Shown piece after piece: positions 1 through 64,000 of a stretch of 64,000 nt of DNA (positions within the stretch are counted from its first letter, which is position 1; each line of letters starts with the position of its first letter). The notes under the pieces were generated by a model. That model was given only the letters and a program-made list of their open reading frames with translations. It was not told the origin of the DNA and did no database searches. Source of the stretch: Desulfosarcina sp. BuS5 (GTDB lineage Bacteria; Desulfobacterota; Desulfobacteria; Desulfobacterales; BuS5); assembly GCF_028752835.1 (NCBI RefSeq), contig NZ_CP087952.1:2709041-2773040 (forward strand), given 5' to 3'. The position numbers and the translations under genes were made by a program.

Positions 1-324
1 TCTTCTGTTAAAAACCAACGACAAATTTGCGCCAATCATTTTGGTGTTATCGTTTTTTTTCTTTGGTATATCTGGAAATAGTTGTTTTTGCATAATTGAT
101 ACCTTAATGTGGTGTACGCAATGTGAATTTTTAATAAGGTATCACAAAAAAATATTTTTTACAAAATAAATTTACATTAAATAAAAGAAATAGTTAAAAT
201 AAAATAGGTTAAACATATGAATGTCCAACATTATGCTTGTCCAATAAATTACTGGAGAATAGTCTAACTACCTGAATAATAAGGCTTTACGCATTTCTAT
301 TCACTTTGTACGTTCCGAGGTCTG
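1..324 (-). mobile_element. ISa copy 1, partial (5' end of element, cut by window edge)
   Basis: Matches the last 322-324 bases of the complete ISa copy at 61624-63983 by direct reading. It ends in the terminal repeat TTCCGAGGTCTG at 313-324. It holds only the promoter side and the first codons of the minus-strand transposase; the rest lies left of the window. Copies 2 and 3 have the same orientation, so the three copies are direct repeats across the window. Confidence 0.85.
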
Positions 325-366
325 TTGTAGAAGCATGGTTAAAACTCTATTCAAAGGATCGCAACC

Positions 367-1386
367 ATGCAAAATACAGCAAATACAGCCCTAACACTTT
401 TTTGTCCCGGGAAAAGCTGCAAATGTTATCAATCAACCGAGAACAAAATCACCAAGGATGGAGTTTACATAACAAAATCCGATTTTGAGCCAAGACAAAT
501 GTTTTACTGCAATGGTGGCAAACATAGATTCTCAAAAACAGGATATTCCGATCTTTTTGGAAAGCATGGCAGTTTTAAAGAATATGAGCAAACGGCAAAG
601 CTAAACTCTTACGGCCTTGGCACTAATGCAATTGCCGATGTACTTCAAAAAGATCGAAGGACAATTGAACAATGGCAAAAAGGCCAGCAATTTCACCTAT
701 TTCTTTGTTTTACTATCGGACTTACCATTGTATTTTTCCAGATGGATGAACTATGGTCTTACCTTAAAAATAAAAGTCAACAATTATGGGTTTTTATCGC
801 TCTTGAATCAACAACAAAATTCTGGATCGGTTTCGAGTTGGGTTCAAGAACAACTTACACTGCAAACCGTTTAGTAAAGGGCGTTAAAAAGTTGGGCAAA
901 TGGGGAAAAGATAATATATTAAAGGTCGCTGCAGATAAATTAGCGGCTTACAAAAATACGCTCGAAAACATTATGTCTGAAATTCCTTATGCTTACCTGC
1001 AAATTGTTAAGCGCCGAATAAAGCGTCGGCTTGTAACAGTTAAAAAATATTTTGTAAAAGGTACTGTAAAAGATTTCCCCGGAAAAAGCCAAAACACCTC
1101 ATTTATTGAGAGACTGAACCTTACCCTAAGGCAACATATCTCCTATCTTCAGAGAAAAACCCTGGGGTATTGCAAGAACAAGCTGAATTTTAGTAATGTA
1201 ATGTGGATTAACTTATTCAACTATAATTACATACAATTTCATAAGAGCTTACGAATACGAATTAACAATGAAAACGAGAAATTTATAAAAAAGTATAACC
1301 ATAATACACCGGCAATGCAGATGGAACTTACAAATTCTCCACTAAACTGGAGATATCTCATTACAGTCCCAATACCTTGTAAGTAG
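367..1386 (+). CDS. IS1-family-like transposase
   Basis: A 339-residue single-frame transposase. An N-terminal cysteine-rich segment (CPGKSCKC, later YCNGGKHRF) resembles the zinc-finger/HTH part of IS1 InsA. A DDE core follows: DELWSYLKNK for the first Asp, AADKLAAYK for the second, and IERLNLTLRQHISYLQRKTL for the Glu block, which matches the IS1 signature order. IS1 itself uses two frames; here one frame covers both. The stretch before DELWS (about residues 105-125) is unusually hydrophobic and may reflect a healed shift. It starts 42 bases after the ISa end, so ISa may have landed in this element's left end. Clear terminal repeats were not found, so activity is unknown. Confidence 0.75.
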   Translation: MQNTANTALTLFCPGKSCKCYQSTENKITKDGVYITKSDFEPRQMFYCNGGKHRFSKTGYSDLFGKHGSFKEYEQTAKLNSYGLGTNAIADVLQKDRRTIEQWQKGQQFHLFLCFTIGLTIVFFQMDELWSYLKNKSQQLWVFIALESTTKFWIGFELGSRTTYTANRLVKGVKKLGKWGKDNILKVAADKLAAYKNTLENIMSEIPYAYLQIVKRRIKRRLVTVKKYFVKGTVKDFPGKSQNTSFIERLNLTLRQHISYLQRKTLGYCKNKLNFSNVMWINLFNYNYIQFHKSLRIRINNENEKFIKKYNHNTPAMQMELTNSPLNWRYLITVPIPCK

Positions 1387-1416
1387 CTGATTTTTCAAAC
1401 CTGCATTGTTTTGTAG

Positions 1417-1797
1417 GGACTACCCTTCCGTGAGGTTAAACAAAACTGGCACTTTGAACACCCGCCTAAGAAAACAAAGGAAGGGGTTTATGTTCAAGCA
1501 TATATGACCATGGCCATGAAAGCTCTCACTACTGCTTTCCTGAAATGGCAGCAAGATCAACTTAAATTGGAAGCATTGGGCAAACCAGGCACCTGGCAGA
1601 TGTACCGCCGAAAGCTTAAGGTCATCAATCGGAACAAATTGATTGTCTTTGCAGACGACTACTTTGGCATCTTCCCGTCACATGAAGTTTTCATGCTGGC
1701 AAATGTTTCTGTGCGCGATACGGAAAAAGAACTCAATATCACTCGAGACCAAATCTACGCCAAGTACACTGAACTGGTGCACGATAAAAAATCCTAA
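1417..1797 (+). pseudogene. C-terminal remnant of a gene, probably a transposase
   Basis: The frame is open from 1417, just after a TAG, and gives about 126 residues ending VHDKKS. The first ATG is at 1504. It contains the basic stretches NWHFEHPPKKTKEG and MYRRKLKVINRNK and reads like the tail of a larger protein with no start of its own. Its place directly behind the IS1-like gene and ISa end suggests another transposase tail, but I do not recognise the family. The alternative is a short unknown protein starting at 1504. Confidence 0.4.
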
Positions 1798-1877
1798 AAA
1801 AAATAAAGTTTTTTTTGCGGCCGACATATCTTCGCCACATACCTTATATCGGAGTTTTAGGTAAACAGGGAAAAAAC

Positions 1878-1906
1878 TTGACATAATTTATCGTATCTGG
1901 CAATTT
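1878..1906 (+). promoter_or_regulatory. Possible weak promoter for mtnP
   Basis: TTGACA at 1878-1883 is a perfect -35 match. The hexamer 17 bases further (CAATTT) is a poor -10. A TATATT-like run lies nearer the gene, around 1938. Treat as tentative. Confidence 0.25.
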
Positions 1907-1958
1907 TAAAAAAATTTAAAATCTCATTGAATAATATTATATTTTCATAACGGCAAAA

Positions 1959-2705
1959 ATGATTAAAGTAGGAATTATTGGGGGCTCCGGTCTGGATGAT
2001 CCGGAAATACTCCATGGTGCAATAGAAATTAATGTCGATACACCTTACGGGAACCCCGCTTCTCCTTTAACAGCCGGCAGGATTGACGGTGTTGAGGTCC
2101 TTATTCTGGCCAGGCATGGTAAAAAACACAATTTCAGCCCGACCCAGGTTAATTACAGGGCAAATATTCATGCCATGAAAGACCAGGGCGTGACGCATAT
2201 TATTGCCACAACCGCCTGCGGAAGCCTCAGGGAGGAAATCCGCCGGGGCGATTTTGTCATCATAGATCAGTTTATAGATTTTACGAGACACAGAATTATT
2301 ACATTTAATGACTCCTTTGAAAACGGAGCCGCACACACACCTATGGCGGAACCGTTTGATGCCAAACTTAGGAAGCTTCTTTTTGAAACATCAGAAGAAC
2401 TCGGTTTCAGGGTACATAAAATGGGGACTGTGATTACAATTGAGGGTCCAAGATTTTCTACTATCGCCGAGTCGAAGATGTTCAGAATCTGGGGAGCAGA
2501 TATTATTAATATGTCTGTGGCTACAGAGGCTATATTGGCCAATGAGGCCGGTATTCCTTACTCTGTTGTTGCCATGTCCACCGATTATGATTGCTGGAAA
2601 GAGGATGAAGAGCATGTAACCTGGGCGGAGATCGTTGGAGTTTTTAAGGATAATGCAGACCGAGTAATAGAACTTTTAAAAAGAGTTATTCCCAGGATTG
2701 AGTGA
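1959..2705 (+). CDS. mtnP: S-methyl-5'-thioadenosine phosphorylase
   Basis: Phosphorolysis of methylthioadenosine to adenine and 5-methylthioribose-1-phosphate, a purine and methionine salvage step in the cytosol. The 248 residues open with the family motif VGIIGGSGL, followed by RHGKKHNFSP (phosphate/ribose region), TACGSLRE, FIDFTRHR and the purine-binding region EGPRFST plus NMSVATEA. STDYDCW near residue 210 is typical of MTAP rather than bacterial purine nucleoside phosphorylase. Length is normal. The stop at 2705 lies just before the apt start, so the two are probably one operon: the adenine released here is the substrate of Apt. Confidence 0.92.
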   Translation: MIKVGIIGGSGLDDPEILHGAIEINVDTPYGNPASPLTAGRIDGVEVLILARHGKKHNFSPTQVNYRANIHAMKDQGVTHIIATTACGSLREEIRRGDFVIIDQFIDFTRHRIITFNDSFENGAAHTPMAEPFDAKLRKLLFETSEELGFRVHKMGTVITIEGPRFSTIAESKMFRIWGADIINMSVATEAILANEAGIPYSVVAMSTDYDCWKEDEEHVTWAEIVGVFKDNADRVIELLKRVIPRIE

Positions 2706-2709
2706 AACT

Positions 2710-3234
2710 ATGATAAATATAAAAAACAGCATAAGAACCGTGCCTGACTGGCCGGTCAAGGGTGTTATGTTCAGAGACATAACGACTCTTTTGCAGGATC
2801 CTGAATCCTTACGGGCGGCTTGTGATTTGCTTTACGATCGTTACAAGTCTATGAATATAGACAAGGTTGTAGGGATAGACGCAAGAGGCTTTATTTTTGG
2901 CGCGGTTCTGGCGTATAAGCTCAATACCGGTTTTGTGCCTGTTAGAAAAAAAGGAAAGCTGCCCTATAAAACCATAAGCGCTGAGTATACGCTGGAATAT
3001 GGTAAAGATGTTGTTGAAATGCATGAAGATGCCGTTAAAAAGGATGAAAAGGTTGTCATAGTGGATGATCTGATAGCCACCGGCGGCACAATTGCCGCGA
3101 CTGTAAATCTGGTCGAAAAACTAGGCGGGGAGATATTAGAGTGTGCCTTTATAGTTGAGCTTCCGGATCTGAAGGGAAGGGAAAAGATAAAAGGTCAAAA
3201 AATATTTGCATTAACTGAATTCGAGGGTGAGTAA
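2710..3234 (+). CDS. apt: Adenine phosphoribosyltransferase
   Basis: Converts adenine and PRPP to AMP. ATG at 2710 is preferred; an in-frame TTG at 2698 overlaps the mtnP stop. The 174-residue protein shows the family order: VPDWPVKGVMFRDITTLL near the N-terminus, GIDARGFIFG (flexible-loop side), VRKKGKLP, and the PRPP-binding signature VVIVDDLIATGGT around residue 120. Length is typical. It lies 4 bases after mtnP, so the pair forms a methylthioadenosine-to-AMP salvage unit. The RnfB/GltD fusion follows after 23 bases and may be co-transcribed. Confidence 0.95.
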   Translation: MINIKNSIRTVPDWPVKGVMFRDITTLLQDPESLRAACDLLYDRYKSMNIDKVVGIDARGFIFGAVLAYKLNTGFVPVRKKGKLPYKTISAEYTLEYGKDVVEMHEDAVKKDEKVVIVDDLIATGGTIAATVNLVEKLGGEILECAFIVELPDLKGREKIKGQKIFALTEFEGE

Positions 3235-3257
3235 AACAGCCCTTTAGGAGTTGAAAT

Positions 3258-5363
3258 ATGATATACGCATTGGTGGCAATGGGAGGCTTGGGTCTTGTAA
3301 TCGGCGTGGTATTGGCTGCTGCATCAAAGATTTTCTATGTTTATGTTGATCCTTTAATCCTTGCGGTTGAAGATGCGCTTCCCGGTGCAAACTGCGGGGG
3401 TTGCGGGATGCCGGGCTGCAGCTCCAATGCCGAAGCGATTGTAGCAGGAAAGGCGGCTCCTAATTCATGTGTTGCCGCCGGGCCTGAAGTTGCAGAAGCG
3501 ATAGCCGAAATTTTGGGCGTGAAGGTCGAGGCAAAAGAGCCTGATATTGCGAGCTTGGGTTGCACCTATGGAGTTAAGGATGCTGATATCAAGTATATTT
3601 ATGACGGTTTGAATGACTGCAAGGCCGCGGCTCTTTTGAGCGGAGGCATGAAAGTATGCTCCATAGGATGTCTTGGTCTCGGAAGCTGCGTCAAGGCCTG
3701 CCAGTTCGGCGCTCTTTCAATGGGGCCGGATGGTTTGCCTGTGGTTGATGAAAAGCGCTGCACCGGCTGCGGGGCCTGTGAGCGGACATGCCCCAAAGGT
3801 ATTATTAATCTTTTATCTGTTACAAGACGTATTTTGCGTGAATATACCACCGGGATGTGTACAACCCCCTGCCAGAGAGCCTGCCCGGCCGGAATAGACA
3901 TATGTGAATATATAAAACAGATCAACCGGGGCGATTACCATAAGGCTGTACAGGTTATCAAGGAACGGCTGCCGTTTCCATCTGTTATAGGAAGAATATG
4001 CCCCAGGTTCTGCGAAGATGATTGCAGGCGTAAATATATAGATGAGCCTGTTGCAATAAATTTCCTTAAGCGCTTTGTTGCAGATTTTGAAAGGAAAAAT
4101 GGAGAAAGGGTTCTGCCGTATAAAGCGCCTGATACGGAGCGTAAAATTGCCGTTATAGGCGGGGGAGTTGAAGGCCTTTCAACAGCATTTTTTGCCGCCC
4201 GTCTTGGCCACCAGGTGACAGTCTTTGAGGCCTCCGATGTATTGGGCGGACTCATGCGCAGCGCCATTCACCGGCAAAGACTTTCAATGGATATCCTTGA
4301 CTGGGATATTGACGGTGTGTTGGAAATGGGTGTAACGGTTGAAACCAATAAAATTCTTGGCAATGATTTTTCGGTCGCGTCTCTTCTCAAGGATGGGTTT
4401 GAATCTGTTTTTGTTGCTTTAGGTGGCTGGGACAGCCGGCTTGCCGGAGGCTCCGCCAAAAGCTCCGATAAAGACTTGGGCAATGATTTTGTTGAGGCTA
4501 TACCAGGCGTTTCTCTTTTGTTGGATGTAGTTAAATCAGGCCGGGATGGCAAAGGTGGATTTTCGTGCAAAACCGATGTTGTAATATCAGGGGGTGCAGA
4601 ACTTGCCTTTGAGGCGGCAAGGATATGCAGGAAACTCGGCGCTGAAAAAATCAATATTCTTTTCAGAGAAACAAGGAAGGCCTGCAAGATCAATGCTGCT
4701 GAGCTGGAAAAAATTGAAAAGGAAAAAGCTGTAAAGATAATATTTAATGTCGGCATAAGCGGAATTTCAGGTGAATATGATAATCTTCTGGAACTGGAAT
4801 ATACCGAGCTTGACAGTATGAAAAAGAAAATTATTCCAGCGCATAATTTAATTGTTTCATCAGGCCGCCTGCCTGAATTTATTTTTTCTAATGCTGATGC
4901 GAATAAAGAGGATGATGCGGAACCGCAAACTGGTTTGCCGATTAAATGGAAAGGCGTTGAGCCCTATAAAACATCTGCCGATAAGAGCTTTACAGGCATT
5001 TTTTCAGATGTAGATACGCTGACCGATTATAGCGCTGCCATAAAAGCCATCGCAGCCGGAAGACGCGCTGCGGCTTCCATTCACCAAATTCTGTACGGGA
5101 TCATGGTTTCGGTTCCGGAAAATCTGGTTACACCCCAATCTTTAATTCAAAATGTCAATCATCTTGAAGCTGTAAAGGCTGTTTCGCGAGTAATTATGCC
5201 TTTAAGCTCCACACCGGATCCGGGAGCAACGGAGGAACTGGAAAAGGGCTTTTCCGAAGAAATGGCCCGCAAAGAAGCCGCCAGGTGCCTGCAATGCGGG
5301 CTTATATGTTATAAAAAAACTGCGGATGAAACAGCCGTTACTGAATTAGGCAAGGCCGCATAA
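3258..5363 (+). CDS. RnfB-like ferredoxin domain fused to GltD-like NAD(P)H-flavin oxidoreductase
   Basis: A 701-residue fusion. Residues 1-30 form one membrane segment as in RnfB. The 4Fe-4S signature ANCGGCGMPGCSSNA follows, then ferredoxin clusters (CSIGCLGLGSCVKAC, CTGCGACERTCPKG). From about residue 200 it is GltD-like: CTTPCQRACPAGIDICEYI, CPRFCEDDCRR, an FAD-binding IAVIGGGVEGLSTAF and a second nucleotide fold. The C-terminus has a further CLQCGLIC pair. It probably moves electrons between ferredoxin and NAD(P)H at the membrane; direction and partner are inference. No rnfACDEG genes are adjacent, so it is an orphan here. A good ribosome site (AGGAG) precedes the ATG. Confidence 0.8.
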   Translation: MIYALVAMGGLGLVIGVVLAAASKIFYVYVDPLILAVEDALPGANCGGCGMPGCSSNAEAIVAGKAAPNSCVAAGPEVAEAIAEILGVKVEAKEPDIASLGCTYGVKDADIKYIYDGLNDCKAAALLSGGMKVCSIGCLGLGSCVKACQFGALSMGPDGLPVVDEKRCTGCGACERTCPKGIINLLSVTRRILREYTTGMCTTPCQRACPAGIDICEYIKQINRGDYHKAVQVIKERLPFPSVIGRICPRFCEDDCRRKYIDEPVAINFLKRFVADFERKNGERVLPYKAPDTERKIAVIGGGVEGLSTAFFAARLGHQVTVFEASDVLGGLMRSAIHRQRLSMDILDWDIDGVLEMGVTVETNKILGNDFSVASLLKDGFESVFVALGGWDSRLAGGSAKSSDKDLGNDFVEAIPGVSLLLDVVKSGRDGKGGFSCKTDVVISGGAELAFEAARICRKLGAEKINILFRETRKACKINAAELEKIEKEKAVKIIFNVGISGISGEYDNLLELEYTELDSMKKKIIPAHNLIVSSGRLPEFIFSNADANKEDDAEPQTGLPIKWKGVEPYKTSADKSFTGIFSDVDTLTDYSAAIKAIAAGRRAAASIHQILYGIMVSVPENLVTPQSLIQNVNHLEAVKAVSRVIMPLSSTPDPGATEELEKGFSEEMARKEAARCLQCGLICYKKTADETAVTELGKAA

Positions 5364-5410
5364 TCTTTATCAGAAATTTACAAACTGAATAACTGCTTGA
5401 TATTGTTAAC

Positions 5411-5652
5411 TTTGGTGGATTCGTCGCTACGCTCCTTAATCCATCCTACAATTTTGGCCTTGATCATCGTTTCGGCCAGGGAGTTTTAGCAAATGCAGCC
5501 CGGCTGGCAATGTGAAATACACCACGTAACACTTAAAACTTTGCTCATACGATGTTCCAAGGCGTCTGTGGCCGAAACGATGATTAAGACCAAAATTTTA
5601 TATAAAAGTTAGTAGTTTGTAGGGTGGATTAAGCGAAGCGAATCCACCAAAA
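5411..5652. repeat. Long imperfect inverted repeat, MITE-like
   Basis: The left arm begins TTTGGTGGATTCGTCGCTAC and continues past CCTTGATCATCGTTTCGGCC. The right arm carries GGCCGAAACGATGATTAAG and ends GCGAATCCACCAAAA. The arms pair over about 70 bases each with a roughly 90-base centre. It fills most of the 342-base gap between the fusion gene and the K+ channel, whose genes converge, and has no reading frame. The arm type (GGTGGATTCGC...) is a common non-autonomous element style in proteobacteria. Confidence 0.75.
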
Positions 5653-5705
5653 AATATTGGTTGTTGACCAATTTTTTATTTTAACTATCAGATAGTTAAG
5701 ATGAG

Positions 5706-6704
5706 TTAAGGATTCAGCGCTTTTTCCAACTGTTGCAGGTTTTTGTCTTTTCCTACAGCGATAAGGGTATCACCGGCTTTAATTTTTGTCTCAAAAGAAG
5801 GATTAAACAACATTCTGTCGTCTGCTTTTTTTATGGCGATTATTATCAAATTATATTCCTGCCTTATACCCGAATCTTTTAACATGACATTCGCCAGGGG
5901 TGATGAAGGACATACCGGGATCTCCTCCATCTGTATATCCTTACGCTGATGCTTAAGTGCCAGATCTAAAAAGCTGGTCACTGTCGGTCTTATAATTTTT
6001 TGCGCCATATTCTCGGCGCCCATGTCATATGGCGATTCAACAATCTCGGCTCCTGCTGCTATGAGTTTTGATTTAACGTCATTACTGCTGGCCCTGGCAA
6101 TAATAAAAATTTCGGGATTAAGCTGTTTGGCAGTCAATACCAGGAAAACGTTGTCGGCATCTGTGGCAAGCGCTGCTATAACCCCTTTTGCCCGGTCTAT
6201 TCCGGCTTTTTGCAGGTTTGATTCATCAACCGTGTCCCCGGTAATATAAAGCAGCCCATCCTCTTCCATAAACGGGATTAGCTCCTTATCTTTTTCGATC
6301 ACCACTACATTGAACGGTTTTTTTCTTAAGCTATCGCAAATGACCTTCCCAATCCGGCCATAGCCGCAAATAATATAGTGATTTTTTAAACGTTTTATCC
6401 GTTTGTCCAATCTTCTCCTCCCAAGGATGGTTCGTATTTGGCCCTCTACTATAAATTGCACTAAAGCACCGGCAACATACAGACTTAAACCTACACCAAA
6501 AAAAATCAGAAAAATTGTAAAGATGCGCCCGGATTCATGGAGTTGATGTATTTCTCCATAACCTATCGTAGATATAGTAATAACAGTCATATAGATTGAA
6601 TCAGCTAAATTCCAGCCCTCGACCATCATATATCCTATAGTACCGGAAGCCGTTATTATGATAGTTATCAAGATAGATATAATGAGATGTCTTGTCGTAT
6701 TCAT
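5706..6704 (-). CDS. Potassium channel with RCK (TrkA-N/TrkA-C) domains
   Basis: A 332-residue two-helix channel subunit of the MthK/Kch type. The first membrane helix covers residues 7-26. The pore loop and selectivity filter TISTIGYGE lie at about 43-51, and a second helix is near 62-85. A cytosolic TrkA-N domain follows, with the Rossmann motif IICGYGRIGK near 112 and acidic VVIEKDKE. A TrkA-C domain occupies about 250-332 (AGDTLIAVGKDKNLQQLE). It would form a ligand-gated K+ pore in the inner membrane. It is divergent from pcm across 84 bases. Confidence 0.9.
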   Translation of the reverse strand: MNTTRHLIISILITIIITASGTIGYMMVEGWNLADSIYMTVITISTIGYGEIHQLHESGRIFTIFLIFFGVGLSLYVAGALVQFIVEGQIRTILGRRRLDKRIKRLKNHYIICGYGRIGKVICDSLRKKPFNVVVIEKDKELIPFMEEDGLLYITGDTVDESNLQKAGIDRAKGVIAALATDADNVFLVLTAKQLNPEIFIIARASSNDVKSKLIAAGAEIVESPYDMGAENMAQKIIRPTVTSFLDLALKHQRKDIQMEEIPVCPSSPLANVMLKDSGIRQEYNLIIIAIKKADDRMLFNPSFETKIKAGDTLIAVGKDKNLQQLEKALNP

Positions 6705-6788
6705 TTATCTTATTTTACCAGCGTAGCTTCTTGATTTTCAAGCGTAAAATGCTTGACGCAAATTGGTCGATCTGCTAACTGAGCTAAA

Positions 6789-7448
6789 ATGGAAAAAGAA
6801 ACTTTGTTATATAAACGGCTGCGTGACAACATGGTTGAGAAACAGATCGTATCCCGCGGCATAAGCGATCCCAAGGTTATAGCTGCTTTGCGCAATGTGC
6901 CCAGGCACATGTTTGTAAGTGAAGCCTTGATGGATCAGGCCTATGGTGATTTCCCTCTTCCCATAGGAGAACAGCAGACCATTTCGCAGCCGTATATTGT
7001 TGCAGAAATGACCCAGGCTCTTCAGCTGAATAAAGGTGACCGGGTCCTTGAAATAGGAACCGGCTCAGGATATCAGGCCGCAATACTTGCTGAAATTGTA
7101 TTTCGGGTTTATACGATAGAGAGGATAAATTCTCTTTATATAAAAGCGCGAAAACTTTTTGATAAACTCTGCTATCACAATATAATCACAAAATATTCTG
7201 ACGGAACCACGGGCTGGCAAGACGAAAGTCCATTTGATGCAATCATAATTACAGCCGGCGCTCCTAAAATACCAAAAACCCTGGTTGATCAGCTTGCTGT
7301 TGGCGGCCGCATGATTTTACCTGTGGGAGCTAGTTTTTCCCAGAAACTGATTAAGCTCTACAGGGATCAGGACGGCATACATACCGCTAATCTTGGAGGA
7401 TGCAGATTTGTCAAGCTTGTGGGCGAACACGGCTGGGATAAACAATAG
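6789..7448 (+). CDS. pcm: Protein-L-isoaspartate O-methyltransferase
   Basis: Repairs isoaspartyl residues using S-adenosylmethionine. The 219 residues match the family throughout: RLRDNMVEKQIVSRGI, VPRHMFV, PLPIGEQQTISQPYIVA, the SAM motif VLEIGTGSGYQAAILA near residue 84, and FDAIIITAGAP. A later in-frame ATG at 6831 would drop only 14 residues. It converges on nrdJ with 3 bases between stops. Length is typical. Confidence 0.93.
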   Translation: MEKETLLYKRLRDNMVEKQIVSRGISDPKVIAALRNVPRHMFVSEALMDQAYGDFPLPIGEQQTISQPYIVAEMTQALQLNKGDRVLEIGTGSGYQAAILAEIVFRVYTIERINSLYIKARKLFDKLCYHNIITKYSDGTTGWQDESPFDAIIITAGAPKIPKTLVDQLAVGGRMILPVGASFSQKLIKLYRDQDGIHTANLGGCRFVKLVGEHGWDKQ

Positions 7449-7451
7449 ATT

Positions 7452-8836
7452 TTAACTGCATTTTGAAAACCCGCAAGCATGACAAACAAGACACCCTTCC
7501 ATATGCGCCAATAAGCCGCCGCATTCAGGGCAGACACCAATCATAGGGTTCTTTTCAACAAGATTCGAACCTGACAGACCTTTCAAAACCTGGGCAATTG
7601 CGTCCGGGCATGAGAGTACCATTTTGCCGTTCTGCCATGCCGGTGAAGGGCACCTGATTCCTGTAAGCTGTTTTATTATAGCTTCTGCTTTAACACCTGA
7701 GCGCAAGGCCAGGGAAATTAACCTGCCGGCGGCTTCTATCTGGGAAGAAGCACATCCTCCGGTTTTGCCCATCTGGGCAAATACTTCACACATGCCTTTT
7801 TCATCATAATTGATTGTAACATAAAGTTTGCCGCACCCGGTGCTGATACGTTCCGTAATGCCATGTGTCCGCGCCGGTCTCGGCCTGGGCGCGATTGTTT
7901 CCGCTCCCCCGGCGACAGCTTCAATATTCAGCACCTGCCTGTCACGACTTCCGTATCTATATATAGTTACACCTTTGCAGCCCTTATGGTATGCTGATAG
8001 ATAGGCTCGCTCAATATCTTCAGGTGTTGCATCAAAAGAAAGATTAATTGTTTTGGAAACTGCATTATCAGTAAATTTTTGAAATGCAGCTTGAATTTTT
8101 ACATGCCATTCGGCTGAAATATCATGGGATGTTACAAATATTTTTTTAAAATGAGATGGTATCTTGTCGACCTGCTGTATGGAACCTGTTTCGGAAATAG
8201 CCTTCACAAGTTCATCGTTAAAAAACCCTTCTTTTTTTGCTTTTTCAACAAAAATGGGATGTAATTCAATAAGCTTTTTTTTATCAAGCACATGCCGCGC
8301 ATATGTTAAAGCGAAAATCGGTTCTATACCGCTTGATGTGCCTGCAATAATGCTTATGGTACCTGTCGAAGCGATTGTTGTAGTAGTGGCATTGCGCATA
8401 TACGGAGTTGAAGGGTGATTGAAAATACTATCCTTGTAACCTGGAAAATTACCCCGTTTTTTTGCAAGACCGGCAGATGCCTTTCTGGATTCCTGTAAAA
8501 TATAAGACATAACCGTTTCGGCCTGTTTAACAGCCTCATCAGAATCATAGGGTATGTCAAGCTGTACCAGCATATCTGCAAACCCCATAATGCCGAGTCC
8601 GATTTTTCTTGTGCTTTTGCTCATTCTTTCGATACGTGCAAGGGGATATTTATTAACCTCAATGACGTTGTCAAGAAAATGAACTGCATCATGCACCGTT
8701 CTTTTAAGGCGGTTAAGATCTAATCTGTTTTTTGTGATCATTGCGGATAGATTTATGGAACCGAGGGTGCAGGATTCATATGGCAGCAGGGGCTGCTCAC
8801 CGCAGGGATTTGTGGCTTCAATTTTTCCAAGTTCCA
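7452..8836 (-). CDS. nrdJ: Ribonucleotide reductase, B12-dependent (class II), exon 2
   Basis: The C-terminal two thirds of NrdJ, which reduces ribonucleotides to deoxyribonucleotides with adenosylcobalamin. It has the active-site NPCGEQPLLPYESC, FADMLVQLDIPYDS, the phosphate-binding TGTISIIAGTSSGIEP, and a C-terminal zinc-ribbon-like pair (CPECGG, CHACGF) for re-reduction. It has no start of its own; the frame continues into the group II intron at 8837. Joining 8836 to exon 1 at 11100 restores FLELGKIEATNPCGEQ in frame and yields 724 residues, the normal length. Function therefore depends on splicing. Confidence 0.92.
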
Positions 8837-11099
8837 GGTAGGAGCATCGGTTACCCGACGCCCCCCCTACAGACCCGTACGTGAAGATTTCCCTCATACG
8901 GTTCCTCGGTTCAAATCCTTTTTACCGGATTATCAACCAAACAGGCGACACCCCGTTTGGCGTATAACTTTGCAGCCCTTACGGCATCAAATATTATGGA
9001 CTATTCTGGGTAATGGCAGTGGGTATGTTGTGCGCAAGTCCTCGAACATTACTTCGCCCTTGTGACTTCTTCGGCTTAACCATCGACGCCATGCTTTCTC
9101 AGTATATTCAAACACAACTTCCAGCACTTTGTAGTTACTTATTACTCCAAAGTACTGGTAAAAACCTCGCAGTTTACTGCAAAGAATCTCATACTGCTCG
9201 GCCATTGGCTTATGACGGTTATCCTTGCACCATATCCATATTCTCTTCATAAAACGGCTTGAACGCTTTCTTGCCGTCTTTTTCTTTATTACCATGTACC
9301 CTTTTAATGATTTTGACCAGTAAAATGTAAACCCTAAAAAATCAAACGTCCCGTTTCCCTTTCCGCTAATGCGTTTGGAAAATCGAATCAGTTTTGTCTT
9401 TTCCGGGTGAAGTGACAGCTCGAACTGTTCGAACCGCCTGGGTAATACATCCATGACACGCAATGCGTCTTTTTCATACTCGAACCCGAGGATGAAATCA
9501 TCCGCCCAGCGTATGATGGAGCATCTCCCTTTCATCCGGGGGATCACTTCTTTCACGTACCAGTCATCTAAAACATAATGAAGAAAGATATTACTGAGCA
9601 CAGGGGAAATTACTCCTCCCTGTGGAGTGCCCGTTTCAGAGTACGTCAGGTTGCCTTCCTCCATTACGCCTGCATTCAACCACTTCCCTATCAGGCGAAT
9701 CATTCCGCCGTCACTTACTCTCCGACGTATCATGTCTTTAAGTAACTCGTGATTAATATTGTCAAATAGTCCTGTAATATCTGCGCTTACTATCCAGCTG
9801 ATATTCTGCTTCAAGCATTGCTCACGTAAATCTTTGATTGCCATGTGTTGGCTCCGACCTTTTCTGAATGCATGGGAAAAATTGTAAAAATTCCTGTCAA
9901 ATATGACATTCAATATGGCTGCTGCTGCTTTCTGGACAATTTTATCCTCAAGTACAGGTATGCCAATTGGACGCTTTTTCCCTCCTTCCTTGTCTATCCA
10001 GATACGCTTTACAGGAGACGCAACGTACTGTCCTCTCCGCAGTCGTTCATACAGATTATAGAGGTTTTGATCAAGATTTTCGGCATACTCCTTTGCCGTA
10101 ACCTTGTCCACTCCTGCAGATTTGCTTTTCCGAATTTTACGAAAGGATTGTTTCAGTAAATCAAAGTCTATCCGATGGACTACTGATGTAAATACCAGTT
10201 CAGGATTACTTTGAGCAAGCAGCTCGATTTTGATAAGGGATGACCCACCTGTTAACACCGGTGGTTGTCCCCATTCTATCGGTCTGGAATTGCAAGCGAC
10301 CGTTCTTGCAATTTCTCGGCTTTTTGTTGATATGGTTTGTGACATCTGTGTATCTCCCATAATTCCTGCCAAAAAAACGTTATACCCTGCTTCACCTTCC
10401 CTGCAGTGGGTCGCTTGGGCATCACTTCCCCACCTTTCCGATCAAGATAGTTCAATTCTTAATCATCGGTACTATGATCTGCTAAGACTTCCGAATGTTT
10501 ATCTCAGGTTCGTTCGCTCTTCGCTATCCTCCCCTGATACCTTGTATCGCCCATCTTTTAATGTTTGTGTTTCTGCCAATGGCAGACTCGTTGCAAGGCG
10601 GGACATTCCTATGCAACGCCGGGATTTCGCTTGCGCTGGATTTCCTGTTACCGTTCTTTTTACCCAAGGAAACATCCGGGTCTCCCAAGTTCCCGAGCTA
10701 CCCCTTTGAGTACATGCCCTGGTCTAAGACCCCGGTGGTGTCCTGAATACTTGCCTTAGCATATTCAGGACTGCTGCCTTCCGCTGTCTCCAAAGCGTCG
10801 GCTTTTTCCTGCAAGCAGGATTATCACAATGACCACAACCATACATTTTTCGGGGCTCAATACAGAGCCTGCAATCTTGCTCCGTCCAGCTCCAGACTCC
10901 CGTTACCGGGTTTACCTGTGGACTTCGCTACTGACCTGCTGGTTAGTCTTTAGTCAGGTGGGACTATCTTAACATCAATGCCAGAGCAAGCCCTGCAGAG
11001 ATGAAGGAAACAAACCGTTTCCCGAGCACCCACTTGGTAACAATATCGAGTTTCAAAGACCTTGTGTCTTATCCCAACGATTCGGATTTATCTTGGCAC
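8837..11099 (-). mobile_element. Group II intron interrupting nrdJ
   Basis: A 2263-base insertion on the coding strand of nrdJ. Its 5' end reads GTGCC and it carries a long structured 5' region (about 10400-11099). An intron-encoded reverse transcriptase follows, then a domain V-like hairpin (CCGTATGAGGG...CACGTACGGG) and a domain VI-like helix near 8837-8865. The boundaries were chosen because removal gives one uninterrupted NrdJ frame (790 + 1385 = 2175 bases, 725 codons with stop). Ends could be off by a few bases. It belongs to a different group from the attC introns at 44 and 57 kb. Confidence 0.88.
8987..10372 (-). CDS. ltrA: Group II intron-encoded reverse transcriptase/maturase
   Basis: A 461-residue intron protein. 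RT blocks in order: KIRKSKSAGVDKVTAKEY, RPIGIPVLEDKIVQKAAAAI, SHAFRKGRSQHMAIKDL, VSADITGLFDNINH, GTPQGGVISPVLSNIFLH, and the catalytic box IIRWADDFILGF, where Trp replaces the usual Tyr of YADD. EKTKLIRFSKRIS and FDFLGFTFYWS follow, then a maturase X domain with KLRGFYQYFGVISNY. No HNH endonuclease domain is seen. It probably helps the intron fold and splice from nrdJ mRNA and drives retrohoming. The frame is intact, unlike the RT in the attC intron at 57 kb. Confidence 0.93.
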   Translation of the reverse strand: MAGIMGDTQMSQTISTKSREIARTVACNSRPIEWGQPPVLTGGSSLIKIELLAQSNPELVFTSVVHRIDFDLLKQSFRKIRKSKSAGVDKVTAKEYAENLDQNLYNLYERLRRGQYVASPVKRIWIDKEGGKKRPIGIPVLEDKIVQKAAAAILNVIFDRNFYNFSHAFRKGRSQHMAIKDLREQCLKQNISWIVSADITGLFDNINHELLKDMIRRRVSDGGMIRLIGKWLNAGVMEEGNLTYSETGTPQGGVISPVLSNIFLHYVLDDWYVKEVIPRMKGRCSIIRWADDFILGFEYEKDALRVMDVLPRRFEQFELSLHPEKTKLIRFSKRISGKGNGTFDFLGFTFYWSKSLKGYMVIKKKTARKRSSRFMKRIWIWCKDNRHKPMAEQYEILCSKLRGFYQYFGVISNYKVLEVVFEYTEKAWRRWLSRRSHKGEVMFEDLRTTYPLPLPRIVHNI

Positions 11100-11889
11100 G
11101 AAAAGGGGTCGGGTTTTTCTCGTTGATACGATCGATAAAAATTACTCCCGGCTCACCGGACAGCCATGCAGAATAAATAATCATATCAAAAATTTTTTTT
11201 GCGGGCATTGATCCAACAGGATTGCCGGTACGCGGATTAACAAGGTCATACTCCGAATCTCTTTCAAGGGCGTCCATGAATTGTTCGGTTATGGCGACAG
11301 ATACGTTAAAATTATTTAATGTGCATTGATCGGTTTTTGACTGTATAAATGCCTCGATGTCAGGATGATCCACCCGCAAAACTCCCATGTTGGCACCTCT
11401 GCGGGTCCCTCCCTGCTTAACAGTCTCGGTTGATATGTCGTAAACAGACATAAATGAGACCGGGCCGCTTGAAACACCTGCGGTTGATTTAACGAGATCA
11501 TTGGCAGGTCGTATTTTTGAAAAGGAAAAACCTGTGCCCCCTCCGCTTTTGTGGATCAAGGCAGTATGTTTTAGAGTTTCAAATATACTATCCATTGAAT
11601 CCTCTATGGGAAGTACAAAACATGCTGCCAGTTGTCCTAACCGGCGCCCGGCATTCATAAGGGTCGGCGAATTCGGCAAAAACCATATGTTCGACATTAT
11701 TTTTAAAAATTTTTTTTCTGTTTTTTCTATATCCGCCTTATTATCAAAAATAGCATCTGCTACAGCTATAGCCTTTGCGACCCTTGCAAAAAGTTGAGAG
11801 GGTGTTTCGATAATTTTGCCATGGCTGTCTTTTTTGAAATACCTTTTTTCTAACACAGCCTTTGCATTTTGTGAAAGTGATATTGTCAT
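11100..11889 (-). CDS. nrdJ: Ribonucleotide reductase, B12-dependent (class II), exon 1
   Basis: The N-terminal 263 codons plus one base of NrdJ. It contains the entry segment [15 protein letters not shown], the redox-cysteine segment [29 protein letters not shown], and [21 protein letters not shown]. Translation continues into the intron as [16 protein letters not shown] and stops, so unspliced mRNA gives a truncated protein. The start lies 4 bases after the coaD stop, so nrdJ is likely the last gene of rsmD-coaD-nrdJ. Confidence 0.92.
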
Positions 11890-11893
11890 TTTT

Positions 11894-12385
11894 TTACGGA
11901 TTGCTGAAACCGAATTTTTCCTTTAATTTTTTTTCGACAAACGGATGCACCATATTACTGATGTCGCCGTTATAACGCGCAGCCTCCTTGATTATAGATG
12001 AACTTGTAAATATCCATCTTAATCCGGACATCAGAAAAACAGTCTGTATGTTCCTGTTAAGACTCCGGTTCATAAGCGCCATTTGGAACTCATACTCAAA
12101 ATCTGATACAGCGCGCATTCCGCGTAAAATGGCATTTGCTTTCCTTTTAACCACATAATCGACAAGGAGCCCGTCAAAGGAGGCTATTTCAATATTTGTT
12201 ACCTCTTCGAGGCTGATTTCCAGCATTGTTTTTCGTTCCTCAATTGTAAAAAAAGCCTTTTTTGAAGAATTACAAAGAATAGCAACTACTATTTTATCAA
12301 AAAGCCTTCGACCCCTCTTGATCATGTCTATGTGACCGTTAGTTACAGGATCGAATGAACCCGGGTATACAGCTATTCTCTTCAT
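11894..12385 (-). CDS. coaD: Phosphopantetheine adenylyltransferase
   Basis: Transfers AMP from ATP to 4'-phosphopantetheine in coenzyme A synthesis. The start at [18 protein letters not shown] (12385) was chosen because the nucleotidyltransferase motif begins there and AAGGAG precedes it; upstream in-frame residues overlap rsmD. The T/HxGH-type motif is PVTNGH, and [25 protein letters not shown] plus ISSSIIKE-like [11 protein letters not shown] are diagnostic. 163 residues is the usual length. It lies 16 bases after rsmD, a common bacterial pairing. Confidence 0.95.
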
Positions 12386-12401
12386 AAATTGATTTCTCCT
12401 T

Positions 12402-12959
12402 TCAAGAATATTGCAAAAAAGTAACCATGCTCTTTCCATATTTTCTTTGGTCTATGGTGATGAATGACTCAATCTCTTCCGGGATAAACTCCGAAACCGA
12501 ATGTTCAACAATAATACATGCTTCTTTTTTCAATAAGCGGCTTTTTACAAGATTTTTCAGTGAAGGTTTAATAAAATTCCTGTTATAAGGAGGATCAATA
12601 AAAACAATATCGAAGCATGGCCTTATGGATTTTGTCCAATCTAATCTTTTTAACGCATTGCGCTTTATTATTGTAGTGCTATCCTCGATTCCGCAAGAGG
12701 TTATATTTTTTTTTATGACAGAACATGCACTTCTATTATTGTCGATAAACACCGCATATTCAGCATCCCGGCTTAAAGCTTCAATACCCATAGCCCCGGT
12801 GCCCGCAAAAAGATCGAGTACTACAGCTCCATGTATCCGAGTATAAAGAATATTAAATATCGCTTCACGCAACCGGTCTGCCGTAGGCCTTGTTACACTA
12901 CCGCGCATAACTGCAAGCCTTCTTCCCTTGAGGTTGCCGCCTATTATTCTTAATGTCAT
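12402..12959 (-). CDS. rsmD: 16S rRNA (guanine966-N2)-methyltransferase
   Basis: Methylates G966 of 16S rRNA. The 185 residues start MTLRIIGGNLKGRRL, carry TADRLREAIFNIL, the SAM motif VLDLFAGTGAMGIEAL around residue 45, and the catalytic IVFIDPPYNR. Length and motif order are normal. It begins the rsmD-coaD-nrdJ run. A small tandem repeat lies upstream at 12984-13012. Confidence 0.93.
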   Translation of the reverse strand: MTLRIIGGNLKGRRLAVMRGSVTRPTADRLREAIFNILYTRIHGAVVLDLFAGTGAMGIEALSRDAEYAVFIDNNRSACSVIKKNITSCGIEDSTTIIKRNALKRLDWTKSIRPCFDIVFIDPPYNRNFIKPSLKNLVKSRLLKKEACIIVEHSVSEFIPEEIESFITIDQRKYGKSMVTFLQYS

Positions 12960-12983
12960 TTATTATCTGAATTGAGCGGTTAG

Positions 12984-13012
12984 CTTTTAGCTGTTAGCTG
13001 TTAGCTGTTAGC
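12984..13012. repeat. Tandem 8-base repeat
   Basis: About three and a half copies of TTAGCTGT in the gap before rsmD. An inverted partner (GCTAACAGCTAA) is at 13099-13110, and TTTAGCTGTTA recurs at 13131-13141, where it forms the last codons and stop of the response-regulator gene. The 167-base gap holds no gene. Confidence 0.7.
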
Positions 13013-13126
13013 TTAATGATTACAAGATGTTTTGCGATTACAAATTTTTACCCATTGGGTGTTATTTCTTACTGATGTAATACCTTGATTTTTCAAGGCT
13101 AACAGCTAATTGCTTAACTTAGATTA

Positions 13127-14293
13127 TTATTTAGCTGTTATCGAATAAGGTATATCGGAAATATCTATTAAGTCACCATCAGTCATTATCACAAGCCGCT
13201 CAACAAGATTTTTCAGCTCCCTGACATTGCCAGGCCATGAATAAGCAGCTAATACCTCAATGGCCGCATTTGATATTCTTTTTTTTTTTGTGCGACTCTG
13301 CTCGGCACAAACATCAAGAAATATGCCGACCAGTTCCGGGATGTCATGAGAACGATCTCTAAGGGGCGGGACTTCCATGGGGATAACATTAAGACGGTAG
13401 TATAGATCTTCACGGAAGTTGCCCTTTTCAATCTCATTTTCAAGGTTTTTATTGCTGGCTGCTATTACTCTTACATCAATACTGAGTATTCTGCTGCTTC
13501 CCACACGCTGAATTTTTTGTTCCTGCAAAACTCGTAAGATTTTAGCTTGTGTCTTTAAGCTCATATCGCCTATTTCATCAAAGAATATTGTTCCATTGCC
13601 GGCCAGTTCGAATTTCCCCCTTTTTTTTGATGTTGCGCCCGTAAAGGCACCTTTTTCATGGCCGAAAAGTTCACTTTCTATCGATTCTTCCGGAATAGCC
13701 GCACAATTGACGTCAACCATGGGCTGTGCTGCACGTGAACTTAACTGGTGAATGGTACGGGCCACCAGTTCTTTACCGGTTCCGTTTTCTCCGGTTATAA
13801 ATATCCAGGCATCGGTCGGCGCTGCAATCATTATCTGTTTTTTCAAGGCTTCTATGCATGGGCTGTTCCCGCTTATTGAAAATTTTTCTATTGTTTTTTT
13901 TCTTAAGAACCTGTTCTCCTCTTCAAGACGCCTGAAGTTTAATGCGTTGTTAATATTTACTATAACCTTATCTATGCTAAGGGGCTTTTCAATTAAATCG
14001 AATGCGCCAAGCTTGGTTGCTTTCACAGCCGTCTCTATTGTGCCGTGTCCTGTAATAATAATTACCGGAATAAAGGGATTGTCCTTTTTAATTTCTTTCA
14101 GCGTTTCAATACCATCAATACCCGGCATCCAAATATCAAGAAGAACAAGATCCGGAGATTCCGAGTCTATCACCTTTAAAGCTTCATATCCGTTAGAGGC
14201 CGTTAAAACATCAAAGCCTTCATCAGAGAGAAGTCCGCTTAAGGATTGTAATATGGAAGGCTCGTCATCAACAATTAAAATAGATGGAAACAT
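13127..14293 (-). CDS. NtrX/NtrC-like sigma-54 response regulator lacking a C-terminal HTH
   Basis: 388 residues: a receiver domain with phospho-Asp in LVLLDIWMPG and conserved Lys in LIEKPLS, then an AAA+ domain with Walker A TGENGTGKELVAR, the sigma-54 contact GAFTGAT, Walker B IFFDEIGDM, and WPGNVRELKN. It stops at SDIPYSITAK, right after the AAA+ domain, so the Fis-type DNA-binding domain of about 60-80 residues is missing. It either acts from solution or has lost its end: the last codons coincide with a repeated TTAGCTGTTA. The partner kinase lies 29 bases upstream. Confidence 0.88.
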   Translation of the reverse strand: MFPSILIVDDEPSILQSLSGLLSDEGFDVLTASNGYEALKVIDSESPDLVLLDIWMPGIDGIETLKEIKKDNPFIPVIIITGHGTIETAVKATKLGAFDLIEKPLSIDKVIVNINNALNFRRLEEENRFLRKKTIEKFSISGNSPCIEALKKQIMIAAPTDAWIFITGENGTGKELVARTIHQLSSRAAQPMVDVNCAAIPEESIESELFGHEKGAFTGATSKKRGKFELAGNGTIFFDEIGDMSLKTQAKILRVLQEQKIQRVGSSRILSIDVRVIAASNKNLENEIEKGNFREDLYYRLNVIPMEVPPLRDRSHDIPELVGIFLDVCAEQSRTKKKRISNAAIEVLAAYSWPGNVRELKNLVERLVIMTDGDLIDISDIPYSITAK

Positions 14294-14322
14294 AAAATTA
14301 ATTCCTTTACAAAAATATTTAT

Positions 14323-16557
14323 TTACGCCGGCAGTTCAATCACAAACTTAGCACCCCGGGGGTGATTATCCTGCACACGGATCATGCCATTATGATCAGA
14401 AATAATGGTGCTTACTATGGTAAGTCCTAAACCAATGCCGGCTTTTTTAGTCGAAAAATAGGGCTCAAACAGACGTGTCTTCTCTTCATCGGAAATACCA
14501 TTTCCATTATCGGCTACCTCTAACCTGACCATCTTCAGGATAGGGTCATAGGTTAAAGTAATTCTTATTTCTCCTTTTCCCCTTACGGCAGCAACTGCAT
14601 TGTCGACAAGGTTAATCATCGCCTGTTTTATTTGTTGTCTATCAAGGTTAAGTTTTGGTATATCATCAAAAATATTTATTTTAAAATCTATATATTCATG
14701 CCCCTCCCTGTATAGAGATATGGTCTCTTCAATAATGGGCTGGAACTCACAAATAGCTGGATTTGCAGTGGGAAATCTGGCAAAAATGGAAAATTCATTT
14801 ACAAGGTTTTTTATCATTGCCACATTATCTACTATCATGGTGACGCATTCTTCAAATACAGGCTCATCTATCTTGTCTGCGTATCTCCTTTTAAGCCGTT
14901 GTGCAGAAAGGGCTATGGGGGTTAATGGGTTTTTTACCTCATGAGCGATTCTTCGGGCCACTTCGCGCCAGGCCATCATGCGTTGTGCTTTTTCCAGCTC
15001 CGTCAAATCATCAAAAACCATTACCTTCCCCATATGAATTCCGGCATCGCTTTTAATTGCGTAAACATGCACCATAAAACTACGCGGTCTTCCGTTTATG
15101 GTTAAACGTAATGGGAATTCGATGGAATCCCCGCGGGGATCTGCAATTTTTTCTATAATATTAACAGAATGATTTTGCTCAGCCTCCTTTAGCAGCTCTT
15201 TATAACTTTTACTTATAATTTCTTCAGATTGAATATTTAACATTTTTTCAGCCGATTTGTTGATGGAAGAGATCAAGCCGCCGGCGCCAAGAGTTATTAC
15301 ACCGGCGGAAATATTTTTTAAGACTATTTCCATGAACTGTCGTCTTTTCTCAATTTCAAGATTCTGCTCGCGCAGTTTGCTGGCTGAAAATTCCAACTGT
15401 TCCCTGCTCATTCTCAGGTCTCTTGTCATTTTGTTAAATGAATCAACCAAACTGCCTATTTCATCATCCGCAAATAGAGCTATTGTAAAGCTCAAATCAC
15501 CTTCAGCAACCCTTCTGGTTCCTTCTGCAAGATCCATAATAGGTATTGTTATAGATTTTGCCATGTAAAAACCAAACCATACTGCGCAAAATACAACAAG
15601 CAGTGCTACTATAGAAAGCGCGATATAATAAGTAATCTGAACAGGCTTTTTTAAAAGTTTTATTTGTCTATATTCTTCGACACCTCTTGAAATATATGAC
15701 ATATTCTCTGCAAGAGCAGGTGGGATAAGGATTGCGACAACTATGTAACCTTGCACATCCTTTAAGTTAGATCCAAATGGCACTCTTCCTATTGTTCTGA
15801 TTAATTCACCAGTATCGATTATTTCGGAAAACGAGCTGATTTCCTCAGAATCTATATATTTCTGGAGATTATTTCCGGAGATCTCTGTAATCTCCAATCC
15901 ATTCAGTTCGTCGCCGATAGAATAGGTAATACGATTGAAATTTTTTTTATAGACTTCAACAGCTTGAAAATTAAAGGATTTTTGTACAACTTCAATATAA
16001 TTTGAGAGAGCTTTTTTTAACGGCGGTTTTAGGAGGTTTCTTTTTTTTATCTGATATGAGATTCTTTTTAAAAAAAACCGATTATTTTCTTCAATGTGTT
16101 TGTATAGATGCCGGCCAACGTTCAGTGAGTTTTCAAGCGACTGTTCAATCGGAACGTTAAACCAAAATTCAATACTGGTGGTAATAAAATTAATGGAAAA
16201 GAAAAAAAGAACAATGGTAGGCAGAAGTGTCAGGGATATAAATGCCACCACAAGTCTGGTGCGTAACTTTGCACCCATCACTTTGCTTTTCCTGTCATAA
16301 ATAAGTTTTACCAAGTTTCTGAAAACAAGAAATATCAACAAGATAAGCAACAACAGATTGATGTTTATCAGAATAAACATCAGGATTGTGTTTGAAATAG
16401 GAAAATCGACTCCAAAATGTATTATCCTGTTTTCAACATAAGTTAAAAGCGCAACGATAGTAATTATTATAATAATAAGAACAAATTCACGTTTACGTCT
16501 TTTTCGCTCTTCATCAGATATGACAGGTTTTTTTATTTTGGATCTGGTAATCTTCAT
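14323..16557 (-). CDS. NtrY-like membrane sensor histidine kinase
   Basis: About 744 residues from the start MKITRSKIKK at 16557; an upstream in-frame ATG at 16617 would translate a hairpin repeat and is rejected. Two N-terminal helices are followed by a large extracytoplasmic part, then another helix near residue 320, a HAMP linker (SITIPIMDLAEGTRRV), a PAS-like domain, HisKA with ARRIAHEVKNPLTPIALSAQ, and HATPase with N-box LVDNAVAAV, DNGNGIS and GIGLGLTIV. The order fits NtrY. It is paired with the regulator just downstream; the nearby amt-glnK-glnD-glnA genes suggest nitrogen sensing, which is inference. Confidence 0.88.
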   Translation of the reverse strand: MKITRSKIKKPVISDEERKRRKREFVLIIIIITIVALLTYVENRIIHFGVDFPISNTILMFILININLLLLILLIFLVFRNLVKLIYDRKSKVMGAKLRTRLVVAFISLTLLPTIVLFFFSINFITTSIEFWFNVPIEQSLENSLNVGRHLYKHIEENNRFFLKRISYQIKKRNLLKPPLKKALSNYIEVVQKSFNFQAVEVYKKNFNRITYSIGDELNGLEITEISGNNLQKYIDSEEISSFSEIIDTGELIRTIGRVPFGSNLKDVQGYIVVAILIPPALAENMSYISRGVEEYRQIKLLKKPVQITYYIALSIVALLVVFCAVWFGFYMAKSITIPIMDLAEGTRRVAEGDLSFTIALFADDEIGSLVDSFNKMTRDLRMSREQLEFSASKLREQNLEIEKRRQFMEIVLKNISAGVITLGAGGLISSINKSAEKMLNIQSEEIISKSYKELLKEAEQNHSVNIIEKIADPRGDSIEFPLRLTINGRPRSFMVHVYAIKSDAGIHMGKVMVFDDLTELEKAQRMMAWREVARRIAHEVKNPLTPIALSAQRLKRRYADKIDEPVFEECVTMIVDNVAMIKNLVNEFSIFARFPTANPAICEFQPIIEETISLYREGHEYIDFKINIFDDIPKLNLDRQQIKQAMINLVDNAVAAVRGKGEIRITLTYDPILKMVRLEVADNGNGISDEEKTRLFEPYFSTKKAGIGLGLTIVSTIISDHNGMIRVQDNHPRGAKFVIELPA

Positions 16558-16577
16558 AATTATGGCAGAAATGATGT

Positions 16578-16616
16578 TGAGACCTTTGCAAAACGCCCCT
16601 TTTTGCAAAGGTCTCA
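16578..16616. repeat. Perfect short palindrome (GAGACCTTTGCAAAA family)
   Basis: TGAGACCTTTGCAAAA and its exact complement flank a 7-base loop, between the DUF4390 gene and the kinase start. A degenerate relative is at 18164-18210. It could act as a terminator or RNA stabiliser but looks like a dispersed repeat. Confidence 0.7.
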
Positions 16617-16624
16617 TGTTAATT

Positions 16625-17194
16625 TTAATAGATAAAATCTATTGTATGCCATTCAGTTTCAAAGTCCCACATAGCGACAAAAAAAAGTACATAATGCAGA
16701 TAAAAAGGGAGGGTCATCTTCATCAGTTCGGCTTTGGATCTTATTTGATACTGTTTGCCTTTTTTCAAACGGTTAAGCGGAATCAAGATAAAATTATCAA
16801 TTTCGGACATTAATTTTTGAGCTTTTTCAAAGGTTTTGGTAACTATAGGTGTCCCTGATTCCAGTGACCGAGTAATTGTATATTCTTTCGTCATATTGTT
16901 GTATTTAATAGAATGAGTTATTTTTTTTTCAGTAACTTTTTTGTCGGGCCAGAGATTTCTAACTTCATATAGTGTTATAAAAAAAGAAAAAGAGACAGGC
17001 ACGCCACTGATAATTGCCTTCTCCATTTTTTCCGTGAAGGCTCCCTCGGTTTTACAATAGATTATCAGGTTGTCGCGTGTATTGCTGACAACCAGATCGG
17101 TCAGTTTTGCTTCCTGACCCACGGCCGGAGCGTTAAAAAAAAATATAATGCTGCACAGGACTGCCAAGGTTTGCTTATGAATTAATTTTATCAT
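16625..17194 (-). CDS. DUF4390 family secreted protein
   Basis: 189 residues with a signal-peptide-like N-terminus (basic MIKLIHKQ, hydrophobic core to about residue 24, cut near VGQEA). The remainder resembles DUF4390 proteins that lie next to NtrY-type kinases in several Gram-negative lineages. It contains FSFFITLYEVRNLWPD, a GTPIVTK strand and a C-terminal hydrophobic stretch PFYLHYVLFFVAMWDF. Function is unknown; the location beside a membrane kinase suggests a periplasmic accessory role. The kinase starts 67 bases downstream. Confidence 0.7.
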   Translation of the reverse strand: MIKLIHKQTLAVLCSIIFFFNAPAVGQEAKLTDLVVSNTRDNLIIYCKTEGAFTEKMEKAIISGVPVSFSFFITLYEVRNLWPDKKVTEKKITHSIKYNNMTKEYTITRSLESGTPIVTKTFEKAQKLMSEIDNFILIPLNRLKKGKQYQIRSKAELMKMTLPFYLHYVLFFVAMWDFETEWHTIDFIY

Positions 17195-17279
17195 TTATAA
17201 CAGACAGGTATATGTTGCTGAATCTGGAAAACAATTCATTTGTGCGCTACTTTGTTGGTAGCCCAGCCAGAGATGTTTT

Positions 17280-18146
17280 TTAAGGGATTGTGCAAGTTTC
17301 CCAAAATGTTTTTTCAGTAAAAAATTTTTTCAAAAAAGCATGATTGAAAGCATGTCCTGCCTTATGTAGCACAACATGCCCCAGGATCGGCATTCCAAGA
17401 AGAGAAAAATCTCCGATGCAATCAAGAATCTTATGTCTTACGAATTCATCCTTAAAACGTAGACCTTTTTCATTAACAATATTATCTTTATCTATTACAA
17501 TAACATTATTCAGGGAGCACCCGGCAGCCAGACCGTAATGTTTCATATATTCATATTCATGCAAAAAACCGAAAGTCCTGGCGCTTGCTATTTCTTGCCC
17601 GAAGCTCCGATCATTAATATCGATTGAATATGTCTGTGTATTTATCAATGGGTGATCATAAACTATAGTATATGTTATTTTATAAGATGAAGCAGGATAT
17701 ATGCTTACGGATTTACCGTCTTTTTCTAATTTAATAGGCTCTTTTACTATAAAAAAAGATCTTGGAGCGCCCTGATTTTTAATCCCTGTTTTTTGTATTA
17801 AAGTAGTGAAGGGACCAGCACTGCCATCCATAATAGGGACTTCGTAAGAATCAATTTCAACAAGGGCATTATCTATAGACAAGCCTGCCAGGCTCGCCAT
17901 AAGATGCTCAATGGTAGAAACTATAAACCCTTCATGCCCAATTACAGTGGCCAGGCTTGTATCCACCACCATGTTAAATGTTGCCGATATGCATGGATTG
18001 TCAGGAAGATCTATTCTTTTAAATTTTATGCCGTAATTAACCGGAGCCGGTTTAATGGTTATGTTAACAGTTTTGCCGGAATGAACACCTATGCCGGAAC
18101 AAGCTATCGGGTTCTCAACGGTTCTCTGTTCAGTATATAATATCAT
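17280..18146 (-). CDS. lpxC: UDP-3-O-acyl-N-acetylglucosamine deacetylase
   Basis: The committed zinc-dependent step of lipid A synthesis. The 288 residues start ILYTEQRTVENPIACSGIGVHSG, carry the zinc ligand in STIEHLMASLAGL (about residue 81), the catalytic YEVPIMDGSAGPF, and zinc ligands in FVRHKILDCIGDFSLLG; HKAGHAFNHAFL near the end holds the active-site His. The length is slightly short of the E. coli enzyme (305). This supports an LPS outer membrane and agrees with gmhB elsewhere in the window. Confidence 0.95.
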   Translation of the reverse strand: MILYTEQRTVENPIACSGIGVHSGKTVNITIKPAPVNYGIKFKRIDLPDNPCISATFNMVVDTSLATVIGHEGFIVSTIEHLMASLAGLSIDNALVEIDSYEVPIMDGSAGPFTTLIQKTGIKNQGAPRSFFIVKEPIKLEKDGKSVSIYPASSYKITYTIVYDHPLINTQTYSIDINDRSFGQEIASARTFGFLHEYEYMKHYGLAAGCSLNNVIVIDKDNIVNEKGLRFKDEFVRHKILDCIGDFSLLGMPILGHVVLHKAGHAFNHAFLKKFFTEKTFWETCTIP

Positions 18147-18163
18147 TAAAATATATATCTGTT

Positions 18164-18210
18164 TCGAGATCTTTGCAAAATATCCCTATTGAGCATTTTT
18201 TCAAAGTCTC
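18164..18210. repeat. Degenerate copy of the GAGACCTTTGCAAAA palindrome
   Basis: GAGATCTTTGCAAAATATCC pairs with TTTTTTCAAAGTCTC. It is the same design as 16578-16616 with mismatches and a longer loop. It lies just upstream of lpxC. Confidence 0.55.
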
Positions 18211-18338
18211 ATTTATAGATTATTGTAAAAAGAAATAGCTACTTTTTTGATATCTTTTATGGTAAAAATAATTGAATAGCAAGGGAAATTACTTTTATAA
18301 TACGGCAACGTCACAAACCCATTGAATGCAGATTAAGA

Positions 18339-18487
18339 TATAGATTTTCAGATAATTACCCAATTTTAAAATTTGGTTTAAAATTTGACACAAGTATATA
18401 GAAAAAACTGGAGGAAGCGTACTGGGAGTACGCTTCCTCCAGTTTTTTACCGATAATGCATTGAAATTATTTATCTGAAAATCTATA
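18339..18487. repeat. MITE family 1, copy A, with an internal perfect hairpin
   Basis: Terminal inverted repeats begin TATAGATTTTCAGATAATTA and end TTTATCTGAAAATCTATA. The centre (about 18401-18448) is a perfect palindrome with 22-base arms and a GGG loop that resembles a bidirectional terminator. Copy B is at 37005-37133 with a different centre. It fills most of the 450-base gap between the amt remnant and lpxC; the rest of that gap shows no gene. Confidence 0.8.
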
Positions 18488-18593
18488 GATGGATGAATGT
18501 AAGGAACGTGAAGGAAGTAATTTCCACATCTTATCCTAAAATGTAAAAAAATCGTAAAAACTTATTTACATGGGAATACACGAAAATCGATCT

Positions 18594-19150
18594 TTAACCA
18601 ACAAGATCCGAATGTACAAGGCCATATCCATGCTCGCCATGCAGTGACTTGTCAAGCCCTTCCATTTCTTTCTGTTCATCTATCCTGAAACCTACACTCT
18701 TTTCGACAATAAAATAGATTACCAATGTGCCGACAGCAGCCAGTGCTATGGTTGCCCCTATGCCCTGAAGCTGTATCAGGAACTGATCCACTGCCGACCA
18801 TTTGCCCCCTGCTGCTTCAGCCGCACTCCGCATCCAGCTTGGACGGATAAAAAAGAACAAAAGAAGAACTACCAGGCCGCTGCTTATACCGTGTATTCCA
18901 AAATAATCCAGACTGTCATCATAACCGAATTTTATTTTTGCCTGAAGCGCATAATAACAGAGAATAGATGATAACGCTCCTAAAAGTATGGCGCCGGCAG
19001 GCTGCACGACACCTGCGGCAGGAGTAATTACAACCAGACCTGCCAGTATGCCGGAAACAAAACCCAGGGAGGTCGCTTTGCGGAATATGAAGTACCAGGG
19101 CTGTGGAAGTGAGCATCCATGCTGTTGCTCCTGAATCGATTATATATGCT
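18594..19150 (-). pseudogene. Second ammonium transporter gene, internally deleted
   Basis: The C-terminal part (18594-19087) is a clear Amt tail: SLGFVSGILAGLVVITPAAG, FGYDDSLDYFGIHGISSG with the second pore His, and GLDKSLHGEHGYG. Just upstream a different frame encodes DSGATAWMLTSTALVL, the start of Amt. Comparison with the intact amt next door shows that roughly 220 codons between them are gone and the join shifts the frame. No start codon remains in the N-terminal frame. It lies 5 bases after glnK, so the ancestral order was amt-glnK-amt. Confidence 0.85.
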
Positions 19151-19155
19151 CCATT

Positions 19156-19509
<354 letters not shown>

Positions 19510-19537
19510 TTAATAATATCTAAAAGCAATTTTAAAA

Positions 19538-20806
19538 TTAAAATGTTATTTCAAATGCTCTCTCTCCGTGAATTGAATTATCAAGGCCTTCTATTTCACT
19601 ATCCTTATCGACTCTAAGGCCTCCGGTTAAAAAGCGAGTTACATAGATTACTATAATTGTGCCGACAGCTGTAAAGGCGGCTGTGGCTGCGATAGAAATA
19701 ATTTGAATCCATAGCTGTTTTGGATTTCCATAAAACAATCCGGATGCACCTTCGGTAATAGCAGGGTTGACAAAAAGCCCGGTTGCCAAGGCGCCCCAGG
19801 CGCCGCACATGCCATGCACCCCGAATGCATCGAGTGAATCATCATAACCGAGCCTGTGTTTGAGAATTACAACAGAATAAAAACCGAACACTCCGGCAAC
19901 CAGACCTATTATCAAAGCGGCCGATAGATTCACAAATCCGGCGGCCGGCGTTATTGCAACAAGTCCTGCCACGACTCCGGATGCAATACCCAGCACCCTG
20001 GGCTTTTTTGTATGACACCATTCTGCGAACATCCACGCAAGGGCTCCAATAGCTGCCGAGGTATTGGTTACCAGAAAAGCGGAAGCCGCTATCCCGTCAG
20101 CGGCTAGTGCGCTGCCTGCGTTAAATCCGAACCAGCCGAACCATAAAAGCGCAGCGCCAAGTGCCGTCAAGGTTACGCTGGACGGGAACATGGCTTCTTT
20201 ACCATAGCCTATACGTTTTCCTATAACTATGGCAAGGACAAGGCCTGCAACACCTGCGTTTATGTGGACAACAGTTCCTCCTGCAAAATAGAGAGCACCC
20301 AGAGTGCCCATCCATCCTCCACCCCATACCCAATGTGCTACGGGACAATATATAAAAGTTATCCATAAAATTGTAAAGATAATCCATGCTGAAAATTTCA
20401 TCCGGTCGACTATGGAACCAAGCACGAGGGCTACGGTGATGCACGCAAATGTCATCTGAAACAGGATAAATGTATAAGCAGGAATAGAGCCTTCAAGGCT
20501 GTCAAAGCCTCCTATAAGGCCAGCTTTATCCGAACCGAATGAAAGCGTATAACCCCACATCACCCAGATGATACTTGCCAGGCAATATGCAACAAAAGTC
20601 ATTGCAATGGTGTTTAAAAGGTTTTTATACTTTGACATGCCACCATAAAAAAGAGCAAGACCGGCCGGCGTCATAACCATTACAAGCGCTGTGGAGACAA
20701 ACATCCATGAAGTATCCCCGGTGTTTAACACATCCTTTTCGGCAAAAGCCGAAGAAAAAGGGATCAGTGTTGCAATAGCTGCTAAAAACATACTTCTAAA
20801 TTTCAT
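19538..20806 (-). CDS. amtB: Ammonium transporter
   Basis: 422 residues with a cleavable-type signal (MKFRSMFLAAIATLIPFSSAFA) and about eleven membrane helices. Signature pieces: DTSWMFVSTALVMVMTPAGLALFYGG, a first pore His in GTVVHINAGVAG, the second in DAFGVHGMCGAWG, and the C-terminal GLDNSIHGERAF that contacts PII. It conducts ammonium across the inner membrane. The 43-base gap to glnK suggests one transcript. I searched upstream for a GG-N10-GC sigma-54 promoter and did not find one. Confidence 0.95.
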   Translation of the reverse strand: MKFRSMFLAAIATLIPFSSAFAEKDVLNTGDTSWMFVSTALVMVMTPAGLALFYGGMSKYKNLLNTIAMTFVAYCLASIIWVMWGYTLSFGSDKAGLIGGFDSLEGSIPAYTFILFQMTFACITVALVLGSIVDRMKFSAWIIFTILWITFIYCPVAHWVWGGGWMGTLGALYFAGGTVVHINAGVAGLVLAIVIGKRIGYGKEAMFPSSVTLTALGAALLWFGWFGFNAGSALAADGIAASAFLVTNTSAAIGALAWMFAEWCHTKKPRVLGIASGVVAGLVAITPAAGFVNLSAALIIGLVAGVFGFYSVVILKHRLGYDDSLDAFGVHGMCGAWGALATGLFVNPAITEGASGLFYGNPKQLWIQIISIAATAAFTAVGTIIVIYVTRFLTGGLRVDKDSEIEGLDNSIHGERAFEITF

Positions 20807-20824
20807 TGTTTTTTATTCCTCCTT

Positions 20825-21006
20825 AGGAACGGGGACGAAATAACTTCCACAAGTAGGCGCACAGATTTAGGTTAGGTTTGTTCGATCTAAAAGTATAAAA
20901 GTTGCAGGAATAGCAAGCTATTTCAAGATTTTTATACTTTTATATCGGGCAAAGATGGCCTGAAGCTGTGATGTATAGTTGGGGAAGTTATTTCGTCCTC
21001 GTTCCT
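20825..21006. repeat. MITE-like inverted repeat, family 2
   Basis: AGGAACGGGGACGAAATAAC at the left pairs with GTTATTTCGTCCTCGTTCCT at the right, about 24-base arms with few mismatches. Internal secondary pairing (AAAGTATAAAAGTTGC / TTTTTATACTTTTATA) is also visible. It separates glnD from amtB and may carry or block the amtB promoter. No reading frame. Confidence 0.75.
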
Positions 21007-21015
21007 TATTTAGTT

Positions 21016-21055
21016 CCCGAACGAAAACTCCATTAATCAAAATAAAACAGTGTTA
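21016..21055. repeat. Partial copy of inverted-repeat family 3 end
   Basis: CGAACGAAAACTCCATTAAT plus the following AT-rich bases repeats almost exactly at 35697-35735, the left end of the element at 35691-35918. Only one end is seen here, between the family 2 repeat and glnD. Confidence 0.6.
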
Positions 21056-21086
21056 AGTGGTGTATTTCTTAAAACTTAAAATCTGA

Positions 21087-23699
21087 TTATACATTCGGTA
21101 GCATTTCTTCTATGGCCTTTTTTATACTTTCCATCTGAACGGGTGAGTCGATCTTTAATCCGTCAAAATCCCTTACATAGAAAATATCAACCACCTGATC
21201 CACGTTTGTGGCGATTTTAGCTATCCATATATCGAGACCGCTCTTGAAGAGAGCATTTGTGATGCCGAATAACAATCCGGTGAAATCATAAGTAAAAACC
21301 TCGATGATTGTATAAAAACTTGAGCTTTTATTATCGATTATTATTTTATTGGGCCTGTTGAGCATACCGTTAGATTTTTTTAGCATTTCAGAACGATTTT
21401 CATCCATTTTCGCATTCAGCCTGTTTGTAAAATCGCTTTTGCCGGATAATTCATAGCCCAGGTCTTTTTTGGCTTTCTCCCATTTTTCATTTTCAAAAAT
21501 CTTATCCAGAGGCGCTGTTACCTTGAAAATATCTATCGCTGTATTATTACGCCATGTGTATACTTGGGCATCAAGAATATTCAAATCGTTTAAAGTAAAT
21601 ATCCCGGCAATCTTTGAAAACAAACCGGGCCGGTCTTTGGCGCAAGTCGTTACTGTTCTTGTATCAGGGTCCCCGGGCTTTTTTATATCCCAAACAAAAT
21701 CAGCTTCCTCCATGCTTTTGTAAAGACGCACATGCTCCAGGATATCTTCGGCAGGCGTATATAGCCTATATCTGGGCGACATGACATTGTACAGATCACC
21801 AAGCCATTCTATTTCAGTCTCCTTTGAGGCTGAAGAGAGCAACTCTTCTTTTTTTCGGGTCACAATCTCCACGGCTTCATTTGTTGCAAGCTCACCTTTT
21901 TGAAGTATGTTTATCGTCTTAATAAAAAAACTTCTTAAAAGTGATGCCGTCCATTCGTTCCAAGCTTTCGGCCCTGTAGAAATCGAATCTGCAACAGTGA
22001 GCAGGTACAGCATTTTCAAACGCTCCTCATCCTGTATCTTTCGCCCGCATAATATAGCAGTCTCTTCATCATAAATATCTCTTCGGGTCGCTGTTTGGAC
22101 AAGAAGCAGATGTTCTTCAATTAAAAAAGAGATTGTTTCAATGCCCTCTTTGTTGTAGCCGATTCGATTAAGAATTCCATGTGCAATGGCCACCCCTCTT
22201 TTAGCATGCCCGCCTCCGGTTTCACTCTTGCCTATATCGTGCAGCAGGGCGGCCCAAAGGAGCAATCTGGGATTCTTTAGTTCAGAGTATATCTCCGTAC
22301 ATAACGTATCATTGGTCGGATCTTCATTCTTCCCGAACTTTTTAATTGTCTGGACAACCCGCAAGGAGTGCTTGTCCACAGGGTAAAGATGATATTCGTC
22401 GTACTGTATTCTATTAATTATTCCATTTATTTCAGGCAGATAGTGCGATAAAAAACCAGTGTTAAGCATTTCATTCAATACGTTGAATGTGGGCGCATAT
22501 GTTATTAATATTCTTTCAAATGATTTTAAAGCGGAAGGGGAAGTCCTGAAGTCAGCATCAACCAGATAGCCGAATTCCTTGATAAACCGTTTTGCCTCAG
22601 GGTTTATGGGAATTTTAAGACGCGCACTCTCTTCAAAAATTTTTATTAAAAGAATGGGCGAATTGAGAATAGCCTCCGGGTAAGAGAAATGAAGCCTGTC
22701 ACGTATAATTTCCAGGCCTTCAATTTTTGCCCGGGTTTTTGTGGTTTTTTTTCTTTTTGGCCTTTTTGTATATCCCAATTCATACAGGAACATCAAATGC
22801 TGCTGTTTAATAAGTTCCATATGTCCATGCAGCTCACTTAAAAATAGCTCAACCGGCTGTTGCCCGTTGAGCTTGCTGAAATTTAAAAGACCGGCGATTT
22901 TTAGCTGATATTCAAAATGCAGTTGATTATTTTTTCGATCTGACAGATAATGAAGCCAGTTTCTAACTATCCATATAAATGAAAGAGCTTCTCTTTGGGC
23001 CTGAAATTCGTCATAAGACAAAAAACCATAACGTTCCATATCTCTTGCCTCTTTTAAATCCGTTTTTATTTTGGCAGTCCAGAGCATGGTATGATAATCT
23101 CTTAACCCTCCCTGTCCCTCCTTTAGATTAGGTTCGAGAAGGTAGGTTGAGTCGCCAAAACGCATATGTCTGGCCTGGTTGCTTTCGATGAGCCAGGTTG
23201 TTATTTTTTTAGATTTTTTTACAATGATTTTGTTTTTTAGCTGAATCTGCAGTTCTGAATAAAGATTCGACATGCCGCATATAAATCTTGCATCCAGAAG
23301 CGAAGTTAAAACCTCAAAATTTTGTCCGGAGAGTGTCAGGCAATCCTTTATAGTTCTGGTGGCATGGCCTATATCAAGACCGGCATCCCACAAAGGATAC
23401 AGGATTTCCCTGATCAGTTCCTCAGCCCTTTCAGGTATCTTTTTATTGAAAAGTAAAAGAAGGTCAACGTCCGAATGTATGGACTGCTCTTGACGTCCGT
23501 AGCCTCCAATGGCCAATATGGCATAAGGATTTTTATTGATGCTCATGCTGGGGCCGACCATGCTTTTTTTAAAGCATTCGCAGAAGTAATCATCAAGAAG
23601 ATCTGAATGCTTGTTAAGAAAATATGGTTCATTGCCCTTTAAAAAATTTGCAATGAGCTGCTTTTTTTTTTTTTTAAAGTCTTTTTGAATCGTAAACAT
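21087..23699 (-). CDS. glnD: PII uridylyltransferase / uridylyl-removing enzyme
   Basis: 870 residues, typical for GlnD. An N-terminal nucleotidyltransferase domain carries GGYGRQEQSIHSDVDLLLLF near residue 70. The central helical part contains EGQGGLRDYHTMLW. An HD domain follows with LLLWAALLHDIGKSETGGGHAKRG (about 480). Two C-terminal ACT domains sense glutamine (TCAKDRPGLFSKIAGIF; FTYDFTGLLFGITNALF). It uridylylates PII under nitrogen limitation and reverses this when glutamine is high. It is encoded just upstream of amtB-glnK and divergent from glnA. Confidence 0.95.
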   Translation of the reverse strand: MFTIQKDFKKKKKQLIANFLKGNEPYFLNKHSDLLDDYFCECFKKSMVGPSMSINKNPYAILAIGGYGRQEQSIHSDVDLLLLFNKKIPERAEELIREILYPLWDAGLDIGHATRTIKDCLTLSGQNFEVLTSLLDARFICGMSNLYSELQIQLKNKIIVKKSKKITTWLIESNQARHMRFGDSTYLLEPNLKEGQGGLRDYHTMLWTAKIKTDLKEARDMERYGFLSYDEFQAQREALSFIWIVRNWLHYLSDRKNNQLHFEYQLKIAGLLNFSKLNGQQPVELFLSELHGHMELIKQQHLMFLYELGYTKRPKRKKTTKTRAKIEGLEIIRDRLHFSYPEAILNSPILLIKIFEESARLKIPINPEAKRFIKEFGYLVDADFRTSPSALKSFERILITYAPTFNVLNEMLNTGFLSHYLPEINGIINRIQYDEYHLYPVDKHSLRVVQTIKKFGKNEDPTNDTLCTEIYSELKNPRLLLWAALLHDIGKSETGGGHAKRGVAIAHGILNRIGYNKEGIETISFLIEEHLLLVQTATRRDIYDEETAILCGRKIQDEERLKMLYLLTVADSISTGPKAWNEWTASLLRSFFIKTINILQKGELATNEAVEIVTRKKEELLSSASKETEIEWLGDLYNVMSPRYRLYTPAEDILEHVRLYKSMEEADFVWDIKKPGDPDTRTVTTCAKDRPGLFSKIAGIFTLNDLNILDAQVYTWRNNTAIDIFKVTAPLDKIFENEKWEKAKKDLGYELSGKSDFTNRLNAKMDENRSEMLKKSNGMLNRPNKIIIDNKSSSFYTIIEVFTYDFTGLLFGITNALFKSGLDIWIAKIATNVDQVVDIFYVRDFDGLKIDSPVQMESIKKAIEEMLPNV

Positions 23700-23861
23700 T
23701 TAAATTCTTTTTATTTTTTTGTATCAATTCAGGCATATGAAAAAAGGATAAGCATGCGCAGCCACCAATTGTATCTGCGGCAACATGCCCTGATTTTTAT
23801 TTGAATGAATCGCAATAGCCGTGCCAATACAAATAAGAGTATTAACTTACATCAATTCAAT

Positions 23862-23968
23862 TATAGCGTGTCCCGTAAATCTTGATACTCGTAGAAAGCA
23901 ACTTGTGACGCATGTTTACTGCCAAAAATCTGTATAAACAGTATCAAGATTTACAGTATGCACTATAG
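23862..23968. repeat. MITE-like inverted repeat, family 4
   Basis: TATAGCGTGTCCCGTAAATC and its partner GATTTACAGTATGCACTATAG form imperfect 28-base arms around about 50 bases. It lies in the 624-base glnD-glnA intergenic region. The rest of that region is AT-rich, holds the glnA promoter and has no gene. Confidence 0.7.
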
Positions 23969-24233
23969 TTCTCAATATTTGTCCTGAATATAAACTTAAA
24001 AAAGTTACAAGTTTGTCACATAAAATGATATTAAGTTGCATATTTATATTTCCTTAAATAGATAAGCGCCCTATTTTATAGAAGACCGGCGGGGAAAATT
24101 GGTAAAAAAATAAAATACAATAATGTAATTTATTTAATACACATATTACATAAACGTATATATTTAAAAAATTTTTACGAGCTCCATATATATTTTTTAT
24201 TGCAATATCAAATAGATATCTACAATAGTCCTT

Positions 24234-24251
24234 TTGGCGCGTTTACTGCAA
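24234..24251 (+). promoter_or_regulatory. Sigma-54 promoter for glnA
   Basis: TTGGCGCGTTTACTGCAA matches the -24/-12 consensus TGGCACG-N4-TTGCA. GG at 24236-24237 and GC at 24248-24249 are separated by exactly 10 bases. It lies 73 bases upstream of the glnA ATG, in the right orientation. Confidence 0.8.
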
Positions 24252-24323
24252 CATTTTTTTACTTTATTGTAAAATTTAATTTTTTGCATATCAGTAATTG
24301 TAATTAACTTATGGAGGATTTTT

Positions 24324-25736
24324 ATGAAACCGGAAGAAGTTTTGAAGATGGCCAAGGAAAACGGTGCGAAGGTTTTTGATATACGCTTTATGGATTTTCC
24401 AGGCATATGGCAACATTTTACGGTTCCCATGTGTGAACTGAATGAATCGAACTTTGAAGACGGTTATGGCTTTGACGGATCGAGTATCCGCGGCTGGCAG
24501 CCGATCGACGATAGCGATATGCTCGTGATCCCTGACCCGACGACCGCCAAAATGGATCCTTTTTTTGATGAACCCACATTAGTAATGATAGGCAACATAG
24601 CAGACCCGATTACACGAGAACCTTATACACGGGATCCACGCAATATTGCAAAAAAGGCTGAAATATACCTGAAAAGCACCGGAATAGGAGATACGGCATA
24701 TTTCGGCCCGGAGGCTGAATTTTTTATATTTGACAACGTCCGTTTTGAATCCGGAAGAAACGTTTCATACTATGAAGTCGATTCAATAGAGGGGAACTGG
24801 AATACCGCAAGAGACGAGGCTCCTAATCTAGGTTATAAACCCAGACATAAAGAAGGCTATTTTCCGGTACCTCCACTGGACAAGTTTCAAAATCTTCGAA
24901 CCGAGATGCTTTTAACCCTGGAACAGCTCGGGATAGACGTAGAATGCCAGCACCATGAAGTTGCTACTGCCGGTCAGGGTGAGATAGATATGAGATTCAA
25001 ACCACTGGTCCAGATGGGGGACCAGCTGGTATGGTTTAAATATGTATTAAAAAATGTTGCCTATCAACACGGTCATTCCGTCACTTTTATGCCTAAACCG
25101 ATCTTTGAGGATAACGGCACGGGGATGCATACCCATATTAGTCTCTGGAAAGATGGCAAGCCGCTCTTTGCCGGGGATAAATATGCAGGCGTATCCCAGG
25201 AAGCCCTATATGGCATTGGCGGAATCCTTAAGCACTGCAAATCACTCTGTGCTATTACAAATCCGACCACAAACTCCTACAAAAGACTTGTGCCGGGCTT
25301 TGAGGCCCCTGTAAATCTGGCCTATTCAAGTCGTAACAGAAGCGCTGCGGTACGGATACCGATGTACTCAAGTGCACCAGCGTCTAAACGTCTGGAATTC
25401 CGAACTCCGGATCCATCCTGTAACGGTTACATGGCGTTTTCAGCGATTCTCATGGCTGTATTAGACGGTATTGAAAACAAAATCGACCCAGGTGATCCGT
25501 TAGATAAAAATATATATGATCTGCCCCCTGAAGAGCTTGCAAAGGTTGAATCAGCGCCTGCTTCGTTAGATGAGGCCCTTGCTGCACTGGATGAGGACTG
25601 CGAATACCTGTTGAAAGGTGATGTCTTTACAAAGGACGTTATTGAAAAATGGATAGAATATAAAACTACAAACGAGGTCGATGCCGTTAGACTGCGCCCG
25701 CATCCACATGAGTTTTATCTCTATTATGATATATAA
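24324..25736 (+). CDS. glnA: Glutamine synthetase, type I
   Basis: 470 residues, ATP-dependent amidation of glutamate. It has the N-terminal [18 protein letters not shown], the latch [12 protein letters not shown], metal ligands in [12 protein letters not shown], the ATP-binding [34 protein letters not shown], and [29 protein letters not shown] near residue 396 has the Tyr that is adenylylated in the GSI-beta group. A strong ribosome site (GGAGG) precedes the ATG and a sigma-54 promoter lies upstream, so expression probably follows nitrogen status. It is followed by a hairpin terminator. Confidence 0.97.
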
Positions 25737-25766
25737 TAATTTTTGAAAAGGACGCAAAAAGCAATG

Positions 25767-25794
25767 TAGGGGTTCAAAATTTTGAACCCCTACT
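25767..25794. terminator. Perfect palindrome downstream of glnA
   Basis: A 28-base perfect palindrome, arms GTAGGGGTTCAAAA, between the convergent ends of glnA and the M48 gene. The same palindrome is the centre of MITE copy B at 37058-37085. It has no U-tract, so it is either a bidirectional terminator or a stranded repeat. Confidence 0.55.
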
Positions 25795-25819
25795 GGAACA
25801 TGCGCTCTTTGCGGTGAAA

Positions 25820-27067
25820 TTATGTATGTGACGGTCTATAGCTGGCTAAGGGCTTTATTCTTTCCAGTACCGGCGGGTGCGAATAATTCAGAAAAACGTA
25901 AAAAGGGTGAGGTGTTAAATTGGAAAGATTATAAACGGATAATTTTTTTAAAGCATTAATCATAGAGTCGATATTTTCATTTGTTTCTACCGCAAACCTG
26001 TCAGCTTCATTTTCATTTTTCCTCGAAATATACTGCGTGAATATTCCGGTAAAAAAACCTATCGGAGAATATAACATTCCAAAAAAAATCAATCCTGCAT
26101 ATACAGATTTTTCCTTTATATAAAATGCATCAAAAAGAGGCTGATAAGATATAAATATTGACAATAGAAAAAATATTATACCAATCTGCATTGTACTTAT
26201 AATAATATTTTTTAATATATGTTTCTTTTTGTAATGTCCCATTTCATGTGCAAGTATAGATACAAGTTCCGAAACCGAGTGCTGTTCAACAAGAGTGTCA
26301 AATAATACAATTCTTTTATTATTACCGAATCCGGTAAAAAAAGCATTCGATTTGCCTGAACGCTTTGATCCATCCATAATAAAAATTTTTTTAAGAGGAA
26401 AATCTATCTTTTTGGAATAAGAGACTATAGAATCTTTTAGTTCTCCGTCCTCTATCTCTTTAAATTTGTTGAATAAAGGCATAATATAAGTTGGCGCTAT
26501 AAATTGAACAGATAAAATAAAAACTACAACAGCCACCCAGCAATATAGCCATGAATAATCTCCTGCGTATTGAAAAAAAAGTAGTATTCCGGCAATCAGG
26601 GGCGCTCCTAAAAGTATGGAGATAATAACTCCTTTGATTAAATCCATAATAAATGTCTTCCATCCTGTTTTGTTAAATCCGAATTTTTCTTCAATAACAA
26701 AAGTTGAATATATAGAAAATGGCAAACCTAAAAGAGACTTGAATAAAATTAGTATTCCCATATATATAAGACCGGTCGCGACAGGATTTAAATCGAAAGA
26801 TCTGACAATATTATCAAGAAAAAGAAAACCTTTTCCAAACCAAAAAACAAGAATGGTGATCAAGTCAAAGAAAGAAGTCGCCCACCCGAATTTAGTATTT
26901 GTTTTAAGATATTCCTGTGATTTTTTGTAATCTTTTTCATCATATATCCCGACAAATTCATCGGGAATTTTGTTGCTTAACATTTTAAGGTTTAACAGAT
27001 CTGCAAAACCGTGAAGCAAACAATCTGTTATTATGGCAACTATAACGATATAACCTATTAAATTCAT
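25820..27067 (-). CDS. M48 family (Ste24-like CAAX) membrane metallopeptidase
   Basis: 415 residues with several membrane helices (about 3-22, 60-80, 100-125, 140-190, 285-310). The zinc motif SILAHEMGHYKKKH lies near residue 270 and the third-ligand region ENEADRFAVE near 345. The N-terminal KNKIPDEFVGIYDEKDYKKSQEYLK is typical of the Ste24 group. GSKRSGKSNAFFTGFGNNKRIVLFDTLVEQ is a conserved active-site segment. It is probably an inner-membrane quality-control protease. It converges on glnA. Confidence 0.9.
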   Translation of the reverse strand: MNLIGYIVIVAIITDCLLHGFADLLNLKMLSNKIPDEFVGIYDEKDYKKSQEYLKTNTKFGWATSFFDLITILVFWFGKGFLFLDNIVRSFDLNPVATGLIYMGILILFKSLLGLPFSIYSTFVIEEKFGFNKTGWKTFIMDLIKGVIISILLGAPLIAGILLFFQYAGDYSWLYCWVAVVVFILSVQFIAPTYIMPLFNKFKEIEDGELKDSIVSYSKKIDFPLKKIFIMDGSKRSGKSNAFFTGFGNNKRIVLFDTLVEQHSVSELVSILAHEMGHYKKKHILKNIIISTMQIGIIFFLLSIFISYQPLFDAFYIKEKSVYAGLIFFGMLYSPIGFFTGIFTQYISRKNENEADRFAVETNENIDSMINALKKLSVYNLSNLTPHPFYVFLNYSHPPVLERIKPLASYRPSHT

Positions 27068-27215
27068 ATATTTTCATAGTGCCCTAAGAGGGTATGGACA
27101 CTTCCTATGAGTTGTTGCTTCCAAGTTTTTATGTTTACAATTTAAAATTTATTTTTTAATCTTTTTTTAATTCTTTTTCAATGTTAAGATATCCAGATAT
27201 CTTTAACACATGATT

Positions 27216-27291
27216 TATAAATTTTCATATAATTAATTTCACAAGGTTTTTAGCGATAATACAGTAAAATTATTTACGTGGAAATCTGTAG
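27216..27291. repeat. MITE family 1, copy C, degenerate
   Basis: TATAAATTTTCATATAATTA on the left and AAATTATTTACGTGGAAATC on the right recall the ends of copies A and B with many changes and almost no centre. Its right end touches the GGAGG ribosome site of the next gene. Confidence 0.45.
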
Positions 27292-27299
27292 GAGGCTGC

Positions 27300-27596
27300 A
27301 TGAAGAAACCTGTGCATATAGGAAGCTTTATAAATGAGGTGCTTTTCTCTTGTCGAAGTGAGATTGAAAACGGAATTTTTGAGATTTGGGATATGTGGGC
27401 AAATCTCGTCGGCGAAGTGATTGCAAAAGATTCCAAGCCTGCTGCATTTAGAAAAAAAATATTAATTGTGCACGTATCGGATTCGGCATGGATCCAGCAA
27501 TTACAATTTTTGAAAAAAGATATTATTAAATCGATAAATGATTTTTTCGGTAAAAGACTGGTTGAAGATATAAATTTTAGAATAGGCCCGGTATAG
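27300..27596 (+). CDS. DUF721 / DciA-like protein
   Basis: 98 residues. IWDMWANLVGEVIAKDSKPAAFRKKILIVHVSDSAWIQQLQFLKKDIIKSIN is the DUF721 core (start of the WxxxVG motif, then a beta strand and a helix). DciA-type proteins load the replicative helicase in bacteria without DnaC; whether this copy does so is inference. GGAGG lies 5 bases upstream. The stop abuts the start of the methyltransferase, so they are translated from one message. Confidence 0.75.
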   Translation: MKKPVHIGSFINEVLFSCRSEIENGIFEIWDMWANLVGEVIAKDSKPAAFRKKILIVHVSDSAWIQQLQFLKKDIIKSINDFFGKRLVEDINFRIGPV

Positions 27597-28430
27597 ATGA
27601 CCGACGACATTACTACCGGTTCCTTTTATGATGGCCATATTACAATTAAACAGTATAGAGACGGTTATCGTTTTTCAATAGATGCAGTCTTGCTGGCTGG
27701 TTTTGTTCGACCGGAAAGAGGTGACCGAATAGTGGATCTGGGTACAGGATGCGGCATTATTCCGTTGATATTGACTGATAGTTATCCTGACATCAAAGTA
27801 TATGGAATAGAAGTTCAGGAACAACTGGCCAAGCTGGCTGATTTAAATATCAAAGAGAACCGGATGGAGAATCAGGTTGCCATTTTATGTTCTGATATGA
27901 AAGATTTGAAAATAAATATGATATCCGGCCCTGCTGATATAGTTGTTAGTAATCCTCCCTACAGAAAGGTCGACTCCGGAAGGATAAATCCTGATCGGCA
28001 GAAGGCCGTGGCAAGGCATGAAATAAAAGCTACCTTAAACGATTTGATAAAAACCGCAGATCGTTTTCTGAATATTTCAGGAAAATTTTTTGTAGTATAT
28101 CCTGCTGAACGTATGGTCGATATGTTGACTGTAATGAGATCATACGATATTGAACCAAAATATATCAGGATGGTGCATTCAAAAGGTCATGAGCAGGCCA
28201 AACTTATTCTTCTGAAAGGCATTAAAGGAAGCCGCCCGGGAATAATAACAGGCCCACCTTTAGTAATTTATCAAAATAACGGTAAATATACTGCTGAGAT
28301 AACTGGTCTTTATAACTATAAGATGCGCGATTTTATAGATTTTAAAACAGTTAGGGAACTTACAGAAAATAATCTACGCATCCTGTTTGCCCTTTTGTTC
28401 GTCTTCTACGTTGCGGTAACAGTTGTATAG
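27597..28430 (+). CDS. TrmN6-like tRNA (adenine-N6)-methyltransferase
   Basis: 277 residues. TIKQYRDGYRFSIDAVLLAGF is the TrmN6 opening. The SAM motif VDLGTGCGIIPLIL lies near residue 46 and the catalytic ADIVVSNPPYRKVDSG at about 117, where NPPY marks N6-adenine methylation; it probably acts on tRNA1(Val) A37. From about residue 253 (VRELTENNLRIL...) the sequence is encoded by an inverted repeat element (28353-28513), which also provides the stop. The natural C-terminus has thus been replaced, but the catalytic core is intact. Confidence 0.82.
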   Translation: MTDDITTGSFYDGHITIKQYRDGYRFSIDAVLLAGFVRPERGDRIVDLGTGCGIIPLILTDSYPDIKVYGIEVQEQLAKLADLNIKENRMENQVAILCSDMKDLKINMISGPADIVVSNPPYRKVDSGRINPDRQKAVARHEIKATLNDLIKTADRFLNISGKFFVVYPAERMVDMLTVMRSYDIEPKYIRMVHSKGHEQAKLILLKGIKGSRPGIITGPPLVIYQNNGKYTAEITGLYNYKMRDFIDFKTVRELTENNLRILFALLFVFYVAVTVV

Positions 28431-28513
28431 TTCACTATGCAACTGTTACCACGCCTTGAAGACGAACAAAAATTCTGCACGATATGCGTAGATTATTTCC
28501 TTCCAGTTCCCTT
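28353..28513. repeat. MITE-like inverted repeat, family 5, inserted at the end of trmN6
   Basis: Arms of about 75 bases pair almost end to end: AGGGAACT...AATAATCTACGCAT against ATGCGTAGATTATT...AGTTCCCT. The loop is near TATAGTTCACTATG at 28426-28439. It supplies the last 25 or so codons of trmN6. Confidence 0.85.
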
Positions 28514-28574
28514 AATTTCACTGAATTATCGGTCAAAGCCTTTGGTTGACGTATTATCATAGGGATGAGAGTCT

Positions 28575-29483
28575 ATGCTTAAAAAAAAAATCACATCTAT
28601 TACCCACTGCGGTCGTGAAATCACAGTTCAGGAGCTTGAGGATATAAAGGAAACCGTTAGTATGTTCCAGCGGTTAAGCCGTGTAGAGTTGGCGCAGACA
28701 ATAGCGGAAAACCTGCAATGGTATAGAGCATCAGGAACCAACAAGGTGGATGCCAGTCTTAAGTTATTGGAAAAACTGGAGTCCCAGGGTTTTTTAAAAC
28801 TTCCTGAAAAGCGGATAAAATCCAAATATACAATTAAAAAAAAAATTTTAATAACCGACAAAACAGGGCCCCAGCCTGAAATATCTTGCAACCTCAAGGA
28901 GTTATGTCCAGTTAAACTGGAGATTGTAAAAGATAAAGATGTTGCAGCGCTATGGAAAGAATATGTATCACGTTATCATTACCTGGGATACAATAGGCCC
29001 TTTGGGTATACGCTGCGATATTTTATTACAAGCGAGCTTGGTAGATTAGGTTGTATCCTATTTTCCGGTGCAGCAAAATCCATGGGTACAAGGGACAGTT
29101 GGATAGGCTGGACGGAAAAGCAACGTTTGAACAATCTGGCCTGGGTCATTAATAATTCGCGGTTTTTGATTTTTCCATGGGTACGGGTTCAAAATCTTGC
29201 CAGCCATGTATTTGGTCAAATCAACCGACAAATAAGTACACACTGGCAAGAGAATTGGGGGTATTCTCCGGTATTAATGGAGACTTTTGTAGATCCGATT
29301 CATTATCAAGGCACCTGTTACAATGCGGCCAATTGGCAATACTTGGGGCTGACAACCGGCCAGGGTCTTGTTCGAAAGGGCAAGAGCTACAGCACCACAC
29401 CCAAGAAAATATTAGTAAAACCGCTGGCAAAAAATTTTCGTGATATACTTTGTTCGGAAAAACTTGTTGGGAGAATGATATGA
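28575..29483 (+). CDS. DUF4338 / DruA-family protein
   Basis: 302 residues. The N-terminal 75 residues look like a helical DNA-binding part (GREITVQELEDIKETV, RVELAQTIAENLQWYRASG). The DUF4338 core starts near 130: WKEYVSRYHYLGYNRPFGYTLRYF, LGRLGCILFSGAAKSMGTRDSWIGW, NNSRFLIFPWVRVQNLASHV, and DPIHYQGTCYNAANWQYLGLTTGQG. The family includes DruA of the Druantia defence locus and many solo copies that behave like mobile genes. No other Druantia genes are here, so a defence role is not supported. It lies between a MITE and korDABC. Confidence 0.75.
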   Translation: MLKKKITSITHCGREITVQELEDIKETVSMFQRLSRVELAQTIAENLQWYRASGTNKVDASLKLLEKLESQGFLKLPEKRIKSKYTIKKKILITDKTGPQPEISCNLKELCPVKLEIVKDKDVAALWKEYVSRYHYLGYNRPFGYTLRYFITSELGRLGCILFSGAAKSMGTRDSWIGWTEKQRLNNLAWVINNSRFLIFPWVRVQNLASHVFGQINRQISTHWQENWGYSPVLMETFVDPIHYQGTCYNAANWQYLGLTTGQGLVRKGKSYSTTPKKILVKPLAKNFRDILCSEKLVGRMI

Positions 29484-29651
29484 GCAACCTCAGCAGACCT
29501 CCAAATCGCGAAGATATCAAGAAGCATAGATCGGCTTGATGGTTTCAAGACAGAATAGAATTCGTTTAATTCTTATTGACATTAACCGGCAAAATGAATA
29601 CGGATGTTTCAGTTATGCTATCGAAGAATAATGGAGACAAGGAATATCAAT

Positions 29652-29891
29652 ATGGGGAGGCCTGAATTAAAAGAGCATATAATTAACCGGGACTGGTGTA
29701 AAGGATGCGGTATATGTGTACATTTCTGCCCGAAAAATGTTTTGGAGCTTGATTCTGATGCAAAGGTTTCTGCAGCCAGACCGGACGATTGTATATGTTG
29801 CAGACTTTGTGAATTAAGGTGCCCCGACCTTGCTATTGAAGTGAAAAAGGTTAATTTTAATGAAAGGGAAGATAAAATTCGTTCAGGGTAA
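29652..29891 (+). CDS. korD: 2-oxoacid:ferredoxin oxidoreductase, delta (ferredoxin) subunit
   Basis: About 79 residues with two 4Fe-4S motifs: CKGCGICVHFCPKNV and CICCRLCELRCPDLA. ATG at 29652 is preferred, with GGAGACAAGG upstream; 29631 is an alternative start. The stop lies inside the next gene: its end overlaps the korA start by 32 bases, a sign of translational coupling. It carries electrons from the TPP subunit to soluble ferredoxin. It is the first gene of korDABC. Confidence 0.85.
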   Translation: MGRPELKEHIINRDWCKGCGICVHFCPKNVLELDSDAKVSAARPDDCICCRLCELRCPDLAIEVKKVNFNEREDKIRSG

Positions 29892-31008
29892 TGAGGCCTG
29901 TGTGGAGGCAGCTATGTACGCGGGGCTTGATTTTTTTGCAGGTTACCCGATCACGCCTTCCACAGAGATCGCCGAGCATCTCTCTTACAGACTTCCTCAA
30001 CAAGGTGGCAAATTTTTGCAAATGGAGGATGAAATTGCGTCCATGTGCGCAATAATAGGTGCATCTTTGACCGGCCATAAAGTGATGACCGCCACCAGTG
30101 GGCCCGGTTTTTCCCTGATGCAGGAGGCTTTGGGCTATGCTGTAATGGCGGAAATCCCTGCTGTAATAGTCAATGTCCAGAGGGGAGGCCCTTCCACAGG
30201 CAATCCCACCCATGTCAGTCAGGGGGATGTTAATCAAGCACGCTGGGGCACTCACGGCGACCACGCCATTATTACTCTCACAGCTTCCAGCCATCAGGAT
30301 CTGTTTGGTATCACTGTTGATGCCTTTAATATGGCCGAAACTTACAGAACGCCTGTTATACTTCTACTAGATGAAGTTATCGGTCACATGCGGGAAAAAC
30401 TTGTGGTACCTGAAGATGGAGAAATTCCACTTGTTAAAAGGCTGAGAACATCTCTAAAAGAAGGCGTGGACTATCATCCTTATTTCCCAAGGGAAGACGG
30501 CCGGATTCCCATGTCGGACTTTGGAGGGGTCCACCGCTACAATGTTACCGGGCTCTATCATGATATGTGGGGCTTTCCGTCAGACAACCCAAGGCTGGTT
30601 CATGATCTCATCAGGCATCTTGTTGATAAAATACAGAATGACAGGCATGTTATAACCAGGTGCAATAAATATCACCTTGACGATGCCAGAACTATTTTGA
30701 TTGCTTATGGTTCTGCAGCAAGATCAGCCCATCATGTAGTGGAAACAAGCAGGCGCGAGGGGCAGCGCGTGGGCCTTTTGGAACTTAAGACTTTATGGCC
30801 GTTTCCACACGGGCTTGTTAGGGAAAAATGCGCCAAAGCAAGAACTATTATTGTTGTTGAGATGAATATGGGGCAGGTTCTTGCCGGAGTAAAACAAGCG
30901 GTGGATAATCCTGAATCCGTATTTCTGGCAAATCGTATCGACGGGGTTCTTATAAAACCGGTTGATATAACCGGAATAATGCGTATCATCCAGGGCCGGG
31001 GAGTATAA
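29860..31008 (+). CDS. korA: 2-oxoacid:ferredoxin oxidoreductase, alpha subunit
   Basis: 382 residues. GNEACVEAAMYAGLDFFAGYPITPSTEIAEHL is the domain I opening of the KorA/PorA group. MEDEIASMCAIIGASLTGHKVMTATSGPGFSLMQEALGYA, VNVQRGGPSTGNPT and LLLDEVIGHMREK follow, with the C-terminal domain II segment LLELKTLWPFPHGLV. It most resembles 2-oxoglutarate-type enzymes, which convert the keto acid and CoA to acyl-CoA, CO2 and reduced ferredoxin, here probably in a reductive or oxidative TCA branch. Substrate is inference. KorB follows after 3 bases. Confidence 0.92.
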   Translation: MKGKIKFVQGNEACVEAAMYAGLDFFAGYPITPSTEIAEHLSYRLPQQGGKFLQMEDEIASMCAIIGASLTGHKVMTATSGPGFSLMQEALGYAVMAEIPAVIVNVQRGGPSTGNPTHVSQGDVNQARWGTHGDHAIITLTASSHQDLFGITVDAFNMAETYRTPVILLLDEVIGHMREKLVVPEDGEIPLVKRLRTSLKEGVDYHPYFPREDGRIPMSDFGGVHRYNVTGLYHDMWGFPSDNPRLVHDLIRHLVDKIQNDRHVITRCNKYHLDDARTILIAYGSAARSAHHVVETSRREGQRVGLLELKTLWPFPHGLVREKCAKARTIIVVEMNMGQVLAGVKQAVDNPESVFLANRIDGVLIKPVDITGIMRIIQGRGV

Positions 31009-31011
31009 TTT

Positions 31012-31815
31012 ATGGGAGTCAAAGATTATATCAGGGCAAGATTCTTTCCGCATATCTGGTGCCCTGGCTGCGGGCACGGCATAGTGCTAAACAGCCTGCT
31101 TACAGCCATAGAAAAACTTGGTTTAAGTAAAAATGATATTGTATTTGTTTCCGGAATAGGGTGCTCTTCCAGAATTTCGGGATATGTCGATTTTCATACT
31201 CTACACACTATCCACGGCCGGGCCGTTGCCTTTGCCACGGGTGTTAAAATGAGCCGTCCTGGGCTGAATATTATAGTACCCATGGGTGATGGTGATGCTT
31301 TGGCCATAGGTGGAAACCATTTTATACATGCAGCCCGGCGTAATCTTGATCTTACTGCAATCGTAATGAATAACCGCATCTACGGAATGACCGGGGGGCA
31401 GTTTTCACCCTTGTCGGGATATGGCGTCAAAGCCACTACCGCCCCGTATTATAATATAGATCACGGATTTGATATAGCAGAGCTGTCTGTTGCTGCCGGG
31501 GCGACATTTGTGGCACGCTCAACCACCTATCATGTTAAACAGCTTACAAATATATTTTGTAAGGCCATCCTGCACAAGGGCTTCTCCGTGGTTGAAGTCC
31601 TTTCCCAATGTCCGACGTACTTTGGGAGAAAAAATAATGCCGGCAGCGCTGTAGATATGATGGAGTTCTATAAAAATAATACCATACCCAAAGGATCAAA
31701 GGCTAAAGATGAGAATCCGGATCTGATTGAACGGGGTATTTTTGTTCAAAAGAAACTGCCTGAATACTGTGAAGAGTATGATAAAATTATTAAAATAGCA
31801 AAGAACCGGAGTTGA
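31012..31815 (+). CDS. korB: 2-oxoacid:ferredoxin oxidoreductase, beta (TPP) subunit
   Basis: 267 residues. FPHIWCPGCGHGIVLNSLL, GIGCSSRISGYVDFHTLHTIHGRAVAFATG, and the TPP/Mg motif MGDGDALAIGGNHFIHAARRN, then NNRIYGMTGGQFSPLS. It binds thiamine pyrophosphate and performs decarboxylation. It is translationally tied to korA (3-base gap) and korC (start overlaps the stop region). Confidence 0.95.
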   Translation: MGVKDYIRARFFPHIWCPGCGHGIVLNSLLTAIEKLGLSKNDIVFVSGIGCSSRISGYVDFHTLHTIHGRAVAFATGVKMSRPGLNIIVPMGDGDALAIGGNHFIHAARRNLDLTAIVMNNRIYGMTGGQFSPLSGYGVKATTAPYYNIDHGFDIAELSVAAGATFVARSTTYHVKQLTNIFCKAILHKGFSVVEVLSQCPTYFGRKNNAGSAVDMMEFYKNNTIPKGSKAKDENPDLIERGIFVQKKLPEYCEEYDKIIKIAKNRS

Positions 31816-31817
31816 TT

Positions 31818-32378
31818 ATGAAACGAAGCAGACTGGTTTTTACAGGTTCCGGAGGGCAGGGAGTTATAACCGCTGCTATTCTTGTTGCTGAAGCCGCCGT
31901 ACTTCATGAGAATCTTAATGCTGTTCAGTCTCAAGTATACGGTCCTGCTGCAAGGGGCGGGGCTGCTCGAAGCGATGTGATAATTGCGGATTCAACAATA
32001 TATTATCCCAAGGTTACCGAACCCAATCTGCTTGTATGCTTGACACAGGAGTCCTACAATAAATATTCTTCCATAATCAGGCCGGGCGGGCTGCTCCTTA
32101 CAGATACGAAATACGTAAAAACAGAAAGAAGGGTATCCGCTAATCAGGTGGAACTCCCAATTTACGAAACAGTACTTAAAAAGATCGGCAAACCGATTGT
32201 TTTTAATATATGTATGCTGGGTGTTATAATCGGGTTAACGAAAATCGTACAACCTGACTCGGTCATGAAGGTGCTTAGCTCGAAATTTTCGCCTGCTCTC
32301 CAAGCCATAAACAGGAAAGCTCTTGAACTGGGTATTGAGTTATGCATTGACACGCGGCCGAATCAGCCTTTCATATAG
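31818..32378 (+). CDS. korC: 2-oxoacid:ferredoxin oxidoreductase, gamma subunit
   Basis: 186 residues from ATG 31818; a TTG at 31812 overlaps the korB stop and is less likely. FTGSGGQGVITAAILVAEAAV is the family signature, followed by VQSQVYGPAARGGAARSDVIIAD and FNICMLGVIIGLTKIV. It completes the KorDABC complex. Its last 39 bases overlap the 3' end of recD2 on the other strand. Confidence 0.92.
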   Translation: MKRSRLVFTGSGGQGVITAAILVAEAAVLHENLNAVQSQVYGPAARGGAARSDVIIADSTIYYPKVTEPNLLVCLTQESYNKYSSIIRPGGLLLTDTKYVKTERRVSANQVELPIYETVLKKIGKPIVFNICMLGVIIGLTKIVQPDSVMKVLSSKFSPALQAINRKALELGIELCIDTRPNQPFI

Positions 32379-34541
32379 AGACGAAAGCCGTTCCGTCGGT
32401 CTGTTGTTTTTAAGCGCGATTCCCAAAGCTTTTTTCATACCGACAATTATTACCAAACGCTTTCCCCTGGTTATGGCGGTATAGACCAGGTTCCTCTGAA
32501 GCATGGGATAGTGGCTGGTCATTAATGGGATGATGACGGCAGGATATTCCGACCCCTGTGACTTGTGAACAGAAATAGCATAAGATAGTGTAAGCTCATC
32601 AAGTTCCGTGAAGTCGTATTCTACTATTCTTTCGTAATACTTCACAAAGACCCTTTTTTGCCCTTTGTCGATTGAATCAACAATTCCGATATCGCCATTA
32701 AAAACATCTTTTTGGTAATTATTCTTTAAATGCATTACTTTGTCGCCGGCCTTGAACATGGTGCCCCTGTTCTCCACAGAGAGGGTGTTATTGTTAAGAG
32801 CCTGTTGAAGCACTTGGTTGAGATTTATGGTCCCTACTTTTCCTTTGTGCATTGGGGTAATTACCTGAATTCCTTCAAGACGATGGAGATAAAATTTTTC
32901 AGGGATTCTTTTTGTGCATAATTCCAGAATTGTTTCCACAACAGAATCAGGGTTTTCCTTTTCTATAAAATAGAACTCTGAATGCACCTTTTCCGCTTTT
33001 AAATCAGGCTGCTTGCCATTACGAATATTATGCGCATTAATAACTATTTGGCTTTCTTTGGCCTGTCTGAAAATTTTTTTCAGTTCAAATGTTTTAATGA
33101 TCCCGGATTTGATTATATCTGAAAAAATATTGCCCGGCCCTATTGACGGCAACTGAAAAACATCACCAACTATTATCAGGACTGAAGTTAAAGGGATTGC
33201 GTTAAGAATATGAAACATCAGGATTATATCTACCATTGAGGCTTCATCTATAATCAGCGCATCTGCTTCTAGAGGATTGTCCCTATTTTTTTCAAAACAT
33301 TCATCCGACGGGTTGTAGCCTAGCATTTTGTGTATAGTGGCCGCCTTTTTATCGGTAACTTCTGATAAACGTCTTGCAGCTCGGCCGGTTGGCGCGGCAA
33401 GGAGAATCTTTTTTCCAAGAATTTCAAAAACAATGGTAATGGCGCGGATTAGAGTAGTCTTGCCTGTCCCCGGTCCTCCGGTGATTACAGCAATCCTGTG
33501 GGCAATGATTTCTTCAATTACTGCAAGTTGGTCCGGTGAAAGATTTATGGAAAGTCTTTTAAGCGTTTCTGCTGTTATTATATCCTGACCTATATCCTGA
33601 AACATAACCGGAACGGATAAGAGCGCTTTAAGTTTTTCGGCAACGCCTTTTTCCGCCTGGTAAATTATTTTTGAATAGACTGCCCGGCAGTCGTGATCCT
33701 TAACCGGTTCATCAATAACAATATCCCCGGATTTCACAAGTTCTGCCATGCTATCATTGATTAAAGTGGTTTCAACGCCTGTAAGCCTGTTGCAACCACT
33801 TATAAGCCTCTCCTCAAAAACAAAAACATCGCCATTTTTTATAGCCCCTTCAATAAAATAAAGAATAGAAGCTTTAATTCTCTCTGGAGAGTTTGCAGGC
33901 ATACCGAGTTTTATGGCCATGAGATCAGCGGCATGGAAATCTATGCCATCGATTTCTGTTGCCATACAATAGGGATTTTTACAGATAAGATCCACCGCAT
34001 CACGGCCGTATTTCTTTAAAATTCTAGCACTTAATGATGCGTTTAAGCCATGCTCACTAAGGAAAATCATCAGTCTTCGTATTGCATGGTGTTCTTCCCA
34101 GGCCCTGCCGATAATTGCCGCCTTTTTTTTTCCTATTCCGTCAATTTCGAGCAGTCTATCAGGTTTTTTTTCTATTATCTCAAGTGTATCCTCTCCAAAC
34201 CGGCTTATCAGACTCTCGACCAGAGCAGAGCCTATGCCCTTTATCAAACCTGATTTAAGATATTTTCTAATGCCGTCAACCGTTGCCGGAAGCGTAACTT
34301 CAAAGCTTTCTATCCGGAACTGTTCTCCGTACCTTGGATTTGTTTCCCATAAACCTTTTATTTCCAGGGCTTCTCCGGGATTCACACAGGGCAGATAACC
34401 TATGATGGTTACAAGATTATTAATCTTCTCTGTTCTGAATTTTGCGATCGTATAGTGGTTTTCTGCGTTGAAATAGGTAATCTGTTCCAGATGTCCGGCC
34501 AAAGATGTCAAATTTGGAGATGTAATATTTAGCGATGTCAT
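32340..34541 (-). CDS. recD2: RecD2-type 5'-3' DNA helicase
   Basis: 733 residues. N-terminal OB-like region, then tandem helix-hairpin-helix motifs (IKGIGSALVESLISRFG; LEIDGIGKKKAAIIG), which mark RecD2 rather than RecBCD-associated RecD. Walker A is AVITGGPGTGKTTLIRA near residue 350, Walker B LIIDEASMVDI, and motif III VLIIVGDVFQLPSIGPG. C-terminal motifs V-VI are LTLSYAISVHKSQGSEYPAV and NLVYTAITRGKRLVIIVG. A role in repair and replication-fork processing is known for the family. Its start overlaps the gmhB stop by 4 bases. Confidence 0.95.
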   Translation of the reverse strand: MTSLNITSPNLTSLAGHLEQITYFNAENHYTIAKFRTEKINNLVTIIGYLPCVNPGEALEIKGLWETNPRYGEQFRIESFEVTLPATVDGIRKYLKSGLIKGIGSALVESLISRFGEDTLEIIEKKPDRLLEIDGIGKKKAAIIGRAWEEHHAIRRLMIFLSEHGLNASLSARILKKYGRDAVDLICKNPYCMATEIDGIDFHAADLMAIKLGMPANSPERIKASILYFIEGAIKNGDVFVFEERLISGCNRLTGVETTLINDSMAELVKSGDIVIDEPVKDHDCRAVYSKIIYQAEKGVAEKLKALLSVPVMFQDIGQDIITAETLKRLSINLSPDQLAVIEEIIAHRIAVITGGPGTGKTTLIRAITIVFEILGKKILLAAPTGRAARRLSEVTDKKAATIHKMLGYNPSDECFEKNRDNPLEADALIIDEASMVDIILMFHILNAIPLTSVLIIVGDVFQLPSIGPGNIFSDIIKSGIIKTFELKKIFRQAKESQIVINAHNIRNGKQPDLKAEKVHSEFYFIEKENPDSVVETILELCTKRIPEKFYLHRLEGIQVITPMHKGKVGTINLNQVLQQALNNNTLSVENRGTMFKAGDKVMHLKNNYQKDVFNGDIGIVDSIDKGQKRVFVKYYERIVEYDFTELDELTLSYAISVHKSQGSEYPAVIIPLMTSHYPMLQRNLVYTAITRGKRLVIIVGMKKALGIALKNNRPTERLSSLYERLIRPRVNA

Positions 34542-35146
34542 ATTATATTGGTATAATGGGGGATAATCCAGTTGACTGCATGATACAGGTCCTTTGCGAT
34601 AAAATCCGGGCGAATATTTTTTTCTATAAGAGTTTCTTCAGCTTTATTTCCGTTGCCGGTTCTAACCAGAACATTCAGTCCGCACCCGGCATTAACAGCG
34701 CATTCGATATCTTTGGAACTGTCGCCCACCATTACGGCGGAAGAGATATCAAGCTTGTATGCTTTTTGAGCCATATAAATCAGACCCGGTTCAGGTTTAC
34801 GGCATCGGCATCGGTCTTCGGGCATATGAGGACAGTAAAAAATATCATTGATAAGTCCTCCACCTTTTTCAATTTCCCGCATCATCCTGCTGTGAATATA
34901 TTCGAGACCTTTTTTAGATATCATGCCTCTGTTTATTGCAGACTGATTTGTTATTATAAAAACAATAAATCCGTTTAGCGTCAGCCGCTTGACGGCCTCA
35001 ATACTGCCAGGCAAAAACTGAAACTCAGGCCAGCTTTTAATATAGTCCGGTGAATCATGATTTATAACGCCATCCCTGTCCAGAAAAGCAATCTTTTTAA
35101 TAGGCCTCGATGAAGTCAATCCTTTAATAATCGGCTTTTGCGTCAT
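34538..35146 (-). CDS. gmhB: D,D-heptose 1,7-bisphosphate 7-phosphatase
   Basis: 202 residues of the HAD superfamily. Motif I is AFLDRDGVINHD, motif II FIITNQSAINRG, the zinc-binding loop CPHMPEDRCRCRKPEPG has the Cys/His pattern typical of GmhB, and motif IV is VMVGDSSKDIECA. It removes the 7-phosphate in ADP-heptose synthesis for the LPS core. The start lies inside the preceding DUF4124 gene end (23-base overlap), so DUF4124-gmhB-recD2 is one operon. Confidence 0.92.
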   Translation of the reverse strand: MTQKPIIKGLTSSRPIKKIAFLDRDGVINHDSPDYIKSWPEFQFLPGSIEAVKRLTLNGFIVFIITNQSAINRGMISKKGLEYIHSRMMREIEKGGGLINDIFYCPHMPEDRCRCRKPEPGLIYMAQKAYKLDISSAVMVGDSSKDIECAVNAGCGLNVLVRTGNGNKAEETLIEKNIRPDFIAKDLYHAVNWIIPHYTNII

Positions 35147-35663
35147 TATTTTTTTTGTCTTCTTTATCCATTTGTATAGATTTATTATATTCTTCTATCT
35201 CGGCGTTTAATTCAGCCTTATTTTTTTTATAATTTTCAATCTTCTCTTTTATCAATAAAGCCTTTTTATTATAGCTTTCAACCTGCGCTTTGGTTTTAAG
35301 ATTTTTTTTGGTGTTCGCAAGTTCTGCATTCTCCTTTTTCAAAAGAATGTATTCTTGTTCCAATGCATTTTTTCTATTATTCAAATTTGCGGCAGGATCA
35401 TTACTTGTATTATCAAGAGGCCCATCTTCCTCGGGCTGAATTTCTGCGGACTCTTCAGCATACCCGGATTCTTTAGATGACTCGGTTTTTTTTTCAGGCT
35501 CACCATATTCTATAACCCCGGGTCTTTGATTCTCAGGCACTTCGCTTAAATTATCCGTAAAAAAAATATTCCCTTCCTTGTCAATATACTTGTAAAATTC
35601 TGCAAATGCACCAACAGTGCTGAATAATAAAGCGATTAATATAATAAAAAGTCTAAGTTTCAT
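35124..35663 (-). CDS. DUF4124-containing secreted coiled-coil protein
   Basis: 179 residues from MKLRLFIILIALL, chosen for the signal peptide and the GAGGG ribosome site; an upstream in-frame start at 35717 adds 18 residues without a signal. Cleavage is likely after GAFA. FYKYIDKEGNIFFTDNLSEVPENQR is the DUF4124 motif. It is followed by an acidic linker and a long coiled coil (about 95-160, rich in Lys, Glu and Asn). It is probably periplasmic and of unknown function. Confidence 0.8.
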   Translation of the reverse strand: MKLRLFIILIALLFSTVGAFAEFYKYIDKEGNIFFTDNLSEVPENQRPGVIEYGEPEKKTESSKESGYAEESAEIQPEEDGPLDNTSNDPAANLNNRKNALEQEYILLKKENAELANTKKNLKTKAQVESYNKKALLIKEKIENYKKNKAELNAEIEEYNKSIQMDKEDKKNNDAKADY

Positions 35664-35690
35664 GGGATTTCCCTCATTATAATCAATTAG

Positions 35691-35918
35691 TGCTTGAACG
35701 AAAACCCTATTAATCAAAATAAAACAAGGTGTTATTGTTCGTTTATTTAAATGAAGTTTTAGGTGTTAGGTTTTAGGTGTTAAAGGAAAAATAAAACATG
35801 TTTAGAGCTAATACATACCTAATACATACCTAAAAGCTAATCGCTTTAAATCTTCGTTTAAAAAAAAAGCTGGAAATAGTTATTTTATCAACATGATAGA
35901 TAGTTTTCGTTCGGGCAC
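35691..35918. repeat. MITE-like inverted repeat, family 3
   Basis: TGCTTGAACGAAAAC at the left and GTTTTCGTTCGGGCA at the right form the ends. The left end recurs at 21016-21055. Inside, TTTTAGGTGTTAGG is repeated in tandem at about 35757-35784 and TAATACATACCTAA is duplicated near 35810-35832. No gene lies in the 283-base gap. Confidence 0.65.
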
Positions 35919-35946
35919 CAATTAGGTAAGTTATAGATTTCCAGAC

Positions 35947-36627
35947 CTATAAAAGTTCAAACATATCTTTACCCGCTCCGCATATTGGGCACTCCCAGTC
36001 GTCCGGCAGATCCTTAAAGGCTATGCCTGGTGCAACGTCGCTGCCCGGATCTCCTTTTTCAGGATCATAAACATAACTGCAAACAGAGCATTGATATTTG
36101 GGTAATGATGCCGTTTTTTTAACCTTCGGAATAAAGGTCGGAGCGGTTTTAGGGGTTGTACCCCGTTTTACCTGGTGGTAATAGGCATAGGTCATCCGTT
36201 CCCCGTCTTTTAGCACCTCAGCCGCCGTCATTTCACCGATAAACAGGGTATGGGTCGTCAGCTCTAATTGATTAATTACTTTTGCCTCAAGATAGGCCAC
36301 CGTGTTATCCAAAATCACCGGAACATTTGTCTCACTTTTCCGATAATTAATATCAGCGAATTTATCAACTTCTCTTCCCGACTTAAATCCAAACTGGCCG
36401 ATCAGGCTAAGCGGGGCATCCTGGGCAAGAATGGAGACGCCGAACAGATTACTGGAAGAGATAAATTCATGGGTAAGATTCTGTTTGTTAATACCTATGG
36501 CAATGGTAGGGGGTTCAGACGTCACCTGAAAAACGGCATTAGCGACCTGCCCGTTGATTTTGTCGTCTTTTGTTGAAGTTATCAAGTAAAGACCATAGCT
36601 AAGCTTATATAAAACCGTGGGATTCAT
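35947..36627 (-). CDS. Flavin reductase domain fused to rubredoxin
   Basis: 226 residues. The N-terminal 150 residues are an FMN-binding flavin reductase/flavoredoxin fold ([46 protein letters not shown]). The C-terminal 50 residues are rubredoxin: [20 protein letters not shown] and [14 protein letters not shown], with all four cysteines. Such high-molecular-weight rubredoxins pass electrons from NADH or ferredoxin to oxygen or NO detoxification partners in anaerobes. No flavodiiron protein is adjacent. It sits in a small redox cluster with glutaredoxin and ferredoxin. Confidence 0.92.
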
Positions 36628-36693
36628 TCTTGGACTCCTTTAATCATAAAATCAAGTATGTTTTGCAATATCCATTTATTCCGCCATTTATCT

Positions 36694-36948
36694 TCAAGAC
36701 CCTTGATCGGGACTATTCAATAACTTTTCCAGATGATCACCGTCAAAGCCGACCATCACCTCGCCGCCGACAGATATCACAGGCACAGATGTGGCGCCTC
36801 CTGAAATCTTCCTCATTTCTTTTAGTGCTTCGCTGTCCGCAGCGACATCATAGGCTTCATACTCGACTCCTTTTTCGGAAAGAAACTCTTTCGCCTTTTT
36901 ACAATAGGAGCATGTTGACGTGGTATATATCTTCACTTTTTTTGCCAT
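36694..36948 (-). CDS. Glutaredoxin-like protein
   Basis: 84 residues. VKIYTTSTCSYCKKAKEFLSE holds the CxxC active site (CSYC) at about 13-16, followed by the cis-Pro segment TSVPVISVGGEVMVGFDGDHLEKLL. It is the short NrdH/glutaredoxin type and probably reduces disulfides in the cytosol. A GGAGG site precedes the start. It lies 66 bases upstream of the flavin reductase-rubredoxin gene. Confidence 0.9.
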   Translation of the reverse strand: MAKKVKIYTTSTCSYCKKAKEFLSEKGVEYEAYDVAADSEALKEMRKISGGATSVPVISVGGEVMVGFDGDHLEKLLNSPDQGS

Positions 36949-37004
36949 GGTGTTTCCTCACCTCCTTATTAATAAACCCGCATACCGCAAGCCTGTCAGG
37001 CGGT

Positions 37005-37133
37005 TATAGATTTTCAGATAATTACCCGATTTTAAAAATTGGCACAAGGCCAGAGGGGGTAGGGGTTCAAAATTTTGAACCCCTACTTCGACGACCGATA
37101 ACGCAGTGAAATTATTTATGTGAAAATCTATAG
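37005..37133. repeat. MITE family 1, copy B, with a different internal palindrome
   Basis: Ends TATAGATTTTCAGATAATTA and TTTATGTGAAAATCTATAG match copy A at 18339. The centre is the 28-base palindrome also found after glnA (arms GTAGGGGTTCAAAA). Copy A has an unrelated hairpin in the same place. It separates the ferredoxin and glutaredoxin genes. Confidence 0.8.
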
Positions 37134-37135
37134 GT

Positions 37136-37342
37136 TTAAATTTGTTCCCAGGTGATACAATCCTGGGGGCAGTTCTTGATCGCCTCTTCCACCTCGGATT
37201 CAGGATAGTTTGTCAGCTCACAAACTTCTACATAACCTGCCTCATTAATCCTGAAAACTGAAGGCGTTACTTCGATGCAGATTCCGCATAAAACGCATTC
37301 GCTAAGCTCAACCACCGGTACTTTCAAAACAATTCTACTCAA
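37136..37342 (-). CDS. Small single-cluster ferredoxin
   Basis: 68 residues with CVLCGIC near residue 17 and CPQDC near 59, the pattern of a single 4Fe-4S (or 3Fe-4S) ferredoxin of the Fer4_15/Fer4_13 kind. The segment PSVFRINEAGYVEV is typical. It is an electron carrier, with partner unknown. The stop codon touches the end of the MITE at 37005-37133. Confidence 0.88.
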   Translation of the reverse strand: MSRIVLKVPVVELSECVLCGICIEVTPSVFRINEAGYVEVCELTNYPESEVEEAIKNCPQDCITWEQI

Positions 37343-37375
37343 TCATTACCTTTCTTATGGGTTTTATATGTTACC

Positions 37376-37444
37376 CCGCTTATTCTTCCAGTTCAAATTC
37401 ATACTTGGCTGCACCGCTTTTAGCCTCTCCAGGCTTAGGGTTTA
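37376..37444 (-). pseudogene. Possible C-terminal remnant of a lost gene
   Basis: A 22-codon open stretch bounded by stops ends KSGAAKYEFELEE, which looks like the tail of a real protein but has no start or body. It fills the 149-base gap between ferredoxin and nhaA. Very tentative. Confidence 0.2.
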
Positions 37445-37491
37445 GATGCCGTTAACAGATACATTAAAAATGGTATTGCAGAGAGCTTAAC

Positions 37492-38904
37492 TTATGCCTG
37501 CTGTTCACTATTTCTCGACAAAGCACAAGTTACTCCCAACAAGAGCAATCCTGCGAAAGCCGCTAAAAGGGATCCTACAAAAATCCAAAGTCTTGACAAG
37601 TTATACAAATCCGGATCAGGAAAAGATAGCCCGGATATGAACAAAGACATGGTAAAGCCTATACCTCCAAGCATTGAAACACCCAGGATATGGGACCAAC
37701 TTACACCCTCGGGTAAGGAGACTATTCCAGCTTTGGCAGCAATATAAGAAAAGAGAGTGATACCGAGTGGTTTGCCGACGCATAGTCCAAGAGTGATACC
37801 AAGGGCAAGAGGATGTACGACAGTGTCTGCAATTGACAATCCATGAAACGATAGCCCTGCATTGCAAAGGGCGAATAATGGAAGTACCAGGAAAGCAACC
37901 CATGGGTGTAAAGCATGTTCCATCCGTTGCAAGGGTGTCTCAACATCGTGGCACGCCACTTCCAGGGCATGGACAGCATCCAGATGGTCCCGATCCAGGA
38001 GTATAGAATATCCACAGCTCTGATCCTCACACTGGAAACCTCCCATAAGCTTTTTTACCTTTTTAACGAATCGGTCGGTATCGTATTTGCCCCGGGCCGG
38101 GATAAACATTGCAACCACGATCCCGGCGACGGTCGGGTGTATCCCTGAACCGAGTATCGCAAACCATATACCAAGACCTATGAGAACATATAGTAGTGTC
38201 CACCTAATCCAGAAGAAATTGGCTAAAGCGAGTGCAAAAACGAAAAAAATACATACTAAAAGGTAATGCCAAACGATTTCCTGGGTATAAAAAAGGGCAA
38301 TTATTAGTACTGCCCCCAAGTCGTCGGCAATCGCAAAGGCGGACAGAAATATTCTCAAGCCAACCGGTAACTTTTTGCCGAATACGGCAATGGCACCAAG
38401 AGCAAAGGCTATATCCGTGGCCATGGGTATGCCCCAGCCGCCTGCAGTGGGAGTGCCGAAGTTAAAAGCAAAATAGATGGCGCCGGGAACAATCATTCCA
38501 CCAAGCGCTGCGATTACAGGGAGAAGAGCTTTTTTAGGAGATGAGAGCTCACCCACAAGAATCTCCCGCTTGATCTCCAGACCTACGGTAAAGAAAAAGA
38601 AGGTCATTAGGCCTTCATCGATCCAATGGATAAGAGTTTTGGTTACGCTATAGTCACCTATGGCTATGGAAAATCTGGTGTGCCAGAGATGATGGTACGT
38701 CTCAGCAAGATAGGAATTAACCCAGACAAGCGCTACGATGGTGGATAAAAGCAATAATAGACTACTGGAGGCTTCATTTTTGAAGAAGGATTGAGCCGGC
38801 CTAAAAATTTGATCGGCTATAAGGCTATTACGGATTGGTTGGTATTTACTGAGCATCATATAATTTTTTTGTCTCAGCCGTGTTGAAAAAGTAAGCGACT
38901 TCAC
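37492..38904 (-). CDS. nhaA: Na+/H+ antiporter NhaA
   Basis: Up to 470 residues; an internal ATG at 38859 (MLSKYQPIRNSL region) is an alternative start. Twelve or so helices. Family motifs: HWIDEGLMTFFFFTVGLEIKRE, MATDIAFALGAIAVFG with the Asp pair region AFAIADDLGAVLIIALFYT (the two essential Asp of the ion site), and GIGFTMSLFISGLSF. It exports Na+ in exchange for H+ across the inner membrane, as needed in saline sediment. The central insert between residues 270 and 330 (KKLMGGFQCEDQSCGYS) is hydrophilic and somewhat longer than in E. coli NhaA. It converges with no close partner. Confidence 0.93.
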   Translation of the reverse strand: MKSLTFSTRLRQKNYMMLSKYQPIRNSLIADQIFRPAQSFFKNEASSSLLLLLSTIVALVWVNSYLAETYHHLWHTRFSIAIGDYSVTKTLIHWIDEGLMTFFFFTVGLEIKREILVGELSSPKKALLPVIAALGGMIVPGAIYFAFNFGTPTAGGWGIPMATDIAFALGAIAVFGKKLPVGLRIFLSAFAIADDLGAVLIIALFYTQEIVWHYLLVCIFFVFALALANFFWIRWTLLYVLIGLGIWFAILGSGIHPTVAGIVVAMFIPARGKYDTDRFVKKVKKLMGGFQCEDQSCGYSILLDRDHLDAVHALEVACHDVETPLQRMEHALHPWVAFLVLPLFALCNAGLSFHGLSIADTVVHPLALGITLGLCVGKPLGITLFSYIAAKAGIVSLPEGVSWSHILGVSMLGGIGFTMSLFISGLSFPDPDLYNLSRLWIFVGSLLAAFAGLLLLGVTCALSRNSEQQA

Positions 38905-38936
38905 TTATCGCTATTGTAATTTTTGCCGTTACCGCT

Positions 38937-40193
38937 TCACTTAGGCTTATCCCTTAAAGATTCCGCCATTTCCTTGATTTGATCCAGATCCTTTGTCATG
39001 GCTGCCCAGCCGTACCAATAAGCGTAATCCGGATTGGCATGAAAAACTCCCTGATAGGTCCGCATCCGATGTTTCATGTACATTGTAAACAACACCTGAT
39101 CTATGTGAGAACCGCCGGTCTGATAAAAATGTAAAAAGTCGGGATAAGCATACGCGTAGTGTTTCGGTTTCTTCAAAATACCGTCTTTATAAAGGGCAGC
39201 CACAGCATTTATAGCCTCGGCCATTAGGCGGTCCGCCTTTTTAATCATCTGATCACCCTTTGCAAGTTCTCCCAGGGCGTATTTTGAAGAATGGCATTTT
39301 TTGCAGGTTTTGATCATCTTTTTCCGTTCAGACTGCCAGTCTTCTTCGGTTAACCTTACCATGTCGACGGCTTTTACAGCACCAAGGCGGCCGGTAGGTT
39401 TGCCATCAGGATCCATGACACCCAACGCCTTGAGGATTGTGGTTTGGTCGGCAGCCCATTGTTTATCCTCCAGCAAGGGCAGCCGCACACCCAAAAAACC
39501 CCAGGCCACCTTGTTGGTGTGGGTACCGTTGGGTAGATGACAGAATTGGCAGGTTGGAGCGGCAGCATCCTTTGGTAATCTTCCCCTTTCTTTCATATGG
39601 TATCTTTCACCATGTTTTGAGCTTTCATACATCTCCCATTGGGGATGATCAAATCCCATGTGGCAAGTCTGACATGCCTTGGGATCCTGAGCTTCCTTTT
39701 TGGAAAAGGTATGCCGGGTGTGACATTCATCGCAGGAATTATTCCGGTAGCAATACCCTTTATCCCGCAACTCCTTTTTCTGTGCTTCAGACTTGATACC
39801 CATATTGTGGCAGCCGCCACAGCCTTTGCCACCTTCCATGAGCTCATCCGGCTCCAGATGGATAATCGGCAGAGCATTCAGAGATGTCCAGCCAAAATTA
39901 TGTTTTCCTTTTGCAAATTGTTCGAACTGCTCCTCATGACAGTCTCCGCAGGTAGCCTCGTCAGGAAACTGGACCAGATGAACAGTCTTTTTACTTTTAT
40001 GATCCGATCCATGGCACTCATTACAGTAAACATCATTAGCGCTGTGTTCACTACTCTGCCAGTCCTTAACCAGCAAAGGGGTAACCGCTTTGTGACACTT
40101 TACACAAACTTCTCCATCATCGGCTGACACCCGAGGCGTCATAAACAAAACAGCAATCAGCGTAGCAAAACAAACCAAATAATAATTTTTCAT
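38937..40193 (-). CDS. Octahaem cytochrome c, hydroxylamine oxidoreductase family
   Basis: 418 residues with a signal peptide (cut near VSADD) and exactly eight CxxCH haem sites: CVKCH, CNECH, CGDCH, CGGCH, CDECH, CQTCH, CQFCH and CKKCH. The spacing and the C-terminal haem-free helical part (HIDQVLFTMYMKHRMRTYQG...NPDYAYWYG) match the HAO fold. It is periplasmic. Family members either oxidise hydroxylamine or hydrazine, or run reductively on nitrite or hydroxylamine; lack of an ammonia oxidation context makes a reductive role more likely here. Whether the cross-linking Tyr is present cannot be settled by eye. No quinol dehydrogenase gene is adjacent. Confidence 0.88.
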   Translation of the reverse strand: MKNYYLVCFATLIAVLFMTPRVSADDGEVCVKCHKAVTPLLVKDWQSSEHSANDVYCNECHGSDHKSKKTVHLVQFPDEATCGDCHEEQFEQFAKGKHNFGWTSLNALPIIHLEPDELMEGGKGCGGCHNMGIKSEAQKKELRDKGYCYRNNSCDECHTRHTFSKKEAQDPKACQTCHMGFDHPQWEMYESSKHGERYHMKERGRLPKDAAAPTCQFCHLPNGTHTNKVAWGFLGVRLPLLEDKQWAADQTTILKALGVMDPDGKPTGRLGAVKAVDMVRLTEEDWQSERKKMIKTCKKCHSSKYALGELAKGDQMIKKADRLMAEAINAVAALYKDGILKKPKHYAYAYPDFLHFYQTGGSHIDQVLFTMYMKHRMRTYQGVFHANPDYAYWYGWAAMTKDLDQIKEMAESLRDKPK

Positions 40194-40381
40194 TATATTA
40201 TCCTGATAATGTTACGACATTTGGAATAAATGTTCCTCAAAAATAAATAACATTGTTAATCACAATAGTCAATTTTTATTGCAGACGGCGCGGGGTAATT
40301 GCATCAAACCTGATATGTTTTTTACCTTCGTTCCCAGGCTCTGCCTTACGCACCAAAACTCACTAAAATATAATACTTTTT

Positions 40382-40723
40382 ATGGGAAGCAGGAGATATA
40401 AAATTATTGAGAGCAGTAAAACATATTTCATAACAAGCAGTGTTATAAACTGGCTTTCTTTGTTTGCCCTGCCCGCGTCAGCCGGAATTGTCATTGATTC
40501 GTTGAATTTTCTGCAGCAACAGCGAAGAATCAAAATTCATGCCCGAGTTTTAAAGGAGACTCATTTTCATCTTGTTGTAACATCTACAAATATATCCAGT
40601 GAAATGAGAAAAATTAAATCATATACAGCAAGATCTATTGTCGATTATCGGGAAGTCAATGGACCGAAATTTTTCCTGGAGCAGTTAAAGTTTTATAAAA
40701 AAAAGCCAGTAGTGTCCGGTTAG
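40382..40723 (+). CDS. Truncated REP-associated tyrosine transposase (Y1/RAYT-like)
   Basis: 113 residues. YKIIESSKTYFITSSVINWLSLF and the HUH-type motif LKETHFHLVVTSTN match the start of RAYT/IS200-like transposases. A typical protein runs on for 60-70 more residues with the catalytic Tyr region; this one ends at KKKPVVSG, so it is probably a remnant. It is the first gene of the decayed transposase zone. Confidence 0.6.
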   Translation: MGSRRYKIIESSKTYFITSSVINWLSLFALPASAGIVIDSLNFLQQQRRIKIHARVLKETHFHLVVTSTNISSEMRKIKSYTARSIVDYREVNGPKFFLEQLKFYKKKPVVSG

Positions 40724-40823
40724 GTTTTTGCATATTAGACCTCGTACTTTTAGCAATATTAATTAGACGCTATGACATCTAATAATCTGAATATATTTAT
40801 AATTAAAACTATAGTGTAAAGCT

Positions 40824-40854
40824 GCATAAAAATTGGACACGGCAATTTTTATGC
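40824..40854. repeat. Short hairpin
   Basis: GCATAAAAATTG and CAATTTTTATGC flank a 7-base loop within a gene-free 193-base stretch. Nothing else is recognised there. Confidence 0.45.
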
Positions 40855-40916
40855 CATCGTGTTGTTTAAATTAATCCAATAAGTTAGAAATAAAGTTTAT
40901 AAAAACATTGTCGAAT

Positions 40917-41230
40917 TCAAATACCGAGGTCTGCATATAGCTTTTGTTCTTTGATAATCAGATTATCAGACCATACGTTTTTTTCACCGACACGCGATTC
41001 GTTCTGGATGGCGTTTCTAAGCTGACGTATCCTTTTTATTGATACAGGTTCATTAAACTGTTCATGGCAGTATATGTCCAGAAGCAGATAAGTTATTAAC
41101 CCGCCAAGGATTTGAACCATCAAGCCATATCTACTGTGAGCAATCAAGTGGTACACCTTTAAATGCTTCTTCCACCATTTAAAAAAGTTTCAATATCCCA
41201 CCGGAGCTTATAAATAGTTGCAATGGGCGC
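40917..41230 (-). pseudogene. C-terminal remnant of an IS4-type transposase
   Basis: The open part (79 residues) reads YHLIAHSRYGLMVQILGGLITYLLLDIYCHEQF, typical of the end of IS4-group transposases. Upstream, another frame gives LRWDIETF and then FKWWKKHLKV, the expected preceding segment with the Y/W-E-F signature, so a frameshift lies near 41180-41190. The N-terminal half is missing. Confidence 0.65.
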
Positions 41231-41340
41231 AATCCAAAAAAGTGGGAAAATGTAATAAAAATAAAAAAGTACGAGACAAACGAAGCTTAACGCGATATTT
41301 CATAATTGAAAAACCCTATACCCTATAAAGGAGTTCAATT

Positions 41341-41916
41341 ATGAGTCACAAGTTAAGCTCTCAAGAAGATATTACTAATTTTCCAGCCCCAATTAAAGCA
41401 ATTTTTAAAATGTCTCATAAACTATGGGAAGATGATCAGATTCTTGAAACATCTCAGGATCTTGAAACTTTTGAGCAAACAGTTCTCGAATTAACTACAC
41501 AGTTACAAGCTGTACTTGTTGAGCATAAAATCCAGAAGTCGTTGGACTCTGAACAGGTTATTGACGATAGTAGAAAGTTAGCAAAAAATCTGCCATGTAA
41601 GGTGACAAACAAGGGGTTCCGGGATGTTGTGATTACAACCAAGAGCGGAATATGTATTCTGGTTCATACGCTCTATTGCATTGGTAAAAAAAAAGGGCGT
41701 GCCCGAAAGAAAAAACGAAACAAGGGCTTTTACCCAGGTCTTCTATTATTTGGAATATATGATCATTGCACTCCAGGTTTGATTTCCGAAATAGGGGCAA
41801 CAGTGGCTGCCGCCTGCTCTTTTGAAGAAGCGAAAGATACACTTCTCAGAAATGGCATAGAACTTGACGTTAAAACAATTCGGGACCTGGCATATTGGAT
41901 GGCGCAACGCGCATGA
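41341..41916 (+). pseudogene. N-terminal fragment of an ISKra4-like transposase
   Basis: 191 residues. The C-terminal half of the fragment (GFYPGLLLFGIYDHCTPGLISEIGATVAAACSFEEAKDTL...VKTIRDLA) resembles the pre-catalytic region of ISKra4-type transposases, but the DDE core is missing. The join at about 41916 runs straight into an unrelated fragment on the other strand. A ribosome site (AAAGGAG) and ATG are intact. Confidence 0.55.
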
Positions 41917-41924
41917 TCAACGCT

Positions 41925-42090
41925 TATTATTGGATTGCCGGCAGTCTGATACTCAGCTCTCAATCTTGCGATAATCTCGAACTGCTCGTGCGGTATTTAC
42001 AGGTTCCTATACCAATCACCTTTTGGGCTTTACGTTTCACATAGCCATGTTTTTTGAAAAGCTGTTTGATTATTTTTCTACTTACATCAA
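41925..42090 (-). pseudogene. Fragment of an ISAzo13-like transposase
   Basis: On the minus strand one frame gives IDVSRKIIKQLFKKHGYVKRKAQKVIG and a shifted frame gives LRAEYQTAGNPIISVD. In ISAzo13-family transposases these two pieces follow one another. It has a frameshift and lacks both ends. It is cut on the right by ISb copy 1 at 42094. Confidence 0.5.
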
Positions 42091-42093
42091 TTC

Positions 42094-43934
42094 TGGGGTG
42101 TCCAAAAACTCAGTTTTGTGGCTACTTTTTTTGCTCAACTTTTGGCCCTATCATGAGTGCGATTAATATCTTGGCACATTGTTGGGGTCATGAAATGCAG
42201 CATTAAAATTATCTTCCCCAACCAAATCCCGGCATTCTTTGCACTCCTGCCATATCCCTGAATGGCTGTTATTGTAATGAAAATGACAGAGCCCCTCGTA
42301 CTCGTAATGATATTGACAATAATCTCCACCTTTTATAGATGCAAAAGAAGTGTCACAGCAAATCCATTGGTCACAACATTTTGTTTTTATTAAAGGAACA
42401 GAATCGTTTCCACAAAAGCTACAATGTTTGCCAGGGATTATTTTTGCTTGCAATCTATCATATGTCATTCAGGCACCTTCAATATTTTCAGTAAAATTTG
42501 CGTAGACCATAACAAAATGCCGTCAATAATTCAAAATTGCTGATTGAAAAAAATTATTATTCCCTATATATTCAAATATTTTAACCAAAAAGATGGTTAT
42601 TGCTATGAGTAAAGTTTCAAAATTAAAAAAAGTAGAACTGCCTGGAAAGACAAAGCAGTTGATCGTACTCGTATAATTAAGTATCAGAAAGCTGAGCTGA
42701 AACGTACTAAAAATGAACGAAATAAATACAAGTCTGAACTCCGGAAAAATAGACAAGAATTAGAACAAGAACGTAAAAAGAACACATTGTCGGTTAATAG
42801 TAAGGAGGAATTGATTTTTATTTCTTTACGCCTATTTTTGGTCGGACACGTTGGATTCAGAGCAATATCAAGAATGTTTGGCATTTTACAAGCATACCTT
42901 GGGATAACCAAAATACCGTGCCCTCAAACGATCATTAACTGGGTCACCAGATATTCACTATCAAAAATCTGGAACTATAAAGGGCTTTCTTCTGTTTCTT
43001 TTGATATGGATAAGATTGTAAATGGTGCTATTTGGATGATAGATACCTCAATAGCATTGGGAGCTGGTAAAATTCTTGCTATTTTGGAGCTTAGAACTGA
43101 TCATTTTAAAAATCATGAAGGTGCTCCAACTCTTGAAAACATCAATTGTGTAGCAATTTCAGTGGCGAAATCATGGACTGGAGAATCCATTGCAAATTTT
43201 TTACAAAAGGTGATTCTCATCACCGGAAAACCTGCTGCATATTTGAAAGACGGAGGAATGGACCTCATGAAAGGTGTCAGACTCCTAAATGAAAGAGGAT
43301 TTTCAAGTTTCTCCATTGATGATATTTCTCATGTTGTTGCCAATCTATTAAAAAAAGAATATACAAAACATCCTTCGTATGACTGTTTTATCTCTGCTTG
43401 CGGACAAGCCTCAAAAAAATTTAAGCAAACAGTACTTGCATTTTTTGCACCCCCAAAGGTTTCGACAAAAGCTCGATTCATGAATATTCATCGAATGGTG
43501 AAATGGGCTGAAATGGTTCTTAAGCACTCACCACGGGGGCGAGTTTCAAAGGACTCTGTAGTTTCAAAACTTAGGAATTATCTTGGTAAACTTCCTGAAT
43601 ATAAACAGTTTATCAAGCGATTTCTTCGTGATGCATCTCCTCTTTTAAAAAGCCAGGAAATTCTTAAAGCTCAAGGCTTGAATATGAAAACCTACAAAGA
43701 GTGCAAAGAACTTTTAAAAAATATCCCTCAAAGCTCTCAAGTACGTATCGGTTTTATTACCTGGATGGAAAAACAATTAATAGTCGCTGAATCATTGGGC
43801 ATGGGCAATACTGGAATGCCTATTTGTTCTGATAATATTGAATCCCTGTTTGGACTTGGTAAAACACATGGTACAGGAGAAGTAAAAGATGCAAACCGAA
43901 TTGCACTTCGTTTACCGGCTTTTTGCGGATCTGT
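42094..43934 (+). mobile_element. ISb copy 1, truncated at the 3' end
   Basis: Starts with TGGGGTGTCCAAAAACTC and is nearly identical to ISb copy 2 (offset 5815 bases) up to 43934, where it breaks within the transposase gene. The next 29 bases belong to the attC region that holds the intron derivative. The last 280 bases and right end of the element are gone. Confidence 0.9.
42163..42468 (-). CDS. Small cysteine-rich protein carried by ISb (copy 1)
   Basis: 101 residues. Cys/His pattern: HCSFCGN, KCCDQWICCD, CQYH, LCHFHYNN and CKECRD, suggesting two or more zinc sites. It differs from the copy at 47978 at a few residues only. It is encoded on the strand opposite to the transposase. The family is not recognised with certainty. 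Conservation in both copies argues for a real passenger or regulatory gene rather than a chance frame. Confidence 0.6.
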   Translation of the reverse strand: MTYDRLQAKIIPGKHCSFCGNDSVPLIKTKCCDQWICCDTSFASIKGGDYCQYHYEYEGLCHFHYNNSHSGIWQECKECRDLVGEDNFNAAFHDPNNVPRY

Positions 43935-43947
43935 TTATCGCCGCTAA
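42605..43947 (+). pseudogene. ISb transposase, copy 1, truncated
   Basis: Same gene as copy 2 below; the frame from 42787 gives 386 residues and ends YRR after the junction at 43934. First Asp WMIDTSIALG, second Asp YLKDGGMDLMKG and Glu SDNIESLFGLGK are all present, but the C-terminal 100 or so residues are missing. The start at 42605 needs a -1 shift on seven A residues at 42625-42631, as in copy 2. Confidence 0.75.
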
Positions 43948-43963
43948 TATTATCAGACAGCAT

Positions 43964-44675
43964 ATAGGGATAGGACTCCCCATCACTGAGGAGCCCTCCC
44001 ACAGCACCGTACATACGGATCGCGTATACGGCGGTTCGGCTGGTAAAGATAAAATCGGGTGTGAAAAATCCCACCGATTTTACCGGGTTTTCAGAATTCG
44101 TACGCTATTGGCATTTCAGCTCCTGCTGCAGTATGCAAATAAGTAACTCATCCATACTCACCACAACCATTTACCCGTACCATTCGGTGCGGGCACCGTT
44201 CAGGCCTTCGCCGGGGTGAGTCCTTCGTGGTATCCACGGCTCGTTTCTCCTACGGCTACTATGCCCTCTGCTGACTTCTCCCATGCGGTCAGAGCAGGTT
44301 GCCCTGTTCTCAGCCAAAATTCCGTCGCACGCGACTTCTCAAAAGGCATATGGAAGACCTCCCGGGGTAAACACATGTCTTTCAATACGTGGGCGCCGAG
44401 TATACGGACAGAGCTTATAATGGATAGAGGACTTTGCCTTGTGTTGCAGGCTCGTCCCACTCATGCACGCCTGACTCGATTTCTGTTCGTCACCCCGTAC
44501 TTTCGCGGTACCCTGCCTCAGCAGGGCTACTGCCTTCCGAAGCACCGTCACCGATACCCCGTTGTAATACCGCTATACCCTTCGCCTCCATCCGGCTGGG
44601 TCTAAGACTTGTCAAACGATTTACTGCATGATACGTTTGACTCACTTTTAAGAACATGTGCCGTGCCCGGCACAC
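43964..44675 (-). mobile_element. ORF-less derivative of a group IIC-attC intron
   Basis: A 712-base minus-strand sequence that starts GTGTGCCGGGCACGG at 44675 and ends CCTATCCCTAT at 43964. It shares the first 500 or so bases (domain I) and the last 90 bases (domains V-VI, with CGCCGTATACGCGATCCGTA) with the full intron at 56836-59673. The reverse transcriptase is replaced by about 120 unrelated bases. It sits in an attC site (44676-44800). Short ORFs on both strands here are ribozyme sequence, not genes. Confidence 0.85.
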
Positions 44676-44800
44676 AACCAAACACTTCACCTGACCGCCA
44701 ACAGCTCGGCGGTTTTTGAAAGGCTCTGCACCGCATTAAAGCAGGTGATTTTTCAAGGTTCAGTGCTCCGCTGTGTTGGCGGCAGGTGAGTTCAGTCGTT
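44676..44800 (+). other. attC recombination site of an integron cassette (long type)
   Basis: AACCAAACACTTCACCTGAC at the left and its imperfect complement ending GGTGAGTTCAGTCGTT at the right pair over about 28 bases with an extra base in one arm, the hallmark of attC. A central hairpin (ACCGCCAACAGCTCGGCGGT) adds to it. Length 125 bases is like the VCR type. The intron derivative lies directly at its left core site. Confidence 0.75.
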
Positions 44801-44820
44801 CGCAGGAAAAGGAGGACATA

Positions 44821-45270
44821 ATGCGCAAGATAAACGGATTCCTTATTGCCGGCATTATCGGAGTTTTAGTTGTTGGTGCTAACTTTGGCATTCAATATGG
44901 ACGGATAGCATGGGGCAACAAGGATATGTGGTGGACACCCAAGTCAATGGCATTGCCGCTTTCTACGACCCGACACAATTTCGAGCTGTTCGTGAATGGA
45001 GATTTGTTACAAGAACATCTCGACAGAGGTTCGTTGTCAGCAACCGACGAACAGGGCAAACGTTACGAGCTGGTGCCGGAAGATATAAAGGTCCGGTTCA
45101 ACAATTGGCATAAAGTCAAGTCTGCTATGTTGCATACCGCTGTTTGGGAGGCCTTCATGCTTGGAATTTCGCTAATGTCCCTTATTGTTGGAATCAGACA
45201 ATTCATATCGGAAAACAAAGCAACTGCGAACAACGGCATGCAGGCGGACGCTCGTGCCTCGCGCCGCTGA
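44821..45270 (+). CDS. Cassette-borne membrane protein of unknown function
   Basis: 149 residues from ATG 44821 with AGGAGG upstream. Two membrane segments: residues 7-24 (FLIAGIIGVLVVGANFGI) and about 112-128 (AFMLGISLMSLIVGI); the middle 80 residues are outside or inside the membrane as a small soluble domain. The C-terminus NNGMQADARASRR is read through the attC of its own cassette, a feature known from integron cassette genes. I do not recognise the family. It stands between two attC sites, so it is a complete gene cassette. Confidence 0.75.
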   Translation: MRKINGFLIAGIIGVLVVGANFGIQYGRIAWGNKDMWWTPKSMALPLSTTRHNFELFVNGDLLQEHLDRGSLSATDEQGKRYELVPEDIKVRFNNWHKVKSAMLHTAVWEAFMLGISLMSLIVGIRQFISENKATANNGMQADARASRR

Positions 45271-45281
45271 TGCCGGTCGTT
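45229..45281 (+). other. attC site of an integron cassette (short type)
   Basis: AACAACGGCATGCAGGCGGA pairs with CGCCGCTGATGCCGGTCGTT, leaving an extrahelical base. The outer core boxes TGCGAAC and GTTCTAC are close to RYYYAAC and GTTRRRY. It overlaps the end of the preceding gene and ends 22 bases before the next. Confidence 0.85.
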
Positions 45282-45303
45282 CTACCAAGAAAGAGAGATG
45301 ACA

Positions 45304-45630
45304 ATGAAAAAGTGTCCCTTCTGCGCTGAAGAAATCCAAGCCGACGCTATTAAGTGTAAACACTGCGGTGAGTTTTTGGATGCCTACAACCAACCACGCT
45401 TTGCAGAGGAAAAGGTTCAGTGGTATTTCAGAAAATCCTTTATTATTATCGCATTATGTTGTGTGGGGCCTCTGGCGTTGCCCCTGATTTGGTGGCATCC
45501 AAAAATGACGTGGGCATGGAAGATCGGACTCACAATAGGAATCCTTGTTCTCAGTTGGATATTGATCCAAGCCACGATGGAATCAATTCGTACTATCAAG
45601 GAGTATTACAAGCTAATTGAAGGACTATGA
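45304..45630 (+). CDS. Cassette-borne zinc-ribbon membrane protein
   Basis: 108 residues from ATG 45304, 6 bases after GAGAG; an in-frame ATG at 45298 is possible. MKKCPFCAEEIQADAIKCKHCGEFLD is a double-Cys zinc ribbon, followed by two membrane segments (about 45-65 and 76-95). It has the same design as small zinc-ribbon/DUF-type proteins common in cassettes. Function unknown. It lies just after an attC; its own attC (about 45645 on) appears degenerate. Confidence 0.75.
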   Translation: MKKCPFCAEEIQADAIKCKHCGEFLDAYNQPRFAEEKVQWYFRKSFIIIALCCVGPLALPLIWWHPKMTWAWKIGLTIGILVLSWILIQATMESIRTIKEYYKLIEGL

Positions 45631-45644
45631 AATGATCGACAGGC

Positions 45645-45688
45645 AGAACAAATCAGTAAACACCGACGGGCTTACGTCGCGGCTTTAT
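45645..45688 (+). other. Probable degenerate attC
   Basis: GCAGAACAAATCAGTAAACA begins like an attC left end and CCGACGGGCTTACGTCGCGG forms a small hairpin, but the right arm with GTTRRRY is lost. The following 110 bases show no gene. Confidence 0.35.
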
Positions 45689-45801
45689 GTAAGTGTACGT
45701 GTATTGAAATTTATTATAACCTAAATTGAGCGGTTTTAAGATCGAATCGTATTCTATAATCTCGATGTTCAAGTTTTTGATGATGAACTTGCCAAAAGCA
45801 C

Positions 45802-46607
45802 TTAGCAAGGACAATATTTACGTGATAGAGAAGGTGTTGGCCCCAATCTACCTATAGTTCTTCCGCTCATATGTTTTCCCGATGGCATAAGTCGGAAAAC
45901 TTTTTTGATAACTTGGCCCATTTCTTTAAGTTTTTCACCGGGATCTTGTTGTTGCAGCAAAGATTTGACACATTCCATCAAAACATCCATTTGAGTTTTT
46001 CTTTGCAGACTTCCCACGGTAAACACGGGAGTTTTGTTCTCTATGCAGGCCTCCTGCTCAGGGTGAAGGAGGAGGCAATGGTCTAGCAACAGACTCAAGA
46101 TCAGGCCTCGGCTTGATCCTTCTTCGTCATATTGTTTGGCCTCTTGTCCCCATCCTTCATAAAGCTTCCAGTCTTCAAAAAAAACCTCTACAAGCCATCT
46201 CAAAGAATATGCTTGAATAATGTCAACTGTGCGCCAACTCACATCAGTGGCAGCTAAGTAACGGTATTCATCTTCCCCTTCATATTTAAGAGCTATCACA
46301 AAAAGCACATTGCCATCGTGTGCATCAACCTTAAGGCGGGCACTGCTCACTGTTGCATTGACTTTTTCACCGCCTCGCACACGAATGGTGCAATTTACAC
46401 CTTTGTTAATCATGTTGAAATAATCCGTAATTGTCTTTTTTTTACCTTTGTATCGTATATTTTGATTTGACTTTAATTGGCTGATAATTTGCACTCCTCC
46501 CAAAATATTAGAGGCTCCATTCATAAATTCTTTTGAACCGTATAAAGCGTCAGCCAATACACATTTAACAGTAATTTTAGGATAATATTTTTTAAAATTC
46601 TCAAGTA
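45802..46607 (-). pseudogene. C-terminal two thirds of an IS4-type transposase
   Basis: About 268 residues starting LENFKKYYPKITVK. VLADALYGSKEFM carries the second Asp and the Y-x2-R-W-x3-E signature is YSLRWLVEVFFEDWK, as in IS4-group transposases. The first third, with the first Asp, is missing: ISa copy 2 begins at 46608 and an artificial start can be read from its end. Not functional alone. Confidence 0.75.
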
Positions 46608-46660
46608 CAGACCTCGGAAAAAAATAGCATTTTAAGCATAATTTTTTGGACACTTTCCTT

Positions 46661-47899
46661 TTAAATAGGTGACGAACCAACTTCAATCTGTAATATTTTT
46701 CCAATCGGAATATAGGCGCTTAATGCATTCAATCTTTTACAAAATTGTTCCTGCGCTTTTCGGCGGCTTGGTTGTTGAAGAGGCTCCAATCGGACAACCA
46801 CTCTGTCTGCTTCAGATTTGATCCATCCATGAGACTGAGTGATGGCATAAAACAAGTCCACATATTCATTTTCATTCGGGTAATGACACAATAACCAGTC
46901 AGTCATATCCTTACGCGCATTCCATAATGAAGCTGTAACAAAATCAAAAAGATTTTTTCCTTCATTATCAATCTTCTTAAAGGAATTATAATCCTCAAGA
47001 GTAGAAACATCCACCTTTTCAGGCAGTTGTTTTTTCTCATTGAGGAGCTTTGTGAGCTCTGCCTCTAACTGGCTTATTCCTGATTCTAAACAGGCTTTCA
47101 AGCTGTTTTCGCGCCTTGAGCCATCTTTGTTTAAAACTTCCTTAGTCCTTGAATTTTTTTTATGCTTTTTATCAAGCTTTTTACGTACGGTCTTAATTTC
47201 TTTCTCAATGGATTTGATAGCAGGATTTGCTATAAGCTGTTTATCGCTATCTAATGTTTTAAAGCCGGGGTGATAATGAAAAGGATGCCTGTCATGGAGG
47301 TGTTTAAATGTATTTTCAGAGGCACCCCAGCGGTTCAATATAGCTTGTGCGCATTGAAGAGTAGTTATAGGTCTGCCGTCATCCCATGCAAGACAGCATG
47401 TCCGACGGTTGCTGGTCTGATTCCAAAGATAAATTTTCCTGAGTTCAAAGGTTTTAGTTTTACCATTTTCCTCCAGGGTGAAGGTCTTTTCACCCTCGAA
47501 AATGCGGTATTTTTTGTTGTTCATCTCAAAGGATTCGTTAAAACAATCATCATCTAACTCCTTGAGTTTTTTTGAATCAACGTGTTTTTCCCAAGTAACA
47601 AAGGGAATTTTATCTTCAATAAGAGAGTTAAAAAATGGAGCGCCATACCCTTCTCTGTCAAAGACCATGATGGGAGGCTCTGTAAGTTCCTTGGCCCATT
47701 TTTTTTCAGTTCGACAATATGAGTTTTAAGATCGCCTTTTCCTTCTTGAATCTGAAAATCAACAATACGACCACTTTCATCGCATGTAACTATATTTGTT
47801 TGTCCCGGCATCATCATTTTGCGCTGTGTATTAAAGGCAAGATGAATTTTTCGTCTGCCTGTGTATGGAAGCAGATGCCCATCTGCAAACCATATACAG
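46661..47899 (-). pseudogene. ISa transposase copy 2, C-terminal part, frameshifted
   Basis: Two frames cover the C-terminal 410 or so residues of the 691-residue ISa transposase. The break is at a T run (8 T here, 9 T in copy 3) that turns HIVELKKKWAKELTE into HIVELKKNGPRNLQ. The remainder (VFDREGYGAPFFNSL onward) is as in copy 3. The N-terminal part lies beyond the ISb insertion. Confidence 0.85.
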
Positions 47900-47977
47900 G
47901 TACTGACCTGGGGTGTCCAAAAACTCAGTTTTGTGGCTACTTTTTTTGCTTAACTTTTGGCCCTATCGTGAGTGCGA

Positions 47978-48283
47978 TTAATATCTTGGCACATTGTTGG
48001 GGTCATGAAATGCAGCATTAAAATTATCTTCCCCAACCAAATCCCGGCATTCTTTGCACTCCTGCCATATCCCTGAATGGCTGTTATTGTACTGAAAATG
48101 ACAGAGACTCTCGTGCTCGTGATGATATTGGCAATAATCTCCACCTTTTATAGATGCAAAAGAAGTGTCACAGCAAATCCATTGGTCACAACATTTTGTT
48201 TTTATTAAAGGAACAGAATCGTTTCCACAAAAGCTACAATGTTTGCCAGGGATTATTTTTGCTTGCAATCTATCATATGTCAT
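47978..48283 (-). CDS. Small cysteine-rich protein carried by ISb (copy 2)
   Basis: 101 residues, nearly the same as the copy at 42163. Cysteine pairs at HCSFCGND, KCCDQWICCD and CKECRDLVG, with His-rich YCQYHHEHESLCHFQ, suggest a zinc-binding fold. It is read divergently from the transposase, with a shared 136-base control region. Amino-acid changes between the copies (Y/H, H/Q, E/H) are conservative. Confidence 0.6.
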   Translation of the reverse strand: MTYDRLQAKIIPGKHCSFCGNDSVPLIKTKCCDQWICCDTSFASIKGGDYCQYHHEHESLCHFQYNNSHSGIWQECKECRDLVGEDNFNAAFHDPNNVPRY

Positions 48284-48419
48284 TCAGGCACCTTCAATAT
48301 TTTCAGTAAAATTTGCGTAGACCATAACAAAATGCCGTCAATAATTCAAAATTGCTGATTGAAAAAAATTATTATTCCCTATATATTCAAATATTTTAAC
48401 CAAAAAGATGGTTATTGCT

Positions 48420-50059
48420 ATGAGTAAAGTTTCAAAATTAAAAAAAGTAGAACTGCCTGGAAAGACAAAGCAGTTGATCGTACTCGTATAATTAAGTATC
48501 AGAAAGCTGAGCTGAAACGTACTAAAAATGAACGAAATAAATACAAGTCTGAACTCCGGAAAAATAGACAAGAATTAGAACAAGAACGTAAAAAGAACAC
48601 ATTGTCGGTTAATAGTAAGGAGGAATTGATTTTTATTTCTTTACGCCTATTTTTGGTCGGACACGTTGGATTCAGAGCAATATCAAGGATGTTTGGCATT
48701 TTACAAGCATACCTTGGGATAACCAAAACACCGTGCCCTCAAACGATCATTAACTGGGTCACCAGATATTCACTATCAAAAATCTGGAACTATAAAGGGC
48801 TTTCTTCTGTTTCTTTTGATATGGATAAGATTGTAAATGGTGCTATTTGGATGATAGATACCTCAATAGCATTGGGAGCTGATAAAATTCTTGCTATTTT
48901 GGAGCTTAGAACTGATCATTTTAAAAATCATGAAGGTGCTCCAACTCTTGAAAACATCAATTGTGTAGCAATTTCAGTGGCGAAATCATGGACTGGAGAA
49001 TCCATTGCAAATTTTTTACAAAAGGTGATTCTCATCACCGGAAAACCTGCTGCATATTTGAAAGACGGAGGAATGGACCTCATGAAAGGTGTCAGACTCC
49101 TAAATGAAAGAGGATTTTCAAGTTTCTCCATTGATGATATTTCTCATGTTGTTGCCAATCTATTAAAAAAAGAATATACAAAACATCCTTCGTATGACTG
49201 TTTTATCTCTGCTTGCGGACAAGCCTCAAAAAAATTTAAGCAAACAGTACTTGCATTTTTTGCACCCCCAAAGGTTTCGACAAAAGCTCGATTCATGAAT
49301 ATTCATCGAATGGTGAAATGGGCTGAAATGGTTCTTAAGCACTCACCACGGGGGCGAGTTTCAAAGGACTCTGTAGTTTCAAAACTTAGGAATTATCTTG
49401 GTAAACTTCCTGAATATAAACAGTTTATCAAGCGATTTCTTCGTGATGCATCTCCTCTTTTAAAAAGCCAGGAAATTCTTAAAGCTCAAGGCTTGAATAT
49501 GAAAACCTACAAAGAGTGCAAAGAACTTTTAAAAAATATCCCTCAAAGCTCTCAAGTACGTATCGGTTTTATTACCTGGATGGAAAAACAATTAATAGTC
49601 GCTGAATCATTGGGCATGGGCAATACTGGAATGCCTATTTGTTCTGATAATATTGAATCCCTGTTTGGACTTGGTAAAACACATGGTACAGGAGAAGTAA
49701 AAGATGCAAACCGAATTGCACTTCGTTTACCGGCTTTTTGCGGATCTGTGAATAGAGAATCCGTTCGGATGGCAATGGGCGTTACAGTAAAGGAACAACA
49801 GGAAGTTGAAAATAAGTTGTTGTCTTTAACTCGGCAGCGCCGAAAAATTTTACCAACCCCCGGAAGCCTTACAGATAGTTTGTCAACTGAGTTTGACTGT
49901 GGTTTAACTCTTCTACCGGTGCCAAAAAATGATGAAAAATCAAAAGATGTAACTGATATTACAGCAAATTTTGAACAATTAGGTGGGCCCGTAAATAAGT
50001 TTACAAAACAACCTTATGCGCCCAATAATGCCGAATATAATAACCGTGCCGCAGCTTAA
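48420..50059 (+). CDS. ISb transposase, probably made by -1 frameshifting
   Basis: The main frame gives 485 residues from a TTG at 48602, but it is open back to 48428 and encodes a Lys/Glu-rich coiled coil with no ATG. An ATG at 48420 in the other frame gives MSKVSKLKK and meets seven A residues at 48440-48446 followed by G. A -1 shift there joins SRTAWKDKAVDRTR and gives about 546 residues. DDE residues: WMIDTSIALG, YLKDGGMDLMKG and SDNIESLFGLGK. The same A run is in copy 1. The alternative is translation from TTG or AUU without the coiled coil. Confidence 0.75.
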
Positions 50060-50223
50060 TAAGCATTTGTTTAACCACATTCAAATATAAATAATGGGTA
50101 TTATCAACATGTTAATGCTTTGTTTATAAATGGAGCAAATTGACATACATAACTTATATTCTGAAGGGGGGGCCAAATCCTGAGCAAGCTAATTATGGGG
50201 ATTTAGACACCCCAGTACTGACC

Positions 50224-51050
50224 AATCCGCCTAAAAGCTGTTGCTTAAAAAATAATTTACAAAGAGATGTGGAAAATCGTAAATTACAAGCTGCATAGAA
50301 CCATTGCCAAACATCTCTTTTTGGGGGCAATTTATTGAGGCCCAAAATAAGCCCCGCTTCTTTCTGGTTAATATTTTTCAGTTGTTCTATGGATTTGATA
50401 TTATTGGCGACCATCAACAAGAAAACTAAAAATATTTTATAGGCAGAACCAAAATAACCCATTATCAGCTTAAGCCATTGATTTGTACTAATTAAAACAA
50501 TTAGATAAGGGAATATCCCTGCAAAACGAGTGAATTTCCAATCATGAAGGCTCTTAAATGGTTGTTCGTCTTTTGAAACAAGTTGTTCGCCGAATTCAAA
50601 ATCAAGCTCCTGCTGTTTTTTTTGATTTTCTAATCGTTTAGCTTTTCTCTCTTTAGCGAGAATGACAGCCTTGGTGCCCTGTATGCGTTTGTGCTGCGTG
50701 CTCTTGCGATGTTGTTCAAGATTTTTGCCCATTTTGGGATTATATCCACCCAATAAGCCTTCTGTCCCAAATTTTTTTTTGCTCTCAATGTAATTGTGTA
50801 TCGTTTGTCTGCTAATATTAAGGGCACCAGCCAATAAAGATTTATTCGCACCCAATTCAACGGCATCAACAACAAATATTTTTTTTGCCGGCTTGTCAGA
50901 AATATCAACCTTTTTAACAATGATATCGCGGTTTTTAAGGGTAATCATGTGCTTATTTCTTCTGTTAAAAACCAACGACAAATTTGCGCCAATCATTTTG
51001 GTGTTATCGTTTTTTTTCTTTGGTATATCTGGAAATAGTTGTTTTTGCAT
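50224..51050 (-). pseudogene. ISa transposase copy 2, N-terminal part
   Basis: About 275 residues from MQKQLFPDIPKKKND to LLGGLVST, the same as the first 40% of the copy 3 protein. It has the HTH segment ANKSLLAGALNISRQTIHNYI and a Lys-rich linker. It is cut by ISb after codon 275, where copy 3 continues CIWFADGHLLPY. Confidence 0.85.
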
Positions 51051-51281
51051 AATTGATACCTTAATGTGGTGTACGCAATGTGAATTTTTAATAAGGTATC
51101 ACAAAAAAATATTTTTTACAAAATAAATTTACATTAAATAAAAGAAATAGTTAAAATAAAATAGGTTAAACATATGAATGTCCAACATTATGCTTGTCCA
51201 ATAAATTACTGGAGAATAGTCTAACTACCTGAATAATAAGGCTTTACGCATTTCTATTCACTTTGTACGTTCCGAGGTCTG

Positions 51282-51596
51282 TATATAATAGAATGGCCGT
51301 CAAATTTTATGGTCTGCCTTCAGGCCGTAAAATCGAAAAGTTTTTGGTTTGTGGGATATGAAGTTTTATTCTGGATGTTTTATGTTTTTTTTTAGCGGAT
51401 TAGATTTGGCACAAAATCAACGACATGTCATTATGGTGTCATAAAATATATATTTTATTGTAGCACCAAATCAACGAGGTAAAGGAAATTGTGTCTGTTG
51501 GAAGAATAGAAAAGCTGAAATAGCTTTTAGATTTATTTGATGTGGCATAGTCAGACAAAAATGTGGGCAAAAAAATCAGAATTGCTTTGATAATTT
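51282..51596. other. Gene-free stretch between ISa copy 2 and fic
   Basis: AT-rich, 315 bases. GGTCTGCCTTCAGGCC forms a small hairpin at about 51311-51330. No reading frame of note and no known repeat were seen. Confidence 0.6.
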
Positions 51597-53135
51597 CTAA
51601 CCGAAAATCTCTGCGTATTTTTCTTCAATCGCTTGAATTTCACTATCGGTTAGTTTTTCGAATTCTTTTTCACTTGCACGTTTTGATAGCTTTCCATCGT
51701 TTTGAGTAAGGAAGCGTATGAGCAAATCAACAAGTTTATCGGGCATATCAATATAGTTTTTGATGAATTCATTAAGAATATCATATTTTTTAAGATATGC
51801 AACTTCCTCAGGAAGCGTTTTATTTACAGTTTCTTCAACGCATTCAAAGAAAAACTCGGCCTGTTTCGTTGCATCAAAATAACGATATAGATTGATAGTC
51901 TCGTTTAGAACATCAACATTGTTTTTTTCTGTTGGTCGCCATTCGATAAAATCAAGCCTTGGCTTTGAAAAATGCTCCAATGTCTTTCTATATTCTTCTA
52001 TCCGATCCAAAATAACAGCGGATACCGGAAATATTAATCCTTTCTGGACAAAACCTTTTTCAGCCAAGACATGGTGAAACAAATAGCGGTGAATCCTGCC
52101 ATTTCCATCTTCAAAGGGATGAATAAAAACAAAACCAAAGGCAAGTATAGTGGCTAATAAAACAGCATCAAAATCATCCTTACAAAGAAGCTCATATGTA
52201 TCGATAAGACCTGATAACAAGGTGCTTAAATCTTCAGCGCGAGCGGAAATATGATCGGGCATGGGCATACCCGTGCTGCGATCATGCTCACCAACAAAAC
52301 CACTTTCCTTTCGTAACCCTGCTTTTATAAAGCGATTATCTTCAATAACAATTTGCTGTAAATACTCCAGCTCTGAAATGCTGAGTTTCCGCTGCCCAGC
52401 TTCACTTATCGCCCGTCCCCATCGCTCTATTCGGTTGTGTGGAGGGGTTTCGCCTTCGATTGTATAAGAAGCTTTTGAATCTTTCAGCAAAAGAAAAGCA
52501 GCAGCCCGGCTTAAAAGATCGGGGTGAGTCTGGCCGATATTTTTTATGGCTGTTTCTGATAGCTTCTCGCCAATACACTTTTCAAGTTTTTTCGTCTTTC
52601 GGATCAAAGGGCAAAAATTACGCGTCCCCGGCAAGTTATTACGAACCCGATGTCGCTTGGATGAATACGACTTTCCTTCATATTGTAATTTGCTATCAAT
52701 AAGAGGGACAAAGTTTCCTGTTGTTGCGTCTTCAATATATAGTTGCTCATCACGCAACCATTCCCACAAAAACCACAGTCTTCGGCTATAGCTGCCCGTT
52801 GGTTCTGTACGAATAATTACCTGAATTTCTCTGGCTTCAATTTTTTGAAACAATGCATTGAGAACAGCCAGATCAACGCCCTCATATTTAAGCGCAAAGA
52901 TCAAATGCCCATAAAGTGTGTCTTGCGGTTTATGGCGCGGTGTAAAAATATGCCAGCGCTCATGATCATATTTTTTATGTTTCGTGCCTATGGCACATAG
53001 AAAATCGGGAACAGGCACTTTCAAACCATGTGCTGAAATTAATGCAGAATATCCGGCTAAACTGTACCCCTCCTTCAAAGCTGAAAAACCATGAAAAACA
53101 GTTGCGCGCCGTGAATTTTGATTATAAATTACCAT
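51597..53135 (-). CDS. Class II Fic family protein
   Basis: 512 residues. The Fic core motif HPFEDGNGRIHRY (catalytic His, anion-binding GNGR) lies near residue 340. An inhibitory motif SYTIEGE (S/TxxxE-G/N) is at about 235, before the core, which defines class II: the Glu blocks ATP until the helix moves. The N-terminal 200 residues include HERWHIFTPRHKPQDTLYGHL, and the C-terminal 90 a helical wing. Fic enzymes usually AMPylate a hydroxyl on a target protein; the target is unknown. Three repeats upstream may be an operator. It sits in the ISa-bracketed module. Confidence 0.92.
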   Translation of the reverse strand: MVIYNQNSRRATVFHGFSALKEGYSLAGYSALISAHGLKVPVPDFLCAIGTKHKKYDHERWHIFTPRHKPQDTLYGHLIFALKYEGVDLAVLNALFQKIEAREIQVIIRTEPTGSYSRRLWFLWEWLRDEQLYIEDATTGNFVPLIDSKLQYEGKSYSSKRHRVRNNLPGTRNFCPLIRKTKKLEKCIGEKLSETAIKNIGQTHPDLLSRAAAFLLLKDSKASYTIEGETPPHNRIERWGRAISEAGQRKLSISELEYLQQIVIEDNRFIKAGLRKESGFVGEHDRSTGMPMPDHISARAEDLSTLLSGLIDTYELLCKDDFDAVLLATILAFGFVFIHPFEDGNGRIHRYLFHHVLAEKGFVQKGLIFPVSAVILDRIEEYRKTLEHFSKPRLDFIEWRPTEKNNVDVLNETINLYRYFDATKQAEFFFECVEETVNKTLPEEVAYLKKYDILNEFIKNYIDMPDKLVDLLIRFLTQNDGKLSKRASEKEFEKLTDSEIQAIEEKYAEIFG

Positions 53136-53175
53136 TTTTGTGAATTACTTTTTAAATTTTTTTTACCCATAGTGG

Positions 53176-53241
53176 CATGAAAAACGATTATTGTCCATGA
53201 AAATCAATTATAAAGTAATAAGTTCATGAATATTAATTACA
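53176..53241 (-). promoter_or_regulatory. Three direct repeats upstream of fic
   Basis: CATGAAAAACGATTAT (53176), CATGAAAATCAATTAT (53196) and CATGAATATTAATTAC (53225) are spaced 20 and 29 bases apart, about two and three helical turns. They lie 41-106 bases before the fic start. They are candidates for a repressor or autoregulator site. The rest of the 179-base gap has no gene. Confidence 0.45.
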
Positions 53242-53314
53242 TAGAAAAACTAAAAACGCTGTCAACAACCCCTGAGCTAAAGATATCCTGACTTACCCAA
53301 TGGTCATTGTTTGG

Positions 53315-54343
53315 TCATTCTCCAATACCGAAGTATCTACGGACGTTCACAACCTTCCAGAGCAACATCGGGTTCCGCGTAATACGATCCTGCACGTCTG
53401 CATCTGTTGTTAAGAATGACGGCTCTATTTTCCCCTTGGTAAGGATGCGGTCGAGAAACTCCATTTCCTGCGCAGACAAAGGATAGACTACTGCAAGCTG
53501 CTCCCGGCATTCACTCACCAGGCGCTGAACAAACATTGAAATATTTTCGCCGCCGGAGACAAAATTTTCACGGAGAACGGGAATCAGCATTCGCTTTAAC
53601 TCCTCTGGATCAAAAGCAACGTCTTTTAGAGAAATTGTCCGCCAATCCTTTCGATTCAACGCCCCATAGACGACAAACGCGGTACGCAGACGCTTCTGAT
53701 CCAGTTTAACGTTACAGAGCAATTGATGAGTATCAAATAGATCCCGTGCCTGGTGCCGGGCGAACAGAGCGGCCAGCTTTCCGGCAGCAAGTTCATGAAT
53801 GTCAAGAACGGGAATATTTCTGGCCCGAAAGTCGCCAATGGCACGAAAATCGACAGATTGCACTTCCCAGAGTGGCTGCCTGAACATGAAGTTCAGATCA
53901 ACTTCAAGGTTGCCTGACTGTCCTGTAAAGCTTTGATACTTCAGCCTCCATTTTCCCCCGGCGTGTTCAATCGGTATTCTTTTGACAGTAAATCCTTCTC
54001 TGTAAAACACCGCGCCAACCGCCTGCTCTACTTTGGGACGATCCGCCAGCATCTCCTCACGTTCGACCACGCCAATATAGTTAAGATCAATATCAACCGA
54101 CAGCCGTGGAATATTGAACACAAACAGGTTCAATGCAGAACCACCTTTCAAAGCTAATTTCCCTTTGAGAAAAGGATGCGAATTCAACAAGTTCAACAGG
54201 TTTAGCAGATGGAATACTTTTTCGATTACATCGGCCCTGAAACCAGTTGATTCCGCAACCGGTAAAATCTCTGATGCTGAAAATATCACAATACTTCTCC
54301 CCAGGATTGATTCAGTATTTCGTCCGGAACTATCAAGTTCCAT
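53315..54343 (-). CDS. abiEii: AbiEii toxin, nucleotidyltransferase of a type IV toxin-antitoxin
   Basis: 342 residues. LALKGGSALNLFVFNIPRLSVDIDLNYIG is the DNA polymerase beta-like nucleotidyltransferase signature (GGS...DxD) at about 60-90. VLDIHELAAGKLAALFARHQARDLFD is the second AbiEii motif with the conserved Lys and Asp. The toxin inhibits growth, in related systems by altering tRNA or using GTP, and gives abortive phage defence. The gene overlaps the abiEi end by 58 bases, so they are co-translated. Confidence 0.92.
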   Translation of the reverse strand: MELDSSGRNTESILGRSIVIFSASEILPVAESTGFRADVIEKVFHLLNLLNLLNSHPFLKGKLALKGGSALNLFVFNIPRLSVDIDLNYIGVVEREEMLADRPKVEQAVGAVFYREGFTVKRIPIEHAGGKWRLKYQSFTGQSGNLEVDLNFMFRQPLWEVQSVDFRAIGDFRARNIPVLDIHELAAGKLAALFARHQARDLFDTHQLLCNVKLDQKRLRTAFVVYGALNRKDWRTISLKDVAFDPEELKRMLIPVLRENFVSGGENISMFVQRLVSECREQLAVVYPLSAQEMEFLDRILTKGKIEPSFLTTDADVQDRITRNPMLLWKVVNVRRYFGIGE

Positions 54344-55092
54344 TTCTTAACCAATCGGCCACCTCGGCGCTTTTTGCTTATCAGATAATGAGGCCGCTGG
54401 GGACAGAACTTACGCAAAGGTTTCAGGTGGACATCATCAATCATCAGGGTTTCCTTATGCTGTTCCAGGAAAAATCCGACTTTTGCGGCGGTAGTCGCGT
54501 TTTCCAAAAGCAAGACATACTCGAAAACCTGGTCTATGTCGAAAAACTCCACAGATTCAAGAGACCTCCATATCTCTTCCCAACTTCCGGTCAATTCCGG
54601 CCGATCCAGCACATCTACAAGGGTTCTTTCAAGGCTGGTTACACGCAGTTTTACTCCGGAACGTTTGTGCCGGACGACACTAAACATCTCCTTGCCTTTA
54701 GCACGAAGCGATCGCGGCACGGGCACCCCCCTGATTTCATAAGACCGAAACCTGACAGGGAGAGCCCTCCGGGTGGTCAAATAGTGCAGTCTTGTGTAAA
54801 CCGAGTATGCTTTTCCGTGGAATTCCAGAGCGGTATGGTAAGCAAGAACAGCATTTTTGGTTATTTTTGCGGTCAAAAGATAAGGATCAACCGGGCTTGA
54901 ATCAGGTAAAGAGCCAAAAGGAACAACCGCATACAATCCGCGTCGAACAGGTATTATTCGGCCTTGTTTTCGATAGTATGTCAGAATCGCTTTACGGGTA
55001 CTCGGCTTGCCGGAACCCTTCTCAGAGAGAAAAAGATCCAACTCCCCTACCGTAAACACATCGTGTTGTGATAGAAATTCTCTCAATTTCAT
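54286..55092 (-). CDS. abiEi: AbiEi antitoxin, type IV toxin-antitoxin
   Basis: 268 residues. The N-terminal winged helix (FTVGELDLFLSEKGSGKPSTRKAILTYYRKQGRIIPVRRGLYAV) binds the operator. The central part is AYHTALEFHGKAYSVYTRLHYLT and VTSLERTLVDVLDRPELTGSWEEI. The C-terminal domain provides the antitoxin function. In characterised AbiE systems AbiEi represses its own promoter by binding inverted repeats; a 13-base palindrome lies 35 bases upstream here. It is the first gene of the pair. Confidence 0.92.
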   Translation of the reverse strand: MKLREFLSQHDVFTVGELDLFLSEKGSGKPSTRKAILTYYRKQGRIIPVRRGLYAVVPFGSLPDSSPVDPYLLTAKITKNAVLAYHTALEFHGKAYSVYTRLHYLTTRRALPVRFRSYEIRGVPVPRSLRAKGKEMFSVVRHKRSGVKLRVTSLERTLVDVLDRPELTGSWEEIWRSLESVEFFDIDQVFEYVLLLENATTAAKVGFFLEQHKETLMIDDVHLKPLRKFCPQRPHYLISKKRRGGRLVKKWNLIVPDEILNQSWGEVL

Positions 55093-55126
55093 AACCCAGT
55101 CTATTTGACTTCATGTCGATTTGATT

Positions 55127-55139
55127 GTAAATAATTTAC
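55127..55139 (-). promoter_or_regulatory. Palindrome upstream of abiEi, possible operator
   Basis: GTAAATAATTTAC is a perfect 13-base palindrome just upstream of abiEi, where an AbiEi-controlled promoter is expected. Confidence 0.4.
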
Positions 55140-55245
55140 GATTATCCCGCATGTTTGTCAAATAATTGTTCGCAGAATTTTTGACAGATGAGCAAGAGAT
55201 AGGGATATTTTTTTAGTACCACCCCGCACTTGTGTCAAATTTTCT

Positions 55246-55279
55246 CCAATCTTAACTTTTGAGTAAAAGTTAAGATTGG
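55246..55279. repeat. Perfect inverted repeat upstream of the WGR-recombinase pair
   Basis: CCAATCTTAACTTTT and AAAAGTTAAGATTGG flank GAGT. The core TCTTAACTTT recurs in the second inverted repeat at 55356-55395. It may be a regulator site, a terminator or a recombinase core. Confidence 0.7.
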
Positions 55280-55355
55280 GGGAAACCTGCATCTTTAATG
55301 ATTTCGATAATTTAACCTCTATTTTTTCATTTACGGAAAAATTTGTTAAAAAAAT

Positions 55356-55395
55356 ATCTTAACTTTATATCATTTTTATGCTATATAGTTAAGAT
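55356..55395. promoter_or_regulatory. Second inverted repeat, next to the start of the WGR gene
   Basis: ATCTTAACTTTATA (55356-55369) and TATAGTTAAGAT (55384-55395) form a related inverted pair that ends one base before the ATG at 55397. Its place over the likely promoter and leader fits autoregulation. Confidence 0.5.
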
Positions 55396-55396
55396 T

Positions 55397-55672
55397 ATGA
55401 TTCAGTTAAATCTTTTTGAACCAAGCACCATTAAATTTGATCATCTTGTGGCCGACACGGCCAGGCAGGCATATTATAAAGTTTGGCTGGAATCGCTGAT
55501 GGGAAAATATCTGGTAAGAAAAGAGAGCGGGACAAAAAAATATACCCTGGATAAACGGATTTGGAAGTTTGACGATTTTGTGCAGGCTGAAAAATTTTAT
55601 ATCAGGAAAGTAAAGGAGAAAACCAATCCAAACCGGAAATCGAAACTCAAATATAATTTTGCAAAAAAGTAA
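55397..55672 (+). CDS. Small WGR-like domain protein
   Basis: 91 residues from MIQLNLFEPS; an in-frame ATG at 55343 lies within the inverted repeats and is less likely. YYKVWLESLMGKYLVRKESGTKKYTLDKRIWKFDDFVQAEKFYIRKVKEKTNP resembles the WGR fold (strand-rich, followed by a helix over AEKFYIRKVKEK) known as a nucleic-acid-binding module in PARP and stand-alone bacterial proteins. No catalytic residues. It is 9 bases upstream of the recombinase gene, so the two are co-expressed. Confidence 0.55.
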   Translation: MIQLNLFEPSTIKFDHLVADTARQAYYKVWLESLMGKYLVRKESGTKKYTLDKRIWKFDDFVQAEKFYIRKVKEKTNPNRKSKLKYNFAKK

Positions 55673-55681
55673 GGAAGAGCG

Positions 55682-56278
55682 TTGAGCATAAAAAATCCCA
55701 ACCATCCGGCAAAAGGAAGCCGGATTACAGTTGAGCCGATCAGGAACCTTGGGCATATCAAATCTATTAAAAAATTGATAATGGATAATCCGAGGAATTA
55801 TCTTCTTTTTGTTTTGGGAATTAATAACGGGCTCAGGGCAGGGGATCTTCTCAAACTGAAGGTTAGGGATGTTAAAAATTTAAGGCCGGGCCAGTCGATT
55901 GCGATCCGGGAGAGCAAAACAGGGAAGAATAATATCCTGATGATTAACAAAACTGCTTACAAAGCCTTGCAGATATTTTTGGAGGGTGCCGGGATAGATA
56001 ACGGGGAATATCTTTTTGCCAGCCGGAAGACAAAAAAGCCGCTTACGATTCAGTCGGTCAATGCCCTGGTTAAAAAATGGACAGGGGAAATTAATCTTTC
56101 CGGCAATTATGGGGCTCATACCTTGCGGAAAACATTCGGGTATATCCAGAGGACAGAGTTCGGGGTGGGGTTTGAGGTTCTGGCCAAACGGTTTAATCAT
56201 ACCAGTCCGGCTGTTACTATGCGATATTTGGGGTTGACGAGTAATGAGGTTAATGAGTTTTTAATGAATGAGATTTGA
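55682..56278 (+). CDS. Small tyrosine recombinase, catalytic domain only
   Basis: 198 residues, starting at TTG with AGGAAGAG upstream. The catalytic set is visible: Arg in INNGLRAGDLL, Lys in IRESKTGKNN, His-x-x-Arg in GAHTLRKTFGY, His in FNHTSPAVTM and nucleophile Tyr in MRYLGLTSNE. The usual N-terminal SAM-like core-binding domain (about 100 residues) is absent or reduced to 20 residues. It is not IntI, since no integron-specific patch is seen. It is paired with a WGR-like protein and two related inverted repeats, which suggests a self-contained recombination unit. Function is not known. Confidence 0.8.
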   Translation: MSIKNPNHPAKGSRITVEPIRNLGHIKSIKKLIMDNPRNYLLFVLGINNGLRAGDLLKLKVRDVKNLRPGQSIAIRESKTGKNNILMINKTAYKALQIFLEGAGIDNGEYLFASRKTKKPLTIQSVNALVKKWTGEINLSGNYGAHTLRKTFGYIQRTEFGVGFEVLAKRFNHTSPAVTMRYLGLTSNEVNEFLMNEI

Positions 56279-56300
56279 AGGACGATTCCGTTTTTGTAGT

Positions 56301-56555
56301 TTATTTCAGCAACTTATCATATCCAGCGTGAGTCCCAATCCAGAACCATAACAACCCCTCTTCCATTTCGATGGCAACGGCACGATGCTTTTTCCCTACT
56401 CGCACTGATCTGTAATTTCCAACTTTTTTAAAATGTAATGATGGATGCATCGAGTTTTCTTTGAGAATCTCAAAACTTTTATCTGCTAATTCTTTGATAT
56501 GTTTTGGGAGCTTTTCGTATTCTTTCCAAAAAGAAGGGGAGCTGAAATGATTCAT
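56301..56555 (-). CDS. RelE/ParE-superfamily toxin
   Basis: 84 residues. FWKEYEKLPKHIKELADKSFEILKEN, LHFKKVGNYRSVRVGKKHRAVA and LLWFWIGTHAGYDKLLK match the small RelE/HigB/ParE fold, with Arg in YRSVRVG and the C-terminal His-x-x-Tyr-Asp. It probably cleaves ribosome-bound mRNA. Its start overlaps the antitoxin stop (ATGA). Confidence 0.85.
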   Translation of the reverse strand: MNHFSSPSFWKEYEKLPKHIKELADKSFEILKENSMHPSLHFKKVGNYRSVRVGKKHRAVAIEMEEGLLWFWIGTHAGYDKLLK

Positions 56556-56752
56556 AGCTTTTTAAAATTCCCTTTCATGAAATCCGACACGGCTTTGTTG
56601 GCAATGCCGTCAAGTTCCCCTGAAGCCACATCTTTCTCAAATTGCCTGTCCCATTCTGATGCATCAAACTTTTCAAACCATGATCGAAATTCTTTAAGTT
56701 GCACTTCAGGTAATTCAGCTATTTCTTTTTTTATTTGTTGAACCAACATCAT
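56552..56752 (-). CDS. Antitoxin of the RelE-like pair
   Basis: 66 residues. PEVQLKEFRSWFEKFDASEWDRQFEKDVASGELDGIANKAVSDFMKG is the common small addiction-module antitoxin type, acidic and helical. The second Met (56749) may be the actual start. It is first in the pair and its promoter must lie in or next to the attC at 56776-56835. TA pairs are frequent cassette cargo. Confidence 0.8.
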   Translation of the reverse strand: MMLVQQIKKEIAELPEVQLKEFRSWFEKFDASEWDRQFEKDVASGELDGIANKAVSDFMKGNFKKL

Positions 56753-56775
56753 AATTTCACCTCACTTTCTTTCTG

Positions 56776-56835
56776 CCATAATCGCTTCTTTTCAGCGGGC
56801 GCGCGCGTTTTGCGCTCCGCTGCAAAAGCCTTGTT
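56776..56835 (-). other. attC site, main part (split by the group II intron)
   Basis: On the minus strand it reads AACAAGGCTTTTGCAGCGGA, a GCGCAAAACGC loop, then CGCCCGCTGAAAAGAAGCGATTATGG: an imperfect inverted repeat with core box AACAA and degraded GCGATTA. The intron lies exactly after TTGTT (plus strand). The missing GGGCT core resumes at 59674. It belongs to the permease cassette. Confidence 0.85.
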
Positions 56836-58112
56836 GTGTGCCGGGCACGGCACATGTTCTTAAAAGTGAGTCAAACGTATCATGCAGTAAATCGTTTGAC
56901 AAGTCTTAGACCCAGCCGGATGGAGGCGAAGGGTGTAGCGGTATTACAACGGGGTATCGGTGACGGTGCTTCGGAAGGCAGTAGCCCTGCTGAGGCAGGG
57001 TACCGCGAAAGTACGGGGTGACGAACAGAAATCGAGTCAGGCGTGCATGAGTGGGACGAGCCTGCAACACAAGGCAAAGTCCTCTATCCATTATAAGCTC
57101 TGTCCGTATACTCGGCGCCCACGTATTGAAAGACATGTGTTTACCCCGGGAGGTCTTCCATATGCCTTTTGAGAAGTCGCGTGCGACGGAATTTTGGCTG
57201 AGAACAGGGCAACCTGCTCTGACCGCATGGGAGAAGTCAGCAGAGGGCATAGTAGCCGTAGGAGAAACGAGCCGTGGATACCACGAAGGACTCACCCCGG
57301 CGAAGGCCTGAACGGTGCCCGCACCGAATGGTACGGGTAAATGATAACGATAAGTAGGAGATGTGTACTTATGAACATAGCGCCACAGCAGTTGGAAATG
57401 TTCGCAGCGTCACAGTTTGCCGAAAGTCTGGGAGGTAGTCTCCGGCTCATGGAAAGAATCATTGAACGGAGAAATATGTTTAGAGCATTAAAGCGAGTCC
57501 GTGCCAATAAAGGTGCCCCTGGAGTTGATGGCATGACAGTTAATCAACTTGGCGGATACCTGAAACGGCACTGGCCCAAAATCAGGGAAGATTTGCTAAA
57601 CAGTAAATACAATCCATTTCCGGTTAGGAGGAAAAAAATCGATAAACCGGACGGAGGAGTGCGTTTGCTTGACGTTCCAACGGTTCTGGACAGACTTATT
57701 CAACAGGCAACAGCTCAGATCGTAGAACAGATATGGGATCCGACCTTTTCAGAATTCAGCCATGGATTCAGACCGGGAAGATCACAACGTGATGCTGTAC
57801 TACAGGCAAAGAGTTACCTGCTGGATGGGTATAAACATGTTATCGATATGAATTTGTCAAAATTTTTCGACAGAGTTAATCATGTCCGTATGATGAGCCG
57901 ACTGGCAACAAAAATTCAGGATAAACGAGTATTGAAATTAATACGCAGATACCTGACAGCCGGAACAATGATAAACGGAGTTATTAACTACTCTGACGAA
58001 GGGACTCCGAAAGGAGGGCCTCTATCACCATTACTTTCCAACATAGTACTTGATGAATTGGATAAGGAATTGGAGGCAAGAGGACATAAGTTTGTCAGAT
58101 ATGCCGATGATT

Positions 58113-58595
58113 TGCTAAGATTCAAATAGTGTAACGCCTTACCCCCGAATCAATGACAAAATAATGTAACGCCTTGGCTGGATTTTATCCCGCCGCTTAT
58201 CCAGCTGAAATTTAAAAAAGTACCCAGCTTATCCCGCCGCATTACCCGGCTTTTGAAATTATACTTGCAACGATCAAAATAACATGTTATCTGTCGAAAA
58301 AATTCGAAAAAGCTAAATTTACAGGATTTGCACTTTGTCTCCAATTGGAGACATTTTCTTTTTGTAGCCGCATTAATTACTCCTAAGTATTTTATTTCAT
58401 TGGATAAATATTAACTGCCTTATGTTTTTCATTTTAGCGCTCTATGGCTAAAAATGAAATTTTATTTGATCGTTACAATATTTTGCAAATCTTCCTTTTT
58501 GCAATATTTTTCTAACCGACTGATTTCACAAAAGATAAAGATCCTACCTTAAAAAGGACCTCGAAAAAAAGCGTTACAGTATTTGAATCTTATCA
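58113..58595. mobile_element. Small non-autonomous element 1 in the RT gene
   Basis: 483 bases. Ends TGCTAAGATTCAAATAGTGT and ACAGTATTTGAATCTTATCA are imperfect inverted repeats of about 25 bases. Target ATGATT is duplicated at 58107-58112 and 58596-58601. GTGTAACGCCTT and ATGTAACGCCTT repeat within. No plausible gene. Confidence 0.88.
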
Positions 58596-58897
58596 ATGAT
58601 TTTATGATTTACTGTAAAAGCAATAAATCTGCCGAAAGAGTGAAAAAGAGTATTACGGGATTTATAACCTTAAAACTCAAACTCAAGGTAAACGAAGAGA
58701 AAAGTGCTGTCAGCCGTCCGTGGCTGCGCAAATTTCTTGGGTTCACATTCCTCAGCATGTATGATCAGACAAAGATCAGGATTCATTCAAAGACAATAGA
58801 ACGTTTTAAAGAAAGAATCCGTGAACTGACCGACCGCAACTGCGGGAAAAGCCTGAATCAGATAATAGAGAAACTGAATTTGTACCTCAGAGGATGG

Positions 58898-59306
58898 TGT
58901 TAAGTTTCACGATAAATTGAACAAAAAAAGGGGAAAATTTTCAAATTAATTTGACCAGTTTAAAAATTTTTCATTTTATTTGGCTCATCATTTTGAGTAA
59001 TTCAATCCCGAATTCTTTGATGAAAGAAAGAAAAAAAAAGCTTAATATATTTTGGCATGCCGTTCGTTTTTGTCGCAAAGTACATTATTATGTAAACTTA
59101 ATTGAACCTAAATATATCAATTAGTGTGAAAATTCCAAAATCTATGACTCTTTCCCCTCTACCCCTTGGAAGGGGGGGGGTGTGTCTTTTAAAAAGTTTT
59201 AAAAACAGTAAAAAATGTAACAAAATTTATCTCAAATAAAATGAAAAAATCTAAGTTTGGTCAATTTAATTAGGAAATTAATGCCAGAATAATGTGCAAC
59301 TTAACA
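58898..59306. mobile_element. Small non-autonomous element 2 in the RT gene
   Basis: 409 bases. Ends TGTTAAGTTTCAC and GTGCAACTTAACA are inverted repeats; ATGG (extendable to ATGGTG) is duplicated at 58894 and 59307. Its outer bases TGTTAAG resemble TGCTAAG of element 1, so the two may use the same transposase type. It has a G run at about 59168-59177 and no gene. Confidence 0.82.
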
Positions 59307-59673
59307 ATGGTGGAATTATTACCGCCTTACTGAAACGAGGTATATATTCAAAGCCTTGAATAGCTGGATAATCAGGCGACTACGGTGTATTGTCTGGAAA
59401 CAGTGGAAGAACCCAAGAACGAAAGTGCGAAACCTGGAAAAACTTGGAATTGCTCATAGGCAGGCTGTAAGTTGCGGGAATGCCCGCAAGAAACACTGGC
59501 ATATGAGCAGAGTTAAGTGGGTGGTTATTGCTCTGCCAAAAGAATATTTCTTCTATAAAGGATTATTCCTGCCTGGAAATTGAACCTTCTTGATCAGCCG
59601 AACCGCCGTATACGCGATCCGTATGTACGGTGCTGTGGGAGGGGCGCTTAGTAATGGGCGTCCCTATCCCTAT

Positions 59674-59687
59674 AGCCCTTTGACAAG
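59674..59687 (-). other. attC site, remaining core box after the intron
   Basis: AGCCCTTTGACAAG after the intron supplies the missing outer bases (minus strand GGGCT) of the attC at 56776-56835, next to the permease stop codon. Confidence 0.65.
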
Positions 59688-60782
59688 TCACAACACGGCA
59701 TCTGCTCGATGCAACAGAAAATATAAACCTATTGATACAAACAATGCCACATAGCCCATTATAAGGAATCTTGCAGTAAAGATAGCTGTATTATTTGTAT
59801 CTTCATGTGTAACGTATATTTTGTAGGCTATAAGATTTGCCAACGAACCAAATAAGCTACCAAACCCACCTGCATTTGCACCCCATAATAATGCTTGCCA
59901 ATTCAATGTAAATTTTGCAAACAATAACGTTGCTGGAACATTGCTCATGACTTGGCTTGCTAAAGCTGATAATAGAAAAATATGCTCTGAATGGCTTATT
60001 TCAGAAGCCAGTATAGCCCTTAGATTGTCAGCAATAGCCAAAAAGAACAGGAAGCTGAAAAGTAATGCGTAATCAACGCGCAGGGCTTTTCGGTCAAATA
60101 TGAGCGCAAAAAGGATGACAACAACCCCAGTCAAAACAGGAAGAACATGAAAGACTGTTAGAAGAACAATAACAAGCAACACCCCGTAAATATAGGATTT
60201 TTTATTGATTTTCTGTGCTTGTCTTTTTTGTAAATCGTTTCGCACCTTAACAAAAAGAGAAGAAACGATTAATAACCCAAGAAAAACTAAAGAAAACGGA
60301 GCAATTATTTTTATAAATGTATCAGGAGGGACATCATAGAACCAATAAATGAAAAGATTCTGAGGGTTACCAATGGGTGTAAATGCAGAACCTGAATTGG
60401 CGGCTAACGCTTCCAAAATTACCAGAATATCTTTTCGATTGATGTTAAGTGATAACGTAAGCGGAACAATGACTATTAAAGCAATATCGTTTGTTACCAA
60501 CATAGACAGAAAAAAAGTTGTTAGCACCAATTTTAATGGTATGGCTTTTCCTTTTTCTATGTTTTGAGCGATTTGTAATATGAATCCAGTTTTCTGTAAG
60601 CCATTCACTACAACAAACAATGCAAACAGGATGAACAACACTTGCATTTCATTGATTGAGTAGACTGGAAACCGTTTTGTATAAAAAGCCGTCAGAGCCA
60701 AACCAACGCCAGATGCAATTACCAGCCATTCTTTCAAAATAAAATCAATGAATGTTGCTTGATTCTTCAACAATACTCCCAT
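59688..60782 (-). CDS. ArsB/NhaD-superfamily (SLC13-like) permease
   Basis: 364 residues with about ten membrane helices. NEMQVLFILFALFVVVNGLQKTG, the conserved LVTNDIALIVIVPLTL, and ANSGSAFTPIGNPQNLFIYW are the ion transporter superfamily hallmarks, repeated as QVMSNVPATLLFAKF and GANAGGFGSLFGSLANLIAYK in the second half. Transport of an anion (arsenite, citrate or similar) or Na+/H+ exchange is possible; the substrate is not predictable. It lies between two attC sites on the same strand, so it is a cassette gene. Large permeases are unusual cassette cargo. Confidence 0.85.
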   Translation of the reverse strand: MGVLLKNQATFIDFILKEWLVIASGVGLALTAFYTKRFPVYSINEMQVLFILFALFVVVNGLQKTGFILQIAQNIEKGKAIPLKLVLTTFFLSMLVTNDIALIVIVPLTLSLNINRKDILVILEALAANSGSAFTPIGNPQNLFIYWFYDVPPDTFIKIIAPFSLVFLGLLIVSSLFVKVRNDLQKRQAQKINKKSYIYGVLLVIVLLTVFHVLPVLTGVVVILFALIFDRKALRVDYALLFSFLFFLAIADNLRAILASEISHSEHIFLLSALASQVMSNVPATLLFAKFTLNWQALLWGANAGGFGSLFGSLANLIAYKIYVTHEDTNNTAIFTARFLIMGYVALFVSIGLYFLLHRADAVL

Positions 60783-60794
60783 TTTCTAGTATGA

Positions 60795-60887
60795 GGGCTA
60801 ATCGCGGTGCTGACCGGCACCGGGGGCCGCACAAGCAAGCGTAGCTTGATTGTGCGGTTTACGGTGTCCGGTCAAGCTCCTTGTTCC
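60795..60887 (-). other. attC site upstream of the permease gene
   Basis: On the minus strand AACAAGGAGCTTGACCGGAC pairs with CCGGTGCCGGTCAGCACCGC, with an inner stem around CCGCACAA and a GCTTGC core. It ends GCGATTAGCC, close to GCGTTAGCC. About 93 bases. A separate hairpin of CTCCTTG/CAAGGAG lies at 60877-60912. Confidence 0.75.
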
Positions 60888-60916
60888 GGCGCAAGCGCCG
60901 GGGCAAGGAGCTGGAC

Positions 60917-61623
60917 TGAGGTGTCTAAATCCCCATAATTAGCTTGCTCAGGATTTGGCCCCCCCTTCAGAATATAAGTTATGTATGTCAATTTGTTCCA
61001 TTTATAAACAAAGCATTAACATGTTGATAATACCCATTATTTATATTTGAATGTGGTTAAACAAATGCTTATTAAGCTGCGGCACGGTTATTATATTCGG
61101 CATTATTGGGCCCATAAGGTTGTTTTGTAAACTTATTTACGGGCCCACCTAATTGTTCAAAATTTGCTGTAATATCAGTTACATCTTTTGATTTTTCATC
61201 ATTTTTTGGCACCGGTAGAAGAGTTAAACCACAGTCAAACTCAGTTGACAAACTATCTGTAAGGCTTCCGGGGGTTGGTAAAATTTTTCGGCGCTGCCGA
61301 GTTAAAGACAACAACTTATTTTCAACTTCCTGTTGTTCCTTTACTGTAACGCCCATTGCCATCCGAACGGATTCTCTATTCACAGATCCGCAAAAAGCCG
61401 GTAAACGAAGTGCAATTCGGTTTGCATCTTTTACTTCTCCTGTACCATGTGTTTTACCAAGTCCAAACAGGGATTCAATATTATCAGAACAAATAGGCAT
61501 TCCAGTATTGCCCATGCCCAATGATTCAGCGACTATTAATTGTTTTTCCATCCAGGTAATAAAACCGATACGTACTTGAGAGCTTTGAGGGATATTTTTT
61601 AAAAATTCTTTGCACTCTTTGTA
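60917..61623 (-). mobile_element. ISb copy 3, right-hand remnant
   Basis: TGAGGTGTCTAAATCCCC at 60917 is the ISb right end with one change (TGGGG to TGAGG). It matches the last 700 bases of copy 2 in inverse orientation. It is cut at 61623 by ISa copy 3. The missing left part does not appear after ISa. Confidence 0.88.
61072..61623 (-). pseudogene. ISb transposase copy 3, C-terminal remnant
   Basis: The last 183 or so residues of the ISb transposase, from KECKEFLKNIPQSSQ through SDNIESLFGLGK to YNNRAAA. It differs from copy 2 at single residues (QPYGPNN for QPYAPNN). The first two catalytic Asp are missing. Confidence 0.85.
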
Positions 61624-63983
61624 CAGACCTCGGAAAAAAATAGCATTTTAAGCATAATTTTTTGGACACTTTCCTTTTAAATAGGTGACGAACCAACTTC
61701 AATCTGTAATATTTTTCCAATCGGAATATAGGCGCTTAATGCATTCAATCTTTTACAAAATTGTTCCTGCGCTTTTCGGCGGCTTGGTTGTTGAAGAGGC
61801 TCCAATCGGACAACCACTCTGTCTGCTTCAGATTTGATCCATCCATGAGACTGAGTGATGGCATAAAACAAGTCCACATATTCATTTTCATTCGGGTAAT
61901 GACACAATAACCAGTCAGTCATATCCTTACGCGCATTCCATAATGAAGCTGTAACAAAATCAAAAAGATTTTTTCCTTCATTATCAATCTTCTTAAAGGA
62001 ATTATAATCCTCAAGAGTAGAAACATCCACCTTTTCAGGCAGTTGTTTTTTCTCATTGAGGAGCTTTGTGAGCTCTGCCTCTAACTGGCTTATTCCTGAT
62101 TCTAAACAGGCTTTCAAGCTGTTTTCGCGCCTTGAGCCATCTTTGTTTAAAACTTCCTTAGTCCTTGAATTTTTTTTATGCTTTTTATCAAGCTTTTTAC
62201 GTACGGTCTTAATTTCTTTCTCAATGGATTTGATAGCAGGATTTGCTATAAGCTGTTTATCGCTATCTAATGTTTTAAAGCCGGGGTGATAATGAAAAGG
62301 ATGCCTGTCATGGAGGTGTTTAAATGTATTTTCAGAGGCACCCCAGCGGTTCAATATAGCTTGTGCGCATTGAAGAGTAGTTATAGGTCTGCCGTCATCC
62401 CATGCAAGACAGCATGTCCGACGGTTGCTGGTCTGATTCCAAAGATAAATTTTCCTGAGTTCAAAGGTTTTAGTTTTACCATTTTCCTCCAGGGTGAAGG
62501 TCTTTTCACCCTCGAAAATGCGGTATTTTTTGTTGTTCATCTCAAAGGATTCGTTAAAACAATCATCATCTAACTCCTTGAGTTTTTTTGAATCAACGTG
62601 TTTTTCCCAAGTAACAAAGGGAATTTTATCTTCAATAAGAGAGTTAAAAAATGGAGCGCCATACCCTTCTCTGTCAAAGACCATGATGGGAGGCTCTGTA
62701 AGTTCCTTGGCCCATTTTTTTTTCAGTTCGACAATATGAGTTTTAAGATCGCCTTTTCCTTCTTGAATCTGAAAATCAACAATACGACCACTTTCATCGC
62801 ATGTAACTATATTTGTTTGTCCCGGCATCATCATTTTGCGCTGTGTATTAAAGGCAAGATGAATTTTTCGTCTGCCTGTGTATGGAAGCAGATGCCCATC
62901 TGCAAACCATATACAGGTACTGACCAATCCGCCTAAAAGCTGTTGCTTAAAAAATAATTTACAAAGAGATGTGGAAAATCGTAAATTACAAGCTGCATAG
63001 AACCATTGCCAAACATCTCTTTTTGGAGGCAATTTATTGAGGCCCAAAATAAGCCCCGCTTCTTTCTGGTTAATATTTTTCAGTTGTTCTATGGATTTGA
63101 TATTATTGGCGACCATCAACAAGAAAACTAAAAATATTTTATAGGCAGAACCAAAATAACCCATTATCAGCTTAAGCCATTGATTTGTACTAATTAAAAC
63201 AATTAGATAAGGGAATATCCCTGCAAAACGAGTGAATTTCCAATCATGAAGGCTCTTAAATGGTTGTTCGTCTTTTGAAACAAGTTGTTCGCCGAATTCA
63301 AAATCAAGCTCCTGCTGTTTTTTTTGATTTTCTAATCGTTTAGCTTTTCTCTCTTTAGCGAGAATGACAGCCTTGGTGCCCTGTATGCGTTTGTGCTGCG
63401 TGCTCTTGCGATGTTGTTCAAGATTTTTGCCCATTTTGGGATTATATCCACCCAATAAGCCTTCTGTCCCAAATTTTTTTTTGCTCTCAATGTAATTGTG
63501 TATCGTTTGTCTGCTAATATTAAGGGCACCAGCCAATAAAGATTTATTCGCACCCAATTCAACGGCATCAACAACAAATATTTTTTTTGCCGGCTTGTCA
63601 GAAATATCAACCTTTTTAACAATGATATCGCGGTTTTTAAGGGTAATCATGTGCTTATTTCTTCTGTTAAAAACCAACGACAAATTTGCGCCAATCATTT
63701 TGGTGTTATCGTTTTTTTTCTTTGGTATATCTGGAAATAGTTGTTTTTGCATAATTGATACCTTAATGTGGTGTACGCAATGTGAATTTTTAATAAGGTA
63801 TCACAAAAAAATATTTTTTACAAAATAAATTTACATTAAATAAAAGAAATAGTTAAAATAAAATAGGTTAAACATATGAATGTCCAACATTATGCTTGTC
63901 CAATAAATTACTGGAGAATAGTCTAACTACCTGAATAATAAGGCTTTACGCATTTCTATTCACTTTGTACGTTCCGAGGTCTG
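61624..63983 (-). mobile_element. ISa copy 3, complete
   Basis: 2360 bases with 12-base perfect terminal repeats CAGACCTCGGAA / TTCCGAGGTCTG and one long gene. It lies in an ISb remnant on the left; the 17 bases on the right (GACAATGTGTTTGGCAA) do not continue ISb, so the flank has been rearranged. This copy has an intact transposase and could be the active source. Confidence 0.93.
61677..63752 (-). CDS. ISa transposase, intact
   Basis: 691 residues, long for an IS transposase. N-terminal HTH: ANKSLLAGALNISRQTIHNYIESKKK (about 68-93). A Lys-rich linker follows, then a hydrophobic segment YLIVLISTNQWLKLIMGYFG. The catalytic region starts with CIWFADGHLLPYTG (probable first Asp), NIVTCDESGRIVDF, and PPIMVFDREGYGAPFFNSL (probable second Asp, DRE). 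A basic coiled coil KEIKTVRKKLDKKHKKNSRTKEVL lies near 500. The acidic third residue cannot be placed by eye. I do not recognise the IS family; it resembles large IS4/ISNCY-type DDE enzymes. The gene fills 88% of the element. Confidence 0.85.
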   Translation of the reverse strand: MQKQLFPDIPKKKNDNTKMIGANLSLVFNRRNKHMITLKNRDIIVKKVDISDKPAKKIFVVDAVELGANKSLLAGALNISRQTIHNYIESKKKFGTEGLLGGYNPKMGKNLEQHRKSTQHKRIQGTKAVILAKERKAKRLENQKKQQELDFEFGEQLVSKDEQPFKSLHDWKFTRFAGIFPYLIVLISTNQWLKLIMGYFGSAYKIFLVFLLMVANNIKSIEQLKNINQKEAGLILGLNKLPPKRDVWQWFYAACNLRFSTSLCKLFFKQQLLGGLVSTCIWFADGHLLPYTGRRKIHLAFNTQRKMMMPGQTNIVTCDESGRIVDFQIQEGKGDLKTHIVELKKKWAKELTEPPIMVFDREGYGAPFFNSLIEDKIPFVTWEKHVDSKKLKELDDDCFNESFEMNNKKYRIFEGEKTFTLEENGKTKTFELRKIYLWNQTSNRRTCCLAWDDGRPITTLQCAQAILNRWGASENTFKHLHDRHPFHYHPGFKTLDSDKQLIANPAIKSIEKEIKTVRKKLDKKHKKNSRTKEVLNKDGSRRENSLKACLESGISQLEAELTKLLNEKKQLPEKVDVSTLEDYNSFKKIDNEGKNLFDFVTASLWNARKDMTDWLLCHYPNENEYVDLFYAITQSHGWIKSEADRVVVRLEPLQQPSRRKAQEQFCKRLNALSAYIPIGKILQIEVGSSPI

Positions 63984-64000
63984 GACAATGTGTTTGGCAA

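Follow-up and report, generated by a model that had tools for sequence, protein, structure and literature searches.

A third RnfB-type gene of Desulfosarcina sp. BuS5: an RnfB-GltD fusion encoded apart from the rnf operons and with a broken NAD(P)H site

The described systems closest to the gene reported here include: (i) the plain RnfB of Rnf1 (A. woodii / C. tetanomorphum type), which has an N-terminal helix, a PF04060 cluster and a 2[4Fe-4S] domain and is encoded within its own rnf operon, (ii) the RnfB2 of Desulfobacteraceae Rnf2 (D. toluolica type, ~700 aa), an RnfB-GltD fusion of a type already in print, with the domain order RnfB - Fer4_20 - FAD/NAD(P), and (iii) the GltD subunits of StnC / NfnABC-type bifurcating transhydrogenases (PDB 8oh5, 9bov and 9n5u), which combine GltD with Fer4_20 clusters. 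PMC11887813 reports Rnf2 in the core genome of the Desulfobacteraceae and its constitutive production in six strains, while the RnfC of this type is described as needing an acceptor other than NAD+/NADH (PMC5109826, section 23). No papers were found on RnfB with GltD; the gene described below may appear in the supplement of PMC11887813, to which the main text of that paper refers for the RnfB/C domains of Rnf2.

The window, a stretch of 64,000 nucleotides from the Desulfosarcina sp. BuS5 genome, encodes an RnfB joined to a GltD/NfnB module in a single ORF of 701 aa with an ATG start (Table 1), here termed the orphan fusion. It shares domain order and length with RnfB2, to which it is 38-42% identical, and the PF04060 cluster, 2[4Fe-4S] domain and a putative N-terminal helix with plain RnfB, which by contrast lacks a GltD module. 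The first 32 residues form a hydrophobic stretch, judged by eye, that aligns with RnfB (mean identity 0.67 among orphans and 0.68 among Rnf2-type proteins). Scores exceed the cut-offs for PF04060 (43.8 bits vs 23), Fer4_20 (82 vs 25.8), Pyr_redox_2 (49.3 vs 26.1) and the NCBIfam rnfB model TIGR01944 (80.6 vs 68.7), and Pfam places Fer4 clusters inside residues 137-183. The RnfB cysteines of the PF04060 cluster and the 2[4Fe-4S] domain are complete. The longer equivalog NF005503 (180.2 bits, cut-off 252) and the GltD-type NCBIfam models (294.4, 285.3 and 205.5 bits against cut-offs of 916, 516 and 471.75) stay below threshold. Among PDB entries, residues 2-192 match RnfB (7zc6_B), and from residue ~182-191 onward the matches are GltD-bearing chains (9n5u_A, 9bov_A and 8oh5_C). 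The Pfam, NCBIfam and PDB matches agree with a sequence-only reading of this DNA, which had described an RnfB-type anchor and Fe-S module fused to a GltD-like FAD/NAD(P) module; the GltD type of that module holds, but with broken NAD(P) motifs it is not a normal FAD/NAD(P) module.

Table 1. Features of the orphan fusion and its upstream neighbours (positions within the window)
Feature	Position	Strand	Basis
mtnP, S-methyl-5'-thioadenosine phosphorylase, upstream neighbour	1959..2705	+	TIGR01694 above cut-off
apt, adenine phosphoribosyltransferase, upstream neighbour	2698..3234	+	TIGR01090 above cut-off
AGGAG, likely ribosome-binding site, 7 nt ahead of ATG	3246..3250	+	From sequence
Orphan RnfB-GltD fusion	3258..5363	+	ORF list; Pfam, NCBIfam and PDB matches
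Residues 1-32, hydrophobic; putative RnfB-type N-terminal helix	3258..3353	+	By eye from sequence
FeS domain PF04060, residues 41-72 (Cys 46, 49, 54, 71)	3378..3473	+	Pfam
Cys46 codon, TGC in the window gene	3393..3395	+	Alignment with relatives
RnfB 2[4Fe-4S] ferredoxin domain, residues 134-182	3657..3803	+	Pfam; cysteine alignment
Fer4_20, NfnB/DPYD-type two-cluster domain, residues 201-282	3858..4103	+	Pfam
FAD Rossmann part, residues 290-400; GGGVEG where GGGPAG is expected	4125..4457	+	Alignment
Former NAD(P) Rossmann region, residues 401-560, eroded	4458..4937	+	Identity comparison
SGGAELAFE replacing (V/I)GGGN(T/S)A(I/V)D	4587..4613	+	Alignment
FRETRKACK replacing YRRTRxEMP; first of two arginines retained	4662..4688	+	Alignment
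Second FAD part, residues 580-616; SDVD replaces (T/A)(A/G)GD	4995..5105	+	Alignment
C-terminal Cys tail (Cys 677, 680, 684)	5286..5309	+	47/47 each

The window genome has two rnf operons, each with its own rnfB, which makes the orphan fusion a third RnfB-type gene. The first (L008) is a classical operon with a plain RnfB, while the second (L007) is of the Rnf2 type, in which cytochrome c3-CDGEA genes adjoin a 687-aa RnfB2. The orphan fusion lies 609 kb from the nearest RnfD, and the ORF lists covering ~12 kb on its upstream and ~8 kb on its downstream side show no other rnf genes, in keeping with the earlier reading. Its position behind purine salvage genes, as that reading also stated, is real: mtnP and apt overlap by 8 bp, and apt ends 23 bp ahead of the fusion, an equal gap being found in two relatives (L020, where the order mtnP-apt-fusion recurs, and L023, where the order is seen as far as the start of the fusion). 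In several relatives, PNP or mtnD are divergent neighbours and elsewhere they are not adjacent; a role in purine salvage is rejected on these arrangements, and the neighbourhood looks positional.

Orphan-type fusions occur in 135 of 241 genomes of the class. On the tree of the GltD part, orphans and Rnf2-type fusions form separate groups (support 100/99 for each), with the window fusion outside the Rnf2 clade; on the tree of the RnfB part the Rnf2 type is supported at 99/100, while the orphans do not come out as a single clade. None of 21 orphan-type fusions lies within 10 kb of RnfD, compared to all 25 of the Rnf2 type, and unlike RnfB2 the examined orphans neither adjoin the cytochrome c3-CDGEA genes nor retain the GGGN/YRR NAD(P) motifs. 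RnfD itself was found in all 45 orphan genomes tested, the window genome included. In a set of 30 genomes, the 20 with an orphan-type match (one truncated, in G056, and one split, in G151) all carry an Rnf2-type fusion and RnfD as well. The fusion is not a chance product, as a homolog 92% identical to it is present in L020, the dN/dS is 0.17 against L020 and 0.16 against L021, and the same architecture recurs in many genomes of the order.

The Fe-S ligands were scored in 47 orphan-type proteins, and the NAD(P) motifs were compared between these and 16 Rnf2-type proteins. The PF04060 cysteines (Cys46, Cys49, Cys54 and Cys71, with Sec scored as Cys) and those of Fer4_20 (Cys201, Cys205, Cys209, Cys248, Cys252 and Cys256) are each present in 47/47 orphans. 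By contrast, the GGGPAG proline (P304) and the second arginine of the YRR motif (R471) are found in no orphan and in all 16 Rnf2-type proteins, and N448 is in 2/47 vs 16/16. All 16 Rnf2-type proteins keep both GGGN(T/S)A(I/V)D and YRRTRxEMP, in place of which the window protein has the sequences given in Table 1. The first YRR arginine is retained in 44 orphans and the glycine pair 445-446 in 45. Mean identity over residues 401-560 is 0.36 among orphans vs 0.66 among Rnf2-type proteins; for the NAD(P) Rossmann it is 0.35 vs 0.73, the other parts being closer. Some relatives have deletions in this region. The motifs are alike in the six sole-fusion genomes inspected. As read from the alignments, the NAD(P)H site of the orphans is broken, with the listed Fe-S ligands all retained. 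The GltD module probably still binds FAD. Of the FAD fingerprint, GGGVEG is present and GD reads VD in the window; G585 is found in 38/47 and D586 in 46/47 of the group. Region 401-560 has a dN/dS of 0.22 and is thus not free of constraint.

The codon for Cys46 is TGA, probably for Sec, in 11 relatives of the orphan. These match the UxxC of the selenoprotein family annotated as 'Fe-S cluster domain-containing protein' (NF005503/PRK07118), whereas the window gene has TGC. The UxxC family is already listed in PMC9312934 and PMC13188914, and selenocysteine at this position in relatives was set aside for that reason.

Further evidence on the role of the orphan comes from 24 additional orphan genomes, chosen for showing one fusion only. 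All 24 have RnfD, while no piece of an RnfB2-type fusion was found in 22; the other two (G122 and G361) have contig-edge fragments. Ten Rnf2 operons were fetched from such one-fusion relatives. In eight of them the locus shows no RnfB match anywhere, the sequence having been followed for 5 kb or more beyond RnfA; one operon (G048) has a gutted rnfB reduced to its first ~75 and its last ~65 codons, and one is unreadable for rnfB owing to a contig end. The same search detects RnfB in L007 and in ten loci around known Rnf2 fusions (L111-L120) and is therefore able to see it. With rnfB missing or gutted in nine of the ten operons, the orphan may supply Rnf2 with its RnfB in trans, which favors the better half of the earlier reading, an alternative Rnf entry subunit. 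An rnf operon lacking rnfB, which that reading, provided that it is expressed with this gene, took as a sign that the gene is simply RnfB, is seen in relatives and not in the window genome, where Rnf2 has its own RnfB2 and the orphan is not needed as the only RnfB. In one genome (G063), the Rnf2-type operon lacks RnfB and a fusion is likewise not found at E<=1e-75; thus, a missing cis rnfB is alone no proof that the orphan fills in.

The preferred reading, which appears about evenly balanced between right and wrong, is that the orphan is a third RnfB (labelled RnfB3) that docks in trans on an Rnf2-type complex. The protein would present an RnfB anchor and ferredoxin module followed by the NfnB-type two-cluster domain and a GltD flavoprotein module with a broken NAD(P)H site, and would dock on the RnfA/E membrane core, replacing or alternating with the RnfB2 of the rnf2 operon. 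Electrons from reduced ferredoxin would enter via its clusters, and in many relatives a HydB/NuoF-type NADH module, whose gene directly precedes the fusion, could be a further source; they would leave by way of the Rnf core, with the class III cytochrome c from the rnf2 operon as a possible acceptor, and ions would be pumped (we infer the assembly with Rnf2, the electron donor and acceptor, and the pumping). The NADH motif GxGGAxFPT is present in the RnfC1 of L008, the one RnfC1 searched, and was not found in the RnfC2 of 21 Rnf2 loci searched. With RnfC2 lacking this motif and the orphan NAD(P)H-blind, no recognised NAD(P)H site would be left in such a complex. RseC, which adjoins the orphan in many genomes, is part of the Rnf2 operon in f36, and this too favors a link between the orphan and Rnf2. 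A functional parallel is proposed in the Rnf of Methanosarcina acetivorans, in which a multihaem cytochrome, MmcA, takes part in a ferredoxin to cytochrome route (PMC6703419, PMC12174285); the cited passages mention no GltD fusion, and for the rnf2 cytochrome of the window genome the match is to PF02085, the class III family. Further observations run against the preferred reading: the upstream neighbour in 23 of 48 orphan loci is NuoF rather than an rnf gene, and a third type of fusion, in G171, shares an operon with NuoF and FdhA, which fits a separate complex as well; the NAD(P) motifs have not vanished altogether, their region being under purifying selection; and the RnfB part of the tree does not unite the orphans.

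An Rnf-independent membrane complex is possible but rather unlikely; in it the fusion would join HydB/HydC-like NuoF-NuoE (NADH/FMN) and RseC in an oxidoreductase of its own that links NADH and ferredoxin to an acceptor in the membrane. Among 48 orphan loci of 24 families, the window not included, 23 have NuoF directly upstream in the same orientation, 15 have a DRTGG-domain gene (NuoF or DRTGG in 37), and 36 have RseC directly downstream. The best PDB matches of this NuoF are NiFe hydrogenase subunit B and HydB. In G171, a third RnfB-GltD, its NAD(P) motifs also broken, overlaps an FdhA-NuoE gene that is followed by a NuoF-GltD gene. Many relatives have HydB/HydC-like partners beside the fusion, as in the StnC / NfnABC-type systems; StnC, however, combines an NADPH site with NuoG/FdhF-like parts (PMC10482914), while the orphan has RnfB instead and broken NADPH motifs. 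Against a separate complex, RnfD accompanies the orphan in every genome tested, and NuoF was not found in the window genome (PF01512 gives only the two RnfC, and a NuoF search has no match at E<=1e-100) or, at the latter threshold, in two relatives with the fusion (G072 and G368), while G020 and G033 have NuoF of this type but no fusion. An obligate pairing with NuoEF is rejected on these grounds, and the NuoF partner of an Stn/Bfu bifurcating complex is not found in the window genome.

A stand-alone ferredoxin:NAD(P)+ oxidoreductase, the other proposal of the earlier reading, in which the RnfB module would take electrons from ferredoxin and the GltD module reduce NAD(P)+, is improbable. The overall domains and clusters are as in NfnB/GltD, and the retained first YRR arginine and the constraint on region 401-560 would suit such an enzyme, but the loss of P304 and R471 from all 47 orphans makes it unlikely, and the near absence of N448 and the deletions in some relatives also argue against it. 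Equally doubtful is a redox-sensing or repair partner of RseC, similar to a SoxR-reducing system and not an energy-conserving enzyme. Of the neighbours looked for, RseC occurs most often, and E. coli RsxABCDGE with RseC reduces SoxR (PMC12174285); yet RseC is also inside Rnf2 operons in f36, and in the window genome it is located at a distance from the fusion (G000:C1:3498823). A functionless, decaying duplicate of RnfB2 is very improbable, and a simple relic is rejected, since the eroded NAD(P) region and the fusion pieces at two places in G151 are outweighed by the retained Fe-S cysteines, the spread through the class and the low dN/dS, which falls to 0.02-0.05 in Fer4_20.

RnfB3 is often encoded beside a HydB/NuoF NADH module and RseC. 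Tentatively, and with somewhat less confidence than the docking of RnfB3 itself, Rnf2 may be viewed as a modular pump with two interchangeable inputs: RnfB2, which is NAD(P)H-competent and comes from the operon itself, and RnfB3, which is NAD(P)H-blind and has its gene elsewhere. RnfB3 with RnfC2 would then form a pump without any NAD(P)H site, driven by ferredoxin, or by NADH by way of NuoF, with cytochrome c3/menaquinone as the acceptor, and several lineages would have dropped RnfB2 to rely on RnfB3 alone. A second RnfB that is widespread, has broken NAD(P) motifs and is left where the operon copy is lost points to a non-nicotinamide route, and the genomes with an rnfB-less rnf2 operon are the place for a clean test of it.

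The RnfB-GltD fusion of the window is a single intact ORF encoding a 701-aa protein, in which an RnfB-type anchor and Fe-S module are joined to a GltD-like module as the sequence-only reading had proposed. Its placement behind purine salvage genes is likewise confirmed: mtnP and apt are upstream on the same strand (23 bp from the apt end to the fusion start), and an ion-channel/TrkA gene is 3' on the opposite strand. The MAG 'Desulfobacterales bacterium isolate G11' has a near copy (92%). Elsewhere in the window, a group II intron interrupts a gene for a ribonucleotide reductase of the large-subunit type; the intron is probably repeated in the genome, as a 159-aa ORF that reads alike recurs at L008 (a classical rnf locus). 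An IS1-type transposase gene and two frames of locus L009, which resemble transposases as judged by eye, are also noted.

Coordinates of features in the window, the orphan fusion and loci fetched from genomes
Feature	Location	Strand	Remark
IS1-type transposase gene	window 367-1386		upstream of fusion
Orphan RnfB-GltD fusion	window 3258-5363	+	
RnfB part of orphan	residues 1-192		hydrophobic helix, PF04060 cluster, 2[4Fe-4S] ferredoxin
NfnB/DPYD-type two-cluster domain of orphan	residues about 200-285		
GltD-like flavoprotein part of orphan	residues about 290-616		
C-terminal tail of orphan			three further cysteines
Ribonucleotide reductase gene	window 7452-11889	-	
Ribonucleotide reductase gene halves	window 11053-11889 and 7452-8897	-	
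Rfam group-II-D1D4-6	window 10720-10967		
Rfam Intron_gpII	window 8832-8906		
Reverse transcriptase ORF of intron	window 8987-10372		
159-aa ORF	L008 10795-11274		
Transposase-like frames	L009 6261-7643 and 7698-9080		
GltD-containing open frame	L017, G000:C1:3416084-3417664		
TGA-46 loci	L030, L042, L047, L051, L065, L101-L106		in-frame TGA at first Cys ligand of RnfB FeS cluster
Third-type operon	L110 2395-10610	-	
68-aa fusion-like stretch	L124 7740-8078		
Gutted rnfB2	L139 11773-12700		

The window spans G000:C1:2709041-2773040 of a 4.18-Mb genome, in which the fusion is a third RnfB-type gene. A PF04060 profile search marks six places, including the window gene and two RnfB genes inside rnf operons; these are the only rnf operons found in the genome search called for by the sequence-only reading, and each has its own RnfB. 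The operons are: (i) a classical C-D-G-E-A-B operon (L008) whose RnfB is plain (271 aa) and whose RnfC has PF01512, SLBB and GLGGATFPT, and (ii) a cyt c3-C-D-G-E-A operon (L007) with a 687-aa RnfB-GltD and an RnfC that has a weak PF01512 match, no SLBB match and no GLGGATFPT-type motif. The latter, of the type termed Rnf2 in passages of PMC11887813, matches the arrangement that section 23 of PMC5109826 describes for D. toluolica and D. multivorans (an RnfB of ~700 aa that carries NAD-binding sites, and an RnfC that lacks NADH domains); thus, the RnfB-GltD fusion as such is known. Listings and passages from the openly readable literature on the fusion/Rnf2, Rnf in sulfate reducers and relatives, Stn, and selenoproteins contain no description of an orphan, NAD(P)-blind RnfB-GltD.

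Fusions of either type are widespread, occurring in 322/389 genomes of the order (E<=1e-75, two candidates scored per genome). Within the class, matches at E<=1e-150 are detected in 135/241 genomes (four candidates scored per genome), and in 112/186 of those with >=90% completeness and <=5% contamination; the best hits listed, 49-100% identical, are of the orphan type. A GltD-part tree of 54 rows resolves an orphan (100/99) and an Rnf2 (100/99) group, with a warning on one long row, a fusion of a third type. In the RnfB-part tree (51 rows), Rnf2 is supported at 99/100, while no single branch sets the orphans apart (3 changes), with the third-type row and the Rnf2 branch falling among them. RnfD is within 10 kb of 25/25 Rnf2-type but 0/21 orphan-type fusions (two of the latter on contigs without any RnfD), and is also not within 10 kb of the sole third-type fusion, in a set of 30 genomes (24 with a fusion, mostly well assembled, and six without) plus the window genome. 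In G151, a 68-aa stretch after NuoEF is 85% identical to the L081 fusion, and the bulk of a fusion (L096) lies about 575 kb away, by rearrangement or as a second copy.

The NAD(P) site of the orphan fusions, judged by alignment, is broken with remnants kept. In NfnB/GltD proteins, NAD(P)H is bound by GGGN/YRR-type motifs. From 75 aligned fusions, 47 orphans were compared with 16 Rnf2 fusions; the rows set aside were four of orphans (partial or near-copy), six Rnf2 duplicates and two of the third type. GGGN(T/S)A(I/V)D and YRRTRxEMP are present in 16/16 Rnf2 fusions, whereas Arg 471, the second of YRR, is in 0/47 orphans (E in 34), N448 in two (K in 24), D452 in 13 and M476 in two, and GGGPAG is replaced by GGG(V/I/A/M)xG in all 47. 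The first Arg (470) is kept in 44/47 and the Gly pair 445-446 in 45/47. In the NAD(P) Rossmann, mean pairwise identity reaches 0.35 among orphans versus 0.73 among Rnf2 fusions, with values closer together for the RnfB clusters (0.75 versus 0.66), Fer4_20 (0.75 versus 0.80), and the first (0.66 versus 0.72) and second (0.63 versus 0.75) FAD parts. Passages of PMC10482914 describe StnC and NfnB as having two Rossmann folds that serve FAD and NADPH. The dN/dS of the 401-560 region is 0.22; thus, the fold is still constrained. Each of Cys 46, 49, 54, 71, 102, 121, 134, 138, 144, 148, 168, 171, 174, 178, 201, 205, 209, 248, 252, 256, 677, 680 and 684 is present in 47/47 orphans, with Sec counted as Cys.

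In 11 relatives of families f8 and f29 (one group by the eight rows in the trees), codon 46 is TGA and probably encodes selenocysteine as an Fe-S ligand. A 5-bp hairpin is 3' of the TGA in 11/11 versus 4/38 Cys-type rows (one further Cys-type row, L046, was not located by the script), with mean energies of -10.0 and -4.1 kcal/mol, respectively. tRNA-Sec is above cut-off in 9/11 of these genomes, the remaining two being 83-84% complete. 'UxxC' in NF005503/PRK07118 proteins is already on selenoprotein lists. At L030 and L065, the RseC gene 3' of the fusion likewise carries a TGA in frame, at one Cys position of the CxxC motif, and the pair are probably adjacent selenoprotein genes.

Gene neighbours were counted at 48 orphan loci of 24 families (L026-L067, L101-L106), with flanks of about 1-1.5 kb or, at some loci, less. 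Of these, 36 have RseC directly 3' on the same strand, 23 have a HydB-like NuoF directly 5', 15 have an upstream DRTGG gene, and 37 have NuoF or DRTGG; an FdhA-like gene is divergent in four f36 loci. In the PDB, this NuoF best matches NiFe hydrogenase subunit B and HydB; G020 and G033 have a NuoF of the same type but no fusion. The window genome has no RseC next to the fusion and no NuoF by genome search; a 1425-aa open frame at L017 of this NuoF-less genome has a GltD stretch 36% identical to the fusion. The third-type RnfB-GltD of G171, its NAD(P) motifs broken too, overlaps with an FdhA-NuoE gene, after which comes a NuoF-GltD gene. This third-type operon (L110), whose FdhA carries a NuoE domain (972 aa in all) and whose NuoF is joined to GltD (1012 aa), may encode a membrane-anchored formate/NAD(P)H enzyme.

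Certain Rnf2 operons have no rnfB of their own. RnfD is present in 24/24 orphan genomes chosen for having shown one fusion only in the order-level search, and an RnfB2-type piece (i.e., of the Rnf2 fusion) is absent from 22, with contig-edge fragments in G122 and G361. Ten of their Rnf2 operons were fetched and searched by tblastn. No RnfB is detected in the cyt c3-RnfC2-D-G-E-A loci of G325, G348, G249, G075, G172, G007, G191 and G053 (>=5 kb beyond RnfA), and G048 has a gutted rnfB2 right after RnfA, reduced to its first ~75 and last ~65 codons; in all nine genomes this search covered the Rnf2 locus. The G376 sequence stops short of RnfA. The same tblastn finds RnfB in L007 and L111-L120, around known Rnf2 fusions. 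The nine genomes fall in f36, f30, f5, f46 and f51; thus, rnfB2 was probably lost more than once. The orphans of G048, G325, G249, G172, G075 and G053 align over >=668 residues with no inner stops and likewise broken motifs. These gene contents are most simply read as the orphan acting in trans for Rnf2. A counter-case is G063 (L143), where the locus of an Rnf2-type operon lacks RnfB and the genome shows no RnfB-GltD fusion at E<=1e-75. Plain RnfB genes adjoin rnf operons in G029 and G033.

If the orphan RnfB and RnfC2 formed one complex, no NAD(P)H site would be recognisable in either subunit. Ferredoxin, or NADH via NuoF where present, would supply electrons that then pass through the membrane core. 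The first gene of the rnf2 operon encodes a class III cytochrome c (PF02085), which makes cytochrome c3 or menaquinone a plausible acceptor; passages of PMC6703419 and PMC12174285 make an analogous proposal for Methanosarcina Rnf with MmcA. We infer assembly with Rnf2, donor, acceptor and pumping alike. As the window genome has RnfB2 too, the orphan would there be an alternative input subunit.
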